A stretch of 34,346 nucleotides of DNA from a virus. Both the position numbers and the translations under genes were made by a program. Under the pieces are notes generated by a model. The model saw nothing but the letters and a program-made list of their open reading frames with translations, was not told the DNA's origin and did not search any database. Positions 1 to 34,346 of the stretch are shown here, piece after piece; within the stretch, counting starts at the first letter, position 1; the number at the start of each line of letters is the position of its first letter. Location: IMG/VR virus record IMGVR_UViG_3300030339_000155, positions 1 through 34,346 of that record. One strand, 5' to 3'.

Positions 1-1
1 T

Positions 2-3000
2 AGAATTATATTGGCATACGGGCAAGTTTCGGCAGCGTCAGTTCTTAGAGGTCAAGAACTTAGACAATTTACCGAAGCGGGCATTCCGTTAGTATCCCTA
101 CTCGCTGATAAGTTTACCGAGTTAGAGGGTCGTGTAGTATCGACAGGTGAGGTATTTGGAAAAATATCCAACCGACTTGTGCCATTTCAAATGGTTAAAG
201 ACGTATTTAGCGATATGTCATCAGAGGGCGGTATATTCTTCAATATGCAAGAAATTCAGTCAACTACATTAGCTGGAAAGATTTCCAATTTAACTGATGC
301 GTATCAGTTAATGTTTAACTCGATAGGTTCGGGTGGTGCGGTTAATTCAGTACTTAAAGGCGGTGTTGATTTGCTGATGAATATGGCTAAGAATTGGGAG
401 TCTGTTGGAGCCTCTATACTTCCTGTTGTATCAGCTATTGGTGTTTACAAGGCTGCAAGTGTATGGATGACTACATATCAGAGCGCACAAACAGCATATT
501 ACGGAGTGCAACAAGGTCTTGTAGCTGCAAGAATAGCATATAATGAAAAAGAAATTGCGCTTGAAATTAGAAAGACCGGAGTACAAAATGCAGCACTAAT
601 TTTTTCTAAAGCCAAAGCTGCATCTGACGCTGTGTCTGTGCAAATTTCCGCATTATCGTTAACTACGAGTCAAAAGGAGGTTGCTGCATTAATTGTTAAA
701 AACCTTGTATTAGAAGCTGGAACGGATAAAGAAAAGTTAGCGAACTTGGAAAAGGCAATAAGTTCCGCACTACAACTAAAAGGAATAGGGGTTACAGCCG
801 CAGACATTGCAGCGAAAGGTGCATTAGCAGCCGCAAATGATAAGGTTACTGTTTCACTATGGGCTATGATGGCTGCAAATCCAGCGTTGTGGATAGCTGG
901 AATCGTAGCGGCAATTGGAGCGGTAGTAGCAGCTTTAGTTATATTCTATAACAACTCAAACAAACTCAAAAACGAGTTAGGAAAACTTGGTAGTGCCGGA
1001 GATGTACAGGCGTCTGATTTGGCGGGAAGATTTACATCTCTTGCTAAAACTGTCACAAGCTCAACATCTACGATCGAAGAACAGAATTCAGCACTCAAAA
1101 TACTTAGACAGGTATATAAAGATATTTTACCGGATCAACTTTTAACCATCGAGGGGCTCAAAGGATTAAAGGGTAATTATGATACTGCAACCGCCTCAAT
1201 CTATGAATATATCGCTGCAAAAACAAAGGAAAAACAAATCGAAGCTATTAATACTAATAGTCAAGATAATATAACCCCTGTTTATGACAAGATAATCAAA
1301 GGATTAGAAAGGGCTGGCGCATCTGCCAGTACTGCTAAATCTGCCATGATTGAATTTCAAAAGGAAATTACAAACGGGCAAATGAAAGGCATGAATGCTG
1401 CCGAAACATTTAGTAGGCTGCAACAAATAGTTAAAGACATAAGCGGAAAAGATGTCGAGAACATGAAGTCTGCATGGTATCTTCCCGCATTTGACACTAC
1501 ACTATATAATGCTGGCGAACTTACTAAACTTCTTGGGGATCAAAAGAAAACTATTGACGACTTAAACAATACAAACATAACTAATTACTATTATAATTTC
1601 TCAGCCGGAATGAAAGCGGTAAATGAGGATATTAAAAAAACTACCGGAGCTTTAGAACAAGGGGTTGAGGTAGTAAATGGGAAAAGAATGTTCTTTAAAG
1701 AATCATTCTATGAATTTGACCAAAGAAAATCAGCAGTAGAAAAAACAAAATTGCTCGATTACCTTAGAAGCTTAATGGACGATGGTCAAAAAATATTATC
1801 ACGACCAAAACCTAATTGGGATATTTTTGGCATCTTCGGAAATAAAGATGGTGGATTCGGATTAGACAAGGTAACAGGGGATTTAAAATCTCAATTAGCA
1901 AAACTTGACCTAAATTCATTTCAGCAAAGAGTAAATTCGATTTTACTTAGCGGGGGTGCTAATAATTCTTATACAAAATCCTATGATGCCCTACTTATAA
2001 CATCGGCGAACAAAGTAGATACAACTACCGAAACGCTTGAAAAATTTAAGCTGGCAAATGATGAGACTACCAAATCTATCAAAGCTGCAAATAATGCCAT
2101 ATCAGACGCTAAGAAAATTGGAAATTATAATCCAATTGATAGTCAAACAATGGATGCTTTTGATATAAACGGTAAGAGGATGCAAGTTACATGGAAAATG
2201 GAACTTGATGGATATACAAAATATGTTAAAGATAAGGCAGTTTATGTAACCGGATTAAAACAAGTCAATAAGGATGAACGTGCCGTATTGGATGATAATG
2301 GATTAGGCGATGATAAGGACGAAAAGAAAGCAAAGAAAACGCAGGACGAGCGCAATAAGGAATTGATAAAATCCCTTGAAGATCGTGCGGCAATCCTAAA
2401 GCAGGCTAATTCAGAATATGATAAATTAGTTAAAGCCGGAATGTCTATTGATGATGCTAAAACTACAACGGCTAAGTTATTTAAAGGTCAGTTAACGCCG
2501 GAACAAATACCTTATACCGATGCTCAATTATCTGCTGATTTAAAGTGGGTAAAGGGTAAAATTGCAGCTATACCAAAAGGTCAACAGCCAGCATTTAAGT
2601 TGGGATTAGATATTAATGGAATTGATACAAAAATCATTACCGATCAATTACAAGCCAAACTTAAATCTATCGAAGCAGAGTTTAATACATCTAAAAAGCG
2701 CATCGACCTATTTAAGAATATATTCGATGTAACGAGTGATTATGACTTAGCTGGAAGGATAGCACAAAGTTTCGAGGGAAAGGGCACTACGGACATAGAA
2801 ACAGCTATGAAGAAAGCTCTTAGCTTATCATTTGACGAGGTTGGAATCAAAATGAGTCAATTGTCCGACGATAAGGGAAATCTTGATTACGTTGCAGCAC
2901 AGAAAGCTATAGATACATTATCCGAGGGTAATAAAAAGACTGCATTGCAAAAACAGTTTGAAATATCTAAAGACTTTAAAGAAAAAGAATATATTGCCTT

Positions 3001-5005
3001 ATTTAAGGGGCTGGAACAATATAAGACCTTTGAATCTAAACGCGCCGACATTATAAGACTTGGGTTAATTGAGCGCGCCAAAATAGAAAATGACAGCATT
3101 GCAACTCCCGAACAAAAAACCGTTGCGATCAAGCAAAGTTCCGATAAACAATCGTCTGACATTGCCAAAAATACAATGGAGCAATTTAAGGGTAGCGATC
3201 AGTGGACTATGGTATTTTCCGATTTAGACAAGGTTAGCCAGCCTGTTATTTTAAGGCTTCAAAATCAATTAGAAGATTTTAAAAATAAGGCTGGAAAAGA
3301 CTTGCCTATTGCAGAATTTAGAGAGTTAACTAAAGTGCTAAGCGATTTACAAAATAGAACTTCTACGATAGGACTTGGAGATTTTATAAAGGCGTTTACC
3401 ACCGATTATAAAATACCGGATTTAGTGGCTAGTTTAAAAGCGGCAAATGAAGAAAAGGATAGGCTGATGATTCAAAACACGTCCGACGTTGCGAATCAGG
3501 TTATCGCAAAGACCAAGAGCGTAAGTGCTGACAAAGAACTATCATTAGACCCCACCAATTTAGATAAGTTAGATGCGTCTGTTGCAGCTCAAAACGAATT
3601 GGACATAGCGAATAAAAGGGCTTCTGAAAGTACAAGGGCTTACACGGCTGCTGTAAAGGAAGCAGAAAAGGCTAATAATGGATTATCTACCGCGCAAAAC
3701 GCCAAAATAGTTGCGACTGCAAATTTTACAAAAGGTAACGATAAGTTAATACAGGGATTTTCAGAAATTAAAAACGCAATTGACTCTACCGTTTCGGCAT
3801 TTTATTCTGTGGCAGATGCTATGGGTATCGCTATCAGCCCAGAAACAAAGGAAATTTTAGATGGTATAACAAAAGGACTGGGTGCTGTTATAGCTGTACT
3901 TACCGCAGTAGGTGCTATTGTTGTATTAGTTGGTAGTACTGCATGGGTTGCACTTGCTCCTATTATGGTTATTTTAGCTCCGATTATTGCAGCCTTAGCG
4001 ATTGTGGTAGGCATATTTGCTATACTTAAAGCAACAAAACTTAACCCGATTAACGACCAGCTCGAAGAACAACAGGCAATAGTCGATGGATTAGCTAAGC
4101 AATATACTGAATTAGAACGCAAAATGGGTGATGCGTTAGGCTCTGATTGGCTCGTAAAATACAATGAGGAATTAGCAAATACCCAAAGTCAAATTGCAGC
4201 TATCAGTAAGCAATTAGAACTTGAACAGTCGAAAGGCAAAGACGCAAAAGATGAAGATATTAAGAAGTTCCAAGATGATTTAGAATCGCAAAGATTAATT
4301 GCAGAGGAATCAGTTAAAAAGTTACAGCAATTCGTATCAGGTACGGACTTATCAAGTGCCGCCAAAGATTTTTCTTCTGCTTGGCTGGATGCGTACAAGA
4401 GTTTTGGCAATACCAGTGACGCTATGCAGGCTAAGTTCAAAGATATGATGAACAACATGATTTTGAACACTTTAATGGCAGAGGCTATGAAAGTTGCATT
4501 AACTCCCGTGTTTGATTTAATGAAAGAATATGCGGGTGAAAATTCAGATGGGGGAACTGCTTACACTCCGGCTGAATTGGCTGCATTGGGAAAAGAGGGT
4601 GCTAAGGATGTGGAAAATGGGAATGTAGCTTTGACCGCAATTGCTGAAACCATGAAAGCAAATGGCGTAGATTTGAGAGATACATCGACTAATCTTCAAG
4701 GCGTCTCGAAAGGCATCAGTGGGATTACGGAAGAAACGGCAAACTTACTCGGAGGCTACTTGGACAGCATTAGAATGAAACTATTCACCTACATCGACAT
4801 GAAATCTTTGGAAAAACCATACGATTTCAAATCGGGTATGGCTGGATTATTAGCTGGACAAGGAACACAGATTTCACATTTAGTTCAAATATCGGCTAAT
4901 ACATTAAAAACTGCCGATGCTTGTAATAAGCTAACCGACCAATTAGATAAAGTTACATCTTTAACTGGTAGTCGAGGGGCGTTCAGCATAAATGTAAATG
5001 CCTAA
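2..5005 (+). CDS. Phage tape measure protein (5' end outside window)
   Basis: Sets tail length and is threaded through the tail tube; it also helps DNA pass the host envelope. The frame is open to the left edge, so the TTG at position 11 is probably an internal Leu codon and the true start lies upstream. The first visible residues (SAASVLRGQELRQFTEAGIP and the following VSLLADKF) match the conserved N-terminal block of tape measure proteins. Two hydrophobic stretches are visible, at about residues 285-310 (WIAGIVAAIGAVVAALVIF) and 1290-1345 (Ala/Val/Ile-rich, several spans), as is usual for this family. The rest is mostly helical and charged, with coiled-coil-like stretches at about 1180-1260 and 1350-1440. 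At 1664 visible residues it is the largest gene here. It is followed at once by a strong terminator. Confidence 0.93.
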   Translation, partial: RIILAYGQVSAASVLRGQELRQFTEAGIPLVSLLADKFTELEGRVVSTGEVFGKISNRLVPFQMVKDVFSDMSSEGGIFFNMQEIQSTTLAGKISNLTDAYQLMFNSIGSGGAVNSVLKGGVDLLMNMAKNWESVGASILPVVSAIGVYKAASVWMTTYQSAQTAYYGVQQGLVAARIAYNEKEIALEIRKTGVQNAALIFSKAKAASDAVSVQISALSLTTSQKEVAALIVKNLVLEAGTDKEKLANLEKAISSALQLKGIGVTAADIAAKGALAAANDKVTVSLWAMMAANPALWIAGIVAAIGAVVAALVIFYNNSNKLKNELGKLGSAGDVQASDLAGRFTSLAKTVTSSTSTIEEQNSALKILRQVYKDILPDQLLTIEGLKGLKGNYDTATASIYEYIAAKTKEKQIEAINTNSQDNITPVYDKIIKGLERAGASASTAKSAMIEFQKEITNGQMKGMNAAETFSRLQQIVKDISGKDVENMKSAWYLPAFDTTLYNAGELTKLLGDQKKTIDDLNNTNITNYYYNFSAGMKAVNEDIKKTTGALEQGVEVVNGKRMFFKESFYEFDQRKSAVEKTKLLDYLRSLMDDGQKILSRPKPNWDIFGIFGNKDGGFGLDKVTGDLKSQLAKLDLNSFQQRVNSILLSGGANNSYTKSYDALLITSANKVDTTTETLEKFKLANDETTKSIKAANNAISDAKKIGNYNPIDSQTMDAFDINGKRMQVTWKMELDGYTKYVKDKAVYVTGLKQVNKDERAVLDDNGLGDDKDEKKAKKTQDERNKELIKSLEDRAAILKQANSEYDKLVKAGMSIDDAKTTTAKLFKGQLTPEQIPYTDAQLSADLKWVKGKIAAIPKGQQPAFKLGLDINGIDTKIITDQLQAKLKSIEAEFNTSKKRIDLFKNIFDVTSDYDLAGRIAQSFEGKGTTDIETAMKKALSLSFDEVGIKMSQLSDDKGNLDYVAAQKAIDTLSEGNKKTALQKQFEISKDFKEKEYIALFKGLEQYKTFESKRADIIRLGLIERAKIENDSIATPEQKTVAIKQSSDKQSSDIAKNTMEQFKGSDQWTMVFSDLDKVSQPVILRLQNQLEDFKNKAGKDLPIAEFRELTKVLSDLQNRTSTIGLGDFIKAFTTDYKIPDLVASLKAANEEKDRLMIQNTSDVANQVIAKTKSVSADKELSLDPTNLDKLDASVAAQNELDIANKRASESTRAYTAAVKEAEKANNGLSTAQNAKIVATANFTKGNDKLIQGFSEIKNAIDSTVSAFYSVADAMGIAISPETKEILDGITKGLGAVIAVLTAVGAIVVLVGSTAWVALAPIMVILAPIIAALAIVVGIFAILKATKLNPINDQLEEQQAIVDGLAKQYTELERKMGDALGSDWLVKYNEELANTQSQIAAISKQLELEQSKGKDAKDEDIKKFQDDLESQRLIAEESVKKLQQFVSGTDLSSAAKDFSSAWLDAYKSFGNTSDAMQAKFKDMMNNMILNTLMAEAMKVALTPVFDLMKEYAGENSDGGTAYTPAELAALGKEGAKDVENGNVALTAIAETMKANGVDLRDTSTNLQGVSKGISGITEETANLLGGYLDSIRMKLFTYIDMKSLEKPYDFKSGMAGLLAGQGTQISHLVQISANTLKTADACNKLTDQLDKVTSLTGSRGAFSINVNA

Positions 5006-5010
5006 AATAC

Positions 5011-5039
5011 AGGGTGGGTCGCATATCGCTACCCACCCT
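5011..5039. terminator. Intrinsic terminator after the tape measure gene, probably bidirectional
   Basis: A perfect 9-bp stem (AGGGTGGGT at 5011-5019 with ACCCACCCT at 5031-5039) encloses an 11-base loop and is followed by a T-rich stretch on the plus strand. It lies between the convergent tape measure gene and the leftward HNH gene ending at 5045, so it can serve both. Confidence 0.85.
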
Positions 5040-5044
5040 ATTTA

Positions 5045-5824
5045 TTATCCTTTGTTTTTAATCCTAAAGTTATAATTATTTATTTTCGTACAATCCTTGC
5101 ATGTGTTTGACTTTCCCAAATAACTTCTTTTAGAGGCATTAAAATCAGTAGCTAAATTTTTAAGTTCCTTACAACCAGAACAGTACCTTAGTCCAGCCTT
5201 TGCGAGTTCTATTCTGTCCTTAGTTTTACCAAAATTTATTACGCCATCGTGTTTTGATTTGCATTCCTTACACTCATTTCTATATATATCACCTCCATCC
5301 CTAGTGTAGAACTCCGAAATATCTAACTCTCTGATACAGCAGGTGCATATTTTTCTTGATAAAATACCATTTTCATATATGTCTACATGTCTTAATAGCT
5401 CGTCTCGTCTCTTTTTAGCCCGTTCACCTATTCCCCAGTCTTGTTGAGCACCTGTTTCAAAGGATATTTCTCGGCTTCGTGACTTGGTGACTACTATTAT
5501 ATTAGAAAGTCTATTATCTGTTTTTATTTTATTTTTATGACAGTATTCCTCGTTAACAAGTCTTTCCCTTAAAAAAGCCATTCCAACAAGTTCCATTGGT
5601 CTTTTTGTTGCCCTCACCCCATCAACGCTAAATACAACTGTTGGCTCTCCATTAGCACCTACAGTTTGCTTTCTTATGGACTCTTTAATATAGCCACCAT
5701 TAATTCTTTCTCTTCTTTCTGATTTTACTCTTCCTAAATTAGAAACAGAATATATACCGTCATATTCTAAACAGTCCTTCCAAATCTCACCCTCTAAATT
5801 TTGTAAATTTAATGAATAATCCAT
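5045..5824 (-). CDS. NUMOD4/HNH-type homing endonuclease with two C-terminal zinc-knuckle repeats
   Basis: Probable free-standing homing endonuclease. Residues 13-45 (GEIWKDCLEYDGIYSVSNLGRVKS) are a clear NUMOD4 DNA-binding motif. Residues 94-112 (YCHKNKIKTDNRLSNIIVVT) match the second half of an HNH domain, but the usual VDHINGD is replaced by EYCHKNK, so the active site is divergent. The C-terminal half has two CxxC...CxxC units, C160/C163 with C185/C188 and C215/C218 with C242/C245. These resemble the CxxC...EFY...CKEC zinc modules often attached to phage HNH proteins. It lies 13 bases downstream of a second HNH gene on the same strand, and both run against the structural operon. Cleavage activity is uncertain because of the altered HNH core. 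Confidence 0.8.
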   Translation of the reverse strand: MDYSLNLQNLEGEIWKDCLEYDGIYSVSNLGRVKSERRERINGGYIKESIRKQTVGANGEPTVVFSVDGVRATKRPMELVGMAFLRERLVNEEYCHKNKIKTDNRLSNIIVVTKSRSREISFETGAQQDWGIGERAKKRRDELLRHVDIYENGILSRKICTCCIRELDISEFYTRDGGDIYRNECKECKSKHDGVINFGKTKDRIELAKAGLRYCSGCKELKNLATDFNASKRSYLGKSNTCKDCTKINNYNFRIKNKG

Positions 5825-5837
5825 CTTATTTTTAATT

Positions 5838-6371
5838 TTAATTTATCAATTTTAGTTCATTTTGATATGCATTCGAGGCATCTATTTCAGAATCAAAATA
5901 TCCAATATGCTTACATTTTTTGTTAACAGTAATTGTAGCTGCCCATTTTCTGTTTTCTTTCTTCCAGCAAACTCCAACATATTGACTAGTTAGGCGGCTT
6001 TGGTTCGCCCTAAAGCATGTAGTTGAATTTTCATACGCCGTTACAAGTCTAAGGTTAAATAATCTATTATTACTCTTATCTCCATTTATGTGATCTACCA
6101 CCAATCCATCTAATCCGGGTCTATGCCCTAAAAATGCTATTGCAACCAGTTGATGAACACTCCTGCCTATCGTTATTCCGTCTTTACATAGGACAATCAT
6201 ACTGTATCCACTACGGCTTATTCCAGACTTTAAAATCTTACCGATTCTTTTATAAAAAAATTTTTTGTGCCAAACATCTCTATCGAGAGATTTCGCATTA
6301 CCGAGATTGCTTACCTCGTATTGTCCGGCATACCCATCTACAGATTTCCAAATTTCAATCTTATTTTCCAT
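5838..6371 (-). CDS. NUMOD4-HNH-AP2 homing endonuclease
   Basis: A complete member of the NUMOD4/HNH_3/AP2 family of free-standing phage homing endonucleases, which cut a specific site in related phages and spread by repair. NUMOD4 is at residues 6-30 (EIWKSVDGYAGQYEVSNLGNAKS). The HNH core is at 73-115, with H73, VDHINGD (92-98) and NNRLFNLRLVT (101-111). An AP2 DNA-binding domain is at 128-172 (TSQYVGVCWKKENRKWAATI...ASNAYQ). It is the first gene of a two-gene leftward unit with the HNH gene at 5045-5824. Its upstream leader (6372-6472) holds a potential pseudoknot and a promoter match, so expression may be controlled by leader RNA folding. Confidence 0.9.
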   Translation of the reverse strand: MENKIEIWKSVDGYAGQYEVSNLGNAKSLDRDVWHKKFFYKRIGKILKSGISRSGYSMIVLCKDGITIGRSVHQLVAIAFLGHRPGLDGLVVDHINGDKSNNRLFNLRLVTAYENSTTCFRANQSRLTSQYVGVCWKKENRKWAATITVNKKCKHIGYFDSEIDASNAYQNELKLIN

Positions 6372-6385
6372 TATTAACTAAACGA

Positions 6386-6458
6386 AATCCGCCAAATACA
6401 GAAGTCTCAGTTTCTATAAATGGCGGATTCCTAAAATGTTTTTAGTGGGGCTGAGACT
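6386..6458 (-). promoter_or_regulatory. Possible pseudoknot in the leader of the HNH genes
   Basis: Two inverted repeats interleave. AATCCGCCA (6386-6394) pairs with TGGCGGATT (6421-6429), and AGTCTCAG (6403-6410) pairs with CTGAGACT (6451-6458). The a-b-a'-b' order is that of an H-type pseudoknot. A third hairpin, CTAAAA/TTTTAG (6431-6436 and 6440-6445), sits in the connecting loop. On the minus strand the fold begins about 14 nt after the predicted transcription start and ends 14 nt before the HNH start codon at 6371. The pairings are read directly; folding and function are inferred. Confidence 0.5.
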
Positions 6459-6477
6459 CCCGAATTGCTTATAATTA

Positions 6478-6510
6478 CAAATTTACGGATTTATATGCAT
6501 AGTTGTGTCA
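6478..6510 (-). promoter_or_regulatory. Bacteroidota-type promoter for the HNH unit
   Basis: On the minus strand TAAATTTG (6478-6485) fits the -7 consensus TANNTTTG. TGAC (6507-6510) lies exactly 21 bases upstream. Together with the flanks, the module ACTGACACAA-N6-ATATAAATCCGTAAATTTG is identical, apart from the six spacer bases, to the plus-strand promoter at 33964-33998. Predicted start of transcription is near 6472. Confidence 0.65.
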
Positions 6511-6573
6511 GTCGGTTATCTACAATTAAGAATAATTACGTTAAATAATTAGTTTATTCCATTTATTTTCTTA

Positions 6574-6609
6574 TGACAGCAAATATATGACTTAATTGTA
6601 GTATCTTTA
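6574..6609 (+). promoter_or_regulatory. Possible late promoter upstream of the 6684 gene
   Basis: TATCTTTA (6602-6609) is one base off the TANNTTTG -7 consensus. TGAC (6574-6577) lies 24 bases upstream, slightly longer than the 21 seen at other promoters in the window. The surrounding layout (AATTACGTTAA, TTATTCC, box, GAGCC repeats, hairpin, ATG) is shared with the region at 12918-13062, which supports a related promoter. Confidence 0.45.
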
Positions 6610-6635
6610 CGCCCATAACATAATAGAGCCAATTG

Positions 6636-6663
6636 AGCCGTGTAGAAGAAATTCTATGCGGCT
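6636..6663 (+). promoter_or_regulatory. Terminator-like hairpin in the leader of the 6684 gene
   Basis: AGCCG (6636-6640) pairs with CGGCT (6659-6663), and TAGAA (6643-6647) pairs with TTCTA (6652-6656), forming a two-part stem followed by a T-rich stretch (TTTATTTATTT). A spare GAGCC copy lies upstream at 6626-6630. The hairpin lies about 25 bases past the predicted start and 20 before the start codon, so it could act as an attenuator or a 5' stabiliser. Confidence 0.5.
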
Positions 6664-6683
6664 TTATTTATTTAAACCAAACT

Positions 6684-7154
6684 ATGAAAACAATCAAGCA
6701 AAAGGCAGTAGAAGCCGGACTTTGCAAACCATATGAGTCCGAATGGCAGGATGATAGCAATTTAGTCGAGAGATATGTCAAAGGTATCACGTTTTGCATG
6801 GAGAAAAACTTCATCACATTAGAAGATATGAAACCTTTCAAAAAAGAATTGGAAGAAAATAACGTTTGGTGCGAGCAGAGAGTAGACCATTTATTAACCG
6901 CAGATACATATGTTTATAATGAGTGTTCCGGCAGTCTTGAAATAATTGATTACTGTGTGTCTCGCGCGTATATAGGATTAGGTAGCGTACTGAAAATCAC
7001 TGCTAAAAATAATGCTATTCTCTATATCGATGCCTATCACGACAGCAACATCCAAATTATAGTCGAGGATAATGCAAAAATCAGCGTAAGTCAATACAAT
7101 AATAGCTCTATTCAGATATTAAAAGGAGTTGCCACAATAACAGATAGAAGATGA
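6684..7154 (+). CDS. Small protein of unknown function in the tail operon
   Basis: I do not recognise the family. I chose the ATG at 6684 (MKTIKQKAVEAGLCKPY) over the TTG-initiated frame at 6633, because the extra residues would come from the hairpin leader. The 156-residue product has a helical N-terminal half. Its C-terminal half (about residues 85-150) alternates hydrophobic and polar residues in short units (AILYIDAYHDSNIQIIVEDN and the following AKISVSQYNNSSIQI), resembling a short beta-solenoid. Its stop overlaps the start of the downstream HNH gene as ATGA. Position between the tape measure and the hub protein suggests a role in tail assembly or structure; that is inference only. Confidence 0.75.
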   Translation: MKTIKQKAVEAGLCKPYESEWQDDSNLVERYVKGITFCMEKNFITLEDMKPFKKELEENNVWCEQRVDHLLTADTYVYNECSGSLEIIDYCVSRAYIGLGSVLKITAKNNAILYIDAYHDSNIQIIVEDNAKISVSQYNNSSIQILKGVATITDRR

Positions 7155-7879
7155 TGGAAGAAGAAATTTGGAAAGATGTAGTTGGATTTGAGGGATATTA
7201 TCAAATCAGTAATATGGGGAGAATTAAAAGCCTTTCTCGGATTTTATTAAATGGTAGGGGTTCTTTTCGTTCAAGAGAAAAGATAATGATTGCATGTATA
7301 GATGGTAGTGGCTATTTCCAGTGCATGATGAGAAAGGATGGTATTGCTAAATCAATGAAAAGCCACAAGCAAGTTGCAATATCATTCTTGGGTCATAATC
7401 CATCCGTAGATGGTCTTGTAGTAGATCATATAAATGGGAATATCTCTGATAATAGATTAGTAAATCTTCGACTGGTAACGCATAGAGAAAACGTGTCTGT
7501 TTGTTTCAGAAAAAATCAAGACGGTTTCACATCTAAATTTGTTGGAGTACATTGGAATAAGGATAATAATAATTGGAGATCGGATATAACCGTTAATTGT
7601 AAATGTATAAAGTTAGGCTCATTCTTAAATGAAGTAGACGCCTCAAATAGATACAAAGACGCATTAGAACATGTCTTAAATAATACGTTTGAAGATTACT
7701 ATGAAACTATAAAGCGTAAGTGCTCGTCTAAATTTGTAGGAGTTAGCTTTAGAGGAAAGAGCAATAAGTGGAGAGCGGAGATAAGAATAAACGGTAAGCA
7801 CATTAGATTGGGAGATTATTTAATTGAGCAGGATGCTTCAAACGCATATCAAAACGCATTAAAACTAAAAACCGCATGA
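7151..7879 (+). CDS. NUMOD4-HNH homing endonuclease with two tandem AP2 domains
   Basis: Free-standing homing endonuclease inside the tail operon. NUMOD4 is at residues 5-28 (EIWKDVVGFEGYYQISNMGRIKS). The HNH core is at about 72-112, with H72, VDHINGN (91-97) and DNRLVNLRLVT (100-110). A first AP2 domain is at 129-172 (KFVGVHWNKDNNNW...DASNRY) and a second at 194-237 (KFVGVSFRGKSNKWRAEIRI...DASNAY). Most relatives, including the others here, have one AP2 domain, so this looks like an internal duplication. The gene overlaps both neighbours by ATGA (7151-7154 and 7876-7879). It may therefore have been inserted without breaking translational coupling. ATG at 7151 and 7154 are both possible starts; the first gives the ATGA overlap. 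Confidence 0.88.
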   Translation: MMEEEIWKDVVGFEGYYQISNMGRIKSLSRILLNGRGSFRSREKIMIACIDGSGYFQCMMRKDGIAKSMKSHKQVAISFLGHNPSVDGLVVDHINGNISDNRLVNLRLVTHRENVSVCFRKNQDGFTSKFVGVHWNKDNNNWRSDITVNCKCIKLGSFLNEVDASNRYKDALEHVLNNTFEDYYETIKRKCSSKFVGVSFRGKSNKWRAEIRINGKHIRLGDYLIEQDASNAYQNALKLKTA

Positions 7880-10800
7880 TTGAAATAAAGCAGAATAACA
7901 TAGTATTATATACCGTACCAGATTTTACCTATGTAGAATCTCTCATGGGAGATGCAACAATCACATTAAAGCTGTCCATTCCTTTAGAAATGAAGGTATT
8001 GGTTCTTGGTGATGCAGAAGTAGATATTTTTGCGCCCAAATTTGCTTTAGATTATTATGTCGAGCATAACGGGGAACAATTTTTTCTAATAACCAGTCAA
8101 CCGCAAGCAACAAAGGATATTAGTGCCTTGTCATACAATTACGATTTGGTATTTGACAGTCGCAGGTCAGAGCTTAAACGTAGACTTGTAAAAGACTTAG
8201 CTACCTTAGGTATAGACACTTATATAAGTAAAGGAGTTGTATTCACTTTATATGCAGACATAACCATTTTTGCCAAACTTATACAAGATAATCTGAAAGA
8301 TAGTTTTGGCGAATCTTGGGATATTGTAGTCAATCCGGCTATACTTTCATCTGTTACACAATTCGTAAGTATAGAGGTTAATAATAGTTATATTTGGGAT
8401 ATTCTACTCAAAACGTTTGAACTGTACGGATTGCGGTGGAAAATTGAGTCTGTTAGCGACATTATGACAATCCGAATTGGTTATGATGCACCATTGGTTT
8501 CCGGTGTTCCATTTGAATACGGATCGGCTACCGGACTAACCAAAATAACGCGAATAATATCCGATACAAAAATCATTAACCGACTACGAGGTACAGCCGG
8601 ATCAAAAAATCTGCCTGTCAATTACTTCAAAAGTACTGCTGCTGGTTATTCAAATGGATATACCGGATTCCCAAATGACGAAGATGCACTACATGGCAGT
8701 TTCTTCTTCAAGAACCTTATGCCCTATTGCTTTAGGGAGAGTGTTAGACAATTCAACATTGACGGAGTTACACCGTTAGTCGATTATGTTACAATCTTAA
8801 ATATTCCCGAATCTGCTATTATTGAAGCCGCATTAGTTCCGAATGAAGATATATATCCCTCTATAGAAGGTGTATATATTAAAGCGGATGGATCGGCTGT
8901 AACATATACAGACCCAACAGCAATTGGAGGTATTGGACGTATTGACGAAATAGTAGCAGTTGAGGCAAGTTTATTCGATGATAGGGATTATAAAGCCGGA
9001 CTTGCATTTGCCGGAACTAAATGTCAAGTTGATAACTATGCTGTAACAGGACAATTTAACCTAATAGCTGGCGTACAAGAATGGGTATCATATACTCCTA
9101 TTTCCGTTACTAAATCTGTTAATACAGACGTATTTACATTGGTAGATAAGAATTTAGTTGCCAACTTACACCTATCCTATATCGACCAATATGAAAATAC
9201 TAAACCGCCTTTAACTCCCGATTATGTATCTACATTTACAGATAAATTGGGTGTGTCAAGAACAATTAGCGGAACTATACTTGAATTTTCTGCAACGGTA
9301 GATTTAATGAAAGCCGGAGTTGTTGTTAACTCACAGGTAATGGGTTTATCTGCCTTAAACACCGATTTGGCATTAGAATATAAAGACCTATTAGCCGGAG
9401 ATTACAGTTTTAGAATAACATCAACTTGCAAGGGTAACTTAACCGCCGATAATCATACTTTATTGAAATGGTCAGTTGTAGGCGAAATTACCGGAATCAA
9501 AAATGTTACAGGAATCTATAAACCCACTTTCAATATTTGGGTTAAAGACATACAGTTTGATTTAGCCGATGTAGATTCAACAGGACTACCAATATATGCC
9601 TCTACCGAAGATGGCAAAGTATCTTTCAAATCTGGCATGTTAGCCGGATATGAATTTACCATACTAAAGTCGGGTAAAACGTTTGCATGTGTAGTTGATA
9701 CGACTAAACCAAATTCCAAGTACCGAATTACGCTTATTAAGAGCGATGTGGAGTATCAAGCCGGAAAAGGTTATATGCTGCCATCTACCGTAGTATATCC
9801 CGTTATAGACGACCAATTCATCTTATTAGGTATCAATCTACCACACTCATACGTCATAACAGCCGAACAAAGGTTACAAACGTATTTGGAAGCTCAATTA
9901 GAGATTGCACACAAACTATATCCGACCTATACAATTGAAATACTGGATAGTTTTTTACAAGCAAATCCAAATATCAAAGTACTATTACGTGCCGGAAATA
10001 CTGTTAAAATCAGAGATAAAAGACTAACCGATGGAGATTTAACCTTATACATTAATACTGTAACAGTTACAAATGCTGGATTATTACCTAAATATTCAAT
10101 TACCGTAACAGACAAAGTAACAGTAAACGGCTCAACAGTACAACGCATATCGGCTCAAATAAATGCATTAGCGGCTGGTCAATTTGCCGGACAACAATCG
10201 AATGCAACATCGTTAGCGAATCTCGATAACCGATATTTACGCAAAACAGCCGAAGATACATCCTATGAGGAAATAACATTTAAAGGTGGGTTAAAAGCAT
10301 CGACCATTAAAACAGAAGATTTTGAACAAGGTCAATTTGGCGGTTCTGGTCTTGGCGTATTTAAAGATGCAGCCGGAAATACAGTATTGGAAGTCGATAA
10401 ATTAGCAGTTCGTAAGGAGGCTTGGTTTAACGAGGTAGTCATTAATCAGATTAGATTTCAAGGTGGAATAATGGTATATTCTGCCGCTAATATGGAAGTT
10501 AGTAAGGTAGAGAGAGATGACCATGATTCTTATGTGGCTTATTTTGATACGAAAGGTTCAACTGTATTTAATCAGTTTGAGGTTGGAGATGTTATCCGTT
10601 GTCAAAGATGGGTTAGTGGCGCACAGGTAAAGTATTACATGTCAGTAGTTAGAATGATAGGGCTTGACTTTATAGTAATTGATCCTTCGTTGTCTGATGG
10701 TATTATTGATATTGCCATTGGTGATATGATCGTACAATATGGAAGTGTATCAAACGTCCTTAGACAGTCAGTTATAGTTATGGATGTATTGAATGGCGGT

Positions 10801-12201
10801 AAACAAACCTTTTATCAAGGGCTTGGTGCTGGACTACAACCATTTTCAACTACCGATAAAAATATGATTGATATTGGCATGGTTGATAATGAAACGATGC
10901 TAAGAGTTTATGGTAATATGTTTGTTGGCAGTAGACCAGACGACCTTATACAATCCTATATTAAATTCACAAAAGGTGCAACAGACGTAGACCCGCTATT
11001 AGAAATTAGGGCTAAAGTTGAATTTCAGTCAGCCGATGGAACATTTAAGGATGTTGCAGATATTAAAGATGCTGGATATTTAACTGAAGCCATTACAAAA
11101 GGCAGTTCAAGTATTAATGGCGGTTTAGTATTGGGAAATGTATTAGCTGTAAAAGATTTAGCAGGAAATATCACAGCCGGAATTAATGGATTGAAAAACG
11201 CTGCTTATAGATTTTGGTCAGGACATTCCGACCCTGAGCAAGCTAATTTTAGTGTAAGTGCATCGGGTTGGTTAAAGGCACTCAAAGGATTTATCGGTCT
11301 ATTCAACATATCGGACGGGAAAATAATTGGCAGAGATACGTCGGGTGCTGAAAGATTGGTTTTATCAACGACACCTGTATCGACCATATCTCAACTTGGG
11401 GGGGGTAATGTGGCTATCCCAGCAGATTTATATGGAAACAAATCCACTAATCCATTTACTGGGTCGGATATATTAACAACGTCGGCATCTATCATCATAC
11501 CAATTGCCACTACTATAACTTTCGATTTTGGTCAATCTAGTATTGATTTTTTAGAGCCCCAATTCGTTTCTGACGTTGTAGTAGTGGAAACCGTTAATAT
11601 ATGGCAGGGTGGAGTTAAGATAGCAACATCTACAACTGGAATTATTACGCTTTCGGCGTCAGGTGGCGTGGTTGTGGAGTTTGTTACAGAGGTTATCGCC
11701 ACTGTTTTGACAGATCAGGACAATAGACCACTATACACGACCCTTATAATGGAGCATGATAGTCGGGGCATAACATATATGGCTGCGAGCTCCAAGACGG
11801 AATTAGGCAGTGATGGACTTTTGAGTTTTTGGGGAGCCAACAACTATATGCGATATACACAAGCTGGAGGATTAGAAATAAAAGGAAATACAGATGTGTC
11901 AGGGGTGTTAGCAACGGGTAGTTTGGTTGGTGGGTCACACCTAAATATGTGGGGAGCAAAAAAATCAAACTTGGATATTGAATATATAGGGGCTGGAATA
12001 TATAGGGTTCATCACGCCGTCGGAAACCAGAACTATACTGTAATAGTAACAACAGAGCCGTTTCTTAGTGGTGACGTTTATTTTCCTGTAATATCATCCG
12101 TAAGGAATAAGCAAAATGAAAGCTTCGATGTGTATTTAATGGGGGACGACACGACGAGGAGAAATGTTAATTTCGATTATACCATATTTGGTAGTAATTA
12201 A
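7876..12201 (+). CDS. Tail hub / tail-tip protein with receptor-binding C-terminus
   Basis: A large (1441 residue) structural protein of the tail tip. The N-terminal part (about 1-380) resembles the hub-type tail protein of Bacteroides phages. It begins with a beta-rich domain (MIEIKQNNIVLYTVPDFTYVESLMGDATITLKL) followed by an SQPQATKD...SYNYDLVFDSRRSEL segment. The middle (about 400-800) is long and beta-rich, typical of extended tail-tip proteins. Residues around 775-1170 include a heptad-like, Gln/Ala-rich stretch and fibre-like beta segments. The C-terminal 265 residues follow a run of eight G (11398-11405) and are probably the exposed tip. No peptidase motif was recognised. Its start overlaps the HNH gene by ATGA and a terminator follows. 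Confidence 0.8.
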   Translation: MIEIKQNNIVLYTVPDFTYVESLMGDATITLKLSIPLEMKVLVLGDAEVDIFAPKFALDYYVEHNGEQFFLITSQPQATKDISALSYNYDLVFDSRRSELKRRLVKDLATLGIDTYISKGVVFTLYADITIFAKLIQDNLKDSFGESWDIVVNPAILSSVTQFVSIEVNNSYIWDILLKTFELYGLRWKIESVSDIMTIRIGYDAPLVSGVPFEYGSATGLTKITRIISDTKIINRLRGTAGSKNLPVNYFKSTAAGYSNGYTGFPNDEDALHGSFFFKNLMPYCFRESVRQFNIDGVTPLVDYVTILNIPESAIIEAALVPNEDIYPSIEGVYIKADGSAVTYTDPTAIGGIGRIDEIVAVEASLFDDRDYKAGLAFAGTKCQVDNYAVTGQFNLIAGVQEWVSYTPISVTKSVNTDVFTLVDKNLVANLHLSYIDQYENTKPPLTPDYVSTFTDKLGVSRTISGTILEFSATVDLMKAGVVVNSQVMGLSALNTDLALEYKDLLAGDYSFRITSTCKGNLTADNHTLLKWSVVGEITGIKNVTGIYKPTFNIWVKDIQFDLADVDSTGLPIYASTEDGKVSFKSGMLAGYEFTILKSGKTFACVVDTTKPNSKYRITLIKSDVEYQAGKGYMLPSTVVYPVIDDQFILLGINLPHSYVITAEQRLQTYLEAQLEIAHKLYPTYTIEILDSFLQANPNIKVLLRAGNTVKIRDKRLTDGDLTLYINTVTVTNAGLLPKYSITVTDKVTVNGSTVQRISAQINALAAGQFAGQQSNATSLANLDNRYLRKTAEDTSYEEITFKGGLKASTIKTEDFEQGQFGGSGLGVFKDAAGNTVLEVDKLAVRKEAWFNEVVINQIRFQGGIMVYSAANMEVSKVERDDHDSYVAYFDTKGSTVFNQFEVGDVIRCQRWVSGAQVKYYMSVVRMIGLDFIVIDPSLSDGIIDIAIGDMIVQYGSVSNVLRQSVIVMDVLNGGKQTFYQGLGAGLQPFSTTDKNMIDIGMVDNETMLRVYGNMFVGSRPDDLIQSYIKFTKGATDVDPLLEIRAKVEFQSADGTFKDVADIKDAGYLTEAITKGSSSINGGLVLGNVLAVKDLAGNITAGINGLKNAAYRFWSGHSDPEQANFSVSASGWLKALKGFIGLFNISDGKIIGRDTSGAERLVLSTTPVSTISQLGGGNVAIPADLYGNKSTNPFTGSDILTTSASIIIPIATTITFDFGQSSIDFLEPQFVSDVVVVETVNIWQGGVKIATSTTGIITLSASGGVVVEFVTEVIATVLTDQDNRPLYTTLIMEHDSRGITYMAASSKTELGSDGLLSFWGANNYMRYTQAGGLEIKGNTDVSGVLATGSLVGGSHLNMWGAKKSNLDIEYIGAGIYRVHHAVGNQNYTVIVTTEPFLSGDVYFPVISSVRNKQNESFDVYLMGDDTTRRNVNFDYTIFGSN

Positions 12202-12209
12202 ACAAAACG

Positions 12210-12237
12210 GGCTGTCAATCAATGGCAGCCTGTTTTT
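12210..12237. terminator. Intrinsic terminator between the hub gene and the lipoprotein gene
   Basis: GGCTGTC (12210-12216) pairs with GGCAGCC (12224-12230), seven pairs with one G-T wobble and a 7-base loop, followed by TGTTTTT on the plus strand. In the other direction it is followed by CGTTTTGTTT. It lies between convergent genes and probably works for both. Confidence 0.82.
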
Positions 12238-12240
12238 ATA

Positions 12241-12816
12241 TTAGTTTTGTCCTATTAGTCTTAGATTTCGCCATTCAGCCCCACTTATCGGAATAAAAGT
12301 AAATGCCTCATTAAAAAGCCTATATACTTCGGTATAGTCATTTTTACTGTAAGCATCTTTTATTTTAATTTCAGCGATTCTCAAAACGCTATTCGGAATA
12401 TAAGCCACCGTATCAATAACTGAATTTGGATAGTCAGATATTACGTTTTGAATAACACAGTCCGTAGCCTCTATAAATGTTGTTTGTAATCCACCATTGT
12501 CTGTATTTATCACATATATTCCCCACATTTTTAGTGTCATGTTTACCGTATCTCTCTGTGCGTCTGAAACCCCAGCACCAATAGCTTGATTCGGTGCAAG
12601 TTTTTCATTCCTGAATTTTATATTATCGGCACATCTAATTATTTCCAATGCTGTCAAATGAGCATATCCCCCTTTAACCGATGGAGCTTTCATTACAGTA
12701 CCAACAGCCGGACGAATAGAAATCATTGCATTCGCATCTAATTTAGATGAAGGTTCATTCCCCGTACAACCAAACAGCGAAATAACAAACAGTAAACAAA
12801 CAAATAGATTTTTCAT
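12241..12816 (-). CDS. Lipoprotein, probable prophage moron
   Basis: A 191-residue protein with a type II signal peptide: basic MKN, hydrophobic LFVCLLFVISLF and lipobox ending FGC, so Cys17 should be lipidated. The mature part (TGNEPSSKLDANAMISIRPAVG...) has no domain I recognise. It is probably anchored in the host envelope, facing periplasm or surface. The gene runs against the late operon, with its own possible promoter at 12842-12849 and a shared terminator at 12210-12237. That is the usual layout of a moron expressed from the prophage. Superinfection exclusion or another change to the host surface is possible but unproven. Confidence 0.82.
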   Translation of the reverse strand: MKNLFVCLLFVISLFGCTGNEPSSKLDANAMISIRPAVGTVMKAPSVKGGYAHLTALEIIRCADNIKFRNEKLAPNQAIGAGVSDAQRDTVNMTLKMWGIYVINTDNGGLQTTFIEATDCVIQNVISDYPNSVIDTVAYIPNSVLRIAEIKIKDAYSKNDYTEVYRLFNEAFTFIPISGAEWRNLRLIGQN

Positions 12817-12841
12817 AATCGTTATATTTTAATAATGTTCG

Positions 12842-12849
12842 TAAAGATA
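12842..12849 (-). promoter_or_regulatory. Possible promoter of the lipoprotein gene
   Basis: On the minus strand TATCTTTA is one base off the -7 consensus TANNTTTG and lies 26 bases upstream of the start codon. No convincing -33 element is seen. Confidence 0.35.
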
Positions 12850-12956
12850 AATATTTAAAATGACATAATATTAAAACATGTTCAGAATTGTGAATCTTTA
12901 ACTATGAACAATTATTACGTTAATATAATTTTTTATTCCAACTATTTTGCTATGGT

Positions 12957-12989
12957 TGACAAATAGATGGATATAAATGATTATCTTTG
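12957..12989 (+). promoter_or_regulatory. Late promoter upstream of the 13060 gene
   Basis: TATCTTTG (12982-12989) is an exact match to TANNTTTG, with TTGAC (12956-12960) exactly 21 bases upstream of it. Between them ATATAAAT occurs at the same offset as in the promoters at 6478-6510 and 33966-33998. It would drive the fibre and lysis genes. Confidence 0.65.
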
Positions 12990-13019
12990 TACTCATATCA
13001 TTTTTCAATCAGAGCCATG

Positions 13020-13050
13020 AGCCGAACTATTAATTTAGTCCGGCTTTTTT
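13020..13050 (+). promoter_or_regulatory. Terminator-like hairpin in the leader of the 13060 gene
   Basis: AGCCG (13020-13024) pairs with CGGCT (13041-13045) and ACTA (13026-13029) with TAGT (13036-13039); a run of T follows (13045-13050). A second GAGCC lies just upstream at 13012-13016. It has the same design and position as the hairpin at 6636-6663, between promoter and start codon. Confidence 0.5.
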
Positions 13051-13059
13051 CATTTAACT

Positions 13060-13602
13060 ATGTCAGAACTAACAGATTGCAGTATAGCATTACAGATAGG
13101 ACTTGACCCGATTGTAGACCTTTCTATATTTGGGTTTTATCTCGTTAAGTCAGATGATCTGTTGGCGGCTAATGTTAAAGATACAAATATCGTAATAACT
13201 GACTTTCCCGATGAGCATGGAGTCGTGGCGTATGTACCACCAACACCTAAATTAGCACCCTTTGACTATACGATTTCACTGATATGTTATGGTGAGTTAT
13301 ATACGTCGAACCAAAAGATAACACAATTTTATGCATCTCTTTTAGGTAAACGAATTATAATCTATAACAACTTCAAGGGCGTATCATTATCCGGTTATGC
13401 AAAAGGGTATAAGGCTGGAACATTTTATAGGAGCGAGAAAGATGTAGTAATTTTTGATATTATATTCTATATAGATAAACCACAAGATTGTAATTTTAAT
13501 ACATCAATAGTTCCGGTATTTACAACCTATTTAGATGGTGGAAATGCGAGTTCAATTTATCCGACAATGATTCAAGACGGTGGTAACGCTTCAAGTAACT
13601 AA
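13060..13602 (+). CDS. Putative phage tail protein, family not recognised
   Basis: A 180-residue, beta-rich protein (MSELTDCSIALQIGLDPIVDLSIFGFYLVKSDDLLAANVK...). Its C-terminus carries a small direct repeat, DGGNASS twice (in LDGGNASSIYPT and IQDGGNASSN), a feature often seen in Bacteroides phage tail proteins. It is the first gene after a likely late promoter and hairpin leader, and is followed 10 bases later by the tail fibre. A distal-tail or fibre-attachment role would fit the position; the sequence alone does not prove it. Confidence 0.72.
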   Translation: MSELTDCSIALQIGLDPIVDLSIFGFYLVKSDDLLAANVKDTNIVITDFPDEHGVVAYVPPTPKLAPFDYTISLICYGELYTSNQKITQFYASLLGKRIIIYNNFKGVSLSGYAKGYKAGTFYRSEKDVVIFDIIFYIDKPQDCNFNTSIVPVFTTYLDGGNASSIYPTMIQDGGNASSN

Positions 13603-13612
13603 AAACTAATAT

Positions 13613-15793
13613 ATGGCAACTAAAATACAATTGCGTGGCGATACTTCGGCTAATTGGACATCGGCTAATCCGGTAATTTCCGATAGAGAAATGATACTTG
13701 TTACTGATCTTAATTCATTTAAAATTGGCGATGGCGTTAAAACATATTCTCAACTTCCATTAATGGATAATGGATATGGTGCTACGAATGATGCCACTTT
13801 AGCAACCATACAGGCCAACACCGCACGGGATGCAGCAAATGCAGCAGCGAACGCAGGAGGTAGTCCAAAAGATTCTTACTTAACTTTAGCAGCTTTACAG
13901 GCAGCTTTTCCAACAGGAACAACAGGAATTTATTTAGTTACTGCAAACGGCCATTGGTATTCGTGGAAGGGTGGAGCGTGGACGGATGGAGGGGTTTATT
14001 TGGGTGCATTACCTGTACAGACGACAGGTCAAGATACTACCGTGCCTATGAGTCAAAAAGCAACAACAGATAAATTTGATATGCTTGAAACCAAAACAGC
14101 AGATATAAATGAAAATAATAACGACGGTTTTTTTGTAGTAGATAAGAATTTGAATGTAGTTTTTAAAATCAACATCGATGGAACGGCTGAATTTATTGAA
14201 AAGAACGCACAGTTTCTATCTAAACTTAATGGTTCTGATACTATCGTTTCATTGACAAAAAAAACGCTGTCAATCAATGAAAAATTAGACACCAATTTAG
14301 ATAATGAATTTTACATTTGTGATTCACTTGGTAATGTAGCATTTTCAGTTAATAGTTTAGGGTTTACGAATTTTATTGAAACAAACGCGCAATTTCTATC
14401 TAAATTAAAACAAACGGATGTTTATGCTTTTTTGGGTGATTTGGCAATGAAAGTCGAAAGCCCAGATGACACTCTTTATATAACAGACGAAAAGGGGAAC
14501 GTAATTTTAAAAGCCAATAAAGATGGGGTTGATTTTGTTGGCAAATCTTCGCAGTCTGGCGGGGGTACTTTGGCGTTACCCGATCCAATTTTACCCGCTG
14601 ATATAAACTTGTCTTTTACCTACGGACAAAGCCTAAGCGTTATAGGTACATCTGTAGTGCCGTTAGATTGCACCCCCTCATTGCAGCTAAAAAATGGCAT
14701 ATCGATTGATTATACGTTAGCACAATCAACCGACCAATCTTTTGTTGATAATTTTTACGGTACGGCATTCTTACCATGTGCAAGCACAGGATATGAGGGT
14801 ACAGGCAAAAGGTTTATGAAACAATTTATGAACCTACTGAAAGATGAAAATGGACTTGACATTCAAAATTTAGGTTATAAATTACTTTATGCAACTCCGG
14901 GAATAAGTGGAGCGTCTATTTCGGGTTTACAAAGTGGTTCTATTGGATATACCCGTATTATTCAGGCAACAACGGCTGCAAAACGTATTTCTGACTCTAT
15001 TAATAAAACGTTTTCTGTTCCGACATTATTTTGGATGCAAGGAGAAAGTAATTACAACGATACACAATTAGCATATTACACGGCTTTAAACACGTTATTT
15101 ACGAATCTTAATACAGATATAAAAGCAATAACAGGGCAGCAATTGGATGTCCAATTTATAGTATATCAACCAGCTACATATATGGGGGATTGGAAAACGG
15201 CAAACCCATCAGCAAATGAGGGCGTTTCAATGGCAATGCTTCAATTAGTCAAGGATAAACTAAACGTACATTTCGGATGTGCTATGTATCAATTTGATTA
15301 TGGAAGTGACCTATTACACGTTCAAGGAAATGGCTATCTTATGATGGGTGCAATGGCAGGTATTCAAGCTAAAAGAGTGATGTGTGATAATAATCCGCTT
15401 CTTGCTATATTGCCAAAATCATGGGTTGTAACGTCAAAATCAAGCGGTGGATATTTACTTGAAATAACTTTTGACGTTCCCGTTAAACCTCTTATTTTTG
15501 ATATTTCAGGGACTACTTATTGTAATGTCAAAGGAGCACAGCCAAACATGGGCTTTTCAATATTGAACGGTTCGAGTATAGAAATTATTAATTCAGTAGC
15601 GATAAGTAGACAAAATAAGGTTATTATTTCATGTACGGAAAACCCAACGGGATTAGAATTAAATTATGCAAAAACAGGAAAATACGGAGGTGGTAATCTT
15701 CGAGATTCACAAGGAGAAAGTATTCAAATCAGCATAGGTGGAATATCAACAAAAGTACACAATTGGACTCCAATTTTTAAACAAATAATATAA
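13613..15793 (+). CDS. Tail fibre with Mtd-like N-terminus and SGNH/SASA carbohydrate esterase domain
   Basis: A receptor-binding fibre that probably also deacetylates host surface polysaccharide. Residues 1-51 (KIQLRGDTSANWTSANPVISDREMILVTD...FKIGDGVKTYSQLP) match the N-terminal domain of Mtd-type fibres. Residues 88-150 hold the GIYLVTANGHWYSWKGGAWTDGG module common in phage appendages. Residues 172-311 are a shaft of two 60-residue repeats (FIEKNAQFLSKL at 194-205, FIETNAQFLSKL at 254-265) plus a partial third. From about 330 an esterase follows: GQS with candidate nucleophile Ser340, WMQGESN (474-480), and D566-L-L-H569 followed by VQGNGY as the likely Asp-His pair. The last 120 residues look like a beta-sandwich. 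It precedes a second appendage gene. Confidence 0.85.
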   Translation: MATKIQLRGDTSANWTSANPVISDREMILVTDLNSFKIGDGVKTYSQLPLMDNGYGATNDATLATIQANTARDAANAAANAGGSPKDSYLTLAALQAAFPTGTTGIYLVTANGHWYSWKGGAWTDGGVYLGALPVQTTGQDTTVPMSQKATTDKFDMLETKTADINENNNDGFFVVDKNLNVVFKINIDGTAEFIEKNAQFLSKLNGSDTIVSLTKKTLSINEKLDTNLDNEFYICDSLGNVAFSVNSLGFTNFIETNAQFLSKLKQTDVYAFLGDLAMKVESPDDTLYITDEKGNVILKANKDGVDFVGKSSQSGGGTLALPDPILPADINLSFTYGQSLSVIGTSVVPLDCTPSLQLKNGISIDYTLAQSTDQSFVDNFYGTAFLPCASTGYEGTGKRFMKQFMNLLKDENGLDIQNLGYKLLYATPGISGASISGLQSGSIGYTRIIQATTAAKRISDSINKTFSVPTLFWMQGESNYNDTQLAYYTALNTLFTNLNTDIKAITGQQLDVQFIVYQPATYMGDWKTANPSANEGVSMAMLQLVKDKLNVHFGCAMYQFDYGSDLLHVQGNGYLMMGAMAGIQAKRVMCDNNPLLAILPKSWVVTSKSSGGYLLEITFDVPVKPLIFDISGTTYCNVKGAQPNMGFSILNGSSIEIINSVAISRQNKVIISCTENPTGLELNYAKTGKYGGGNLRDSQGESIQISIGGISTKVHNWTPIFKQII
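14126..14485 (+). repeat. Two 180-bp direct repeats encoding the fibre shaft
   Basis: Units of 180 bases (60 codons) encode (F/Y)(V/I)(V/C)D...GNV.F..N..G...FIE.NAQFLSKL. DNA similarity is highest around 14190-14225 and 14369-14406. A third, shorter copy (LYITDEKGNVILKANKDGVDF) follows. Such repeats can expand or shrink to change fibre length. Confidence 0.7.
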
Positions 15794-15812
15794 ATCATTA
15801 AAAACATAAAAC

Positions 15813-16622
15813 ATGGTCATTAAATTAAAAGATGCTGATTTTTCAGCAAATAATTTAGGTAGAATTACAATAGACAGAGAGCTTACTCCCGATGCGGTTG
15901 CAGTATTATCGCACTATACAAAATCATTAACGAAATTGAAACAATTAGCGGTTGATGATTTTATAGCCAATTTGAAGTCATCGGGTATCTGGACTAAGTT
16001 TTCTATGCTTCAAATTCCAATATTGGCAAATAGTGTAAGTGAGTGTTTTTATGACATAATTTCAGGGACACAAGTTTCACCAGCCTCTTTAGATCCATTT
16101 GCTCTTGATGTGAATGGCTTAAAATTGATAAACACAGCAACTAACCCAGGAAAGGTATTAAAAAGTTTTGCACCAGCCACAAATACAAATTTTCATGTTT
16201 GTACATATTTAGCGAAAAATACAATCTTAGACCCATTTTTCATTTCTAGTGGAGCTGCTATTCCAACATTTTGGCTTAATAGTGGAGGATTTTTAGACGG
16301 TACTAATACTAACGGTTTAAACGCTAATTGCGATGGGAATTCAGTTAAGATAAAAGGTGCTAAAATTGGAACAAGTAAAGGTATAACAGCAAATGACGTT
16401 GATATATTATATTCTGGAATAAGCACTACAACAAGATCCTTAGCTGGTACCGGAGTTGGTGCAACCGCCAACATTTCTTCTATACAACATATAGGTTACG
16501 CAAATGTAGGTTTAATAACCGAACCGTTTTCTCTTTACAGTATGGGTACAAGTATGACGCTTGCAGAAATGCAGACTTATAATACGCACATGAATACATT
16601 GATGGATTTATTGATTGTGTAA
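15813..16622 (+). CDS. Tail appendage protein of the Bacteroides phage KLKDADFSAN type
   Basis: A 269-residue protein. Its first 35 residues (MVIKLKDADFSANNLGRITIDRELTPDAVAVLSHY) form a conserved N-terminal block that I recognise from tail proteins of Bacteroides-group phages. The rest is beta-rich, and its C-terminus (SMTLAEMQTYNTHMNTLMDLL) is the closing helix seen in LamG/concanavalin-like fibre proteins. It is probably a receptor-binding or accessory fibre attached next to the fibre encoded just upstream (19 bases between them). No enzymatic motif was seen. Confidence 0.72.
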   Translation: MVIKLKDADFSANNLGRITIDRELTPDAVAVLSHYTKSLTKLKQLAVDDFIANLKSSGIWTKFSMLQIPILANSVSECFYDIISGTQVSPASLDPFALDVNGLKLINTATNPGKVLKSFAPATNTNFHVCTYLAKNTILDPFFISSGAAIPTFWLNSGGFLDGTNTNGLNANCDGNSVKIKGAKIGTSKGITANDVDILYSGISTTTRSLAGTGVGATANISSIQHIGYANVGLITEPFSLYSMGTSMTLAEMQTYNTHMNTLMDLLIV

Positions 16623-16633
16623 AGTAAAATAAT

Positions 16634-16681
16634 ATGAAAAACTTTACAACAGCCCTTCCCCCAATAAATAAAACACCATGA
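16634..16681 (+). other. Tiny ORF of 15 codons upstream of the lysis genes
   Basis: MKNFTTALPPINKTP, ending in an ATGA overlap with the next tiny ORF. It may be a leader peptide or simply noise. No function is claimed. Confidence 0.2.
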
Positions 16682-16734
16682 AACGAAAAAACAAATCTTG
16701 GAAAACGACCTTAATCGGAATAATTAATCAATAA
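16678..16734 (+). pseudogene. Possible truncated holin-like remnant (18 codons)
   Basis: MKRKNKSWKTTLIGIINQ resembles the first residues of small phage membrane proteins (basic start, SWKTTLxGI) and then stops before any hydrophobic segment. A functional two-TM holin lies nearby at 17194-17418, so this may be a decayed duplicate. It could also be a short leader peptide. Confidence 0.3.
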
Positions 16735-16735
16735 G

Positions 16736-16757
16736 TAGTGAGTACAACAACTCACTA
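16736..16757 (+). promoter_or_regulatory. Perfect 8-bp hairpin ahead of the lysis genes
   Basis: TAGTGAGT (16736-16743) and ACTCACTA (16750-16757) enclose ACAACA. No T-run follows, so it is not a typical terminator. It lies 51 bases upstream of the start at 16809 and could be an mRNA processing or stability element. Confidence 0.45.
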
Positions 16758-16808
16758 TCTTAAAAAATACAAAACTACTTTCTTAACCGAAAGACAACAT
16801 AATAAATC

Positions 16809-17090
16809 ATGGCAGAAACAACATTTAATCTAAAACAACTAACTAATTGGACTATCATTATTCTGATTGCTGTATTTTCGGCGAGTGCGACAAGTAGTTT
16901 GCAAAAGGATTCAGATGCAAGAAATGACAGTAAAACGATAGCTATTCAGCAAGTTCAAATTAATGGACTATTAGAGAATCAAACTAATATATTACATTTA
17001 ATCGAAACGATGAATGGTAATATAAGCGACATTCACGATAATGTATTAACGTTAATGATTACCAATAAAGTTAAACCAGTTAAGCCATGA
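16809..17090 (+). CDS. Small membrane protein of the lysis cassette
   Basis: A 93-residue protein with one membrane segment near the N-terminus (about residues 11-31, LTNWTIIILIAVFSASATSS) and a polar helical tail (IQQVQINGLLENQTNILHLI...), probably periplasmic. It stands at the head of a chain of genes coupled by overlaps (17087-17090 ATGA, 17194-17197 ATGA, 17415-17418 ATGA). Likely roles are holin partner, antiholin or spanin component. The family was not recognised. Confidence 0.7.
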   Translation: MAETTFNLKQLTNWTIIILIAVFSASATSSLQKDSDARNDSKTIAIQQVQINGLLENQTNILHLIETMNGNISDIHDNVLTLMITNKVKPVKP

Positions 17091-17197
17091 CAAAATGCAC
17101 CTATTGCCGAAAATTAACGCCAACATCTATTGATATAGATTTTGAACCATATTGTGATGTGTGCTTTAACGACCACTTTATAACTGTTATATTATGA
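17087..17197 (+). CDS. 36-residue CxxC/CxxC peptide in the lysis cassette
   Basis: MTKCTYCRKLTPTSIDIDFE then PYCDVCFNDHFITVIL. The pairs C4/C7 and C23/C26 form a miniature zinc-ribbon pattern. The start overlaps the upstream stop (ATGA at 17087) and the stop overlaps the downstream holin start (ATGA at 17194). This two-sided coupling is good evidence that a gene this short is translated. Function unknown. Confidence 0.65.
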   Translation: MTKCTYCRKLTPTSIDIDFEPYCDVCFNDHFITVIL

Positions 17198-17418
17198 AAA
17201 AGAAACTTACGCTAAGACAGAGATGGACTGCTAAGACTCCCAAGTTCGCGAGGTGGCTGCAAGTCTTATCAAGTGCAATTACAGCACTTCCATTATATTA
17301 TACATCATTACCGGATGAATTTAAAGCCAGTCTACCTGTGAATGTTATATTGTATATATCGGGTGCTGGATTGGTTGTAACGTTTTTGTTAAATTTATTT
17401 AATACGAAAGAGAAATGA
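17194..17418 (+). CDS. Holin (two transmembrane segments)
   Basis: A 74-residue protein with a basic N-terminus (MKKKLTLRQRWTAKTPKFAR), one membrane segment at about 22-42 (WLQVLSSAITALPLYYTSL), a second at about 48-70 (PVNVILYISGAGLVVTFLLNLF) and a charged C-terminus (NTKEK). This is the layout of a class II-like holin, which makes the inner-membrane lesion that releases the endolysin. The downstream GH24 endolysin, overlapping by ATGA, supports the call. Confidence 0.8.
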   Translation: MKKKLTLRQRWTAKTPKFARWLQVLSSAITALPLYYTSLPDEFKASLPVNVILYISGAGLVVTFLLNLFNTKEK

Positions 17419-17924
17419 CGGTATTAGAACAACTTGTTTCGCATTACGAATCTTTGCATGACGGAGATTTACATGAGATAGGATTGCAGCCAAAGATGTG
17501 TCCGGCTGGATTTTGGACGGAGGGGTATGGGCGACTTGTTAGAGATGAAAAAGGTAATCCAATAAAGGGAATGCCTAACAAATCAAAGGCTGCTAAATTT
17601 AGCGTAATACATACAGTCGAACAGGCATTAAAAGCATTGGCAGAAGATTTATCCGACTATTCAAATAGAGTTAACAGCCTAAAATTAACTATTAATCAAA
17701 CCCAACACGACGCACTAACTTCGTTTTCTTATAACGTTGGATTTCAAGCATTAAAAGACAGTTCGTTATTGGCACTAATAAAAGTTAAGGCAAGTCCGGT
17801 GCGAATTGATATAGCTTTTAGGGCATGGAATAAAGGCGGTGGAAAAGTACTTGCTGGACTTGTTGCAAGGCGTACATCTGAATCATTATTATTTAACAAA
17901 GGAATACTTAAATACTTCAACTAA
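17415..17924 (+). CDS. Endolysin, T4-type lysozyme (GH24 muramidase)
   Basis: Cleaves the glycan strands of host peptidoglycan at lysis. The 169-residue protein has the GH24 pattern: catalytic Glu12 in HYES near the N-terminus, the CPAGFWTEGYG block (29-39) with Thr35 as the counterpart of T4 lysozyme Thr26, NQTQHDALTSFSYNVG in the middle, and KVLAGLVARRTSES near the end. There is no signal peptide, so export probably depends on the holin encoded just upstream. Length is normal for the family. Confidence 0.93.
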   Translation: MTVLEQLVSHYESLHDGDLHEIGLQPKMCPAGFWTEGYGRLVRDEKGNPIKGMPNKSKAAKFSVIHTVEQALKALAEDLSDYSNRVNSLKLTINQTQHDALTSFSYNVGFQALKDSSLLALIKVKASPVRIDIAFRAWNKGGGKVLAGLVARRTSESLLFNKGILKYFN

Positions 17925-17925
17925 T

Positions 17926-18495
17926 ATGAACTTTATAAAAACCAACTATATATGGATTGTGGTGTCCGCAATCGCACTGGCTGTCGGATTTTTCATCGGA
18001 AGGTCAAATACTACTGAAAGTATTAAATATGTAAAAGGCGAGACAGTTACCAATACTATTTATCAGGATAAAATAATCAAAGTATTATCAGAAGTTCCGG
18101 ACAATCCAGTATTACCGACTAAGCATGATACGATATATAAGGATGGAAAGCCTGTATTTGAATATATCAAAGTAGATACGGCAATGATTATCGCAAATTA
18201 CATTGAAAAGCATACTTATAAAACAGTTGCATTTGATGATAATAACGGCAAATTAACTTTAATGCCAGTGGTTCAATATAATGAACTTCAAAGTTACGGC
18301 TACGAATTTACCCCAATAACTAAGGTTGTAACTAAATTGCGAACTATAACACCTTTTGTAACAGCATCATATAATAGCTTTGGCTATGTTGGTATCGGTG
18401 GTGGTGTATATTATCATAACATCGGGTTATCAGCCTCATATCTATCTAACTTCTCGACTACTGGATTTGAAGTTGATATTCATTATAAATTCTAA
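17926..18495 (+). CDS. Membrane-anchored lysis-cassette protein, possible spanin
   Basis: I chose the ATG at 17926, right after the endolysin stop, instead of the upstream frame that would overlap the endolysin. The 189-residue product begins MNFIKTNYIWIVVSAIALAVGFFIGRSN, one inner-membrane segment with a short cytoplasmic end. A polar periplasmic stretch follows. The last 45 residues (VTASYNSFGYVGIGGGVYYHNIGLSAS...) alternate like outer-membrane beta-strands and end in YKF, a C-terminal aromatic typical of outer-membrane proteins. It resembles DUF6808-type proteins of Bacteroides phages. Its position suggests an outer-membrane disruption (spanin) role; this is inference. Confidence 0.7.
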   Translation: MNFIKTNYIWIVVSAIALAVGFFIGRSNTTESIKYVKGETVTNTIYQDKIIKVLSEVPDNPVLPTKHDTIYKDGKPVFEYIKVDTAMIIANYIEKHTYKTVAFDDNNGKLTLMPVVQYNELQSYGYEFTPITKVVTKLRTITPFVTASYNSFGYVGIGGGVYYHNIGLSASYLSNFSTTGFEVDIHYKF

Positions 18496-18523
18496 CTTTT
18501 TTCATAAATTGGTTTTTAATGAG

Positions 18524-18554
18524 AACGGTCGAGCTTGTGATAAGTCCGACCGTT
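18524..18554. terminator. Bidirectional terminator between lysis genes and early operon
   Basis: AACGGTCG (18524-18531) and CGACCGTT (18547-18554) form a perfect 8-bp stem with a 15-base loop, followed by AATTTATTTAG. It lies between the convergent genes ending at 18495 and 18558. Confidence 0.75.
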
Positions 18555-18557
18555 AAT

Positions 18558-18743
18558 TTATTTAGATTTAAAGTTTACGCAATTAGGAATGCTGTGGCAA
18601 TAATGTTTAAGTATATTACAGTAAACCATGTAGTTTTTAACCTCACCACCATTTTTGCAGTTCCGGCAATACCAATCAATATCCGTCTTGGTGTTTACAA
18701 TCTCTTTTGGCTTAGGCGGTAATACTCTTTTTCCGGCTGCCAT
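18558..18743 (-). CDS. Small Cys-rich protein, last gene of the early operon
   Basis: A 61-residue protein (MAAGKRVLPPKPKEIVNTKTDIDWYCRNCKNGG...) with CxxC (C26/C29), then C42, C49 and C55, suggesting a metal-binding fold. Its start codon shares one base with the stop of the upstream MazG-like gene (TAATG). Function unknown. Confidence 0.65.
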   Translation of the reverse strand: MAAGKRVLPPKPKEIVNTKTDIDWYCRNCKNGGEVKNYMVYCNILKHYCHSIPNCVNFKSK

Positions 18744-19135
18744 TAATACAATTTGCCATGCATATGTTCACGGGTTTCGTTATATCTTAGCTTTAGCTCG
18801 ATATGCTTTTCAATATCTATGTTTTTATATCCGCAAAGGTCTAAAAGTCGAATAATGGTGTCGGCTATTTCATCCTCGAATGTATCTTTTATATGAGATT
18901 CAAACTCGGCTTTAAATACACTATCTACATTGCAATCAAGACCATTTCTTATAAATACAGAAAGGCTGTGAACATTTGCAATCTTACTTTTTCTATCAGC
19001 TTCTAACGCCTCTGATATTTCAGAAACACAAAGCATTAATAAAGTTCCAATCTCACGGGGCTTCACATAAAAACCCTTTTTTACATTTGCATCAAAAATC
19101 TGTACTGCGGCACTGTTTAATCCGTTAATTTTCAT
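18743..19135 (-). CDS. MazG-like nucleotide pyrophosphohydrolase
   Basis: An all-alpha NTP-PPase-like protein of 130 residues. The metal-binding pattern is visible as E39-I-S-E42 (CVSEISEALEAD) and E89-I-A-D92 (FEDEIADTIIRLLDL), followed by the typical helix with KLRYNETRE. Such enzymes hydrolyse nucleoside triphosphates. In phages they adjust nucleotide or alarmone pools during replication. It is coupled to the gene below by TAATG. Confidence 0.85.
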   Translation of the reverse strand: MKINGLNSAAVQIFDANVKKGFYVKPREIGTLLMLCVSEISEALEADRKSKIANVHSLSVFIRNGLDCNVDSVFKAEFESHIKDTFEDEIADTIIRLLDLCGYKNIDIEKHIELKLRYNETREHMHGKLY

Positions 19136-19147
19136 ATTTTATTTATT

Positions 19148-19333
19148 TTAAATGTTTCCTTCTCTAATTCCTCTTTCTCTTTCAGTTTCAAATATATCAG
19201 AATACCCACAGCTACACTTATAGGTTTTGCGTTTCTGCCTATGACCTTTTATGCCATTAAAGCTAACCGATAACGTTAATTCACCACCACATAAGGGACA
19301 GTAAATATCAGCACATTTGAGTTCTTCTTTCAT
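19148..19333 (-). CDS. Small zinc-ribbon protein
   Basis: A 61-residue protein with two Cys pairs, CPLC (C12/C15) and CSC (C40/C42), spaced as in a zinc ribbon (YCPLCGGELTLSVSF...YKCSCGYSDIF). It overlaps the upstream gene by 26 bases, in another frame. Probably binds nucleic acid or a protein partner; target unknown. Confidence 0.7.
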   Translation of the reverse strand: MKEELKCADIYCPLCGGELTLSVSFNGIKGHRQKRKTYKCSCGYSDIFETERERGIREGNI

Positions 19334-19724
19334 GTTGATGTATTTTAACTGAATAATTATTTATTTGACTATATATCCGTTCATGCTTTTTAGATAATGG
19401 ATTATAGGTTGCTAATTTTGCATATAATTCATCAATACGACTTTCATAAATATCAGTCGGATTAATATAGACAGGTATGCTTTCTTCTTCCGGCTTAATA
19501 ATCAACTCAACAGGTGTACTTAATTTAATTAACCTATTCCTTTCGCATTGAGTTTGAACAGCCCTTTCCATATTTAACCGTTCTAATTTAGTCGGTCTGA
19601 CTGTTTTGCCTAATGCCAACTGCTGCAATCTATACATCTCCCTACGCTGCATCGACAATCTATCTTTATTAATTCTTTTATAATTAGCTTGATAGTCTTT
19701 ATTATTTTCTGTTAATCTTTTCAT
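19308..19724 (-). CDS. Basic helical protein of unknown function
   Basis: A 138-residue protein rich in Arg, Lys and Gln (YKRINKDRLSMQRREMYRLQ), with a second helical block at the C-terminus (LSKKHERIYSQINNYSVKIH). Family not recognised. Its start overlaps the stop of the DnaC-like gene (ATGA), so it is probably co-translated with the replication genes. Confidence 0.65.
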   Translation of the reverse strand: MKRLTENNKDYQANYKRINKDRLSMQRREMYRLQQLALGKTVRPTKLERLNMERAVQTQCERNRLIKLSTPVELIIKPEEESIPVYINPTDIYESRIDELYAKLATYNPLSKKHERIYSQINNYSVKIHQHERRTQMC

Positions 19725-20308
19725 CTTCTAAAACTTTTACCGTTAAATGCTATTCTTTTTGTTGTTGCCATAATTCTATCCATAATACGAACCCCGTATT
19801 TTAATGTTAATTCATCCATTGGTAGGTTCGTTGTTACAATTACTAATTTACCCTGTTTCTCTACTGCATCCATAAGTTCGGCAAATGCAAGTCGTCTTTC
19901 ACCATATTTAATGCTTAATTCTTCCGTTCCAACATCGTCTATACTGATTATCTTTTTAGACAATACGAAATCGATATGTTCATTCATTTCTAAAACATCA
20001 AAACATGAAACTACTTTTCTGCATTCGCTAAGAAGTATTGCCGGAATAACATATCTACCCATAATAGTTTTGCCTAAACCACATTTTCCATGCAGGAACA
20101 GACCTAATCCTTTGTTGTCAGATAACCATTCCACTATCTCGTCATATTCCTTTATCCAGACCGCCTGTTTGCCCTCATTACCTATAAAGAATGCAATTGC
20201 CTGTTTGGTTACTTCGAGTGCATTAGGAACGCTTATATGGACTCTATCGTCTTGCACTTTCATACCATGAAGTTGCATATCGCTTAGAATGCTCTTAAAG
20301 TCTGTCAT
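19721..20308 (-). CDS. DnaC-like AAA+ helicase loader
   Basis: An ATPase that probably loads the host replicative helicase onto the phage origin. Walker A is GKCGLGKT (74-81), Walker B is IISIDDVG (120-127), sensor I is VIVTTNLP (about 156-163), and GVRIMDRI near the C-terminus matches the arginine-finger region of DnaC/IstB proteins. At 195 residues it is shorter than E. coli DnaC (about 245), mainly in the N-terminal helicase-binding part. It lies directly downstream of a likely replication initiator. Confidence 0.9.
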   Translation of the reverse strand: MTDFKSILSDMQLHGMKVQDDRVHISVPNALEVTKQAIAFFIGNEGKQAVWIKEYDEIVEWLSDNKGLGLFLHGKCGLGKTIMGRYVIPAILLSECRKVVSCFDVLEMNEHIDFVLSKKIISIDDVGTEELSIKYGERRLAFAELMDAVEKQGKLVIVTTNLPMDELTLKYGVRIMDRIMATTKRIAFNGKSFRR

Positions 20309-20309
20309 A

Positions 20310-20834
20310 TTAAAAATTCTCTACCGTTTTGTTAGATTGTTGTAATACCATTGAGTGCTGTGGCTTGTCGTTTAGCCAAACTTTATTAATATCCATACTA
20401 TTTGCGAATGTGTTTTTCCAATTAATTTCAACATAACCGGATTTCTTTTTGTTTCTCCAACCATCTTCTGTAGCCCAATACTTTATACACGACCTTTCAA
20501 TAGATTTTTCGATATTATATTTAGGATTAAGTGTTTGTTGAAGCAACATCCAGTCCTTATCGCCAACCGAATTCTTATATCCTAATCTAAGGTTCGTTAA
20601 GTATATCTGATAATCAGTTTTCCAGCTTGGTTTAACTTCCTTTACTTTGACCGATTTATCTAATCCTTTTCTAATCGACTCAAAAATCATCTCGACAGCT
20701 AAATCGTCTGTCGTTAAGTCGTTTCCATTTGTATAATTTAATATACGCATAAATAATACTCCTTGATTAATTTGAGATAATTTTTGAGCCGAAAGAATAA
20801 TGGATGTTGGTAAGGTGAATGTTGGTTGTTTCAT
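20310..20834 (-). CDS. Putative replication protein (DUF6291-like N-terminus)
   Basis: A 174-residue protein. Its first 60 residues (LSAQKLSQINQGVLFMRILNY and following LTTDDLAVEMIFESIRKGLDK) resemble the DUF6291 domain found at the start of phage replication proteins. The remainder is polar and basic, with a Trp-rich stretch (YWATEDGWRNKKKSGYVEINWK). It is immediately upstream of the helicase loader, the usual place of an initiator or replisome organiser. No origin iterons were identified in the gene. Confidence 0.6.
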   Translation of the reverse strand: MKQPTFTLPTSIILSAQKLSQINQGVLFMRILNYTNGNDLTTDDLAVEMIFESIRKGLDKSVKVKEVKPSWKTDYQIYLTNLRLGYKNSVGDKDWMLLQQTLNPKYNIEKSIERSCIKYWATEDGWRNKKKSGYVEINWKNTFANSMDINKVWLNDKPQHSMVLQQSNKTVENF

Positions 20835-21239
20835 TTAATCAAAAGGTAAAGTTGCAGGATAAGTTTTAAAATTCGGAATACGTTCACGTTTTTCAATAAT
20901 CGGTGCATTGGTATAATTTACGCACGATGCATCAACTCCACGTATCTCAAACCCATCGTTAAAGATTAAACCTCTATCAAATACTTTCTTGCCGGATTCA
21001 GTATTGTTAAAGTATCTGACTCTATTTCTTACGCCGACTGTTTCGGAAAGATGCAATAAGGTTCGCTTACCATCTAAAGTATTAACCATTATCCGGTTCA
21101 TTTTAGGCTTTAATTCAAGTTGCTTTAATCTGAACTTCTCAGCCTTTGCAGCGATCCGTTTAGCCAACTTTAATTCCTTAGTGATTAGCTTTTCATCGGA
21201 TAGTCGCTTACGTTCATCTATGGTTAGTTTTGGTTTCAT
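20835..21239 (-). CDS. Basic protein of unknown function in the replication block
   Basis: A 134-residue protein with a highly charged helical N-terminus (KLTIDERKRLSDEKLITKELKLAKRIAAK...) and a beta-rich C-terminal half. Its stop is adjacent to the next gene's start. Family not recognised; nucleic-acid binding would fit the charge. Confidence 0.65.
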   Translation of the reverse strand: MKPKLTIDERKRLSDEKLITKELKLAKRIAAKAEKFRLKQLELKPKMNRIMVNTLDGKRTLLHLSETVGVRNRVRYFNNTESGKKVFDRGLIFNDGFEIRGVDASCVNYTNAPIIEKRERIPNFKTYPATLPFD

Positions 21240-21294
21240 TTGAATTTGTTTTAAGTTGAGCGAGTCGATTTAACCCGCCCAACTGATTTGTTAA

Positions 21295-21732
21295 TTATTC
21301 CGGTGCTGTGAATGGAAATACATCTAAGATTGGTGTTTCCGTTATTCCGGCAACTACATAGCTTGCCATACTTCCAGCCATCCCCTTTTTAAGTTCTGCT
21401 GATGCTTCGTCAATATCATTTGCCTGTACCATCATTTTACTTGCTGTACGTTTCTCAATTCCTTTTTCCTCGTCGAGCGATATAAAAAACACCTTACAAT
21501 CCCACCAGCGATCTCCGTTTGGATTTGCAAATAATTCATTTATACGGGCACGACGAATAGTTGTTGTAATAAACTCTCCCGAAATGAAAGGTCTCATTTC
21601 TTCAATAATTCTTGCTTCTGCTTCGGTAAACGAAAGTGCATCAACTAAATACGATTCTGAAATCTTTACAATTTTCCCCTCGTCGCCCGTTTTCTCATAT
21701 TTGACGATTGTGTTAAACCAGTTGTAAGCCAT
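21295..21732 (-). CDS. DUF4494-like protein
   Basis: The sequence NWFNTIVKYEKTGDEGKIVK...SYLVDALSFTEAEARIIEEM...GEFITTTIRRARINELF...GDRWWDCKVFFISLDEEKGIEKRTASKMMVQA...ETPILDVFPF follows the DUF4494 pattern well known from Bacteroides phages and conjugative elements. 145 residues is near the normal length. Function is unknown. It lies in the early DNA-metabolism block, so a link to replication or recombination is possible. Confidence 0.85.
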   Translation of the reverse strand: MAYNWFNTIVKYEKTGDEGKIVKISESYLVDALSFTEAEARIIEEMRPFISGEFITTTIRRARINELFANPNGDRWWDCKVFFISLDEEKGIEKRTASKMMVQANDIDEASAELKKGMAGSMASYVVAGITETPILDVFPFTAPE

Positions 21733-21755
21733 AATTTTGTTTTTGTTTTAAATTA

Positions 21756-21902
21756 TTAATTGTTGTTTAATTCCTCTATTACATTTCCTAATTCAACTAT
21801 CTTACCTTCAAGTTCTTCAATCTTTTCAATTAAATCTCGAATCACTCTCTCATTGTCATCGAAGGAGTTTTCAGCCCGCCTTTGCAATTGTCTATCTTCC
21901 AT
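21756..21902 (-). CDS. 48-residue coiled-coil protein
   Basis: MEDRQLQRRAENSFDDNERV followed by IRDLIEKIEELEGKIVELGNVIEELNNN. The second half is a clear heptad repeat. The ATG shares one base with the stop of the exonuclease gene (TAATG at 21902), which supports translation. Function unknown; perhaps an oligomerising partner of the exonuclease. Confidence 0.65.
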   Translation of the reverse strand: MEDRQLQRRAENSFDDNERVIRDLIEKIEELEGKIVELGNVIEELNNN

Positions 21903-22606
21903 TAAAATAATTGTTGTTTAATTGTGTATTTTTCTACATCTTCCTTAATGCAAGCGATTAACTCTAAACATCTTGCTTCTGATTGTGTTACCAATTCATG
22001 TATGTAACTTACTTTCTTCGCACTGACTTTGACTAAAGTATCAGGTGTAACCATAAATTCAAGTAATGGACAAGCTGTATTTTCTTGCCTAAATGATATA
22101 CACCTAACTCTTTTTACACCGAGTACTAAAAAGTTATGTACAAGTTGGTCAATATACGTTTCAATAAATGCGTCATTGTTTCGGATATATTTCATGTGAA
22201 TAGCAGCCGATGGACATTTAATTTCAATTGATTCCTCAACATTAATTAATTCGGTTTCTGTTATTTGGCTTTCATCACAAACTAATCCATCGGGCGATAT
22301 TCCGATTAAACCATTATCTAATTCAATCCATCCAACCTGCGAAACTTTAACGTTGTATATCCTTTCAAATTCGGCTCTTGCATAAGGTTCAAGTTCAACC
22401 CCACGATCCATTGCAAATGTTGAAATGTTTTCTTCTGGAAAAAACTCCTCAAATTTTGCAGCGAGTATTTTGTCATAGATTGCATTACCTCGAATTGGTT
22501 TTGATTCGTTTGCATTAAGGTCTTTTGCTGATGAACCGCCTACTTTTCCATACTTGATCTCATGCCACTCCGGCGATGATTGAATTATGTCTCTGTAAAT
22601 TTTCAT
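21902..22606 (-). CDS. YqaJ / lambda Exo-type recombination exonuclease
   Basis: A PD-(D/E)XK 5'-3' dsDNA exonuclease for phage recombination. Key blocks are GGSSAKDL (23-30), RGVELEPYAR (68-77), the catalytic Asp106 in SPDG (104-107), and E128-I-K130 in EIKCPS. These match the YqaJ family. Length 234 is normal. The start lies inside the 3' end of the HNH gene upstream (47-base overlap). The partner annealase is not obvious; candidates are the two genes upstream of the HNH gene. Confidence 0.9.
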   Translation of the reverse strand: MKIYRDIIQSSPEWHEIKYGKVGGSSAKDLNANESKPIRGNAIYDKILAAKFEEFFPEENISTFAMDRGVELEPYARAEFERIYNVKVSQVGWIELDNGLIGISPDGLVCDESQITETELINVEESIEIKCPSAAIHMKYIRNNDAFIETYIDQLVHNFLVLGVKRVRCISFRQENTACPLLEFMVTPDTLVKVSAKKVSYIHELVTQSEARCLELIACIKEDVEKYTIKQQLF

Positions 22607-23138
22607 TATTTAATTCTTTAAGTTTTGTTATATATGCCAATCCAGCGTCTTTCTCTATTTTAAATGAACCCAAATGAATTGACTTTCCGTTTATCTGTAT
22701 TCTACTTCTCCATTTGTTAGTTGATTTATTCCACCCAACGCCAATATATTGGCTTGTATGCGCCTCTATATTTTTTCTAAAGCATGTGGTCGAATTTTCT
22801 CTTGTGGTAACAATCCTAAGATTTTCTACGCTATTGTTTAATATATTTCCATCTATATGATCTACGACTAACTTGTGACCGCATGGTATGTGACCTAGAA
22901 ATGTCATTGTAACTAATTGTGATACATGGTATATTTTTCTCTGTTTATTTTTGCACAGCTTACATCTATAATATCCGAATTTATCTGTTGTAAAGGTCAT
23001 TAAAAATTCTTTTTTAATACAGGTGGCATTATTTTTGCCATTCAATCTAACTCTTGATAGGCTCTTTACTTCCCCAAAATCGCTAGCCTGATAAATTCCT
23101 TCGTACCCCGGTATATCCATCCATATCTCTTTTTTCAT
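22560..23138 (-). CDS. NUMOD4-HNH-AP2 homing endonuclease within the recombination block
   Basis: A 192-residue free-standing homing endonuclease. NUMOD4 is at 3-28 (KEIWMDIPGYEGIYQASDFGEVKS), the HNH core at about 71-112 with VDHIDGN and NNSVENLRIVT, and AP2 at 129-172 (SQYIGVGWNKSTNKWRSRIQI). It starts with an ATGA overlap on the upstream gene. Its last 15 codons overlap the start of the exonuclease gene by 47 bases. It probably inserted between two formerly adjacent genes. Its core is similar to the HNH genes at 5838-6371 and 7151-7879. Confidence 0.9.
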   Translation of the reverse strand: MKKEIWMDIPGYEGIYQASDFGEVKSLSRVRLNGKNNATCIKKEFLMTFTTDKFGYYRCKLCKNKQRKIYHVSQLVTMTFLGHIPCGHKLVVDHIDGNILNNSVENLRIVTTRENSTTCFRKNIEAHTSQYIGVGWNKSTNKWRSRIQINGKSIHLGSFKIEKDAGLAYITKLKELNNENLQRHNSIIAGVA

Positions 23139-23683
23139 TTATCAACTGGTTTTGGATATGTAACTGATAATGATTTACATAAAGCGAATATTTCTGCATT
23201 ACTAAGAAACTCGGCAAATTTAGTTTGTGCTGCAACAAATGAATCTCGGCTATTTACTTTATCAAATGCGTCCTTTGCTTGTTGAAATGTTAGTTTGATT
23301 GGTTGGTTGTATTTTTCATCAACTACAATTCCACCAACTACTTCACCTTTCATTTTTATAGTTTCATCGGCAAGCAATCTGATTTTCATTCCAATCCAAT
23401 TAGAGATATTCCTCGATTCAACTGCCGTACATTTCTTTTCATCCTTTACCAGTTTAGCAATTTTTGTTCTGTTACCAGAGTTTGGCATAAATTCTTTTGA
23501 TGGTTCTTCAAATTTAAGAAAGTAGCCATCTGTTTTTCTACCATTTACATCAACACCCTTGTCATAGTAGGCATTTTTAATTGTAAATTCACAAGTTCCC
23601 TTTTCAGCTATAATAGCCTCAATGTCAATCCTTGCTAAATGCGTGGATTTTCTGTATTTTTGACAATCAATTCCTGTTTCCAT
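23135..23683 (-). CDS. Conserved phage protein, possible ssDNA-binding or annealing role
   Basis: A 182-residue protein (STHLARIDIEAIIAEKGTCEFTIKNAYYDKGVDVNGRKTDGYFLKFEE...RNISNWIGMKIRLLADETIKMKGEVVGGIVV) that I recognise only as a recurrent hypothetical of Bacteroides-group phages. Its beta-rich layout would suit an OB-like fold. It sits between the coiled-coil gene and the exonuclease, interrupted only by the HNH gene. That is the expected place of an SSB or annealase. Function not proven. Confidence 0.7.
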   Translation of the reverse strand: METGIDCQKYRKSTHLARIDIEAIIAEKGTCEFTIKNAYYDKGVDVNGRKTDGYFLKFEEPSKEFMPNSGNRTKIAKLVKDEKKCTAVESRNISNWIGMKIRLLADETIKMKGEVVGGIVVDEKYNQPIKLTFQQAKDAFDKVNSRDSFVAAQTKFAEFLSNAEIFALCKSLSVTYPKPVDK

Positions 23684-23692
23684 AATTTTGTT

Positions 23693-24907
23693 TTAAATTG
23701 TTTCGATTTGTTGTTTCGCCCAAACTTTAAATGACTTGAATTTAGCTTGTATATCGGTACATACAGCCATTGCCTTTTGATCGGTAAAATGAAATGACAG
23801 TTCGCTTGAAAATGAATCTATGTATTTAACCAACTTTTCTTTGTCCGGTGCTTTTGCTGCATTATCTGCCAATACTTTATCGGCTGCAATTTTAGCCAAT
23901 TCCAAATCACGAGCCACTTTTGCGTCTGCTTCTAATTTTGCAGTTTTGGCTTTTTCTGCATTAATTGCATCGGTCATAATCTTTGCGTCTTTAGCTACCT
24001 GCATCTCGTATGCCACCTGTTTAGCCTCTTCTGCAATCATTTTAACCCTTGCATCTTCTGCCACTTTAGCTAATTCAATTTCAAGTTTGGCATCTGCATC
24101 GGCTTGTTGTTTAGCCAATAAATCTGCTTGTATTTTACGTTCGGCAGCTAATTCCAATTCTCGCTTTTCATTTTCGGCTTTCTGCCGTGCGATTTCTGCA
24201 TCCCGTTTATCCTGTTCAACTTTCAATAACCTTGCAGTTTCGGCACGTTCAAGTTCTAATGCTTTTTCAGCAGCTAATTTTTCGGCTTCCAATTTTTCGT
24301 TTAGCAGTTTGATTCGTAAGGTTTCAGCACGTTCGGTTTCGATAGCCAACAGTCTCGCATCCTCGATAGCTTTATCGGCAGCCTCCTTTTGAATTTTAGC
24401 CAATTCCATACCGGATATTAATGAGTCAAAATCATTTTCTGTCATATCGCCTAATGGATAGATTTGTGCATTATCACAAAATTCAGACAGTTTTAATAAC
24501 CTTGCCTCGTGTAATTCAGACTTAGCTTTCTTTGCTGCAATTTCGCGGGCTTTCTCAACATTAACAAAGGTTTCCTCTGCCAACTTACAAGATGCTGCGA
24601 TTAGGTTATAAGAAGCCTGTTCGAGATTACCTTTTAATAGATGAATTTTCTTACGGCTATCTTTCAAGTCCGATGCTCCGGTTCTAATCTTAACCGTTTT
24701 TAGCCGTAATTCACGGGCTATCGTTTCATCAATAGCTGTCGGTAGGTCATAGTTAATCTTGCTTGATTGCTCTTGAATCTCGGCAAGTTGGATTAAGTAT
24801 GGTAGGTAAGATTGTTTAATTTCTTCACCCTCTTGAATCTGTAACCCGCTTGATTTAATAACTTCTTCAAGTTCGGTCGGTTTAATAATTGCAATTTCGT
24901 TTGTCAT
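23693..24907 (-). CDS. Long coiled-coil protein of the recombination block
   Basis: A 404-residue protein. The N-terminal 150 residues (IIKPTELEEVIKSSGLQIQE...IDETIARELRLKTVKIRTG...) are conserved among Bacteroides-group phages and resemble DUF1351-type proteins often encoded beside recombinases. Residues about 170-345 are a continuous Ala/Glu/Lys-rich coiled coil (AEKLAAEKALELERAETARL). A small C-terminal domain ends in FKVWAKQQIETI. It could be the structural or annealing partner of the exonuclease. No catalytic motif was found. Confidence 0.75.
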   Translation of the reverse strand: MTNEIAIIKPTELEEVIKSSGLQIQEGEEIKQSYLPYLIQLAEIQEQSSKINYDLPTAIDETIARELRLKTVKIRTGASDLKDSRKKIHLLKGNLEQASYNLIAASCKLAEETFVNVEKAREIAAKKAKSELHEARLLKLSEFCDNAQIYPLGDMTENDFDSLISGMELAKIQKEAADKAIEDARLLAIETERAETLRIKLLNEKLEAEKLAAEKALELERAETARLLKVEQDKRDAEIARQKAENEKRELELAAERKIQADLLAKQQADADAKLEIELAKVAEDARVKMIAEEAKQVAYEMQVAKDAKIMTDAINAEKAKTAKLEADAKVARDLELAKIAADKVLADNAAKAPDKEKLVKYIDSFSSELSFHFTDQKAMAVCTDIQAKFKSFKVWAKQQIETI

Positions 24908-24910
24908 TGG

Positions 24911-25474
24911 TTATTTGATTTTATAGATTGATTTGAATTGGGAAAAGGTGATTTCGGGAATGTTGATTAAATCTTCATCGTTTATATCTTCCAAGTCACG
25001 CCATCCGATTGTATTTTCCGTAAATTCAAGAAGATCACATTCCGTGCATGTAACAGCGGTATCTCCGGCGAACCATTTAATTCCCTGTGCAAACAATGTT
25101 TCTTGTACTACTCTTGATTCTTCCGGCGTAACTCTGATTTTAAACGGCTCTAATTTTTTAACCGATTTAACCTTACCAACATATTTACCGGAAGAATCGC
25201 GTTTACGAGTTAATGCGGTGATTTGTTCTTTATAGCCAGATATTTCGCGATTAAGCTGTATAATATCAACTTCTGATTGTTTTAATGCATCGGTTAGTAA
25301 TTCAATTACTTTCAATTTCTTCAAATTACTAATCCGGTAATATCCTTTTACACATACAAAAAAGATAATGACAATCGGATAAAGTTCTTCTAATGACGTA
25401 TTACCGATTGACGATAAGTAAATTAACAGTGCGGTTTGAACCGCGATAATTGCGAAAATGATTTTTGTTTTCAT
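24911..25474 (-). CDS. Membrane protein with coiled coil and soluble C-terminal domain
   Basis: I chose the ATG at 25474 (MKTKIIFAIIAVQ), because the longer frame from 25513 would overlap the neighbouring gene and add a polar start. The product has 187 residues. Two membrane segments (IIFAIIAVQTALLIYLSS and YPIVIIFFVCVKGYY) are followed by a coiled coil (LKQSEVDIIQLNREISGYKEQI). The C-terminal domain (RVTPEESRVVQETLFAQGIKWFAG...IPEITFSQF) is of a type common in phage hypothetical proteins. Function unknown. Confidence 0.7.
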   Translation of the reverse strand: MKTKIIFAIIAVQTALLIYLSSIGNTSLEELYPIVIIFFVCVKGYYRISNLKKLKVIELLTDALKQSEVDIIQLNREISGYKEQITALTRKRDSSGKYVGKVKSVKKLEPFKIRVTPEESRVVQETLFAQGIKWFAGDTAVTCTECDLLEFTENTIGWRDLEDINDEDLINIPEITFSQFKSIYKIK

Positions 25475-25493
25475 TTGATTAATTGGTTTTAAT

Positions 25494-25976
25494 TTAATTG
25501 GATTGTTTTTCAAAAATTGTAATACCGAACACTTTAACTTTTACAAATTTGATTACCGAAACTAATTTTGCATCGCTATATAATTCAGAAGATTTTCGTA
25601 CAGTAACTTTTTTTACGACTTCTTCTACTACTGGCGTTGCTACGACGGGCATCGGCAAGTCAACCGTTTCTACACTTTTAATATTTATTGACGATTTCAC
25701 TCCGTCTTTAATTTCATCCATTGCTCTACGAACATCAATCCTGTCAAGTTTTTTAAAATCGTAATAATTTGGAACTCGCTTGCTACCCTTCATTTTGAAA
25801 AACCCATCAACTTTTAGCTGGGTAATTATTGCCGTATATGGATATTCAAATCCTCTGCTGGTTATGTGTTTGCGGAGAGGCACATTACCATGTTGCTTTC
25901 TCGCTAACTCTTCAATCTCTGTGAATAATAAAATCGTGTTGTTGATAATTTCAATGTCATTTTGTCTTACATTCAT
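25494..25976 (-). CDS. Possible winged-helix protein
   Basis: A 160-residue protein. The N-terminal 75 residues (LFTEIEELARKQHGNVPLRK...TAIITQLKVDGFFKMKGSKRVPNY) have the helix-helix-beta layout of a winged helix. A linker rich in Val/Pro and a C-terminal block (LVSVIKFVKVKVFGITIFEK) follow. May bind DNA; no family recognised. Confidence 0.6.
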   Translation of the reverse strand: MNVRQNDIEIINNTILLFTEIEELARKQHGNVPLRKHITSRGFEYPYTAIITQLKVDGFFKMKGSKRVPNYYDFKKLDRIDVRRAMDEIKDGVKSSINIKSVETVDLPMPVVATPVVEEVVKKVTVRKSSELYSDAKLVSVIKFVKVKVFGITIFEKQSN

Positions 25977-25997
25977 TTTGTTTAGTTTTTAATTATT

Positions 25998-26042
25998 GAT
26001 TTTAGATAATTTGATTTTAGATAATTTAATTTAGATAATCTG
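25998..26042. repeat. Short tandem repeat, period 15
   Basis: GATTTTAGATAATTT occurs twice back to back (25998-26012, 26013-26027), followed by a diverged third copy (AATTTAGATAATCTG, 26028-26042). The first two copies are noncoding; the third overlaps the end of the 32-residue gene. Confidence 0.75.
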
Positions 26043-26124
26043 ATAGTCCGATCCACCAATCGGAAAATGAATCTTCTATTTCTACCGGATCGGGTGGATT
26101 GTCTCGGTCGTAGTTGCTGTCCAT
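26026..26124 (-). CDS. 32-residue acidic protein
   Basis: MDSNYDRDNPPDPVEIEDSF then SDWWIGLSDYLN. The start shares one base with the stop of the upstream gene (TAATG at 26124), as with many pairs in this operon, which favours a real gene. It is very acidic, with two Trp near the end. Function unknown. Confidence 0.5.
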   Translation of the reverse strand: MDSNYDRDNPPDPVEIEDSFSDWWIGLSDYLN

Positions 26125-26363
26125 TATAATAGTTCTTGTCTAAGAATTTCGTCTGCCATCCGATAACTCCAATAAGCAACAAAATCAGTTTTTGAAACTC
26201 CTGACTCTCTTTGATTTTTCATAAATGATTCGCTTTGAATTATTCCTTGCATTGCCATACACGCAGCATAAAATCGTTTTGACACGCCATTTTCCATTTT
26301 AAACCCATCTCTTGCATAATCCATAGGAAATGCGTTATCCTGTCCTAATTTTTCGTCTTTCAT
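26124..26363 (-). CDS. Small conserved phage protein
   Basis: A 79-residue protein (GQDNAFPMDYARDGFKMENGVSKRFYAACMAMQGIIQ...TDFVAYWSYRMADEILRQ). The pattern AFP...G(V/M)(S/T)xRxYxAxxAMQG is a recurrent hypothetical of Gram-negative phages. The start overlaps the upstream stop by ATGA. Function unknown. Confidence 0.72.
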   Translation of the reverse strand: MKDEKLGQDNAFPMDYARDGFKMENGVSKRFYAACMAMQGIIQSESFMKNQRESGVSKTDFVAYWSYRMADEILRQELL

Positions 26364-26599
26364 ATCAACAAATATATTGCGTCCATACTACTTGACTTTC
26401 CTTTGATAAGTATTCCACCTGTTGTAAAGCCGATACGGGGCATTCTTGACCCATTTTGATAACTGCATTGATAATCTGCCGTTAGCTTGTCATTAAGAGC
26501 GTCATGCCCTTTAATAGCGGTTAATACTTCACGTCCTGTCTTGGTGAATGATTGCTTGCCTATGAATACTCGGCAATTGAATAGTTTTTTGTGTGTCAT
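26360..26599 (-). CDS. Small protein of unknown function
   Basis: Start chosen at 26599 (MTHKKLFNCRVFIGKQSFTK), because it lies just after the upstream stop at 26604; the longer frame to 26656 would overlap that gene. The product has 79 residues, is basic, and contains TGREVLTAIKGHDALNDKLTADYQ. Not recognised. Confidence 0.6.
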   Translation of the reverse strand: MTHKKLFNCRVFIGKQSFTKTGREVLTAIKGHDALNDKLTADYQCSYQNGSRMPRIGFTTGGILIKGKSSSMDAIYLLI

Positions 26600-26603
26600 T
26601 TGG

Positions 26604-26810
26604 TTAGTCGATGTATTTGAAGATTCCGTTTTTATTATCAGTTCTGTCAAAATCATTACACTTAATTTGATCGCATTCCTTTTGTGATAAGTGTTTAAAA
26701 ATGCAGTTCGTATCGCACTCTACTGGTTCTTCCTGTTCGATAAATTGAAATTTTTTACCATCGACACTTCCGTTCGATTCATCTGTAAATACTAAAGTTT
26801 CTAAGTTCAT
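26604..26810 (-). CDS. Small Cys-motif phage protein
   Basis: A 68-residue protein with CDTNC and CDQIKC clusters and the ending NDFDRTDNKNGIFKYID. This matches the CxxC...C....C...DR.D.(K/N).(I/V)FK pattern of a widespread small phage protein family that probably binds a metal. Function unknown. Confidence 0.68.
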   Translation of the reverse strand: MNLETLVFTDESNGSVDGKKFQFIEQEEPVECDTNCIFKHLSQKECDQIKCNDFDRTDNKNGIFKYID

Positions 26811-26818
26811 TTTATTAT

Positions 26819-27139
26819 TTATTTAAAGATTAGTGCTATTCCTACTGTTATGATACTTCCGGCTATTAATCCACCGATTACTTTTAATGTACTTCTACCA
26901 CTTTCGTCTGCCATAAATTCGATTAACTTTACTTCTAATTTATTGCGTAGGTTGGTAAGGGCAGTTAGGATTGGTTCGCGCAATTCGGATTTGTCTACTA
27001 TATAAATGTTGGTTTCGTATATCCAGCCGAATATCTTTGTGTCGAATTGAACTATACATTGATCGCAACCTAATTCGTTAATTGTTCCAGTCATTAATCC
27101 ACTTACAAGTCTAACTCTGCTATTGATTGCTATTTCCAT
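26819..27139 (-). CDS. Small protein with C-terminal membrane anchor
   Basis: A 106-residue protein. The N-terminal part (INSRVRLVSGLMTGTINELGCDQCIVQFDTK) is beta-rich and SH3-like. The C-terminus (VIGGLIAGSIITVGIALIF) is one membrane segment with Lys as the last residue. Tail-anchored protein of unknown role. Confidence 0.65.
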   Translation of the reverse strand: MEIAINSRVRLVSGLMTGTINELGCDQCIVQFDTKIFGWIYETNIYIVDKSELREPILTALTNLRNKLEVKLIEFMADESGRSTLKVIGGLIAGSIITVGIALIFK

Positions 27140-27237
27140 AACTTATTTTTAAATTGTCTGATTACGAGAATTATAAACATTGTGATTAGAAAGATTGACC
27201 AGAGTATGAATGGTAGGTAATTTGTTGATTCGTCCAT
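27130..27237 (-). CDS. 35-residue single-pass membrane peptide
   Basis: MDESTNYLPFILWSIFLITM then FIILVIRQFKNKLWK. One hydrophobic segment (about 9-26) and a basic C-terminal end. It overlaps the next gene's start by 10 bases. The ordered topology (acidic outside, basic inside) supports a genuine small membrane protein. Confidence 0.55.
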   Translation of the reverse strand: MDESTNYLPFILWSIFLITMFIILVIRQFKNKLWK

Positions 27238-27238
27238 T

Positions 27239-27415
27239 TTATTTTAGATTTAGTTGATTTATTAATTCGTTACAAAATTTAACTCCTTCGATATTTCCTT
27301 GTTTTTCCATTCGATCTTTGTCGAACTTGGCTCGTATGGTTGATTCTAATTTGTCTGTTTCTGACAAGGGGGTGTTGGTTAATACGAGGTGCATTAGGGA
27401 ATTGGTGTAGGTCAT
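27239..27415 (-). CDS. 58-residue protein of unknown function
   Basis: MTYTNSLMHLVLTNTPLSET continuing DKLESTIRAKFDKDRMEKQGNIEG and ending INQLNLK. The start overlaps the stop of the upstream gene (27412-27415, ATGA). Probably helical. Not recognised. Confidence 0.6.
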   Translation of the reverse strand: MTYTNSLMHLVLTNTPLSETDKLESTIRAKFDKDRMEKQGNIEGVKFCNELINQLNLK

Positions 27416-27606
27416 GGCTTCTTTTTATTTAAGTTGTTAGCCCATGCTTCAATTTTTGCGTACGCTTCGGCTTTATCAATCATTCTCTTTGATGGCTTCC
27501 TGACACGAATGGGGGCGTTAATTTCGATTGCGAGTTCTGCGGCAATACATTCCAACCTTTTGGTAATTTCGAGCAGTCTAAGAGCCTTTAATGATTTATC
27601 TTCCAT
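27412..27606 (-). CDS. 64-residue helical protein
   Basis: MEDKSLKALRLLEITKRLEC continuing IAAELAIEINAPIRVRKPSKRMIDKAEAYAKI. Mostly helical and basic. The start shares a base with the stop of the upstream gene (TAATG at 27606). Function unknown. Confidence 0.62.
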   Translation of the reverse strand: MEDKSLKALRLLEITKRLECIAAELAIEINAPIRVRKPSKRMIDKAEAYAKIEAWANNLNKKKP

Positions 27607-27812
27607 TATACCGTACGTGTTATGGAAAATGTAGACTCGGAGTTCTTTTTCAATGCAAATCTTTTTGTTCCCACATTCTTAAATCTGGTGATTGTGGATT
27701 CGATTGATGCTCGTTGAAAATTAGGTGCAATAATAAATTTTTCTACTTCAAGTGAATTTAAACTTTCGGTAGGCGTTTTGATAGGATTAATGTTTGTTAA
27801 ATCTTCATTCAT
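27606..27812 (-). CDS. First gene of the leftward early operon, unknown function
   Basis: A 68-residue protein (MNEDLTNINPIKTPTESLNS...EKFIIAPNFQRASIESTITRF...). As the first gene after the early promoter and operator region it could be a regulator such as a Cro or antirepressor analogue, but no HTH is evident. The leader between promoter and start is about 80 bases. Confidence 0.6.
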   Translation of the reverse strand: MNEDLTNINPIKTPTESLNSLEVEKFIIAPNFQRASIESTITRFKNVGTKRFALKKNSESTFSITRTV

Positions 27813-27895
27813 TTGTCTTGGTCTTTAAAGTTGAATATTTAGTTTTGTAACTTATTTTGTTAGTGAGATAGTGTGTTATATTTTGTTTCTCGGTT

Positions 27896-27929
27896 CAAAG
27901 ATACTCCAAAAGGCGTAGACTATACCAAA
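27896..27929 (-). promoter_or_regulatory. Early leftward promoter
   Basis: On the minus strand TATCTTTG (27896-27903) exactly matches the -7 consensus TANNTTTG. TTTG (27926-27929) lies 22 bases upstream as the -33 element. The two direct repeats of the operator overlap this promoter. It would drive the 9-kb early operon down to 18558. Confidence 0.65.
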
Positions 27930-27937
27930 AGACGTAG
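27906..27937. promoter_or_regulatory. Two direct-repeat operators over the early promoter
   Basis: CCAAAAGGCGTAG (27906-27918) and CCAAAAGACGTAG (27925-27937) differ at one base and are spaced 19 bases apart. One copy lies between the -7 and -33 boxes; the other covers the -33 box. This is the expected place for repressor binding. Confidence 0.6.
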
Positions 27938-27953
27938 TTATTTATACTTACTT

Positions 27954-27983
27954 AGCTATTGTTAATGTTTGGTAACAATTGCT
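27954..27983. promoter_or_regulatory. Palindromic operator candidate upstream of the repressor gene
   Basis: AGCTATTGTTA (27954-27964) and TAACAATTGCT (27973-27983) are inverted copies with one mismatch, separated by 8 bases. The site lies between the early promoter and the repressor gene and could be a second binding site for the repressor or another regulator. Confidence 0.5.
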
Positions 27984-28067
27984 AAAGTCTAAACAATTAC
28001 TAATCAATGTTTGTTATACTATTTTAATTATGAAACAATTTATACTAAATTCATTAATTTAAACAGC

Positions 28068-28469
28068 ATGGAATCTATTCAGTACGAAATTCAGGACAGG
28101 ATCAAGGAGGTTATGGCGGTATTTTACAAGGGTAACGGAAGTGAATTTTGCCGAGACAATGATTTATCGCAAGGTTCGATGGCAAATGTGGTCGCCGGAA
28201 GGAGAAGTAACCCGTCGTTTGAAACGGTTAAAAAAATATTATCCAATGAGGAAAATAGAATCTCGGCTGATTGGTTAATATTAGGAATAGGAGAAATGCA
28301 AAGAGGCAGTGTAGTTTCAGAGGATGTAAATGAACTCAGAAAAAAACTACTTGCAAAAATGGAGGAGCTTGATAATATAAGGACAGAACTTTTTGAGCTT
28401 AAAATGGAGTTGTTGGGTGATGTTCATAATAAACCAGACGAGGATAATATCAGGAAAGATGCAGTATAA
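28068..28469 (+). CDS. Phage repressor, HTH protein without a protease domain
   Basis: Start chosen at ATG 28068 (MESIQYEIQDRIKEVMAVFY), not the upstream TTG frame. The 133-residue protein has an XRE/CI-like HTH at about residues 24-58 (SEFCRDNDLSQGSMANVVAG then RRSNPSFETVKKIL), followed by ISADWLILGIGEM, typical of Bacteroidetes phage repressors. Residues 88-116 form a leucine-zipper-like coiled coil (LRKKLLAKMEELDNIRTELF) for dimerisation. There is no LexA/S24 autopeptidase domain, so SOS cleavage is unlikely. It lies divergent from the early operon. Confidence 0.82.
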   Translation: MESIQYEIQDRIKEVMAVFYKGNGSEFCRDNDLSQGSMANVVAGRRSNPSFETVKKILSNEENRISADWLILGIGEMQRGSVVSEDVNELRKKLLAKMEELDNIRTELFELKMELLGDVHNKPDEDNIRKDAV

Positions 28470-28480
28470 TTTATGCTAAA

Positions 28481-28496
28481 TATTTTTATAAAAATA
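28481..28496. promoter_or_regulatory. 16-base AT palindrome after the repressor gene
   Basis: TATTTTTATAAAAATA is a perfect palindrome 12 bases after the repressor stop. It may be a weak terminator or a protein binding site. Confidence 0.35.
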
Positions 28497-28555
28497 CGTA
28501 ATGTTATATGTAGTTAAATTCGTAAATTAAATATTTTTTTCTAAAAAGATGTCTT

Positions 28556-28563
28556 TATATTTG
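28556..28563 (+). promoter_or_regulatory. Possible promoter of the 28592 gene
   Basis: TATATTTG matches the -7 consensus TANNTTTG and lies 28 bases ahead of the start codon. No clear -33 element is seen. Confidence 0.45.
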
Positions 28564-28591
28564 TGGACACTAATTAATAATTAAAACCACA

Positions 28592-28831
28592 ATGAAAGAT
28601 ATATTAATTGAAAAAATGGAGGAAATAGAACTGCTCAAAGCAGAGAACTATAAATTAAGACTCGAACAGAAACAACAGGCTGTTATGTCGTCTACTTGTG
28701 AGGGGGTGTGTAGGTCGTGTTTAAATGGATTAATTTGTATGATTGGGAAGTACAATAACAAAAGAGTGCTTAAACCGACTGTCGTATGTATGACAATTGA
28801 GGTTGTAGATAGGGTTTTAGGGTTGGGATAG
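28592..28831 (+). CDS. Small coiled-coil protein with Cys cluster
   Basis: A 79-residue protein. The N-terminal third is a coiled coil (MKDILIEKMEEIELLKAENY). A Cys cluster follows (C36, C40, C43, and C49 in CEGVCRSCLNGLIC). It lies between repressor and integrase with its own possible promoter. An excisionase or regulator role is possible but no HTH is visible. Confidence 0.6.
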   Translation: MKDILIEKMEEIELLKAENYKLRLEQKQQAVMSSTCEGVCRSCLNGLICMIGKYNNKRVLKPTVVCMTIEVVDRVLGLG

Positions 28832-28861
28832 AATGATTGATAGGAAATTACAACAGAAAAA

Positions 28862-29046
28862 AGTACATAAAACAGTTCATAAATAGTACCTTTTTAGACA
28901 ATAAATACAAAAATTAACTACTGATTATCAATAAGTTATATTTTATATTTAACAATGCGTGGAATCTCTCACTTTCCGCTTTAGATTATAACTAATTGAT
29001 TTTCATATATGTTTTTAAAAAAGGTCATAAAATAGTACATAAAACA
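28862..29046. repeat. CATAAA-centred repeats upstream of the integrase gene
   Basis: AGTACATAAAACA occurs at 28862-28874 and again at 29034-29046, right before the integrase start. Related units TTCATAAATAGTAC (28876-28889) and GTCATAAAATAGTAC (29024-29038) lie beside them. AAAAAGTAC...GTACCTTTTT also forms an imperfect inverted repeat around the left pair. They could be integrase arm sites or operators. Confidence 0.5.
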
Positions 29047-29048
29047 TT

Positions 29049-30179
29049 ATGGAAGATCAAAAATACACTATTCCTAAGCTGTGTAGCTTTTCCGGCGATT
29101 TAAGTAAGAGTTGGTACGTTTATTTCGTTTTTACGGAAGATGGGGTGTCTAAACAATTTAGACTCAAAAAGGGTATAAACTATTTGAGGACTAAAAAGGA
29201 TCGGGAACGAGCCGCAAGCACTCTAATCGCATTTACCTTAGATAGATTAAAAACGGGATGGAGACCATATCCAGATGATACTAATTGCAAAAATACCAAC
29301 GTAACCATTACGGATGCTTTTGATAGTATGCTGTTGTTAAAAAAGGCATATATAACAGTCCGGTCTTACAAGACGTATTTTGAGCAAACGAGACTATTTA
29401 AAAAATGGTTGGTTCTACGCAAATTCGATAAGGTATACGTACACAATTTTACGACAGTACAAGTCAGGATGTATTTCGACTGGCTTTTGCTGGATAAAAA
29501 GTATTGTGGAAAAACTTGTAATAATCATCGAGCTTGTTTGAGAGCGTTTTTCAACGCGTTTTTGGAAAGGGAAATAATATCCACTACCCCAATGAAAGGT
29601 ATCAAACAATTCAAACAAGAGACCGGAAAGGCAACTATATATTCAGCAGAAGAACAGGATAGGATAGAAAAATATCTTATAGAAAACAATAAGGACTTTT
29701 TCTATGTAACGAGGTTTATTAAATATGCATTTCTTCGTAGGTCTGAATTATCTGGACTAAAGATTAAACATATAAATTGGGCTGGAAAGACTATAACCGT
29801 TCCGTCAGACAGTGCTAAATCTCGCACACAAGATTCAGTAACCATTCCTAAAACATTAGAAAATTATATTTTAGAGATGGGTATTTTAGATAAAGACCCA
29901 GAGTTATACGTTTTTGGTAAACATTATATTCCATCCTATACCAGATTAAACAGAGAGGATGATTTTACTAAATATCAACAGGAGGTAAATAAATTACTAA
30001 AAGTAAATCCAAATTGTAGTTTTTATAGTTACAAATCAACCGGAGTCTGTGAACTTTATGAACTTACACATGATCCATATACCGTGATGCGTCAGTGCCG
30101 TCATAGCGACATAAAAACGACACTAATTTATTTGCGTAGCCTCGGAATGGGTGTTAACGAGGAAGTCCGGGCATGGTAG
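29049..30179 (+). CDS. int: Tyrosine recombinase (phage integrase)
   Basis: Site-specific integrase of 376 residues. A SAM-like core-binding domain spans about 85-185 (VTITDAFDSMLLLKKAYITV... and NNHRACLRAFFNAFLEREII). The catalytic domain follows: Arg230 in FLRRSEL, Lys257 in AKSRT, His352 in CRHS, and nucleophile Tyr361 in TTLIY. The usual HxxR box is YSYK here (Y326, K329), a variant also seen in other Bacteroidetes integrases. It ends one base before a convergent HNH gene. Repeats upstream may be its arm sites. Confidence 0.92.
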   Translation: MEDQKYTIPKLCSFSGDLSKSWYVYFVFTEDGVSKQFRLKKGINYLRTKKDRERAASTLIAFTLDRLKTGWRPYPDDTNCKNTNVTITDAFDSMLLLKKAYITVRSYKTYFEQTRLFKKWLVLRKFDKVYVHNFTTVQVRMYFDWLLLDKKYCGKTCNNHRACLRAFFNAFLEREIISTTPMKGIKQFKQETGKATIYSAEEQDRIEKYLIENNKDFFYVTRFIKYAFLRRSELSGLKIKHINWAGKTITVPSDSAKSRTQDSVTIPKTLENYILEMGILDKDPELYVFGKHYIPSYTRLNREDDFTKYQQEVNKLLKVNPNCSFYSYKSTGVCELYELTHDPYTVMRQCRHSDIKTTLIYLRSLGMGVNEEVRAW

Positions 30180-30180
30180 G

Positions 30181-30669
30181 TCAATTTTGATTTGGGAGAT
30201 TTAAACAAGCAAACTCACCGAAGATGTCACTAGCAAAAGAATCATATCTTTTTGCTGCGTCAATCTCGTTGGCGAACGTACCCAGAGATATAGGTCTTTT
30301 ATTTACGGTTATTCTAGCTCTAAATTTACCAGTCCCCGTGCTAGCAAATACGCCTTTATATATTGAACTATGCTTTATTGGCAATTTATTCGTACTATTT
30401 TGAGATCGCGTACACTGTCTAATGTTTTCTCTCGTGTTATTTAGTCCGTTCATATCTCTATGATCTACATCTATTTTAGGATTTGTAACTCCTAAAATAT
30501 ATCTATGCATGGATACATTTTTATGTTTTCCACCTACAGTTATACCAGTCCTAGCATAAAAATTTCCCCCGTTATTTCTGAATGCGTACCATTTTGTTTT
30601 ATTCAGTTCTTCAAATAAATCATCATCGACCATTGCCGACATACCCTGCGTTAGCTTTATTAATTTCAT
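30181..30669 (-). CDS. HNH-AP2 homing endonuclease next to the integrase
   Basis: A 162-residue endonuclease of a second subtype. The N-terminus (MKLIKLTQGMSAMVDDDLFEELNKTKWYAF) replaces NUMOD4. The HNH core has H55 (VSMHRYILG), VDHRDMN (68-74) and LNNTRENIRQCT. AP2 is at 103-145 (IYKGVFASTGTGKFRARITV...IDAAKRYD). It is convergent with the integrase gene with one base between their stops, so it appears to have inserted at the end of the integrase. Confidence 0.9.
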   Translation of the reverse strand: MKLIKLTQGMSAMVDDDLFEELNKTKWYAFRNNGGNFYARTGITVGGKHKNVSMHRYILGVTNPKIDVDHRDMNGLNNTRENIRQCTRSQNSTNKLPIKHSSIYKGVFASTGTGKFRARITVNKRPISLGTFANEIDAAKRYDSFASDIFGEFACLNLPNQN

Positions 30670-30689
30670 ATTCCTATATTTATTTCGTC

Positions 30690-30702
30690 TGCCATATTGG
30701 CA
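30690..30702. promoter_or_regulatory. 13-base palindrome upstream of the HNH gene
   Basis: TGCCATATTGGCA is a perfect odd palindrome 20 bases upstream of the HNH start, in the 40-base gap to the next gene. Possibly an operator or mRNA hairpin. Confidence 0.3.
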
Positions 30703-30709
30703 TAGTTAA

Positions 30710-30982
30710 TTACTTGTTATTTAATGTAATAGCATTTATTAACATATTTATTTTCTCCATTGTTAAATATCCATCATAATCATAATTATGGACGCAAATT
30801 AAATCTGTTACTTTTTTATCGTCTTTACTATCAGTTTCACATAGGAAAACCATTTCGTTTGGATTGCCTACATTTCCGGCTGAAAAATATCTGCGACGAC
30901 CCAAATCAAAAATTACCGAATTTCCGATTGTAAAATGTGGAATTTCTTTGAATCCAATTTTTAATAAATCTGAATTTTCCAT
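30710..30982 (-). CDS. Small conserved phage protein of unknown function
   Basis: A 90-residue protein (LLKIGFKEIPHFTIGNSVIFDLGRRRYFSAGNVGNPNEMVFLCE...HNYDYDGYLTMEKINMLINAI). It is of the recurrent phage type with an N-terminal GF(K/E)xIPHFTI motif. It lies 12 bases after the VSR-like gene. Function unknown. Confidence 0.68.
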   Translation of the reverse strand: MENSDLLKIGFKEIPHFTIGNSVIFDLGRRRYFSAGNVGNPNEMVFLCETDSKDDKKVTDLICVHNYDYDGYLTMEKINMLINAITLNNK

Positions 30983-30994
30983 GTTATTATAGTC

Positions 30995-31684
30995 TTATAT
31001 TAATTGTGCTGGAGTAATTGCAGAAAACTTCTCGCCAAATCTTTCTTTTATTGCGTCAAACTTTATCTTAGCTCTTGATTTGTATGGTTTTTTCTTAATT
31101 TTAGTTTCATTTATGCTTATTGGTTTTTGTTCTGAAATTTTAAGTGACAAAGTACCATGTAGATTAACATCGTACTTCTCTAATAAAAATGGATATTGAA
31201 TTTTATATAGACTGAATAATTTTTCCTGTTTTCTATTTCTATTTTTAATCTTATTAAGATGTGCAAATTCTCTATCTATTCTGTTTTTAACTTTCCTACT
31301 CATTGGCTTGGCGTCCTTTTTTAATTTATATGTGTTTTTATTATTTAGAGCAGAAATAAAATCAAATGTATAAATCTTAGAATTTGGAATGTGTATAACT
31401 TTGTATTTCTTAAATTTTAAAAACCCATCTCTGAATTTATCTTTTTTCCTTCCTTCGTCAGTAAAATGATAATATCCATCTATTTCTATAATTGCATTAT
31501 ATTTTGGCAGATAAAAATCAGCGATATAATAAGAAGGTCCAGCATCAACTACCCATTGAAATTCAAACTCAATTTCACTCGCCTTTAGAATTTCAATAAA
31601 TTCCAATTCGTGCTTTGTTGCATTTTCGGTCAATCTCTCAACCCTTGATTGAATTTCTTCTAAACTGATATTCTTTATCACCAT
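30995..31684 (-). CDS. VSR/DUF559-like PD-(D/E)XK endonuclease
   Basis: A 229-residue nuclease-fold protein. The N-terminal 115 residues follow the VSR/DUF559 pattern: H25-E-L-E28, D56 in ADFYLP, E67-I-D69-G in IIEIDGYYH73, KDKFRDGFLKFKKYKVIHIPN. The C-terminal 110 residues are strongly basic (SRKVKNRIDREFAHLNKIKN and RNRKQEK) and probably bind DNA. It could be another mobile endonuclease (VSR-like homing enzymes exist in phages) or a nicking/repair enzyme. A strong terminator-like hairpin lies 16 bases before the start codon. Confidence 0.72.
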   Translation of the reverse strand: MVIKNISLEEIQSRVERLTENATKHELEFIEILKASEIEFEFQWVVDAGPSYYIADFYLPKYNAIIEIDGYYHFTDEGRKKDKFRDGFLKFKKYKVIHIPNSKIYTFDFISALNNKNTYKLKKDAKPMSRKVKNRIDREFAHLNKIKNRNRKQEKLFSLYKIQYPFLLEKYDVNLHGTLSLKISEQKPISINETKIKKKPYKSRAKIKFDAIKERFGEKFSAITPAQLI

Positions 31685-31699
31685 AACTTATTTGTACAA

Positions 31700-31764
31700 A
31701 AAAAGCGAAACTCAAATCTAAAAAAGTCCAGGGGGAACTTAATTTGAAATGAGTTTCGCTTTTT
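31700..31764 (-). terminator. Strong leftward terminator just before the VSR-like gene
   Basis: AAAAAGCGAAACTCA (31700-31714) and TGAGTTTCGCTTTTT (31750-31764) form a perfect 15-bp stem with a 35-base loop. On the minus strand it is followed by seven T in all. It ends 16 bases before the start at 31684, so it either separates the noncoding transcript from that gene or acts as an attenuator. Confidence 0.75.
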
Positions 31765-31972
31765 ATATTGTTGTTAATAACAATTATATCCAGACAAATG
31801 TGAGATTTAGAATGAGCATCTTAATACGGAAGACCCCCTACCCCCTAAGATGATTTTTAGAGTTGGGCTTGTATTAGATGCTTTGTAATTATTCCAGCAT
31901 AAAAGCTCGATCCGTCACTCGCATACATTGAATAGTAATTTACCCCCTGGTTTACTTCCTATTTTACCAATG
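31700..31972 (-). ncRNA. Candidate structured RNA
   Basis: A transcript of about 275 nt is predicted from near 31972 to the U-run at 31698-31704. CCAGGGGG near its 5' end (31943-31950) is complementary over 8 bases to CCCCCTGG in the loop of the terminator hairpin (31728-31735). Two further AGGGGG copies (31834-31839, 31841-31846) lie between. CATCTTA/TAAGATG (31817-31823, 31846-31852) forms a local hairpin. No Rfam family was recognised. Confidence 0.4.
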
Positions 31973-31977
31973 CTCCA

Positions 31978-32010
31978 CAAAGGTAATATAAATAACCTTA
32001 ATTTGTGCCA
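31978..32010 (-). promoter_or_regulatory. Leftward promoter in the noncoding region
   Basis: On the minus strand TACCTTTG (31978-31985) matches TANNTTTG. TGGC followed by ACAA (32007-32010 and on) sits 21 bases upstream, similar to TGACACAA in the duplicated promoter module. Predicted start of transcription is near 31972. Confidence 0.55.
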
Positions 32011-32089
32011 CCTGTACCAATAAATAAACATTATTTAACTCGGAATACTTGCACATGTCAGTTAGTTTGTTATGGAAACTGTCACCCAC

Positions 32090-32121
32090 AAAAAAAGACC
32101 GACACGTAAATGCCAGTCTTT
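32090..32121 (-). terminator. Leftward terminator of the DUF551/YopX operon
   Basis: On the minus strand AAAGACTGGCA (32121-32111) pairs with TGTCGGTCTTT (32104-32094): eleven pairs including two G-U, loop of six, then a run of T. It lies just after the DUF551 gene ending at 32128. Confidence 0.8.
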
Positions 32122-32127
32122 CGGGTG

Positions 32128-32481
32128 TTATTTTAAATTAATAGGTTGCCAGTGAGTAACAGAAAAATATCTATCCGTCTCGCAGCTAAAAAATGAATAT
32201 GGGATAATGCTACTATCTTTTTGGTGTCTCCTGTTAGCTACCCATTCTTTTCCATTTGTTCCCCTGACTAAAAATCGTATCAATTCAAAATTAGGCAATT
32301 CAAATAGATATGTGTTTTCTGGTAATTCTTCACTAATCGGAATCCATTTCTGTGCAAACTCTACGCCCAGCTTAATACCCTCATAAACGCCATTGTCAAA
32401 TTGAGTTTGAACCATGCCCTTACATGACTGATTACCTTTTTTGTTAGATGTCTCTAAAGCAAAATTTTCTATCGTTTTCAT
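32128..32481 (-). CDS. DUF551-like phage protein
   Basis: A 117-residue protein. The C-terminal two thirds (QKWIPISEELPENTYLFELP... and YFSVTHWQPI) match the DUF551 pattern W(I/V)P(I/V)xExLPE...VTHWxPL, common in phages of Gram-negative bacteria. The N-terminal part (GVYEGIKLGVEFAQK) is an amphipathic helix. Function unknown. Followed by its own terminator. Confidence 0.85.
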   Translation of the reverse strand: MKTIENFALETSNKKGNQSCKGMVQTQFDNGVYEGIKLGVEFAQKWIPISEELPENTYLFELPNFELIRFLVRGTNGKEWVANRRHQKDSSIIPYSFFSCETDRYFSVTHWQPINLK

Positions 32482-32484
32482 ATC

Positions 32485-32919
32485 TTATTTATTTAATTGT
32501 TTTTCATCCCAAACATTACTAAACCCCGTTGTACTCTCACAGATATAGCAAGCCGTCTGTGGATCGCTAAGACTTGACGTGACTAATTCATCACCCGATA
32601 CCAGATCGTTCAAATTTGAAGCCCATACGCTTGATTTAACCACAAATCCACCGACTGTTTGATATATCCGAAACTTTACGCCTAAATGATCTATGCGTAT
32701 GTCATCGGAGAATATGCGAATACCTGATTTGTCTGTTAAACCGGAAAATTGATTGACTGAATCTGGATGTACAATACTATGCGTACTTGTTTCAAAATTC
32801 GTAGTATTTCCAAACGTATTAATGTAGCAATTACCCCTACACGTCATGCCGAAATAACCCTCGACTACCTCCCCGTTATCTATCCGGTTTCCTCTAAATA
32901 AAAATTGGTCTTTGTTCAT
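32485..32919 (-). CDS. YopX-like phage protein
   Basis: A 144-residue protein with the YopX pattern: FLFRGNRIDNGEVVEGYFGM at the start, then SIVHPDSVNQFSGLTDKSGIRIFSDDIRI (compare V.P.TVGQ(F/Y)TGL.DKNG..I(Y/F)EGDI), then a beta-rich end. Length is typical. Function unknown; common in the early accessory genes of phages. It starts four bases inside the end of the pseudogene upstream (ATGA). Confidence 0.87.
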   Translation of the reverse strand: MNKDQFLFRGNRIDNGEVVEGYFGMTCRGNCYINTFGNTTNFETSTHSIVHPDSVNQFSGLTDKSGIRIFSDDIRIDHLGVKFRIYQTVGGFVVKSSVWASNLNDLVSGDELVTSSLSDPQTACYICESTTGFSNVWDEKQLNK

Positions 32920-33135
32920 ACGATTTGATTTATAGTGTTCAATATTGCTACTTTATTTGAGGGAAATACATTTCCATAATTTTCACATTCTTTTTTTGGA
33001 ATTCTCAGCACACATCTCAACGGTCTGTCTACATGCTTCTTTCATAACCAATAAAATACCAGTCCACTAAATCGGAGTTAACCTATTGATATTTAACTGA
33101 CCCTTGATAATTTCTTCTAAATTTATTTCTTTCAT
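32916..33135 (-). pseudogene. Broken small phage gene (stop codon plus frameshift)
   Basis: The frame opens MKEINLEEIIKGQLNINRLTPI at 33135, meets TAG, then continues in the same frame as WTGILLVMKEACRQTVEMCA. The MKEACRQ(T)xE block is typical of a common phage hypothetical. At a run of seven A (near 32992-32998) the frame shifts, and the other frame reads KECENYGNVFPSNKVAILNTINQIV and stops as ATGA on the YopX start. The preserved coupling shows the original frame. TAG is used as a normal stop elsewhere (integrase), so this is decay and not recoding. Confidence 0.65.
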
Positions 33136-33146
33136 AGTTTTCGTTA

Positions 33147-33320
33147 TTAATTAACCTTATCGTTTTCTTGCTCCAACAAATCATTGGTGGCGTTTTGTTC
33201 TGTCTCACCAGTGCCGATTAAATCGCCCTCATCATAATCTTCTCTACATGCAGACCAATCATAATTTCTTATTGGTATTGGGGGATTTTCAAAGGATGTT
33301 ATTATTTTTCTTTGTGTCAT
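33147..33320 (-). CDS. 57-residue conserved phage protein
   Basis: MTQRKIITSFENPPIPIRNY continuing DWSACREDYDEGDLIGTGETEQNATNDLLEQ. This matches the widespread small phage protein pattern with PPIP(I/D)R..DW.A..ddyd......G.G.T...A..dL. Function unknown. Confidence 0.78.
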   Translation of the reverse strand: MTQRKIITSFENPPIPIRNYDWSACREDYDEGDLIGTGETEQNATNDLLEQENDKVN

Positions 33321-33359
33321 ACTTTTTGATTTAATTGTTCTTGAAATTTGGCGAAAAGT

Positions 33360-33557
33360 TTAAAAAATAAAAGAGCCAATAATTAGAGATAAAACAATTT
33401 CTACAATCAAAGTAAGTAGAAACATTTCTACTCCAGACACAATAGTGCCCTTATCCATACGATAAGATATAACCCAATCGGTCACTTTTTTTGCAAATAA
33501 TATACCAAGAACTATACAGGTCAATATCCCCGCGCTAATTAACATATTTATATTCAT
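33360..33557 (-). CDS. Small two-pass membrane protein
   Basis: A 65-residue protein with two hydrophobic segments (MLISAGILTCIVLGILFA and VEMFLLTLIVEIVLSLIIGSFIF) joined by a polar loop. Its start overlaps the upstream stop (ATGA at 33554-33557). Function unknown. Confidence 0.68.
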   Translation of the reverse strand: MNINMLISAGILTCIVLGILFAKKVTDWVISYRMDKGTIVSGVEMFLLTLIVEIVLSLIIGSFIF

Positions 33558-33832
33558 ATCTTTTCAGTTTTTAATTGTTCTTGAAATTTAGTGAAAAGTT
33601 CAGTAGTAGTATAAGTTTCAGTATAATTTGTCCATATTTCCGGCTCTGTTGGATGTTTTGTTAAATGATGATTCATTCCACTCCATTCCGCAAACCTAAT
33701 CGCCAACTCTTTCAATTCGGTTTCGGCAAAGTCTACACCATGTTGAAATGATATTTGTTCAAACCCATTTGTTATTTCTCCGAATACATTTGATGCCGCC
33801 TTCTTTACTTTTTCTTCATTAATTAGTCCCAT
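33554..33832 (-). CDS. Small early phage protein of unknown function
   Basis: I chose ATG at 33832 (MGLINEEKVKKAASNVFGEI), because the longer frame would begin upstream of the promoter box at 33866-33873. The 92-residue product has FQHGVDFAETELKELAIRFAEW and ends TTTELFTKFQEQLKTEKI. This layout is shared with small phage hypotheticals. First gene of the leftward unit. Confidence 0.68.
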   Translation of the reverse strand: MGLINEEKVKKAASNVFGEITNGFEQISFQHGVDFAETELKELAIRFAEWSGMNHHLTKHPTEPEIWTNYTETYTTTELFTKFQEQLKTEKI

Positions 33833-33865
33833 ATTATATTGATTATTAGTTAATTGATTTCGATT

Positions 33866-33873
33866 CAAAGGTA
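33866..33873 (-). promoter_or_regulatory. Leftward promoter of the YopX/DUF551 unit
   Basis: On the minus strand TACCTTTG matches TANNTTTG and lies 33 bases upstream of the start codon at 33832. The -33 element is weak (CGAC, 20 bases upstream). Confidence 0.5.
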
Positions 33874-33915
33874 ATAAATATATTGATAACTTGGTCGTTG
33901 CATACATATTATATT

Positions 33916-33964
33916 TGGATTATGCAACTTATTTAATATACATTAACAGATATATTATAATCCA
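33916..33964. promoter_or_regulatory. Inverted repeat between divergent promoters
   Basis: TGGATTAT (33916-33923) and ATAATCCA (33957-33964) are perfect inverted copies 33 bases apart, between the leftward promoter at 33866 and the rightward one at 33966. It could be a shared operator. Confidence 0.4.
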
Positions 33965-33965
33965 C

Positions 33966-33998
33966 TGACACAAACAGTAATATAAATCCGTAAATTTG
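33966..33998 (+). promoter_or_regulatory. Rightward promoter of the 34016 gene
   Basis: TAAATTTG (33991-33998) matches TANNTTTG, with TGAC (33966-33969) exactly 21 bases upstream. It is the second copy of the promoter module at 6478-6512. The predicted leader is only about 12 bases. Confidence 0.65.
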
Positions 33999-34015
33999 CA
34001 GTCTAAACATATTTT

Positions 34016-34300
34016 ATGGATAATTTTGAAATACTTACTGATATAAAAGCTAAGATCAAAATATATACTGATCTACTAAAAGAAATTGAAACTACACCAT
34101 ATCTCGTATTTGCTAAAAAGCCATTACGAGTAGGTAATTACTATGAAATGATTAACACTACCGGAACAAAGACGGGTGGTGTAATCGGTATTGTAGATTT
34201 GCCGGATGATTTAGGCTTTAAAGAATATGTCGTACAAGGCATTAAAGATAAGGTTAAGTCGTTACAATTAGAATTTGATTCATATACTATTAATAAATAA
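34016..34300 (+). CDS. First gene of a rightward operon, unknown function
   Basis: A 94-residue protein: an N-terminal helix (ILTDIKAKIKIYTDLLKEIE), a short beta-rich middle (GNYYEMINTTGTKTGGVIGIVD) and a C-terminal helix (YVVQGIKDKVKSLQLEFDSY). Not recognised. Close ahead of another gene, and driven by a promoter like that of the HNH unit. Confidence 0.68.
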   Translation: MDNFEILTDIKAKIKIYTDLLKEIETTPYLVFAKKPLRVGNYYEMINTTGTKTGGVIGIVDLPDDLGFKEYVVQGIKDKVKSLQLEFDSYTINK

Positions 34301-34306
34301 AAACCA

Positions 34307-34346
34307 ATGACACTATTAGAATTAAAGGCGGCTAAACAATCTAAAC
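34307..34346 (+). CDS. Start of the next gene (cut by the window edge)
   Basis: MTLLELKAAKQSK, then the window ends. It starts six bases after the stop of the previous gene. Too short to identify; in this gene order, packaging or head genes would be expected further right. Confidence 0.45.
   Translation, partial: MTLLELKAAKQSK

Follow-up and report, generated by a model that had tools for sequence, protein, structure and literature searches.

In T4-type phages, leader hairpins have been described for the homing-endonuclease genes I-TevI, segB and mobE, and also for seg43 of Aeromonas phage 25 (PMC2988022), the T4 type being a single hairpin which hides the ribosome binding site. The putL and putR RNAs of phage HK022 are about 70 nt long, form two stem-loops downstream of early promoters and need no protein factors (PMC9378689). 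The int-alpA RNA (RF02996) is a phage RNA located upstream of genes, and its consensus has an outer stem, inner hairpins and a U-run; as read from the alignment, its loop CCUU could pair with a downstream AAGG. In addition, a candidate RNA of 109 bp, HMP2_4078, was reported mostly from Bacteroidetes, near phage D5 N-terminal and integrase domains (PMC8040213).

The leader compared with these systems here lies on the minus strand of a 34,346-nt stretch of viral DNA (IMG/VR record IMGVR_UViG_3300030339_000155, the whole of which is called the window), in front of a homing-endonuclease gene (Table 1). Among known RNAs, int-alpA is the nearest to it in layout, but int-alpA has its U-run after the first-closed stem and the two types of leader described below (K and L) have theirs after the last-closed one, and int-alpA had no match in the window at the gathering threshold or at E <= 10. 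At the gathering threshold, no Rfam family matched the window or the K leaders tested. RAGATH-21 (E 0.83) and other sub-threshold Rfam matches, which appeared at the window leader under relaxed thresholds, were taken as chance. HEARO, the omega RNA of IscB, was set aside, there being no Rfam match and only NUMOD4 and HNH_3 in the protein, where RuvC together with HNH would be expected. An HDV-like ribozyme and a reduced group I intron core, both compared by eye, were rejected, with stems and inner hairpins misplaced and no conserved catalytic core visible. HMP2_4078 differs in its published description, which makes it palindromic and without a predicted terminator (PMC8040213), although it may overlap with the present family. 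No earlier description of the kissing-loop leader was found in the literature covered, many subscription papers lying outside its scope. Since no Rfam match was obtained and int-alpA shares position and pseudoknot potential with the leader, the leader is regarded as a new family among structured phage leader RNAs, possibly one already listed in large candidate sets (PMC8040213).

Fold of the window leader

The sequence-only reading had proposed two interleaved stems of 9 and 8 bp, and both were confirmed (stem A/A' and kissing helix B/B'; Table 1), with their strands in the order B-A-B'-A' on the minus strand; no other perfect interleaved stems of at least 8 and at least 8 bp within 110 nt were found on either strand of the whole 34 kb window. 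The nested fold of 6472-6372 alone reached -31.8 kcal/mol (z = -5.2), and 0 of 200 shuffled sequences folded as well. The minimum free energy (MFE) structure contains two elements shared by the family, a short stem round the B strand (P1, only 3 bp in the window) and a 7-bp stem round B' (P3), while the internal loop between A and P3 is UU/UU. Since B' is the loop of P3 and B is the loop of the short hairpin, the natural reading is two hairpins with loop-loop pairing. The interleaving in the pseudoknot claimed earlier is real, but an intramolecular kissing loop is a better name for the topology than a plain H-type pseudoknot.

Table 1. Positions of the features discussed (window coordinates unless a locus is named).
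Feature	Position	Strand	Remarks
-7 promoter element (putative)	6478..6485	-	TAAATTTG, matches Bacteroidota TAnnTTTG
P1 hairpin	6448..6461	-	GGG/CCC stem, 6461-6459 with 6450-6448, round B; MFE
B, 5' strand of kissing helix	6451..6458	-	AGTCTCAG; 8 bp with 6410-6403
A-rich linker	6431..6447	-	contains the third hairpin proposed earlier
A, 5' strand of second, terminator-like hairpin	6421..6430	-	AATCCGCCA (6429-6421); 9 perfect bp with 6394-6386
P3	6397..6418	-	6418-6412 with 6403-6397, shows B' in its loop; MFE
B', 3' strand of kissing helix	6403..6410	-	CTGAGACT; pairing, and covariation in relatives
A', 3' strand of terminator-like hairpin	6386..6394	-	TGGCGGATT; pairing, and covariation in relatives
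U-rich tail at foot of stem A	6381..6388	-	ATTTCGTT; interrupted, and less pronounced here than in the majority of relatives
Client gene, NUMOD4 + HNH_3 homing endonuclease	5838..6371	-	177 aa; Pfam
Second NUMOD4 gene, weak HNH_3 match	5045..5824	-	starts 13 nt past the end of the first
Conserved segment TAATAGTT...GGTAATCTTtAAACC	L566:12740-12778, L567:14213-14251, L570:502-537
Type-Q leaders	L083, L087, L253, L259, L170, L304, L569:1398-1490; P12002S likewise		int-alpA-like layout

A transcription start near 6472, as suggested earlier, agrees with the promoter-like TAAATTTG at 6485-6478, from which a start is predicted; no clear -33 box was found upstream of the leader, and P1 lies about 16 nt past the promoter element, against the usual 3-6. 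The fold ends, as had been noted, 14 nt before the start of the HNH gene, the ATG lying that far past A'. The proposed third hairpin inside the fold (CTAAAA/TTTTAG, 6445-6431) did not hold up, with only -0.7 kcal/mol in the window and any hairpin of -2 kcal/mol or lower at this place in only 4 of 87 relatives. The second NUMOD4 gene is probably on the same transcript as the client gene.

Two other leaders of the window were also noted. The divergent plus-strand gene at 6681-7154, of unknown product, has a leader (6578-6680) which carries TATCTTTA and has a strong hairpin (6635-6664) ahead of TTTATTTATTT, which stands right before the ATG, with a sub-threshold match to the trpB motif (E 0.011). 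Near 23138 (-), a further NUMOD4-type start (MKKEIWMDIPGYEG...) has TAnnTTTG 84 nt upstream, without a convincing kissing leader.

Relatives of the leader and covariation of its helices

Upstream regions of related NUMOD4-HNH genes were gathered from viral and genome contigs, and the order B-A-B'-A' was observed between a TAnnTTTG promoter and the ATG in leaders without evident sequence similarity. A scan for perfect-stem pseudoknots over all loci gave many chance matches in GC-rich contigs and was therefore replaced by a shuffle-controlled score. Among 253 NUMOD4-HNH starts, a pseudoknot beating all 40 shuffles was present in 38 of the 63 with TAnnTTTG at -150 to -75 and in 25 of the 190 without it. 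In an earlier, smaller set with the same kind of score, the figure for other gene starts of these contigs that lack the promoter was 14/388.

Two gene-blind DNA patterns, derived from leaders of the L and K types, were searched in IMG/VR. The fold was present in 88 of the 91 distinct L matches listed (40 of 910 shuffles) and in 57 of the 59 distinct K matches listed (40 of 590 shuffles), with one or two copies of the RNA per contig. As a control, other TATATTTG sites in the same contigs reached the fold score in 67 of 400 cases, which are either further leader variants or chance.

With a model of the L type (R2), built from 18 other sequences so that the window leader lay outside the training set, the window was matched at 6467-6376 (-) over the full model length, with 45.7 bits and an E-value of 1.4e-7, and the next matches in the window had E-values of 0.06 or worse, all of these E-values being rough. 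The K-type model R1 had no match in the window, and BLASTN of the window unit against annotated phages gave nothing. Under stricter filters and with no positive control, R2 had 0 matches in 247 Flavobacterium-phylum and 249 Clostridium-phylum genomes, which is uninformative on prophages. The window leader is a member of a widespread family of folded RNAs behind promoters of Bacteroidota phage genes.

In the K alignment, 96.5% of the cells were paired and double-change cells numbered 118 against 34 in shuffles; the corresponding figures were 96.7% and 88 against 26 in the L1 alignment, and 98.3% and 39 against 13 in the L2 alignment of 8 sequences. When the partner was slid by 1-3 columns, pairing fell to 32-50%; related rows inflate the double-change counts, but the slid controls keep the relatedness and yet fail. 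Since the L pattern had fixed P1 and part of B, the covariation test was repeated on a protein-found set of 21 model matches, almost wholly HNH loci, with the window row aligned too. In this alignment 96.2% of the cells were paired and double changes numbered 126 against 32.5, occurring in 4/4 pairs of P1, 7/7 of A, 4/4 of P3 and 5/7 of the kissing helix; the fit was to a nested model, which is biased towards P1, A and P3, and the kissing pairs, 90.9-100% paired in relatives, lie outside that model. The covariation shows that the four-helix fold, including the kissing helix, is real, and the compensatory changes which the sequence-only reading had named as its check are strongly present for both stems across the alignments.

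Genes behind the leader and exchange between phages

The 55 distinct L clients among the matches listed included at least 35 homing endonucleases (HNH_3 31, GIY-YIG 4), and others were replication genes (DUF6291, Lin1244, Prim-Pol, helicase), an antirepressor and small unknowns. K clients among the matches listed were mainly replication-initiation and small unknown proteins, with NUMOD4-HNH in 3 of 43. The kissing-loop RNA serves other genes too and is not HNH-specific. Its earlier description as the leader of a homing-endonuclease gene is right for the NUMOD4/HNH_3 client of the window, but the same RNA also precedes unrelated genes.

These clients bear on two other explanations. Homing endonucleases can autoregulate via operators, as in the case of I-TevI (PMC2988022), and the repeats might likewise be binding sites of the endonuclease at the DNA level, or chance inverted repeats, without RNA function; with four helices covarying interleaved in a fixed order, a one-sided position behind the promoter and clients which are not endonucleases, this is highly improbable. 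A trans-acting small RNA or RNA antitoxin would end at the U-tract and bind the downstream protein, the gene being reached by read-through, and the order of promoter, structured RNA, terminator-like end and gene is indeed shared with type III toxin-antitoxin systems and AbiF (PMC12373285). However, unrelated proteins (HNH, GIY-YIG, replication proteins, helicase) stand behind one RNA type, the spacing to the ATG is constrained, and tandem repeats, a type III toxin-antitoxin trait, were absent from window positions 6300-6600, which makes such a role very unlikely.

The RNA was also found in the named phages tooticki6-1, lillamy9-1, phi19:1 and P12002L/S. In tooticki6-1, a Flavobacterium phage, an L-type RNA precedes the NUMOD4 endonuclease gene gp32 (E 2e-17) and a second, divergent RNA precedes gp35-gp37 (primase/helicase), whereas lillamy9-1 has only the RNA before the primase/helicase genes and is without the HNH-gene copy. 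No relative lacking the HNH gene turned up for the window phage, the identical contig being the only match, and this pair was therefore used for the block comparison. Homology between the two phages ends just past gp31 and resumes in the gene of the single-strand-binding protein, indicating that the promoter, the RNA and the HNH gene are parts of a single exchanged block. In addition, Cellulophaga phage phi19:1 has a K-like RNA before gp030, and Polaribacter phage P12002L has an L-type RNA immediately before the replication protein, its HNH genes having leaders of another layout, termed type Q.

Further classes of leader were seen before HNH genes. Type-Q leaders (Table 1) carry GTCGTAGC...GCAAAAGGTT..CCTGCTACGAT, a U-run and a downstream strand pairing with the inner loop, precede HNH genes of Bacteroidota phages, and look like a bridge between the int-alpA and kissing-loop layouts. 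Above the Rfam cut-off, int-alpA itself was found immediately upstream of NUMOD4-HNH genes with a Shine-Dalgarno sequence (L140:1908-1974 and L115:1912-1979), a context not implied by the family name, and the leaders of L141 and L144 resemble these examples but are below the cut-off. In L117 and L130, HNH leaders reaching from about 100 nt to 18 nt ahead of position 2001 have interleaved stems of 14 and 23-24 bp and precede a Shine-Dalgarno sequence, forming another, unrelated-looking class of pseudoknot leader.

The 3' end of the leader and its possible role

At the end of stem A, at least 6 T in 10 nt were present in 56 of 56 K leaders, 70 of 87 L leaders and 21 of 32 leaders found through HNH genes, against a background of 11-14%; a clear U-tract is missing at the predicted point in about one fifth of the L and about one third of the HNH-found leaders. 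Stem A mostly has a G+C-rich foot; an A-rich stretch precedes the stem and the U-tract comes after it, and in the window the sequence there, ATTTCGTTTAG, is U-rich and interrupted. In this composition, the 3' end of the leader resembles an intrinsic terminator. The median distance from stem A to the ATG is 11 nt (L) and 23 nt (K), and the quartiles of the promoter-to-ATG distance are 98-103 nt (L) and 120-124 nt (K), a spacing as tight as expected of a cis leader and fitting one.

As read by eye, the internal loop that separates A from P3 is often UGA(U)/UGAU or UGAA/GGAU, with possible tandem G.A pairs, or AGUA/GAA, a possible bulged-G motif. Ahead of the replication gene in Flavobacterium and Cellulophaga phages, a conserved segment was noted which lies past the terminator-like hairpin and before the ATG (Table 1).

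The comparison with T4 made in the sequence-only reading is not borne out. Like the seg43 hairpin of phage 25, the window fold leaves the ribosome binding site uncovered (PMC2988022), and unlike the T4 type the leader is tied to a promoter, contains a kissing helix and stands before many other genes. Since there is no Shine-Dalgarno sequence to hide, the start codon is outside the fold and the 3' end is terminator-like, control is more readily seen as transcriptional than as translational.

From this anatomy, the leader is predicted, with about an even chance, to be a cis-acting 5' leader RNA with a built-in attenuator or antiterminator. Transcription would begin a few nt before P1, as the promoter element suggests; in the fold which covariation shows, loop B of P1 kisses loop B' of the second hairpin, and this hairpin closes as stem A, running into the U-tract. 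The terminator-like end, about 8-25 nt ahead of the start codon, would set read-through into the gene, and the kissing fold would modulate it, either by itself or together with a factor of phage or host. Against an attenuator counts that the kissing helix and the terminator hairpin are compatible, with no competing antiterminator pairing evident, and so do the interruption of the U-tract in the window and the share of L and HNH-found leaders in which a clear U-tract is missing.

Alternatively, the leader might act after transcription, protecting the 5' end of the mRNA or aiding the start of ribosomes on messages which lack a Shine-Dalgarno sequence, since only a few nt separate the presumed 5' end from the start of the structure, and the ATG comes after it at a fixed spacing. 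This would leave unexplained why the last hairpin ends in a U-tract in all K and most L leaders, and is considered unlikely. The folded 5' end might also bind the elongating RNA polymerase and resist pausing and termination, as HK022 put does by contacting the zinc-binding domain of the polymerase beta' subunit. With put the leader shares a place behind a phage promoter in early transcription units, a similar length, two hairpins (PMC9378689), one or two copies per contig and replication genes among its clients. However, the described put RNA is without a kissing loop and without an overlapping terminator-like end of its own, and many clients are single homing genes, which need no processive antitermination; such a role is thought rather unlikely.

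More broadly, though with somewhat less than even confidence, the leader is proposed to represent a regulatory RNA of a new class in phages, a kissing-loop module close to the promoter which would control the terminator that it overlaps, or else act on RNA polymerase directly, serving Bacteroidota phages both as a general switch of replication genes and as part of the mobile cassette of homing endonucleases. Phages would use the leader for their replication genes, and homing genes would carry their own copy in a unit of promoter, leader and gene.

Little is known of gene control in Bacteroidota phages, whose hosts have a promoter of another kind and seldom rely on Shine-Dalgarno sequences. The present family provides a defined RNA of about 90 nt, the kissing helix of which is backed by covariation; as it occurs in cultured Flavobacterium, Cellulophaga and Polaribacter phages, its function is directly testable. 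As the block exchange in one phage pair indicates, homing genes move with their own promoter and leader.
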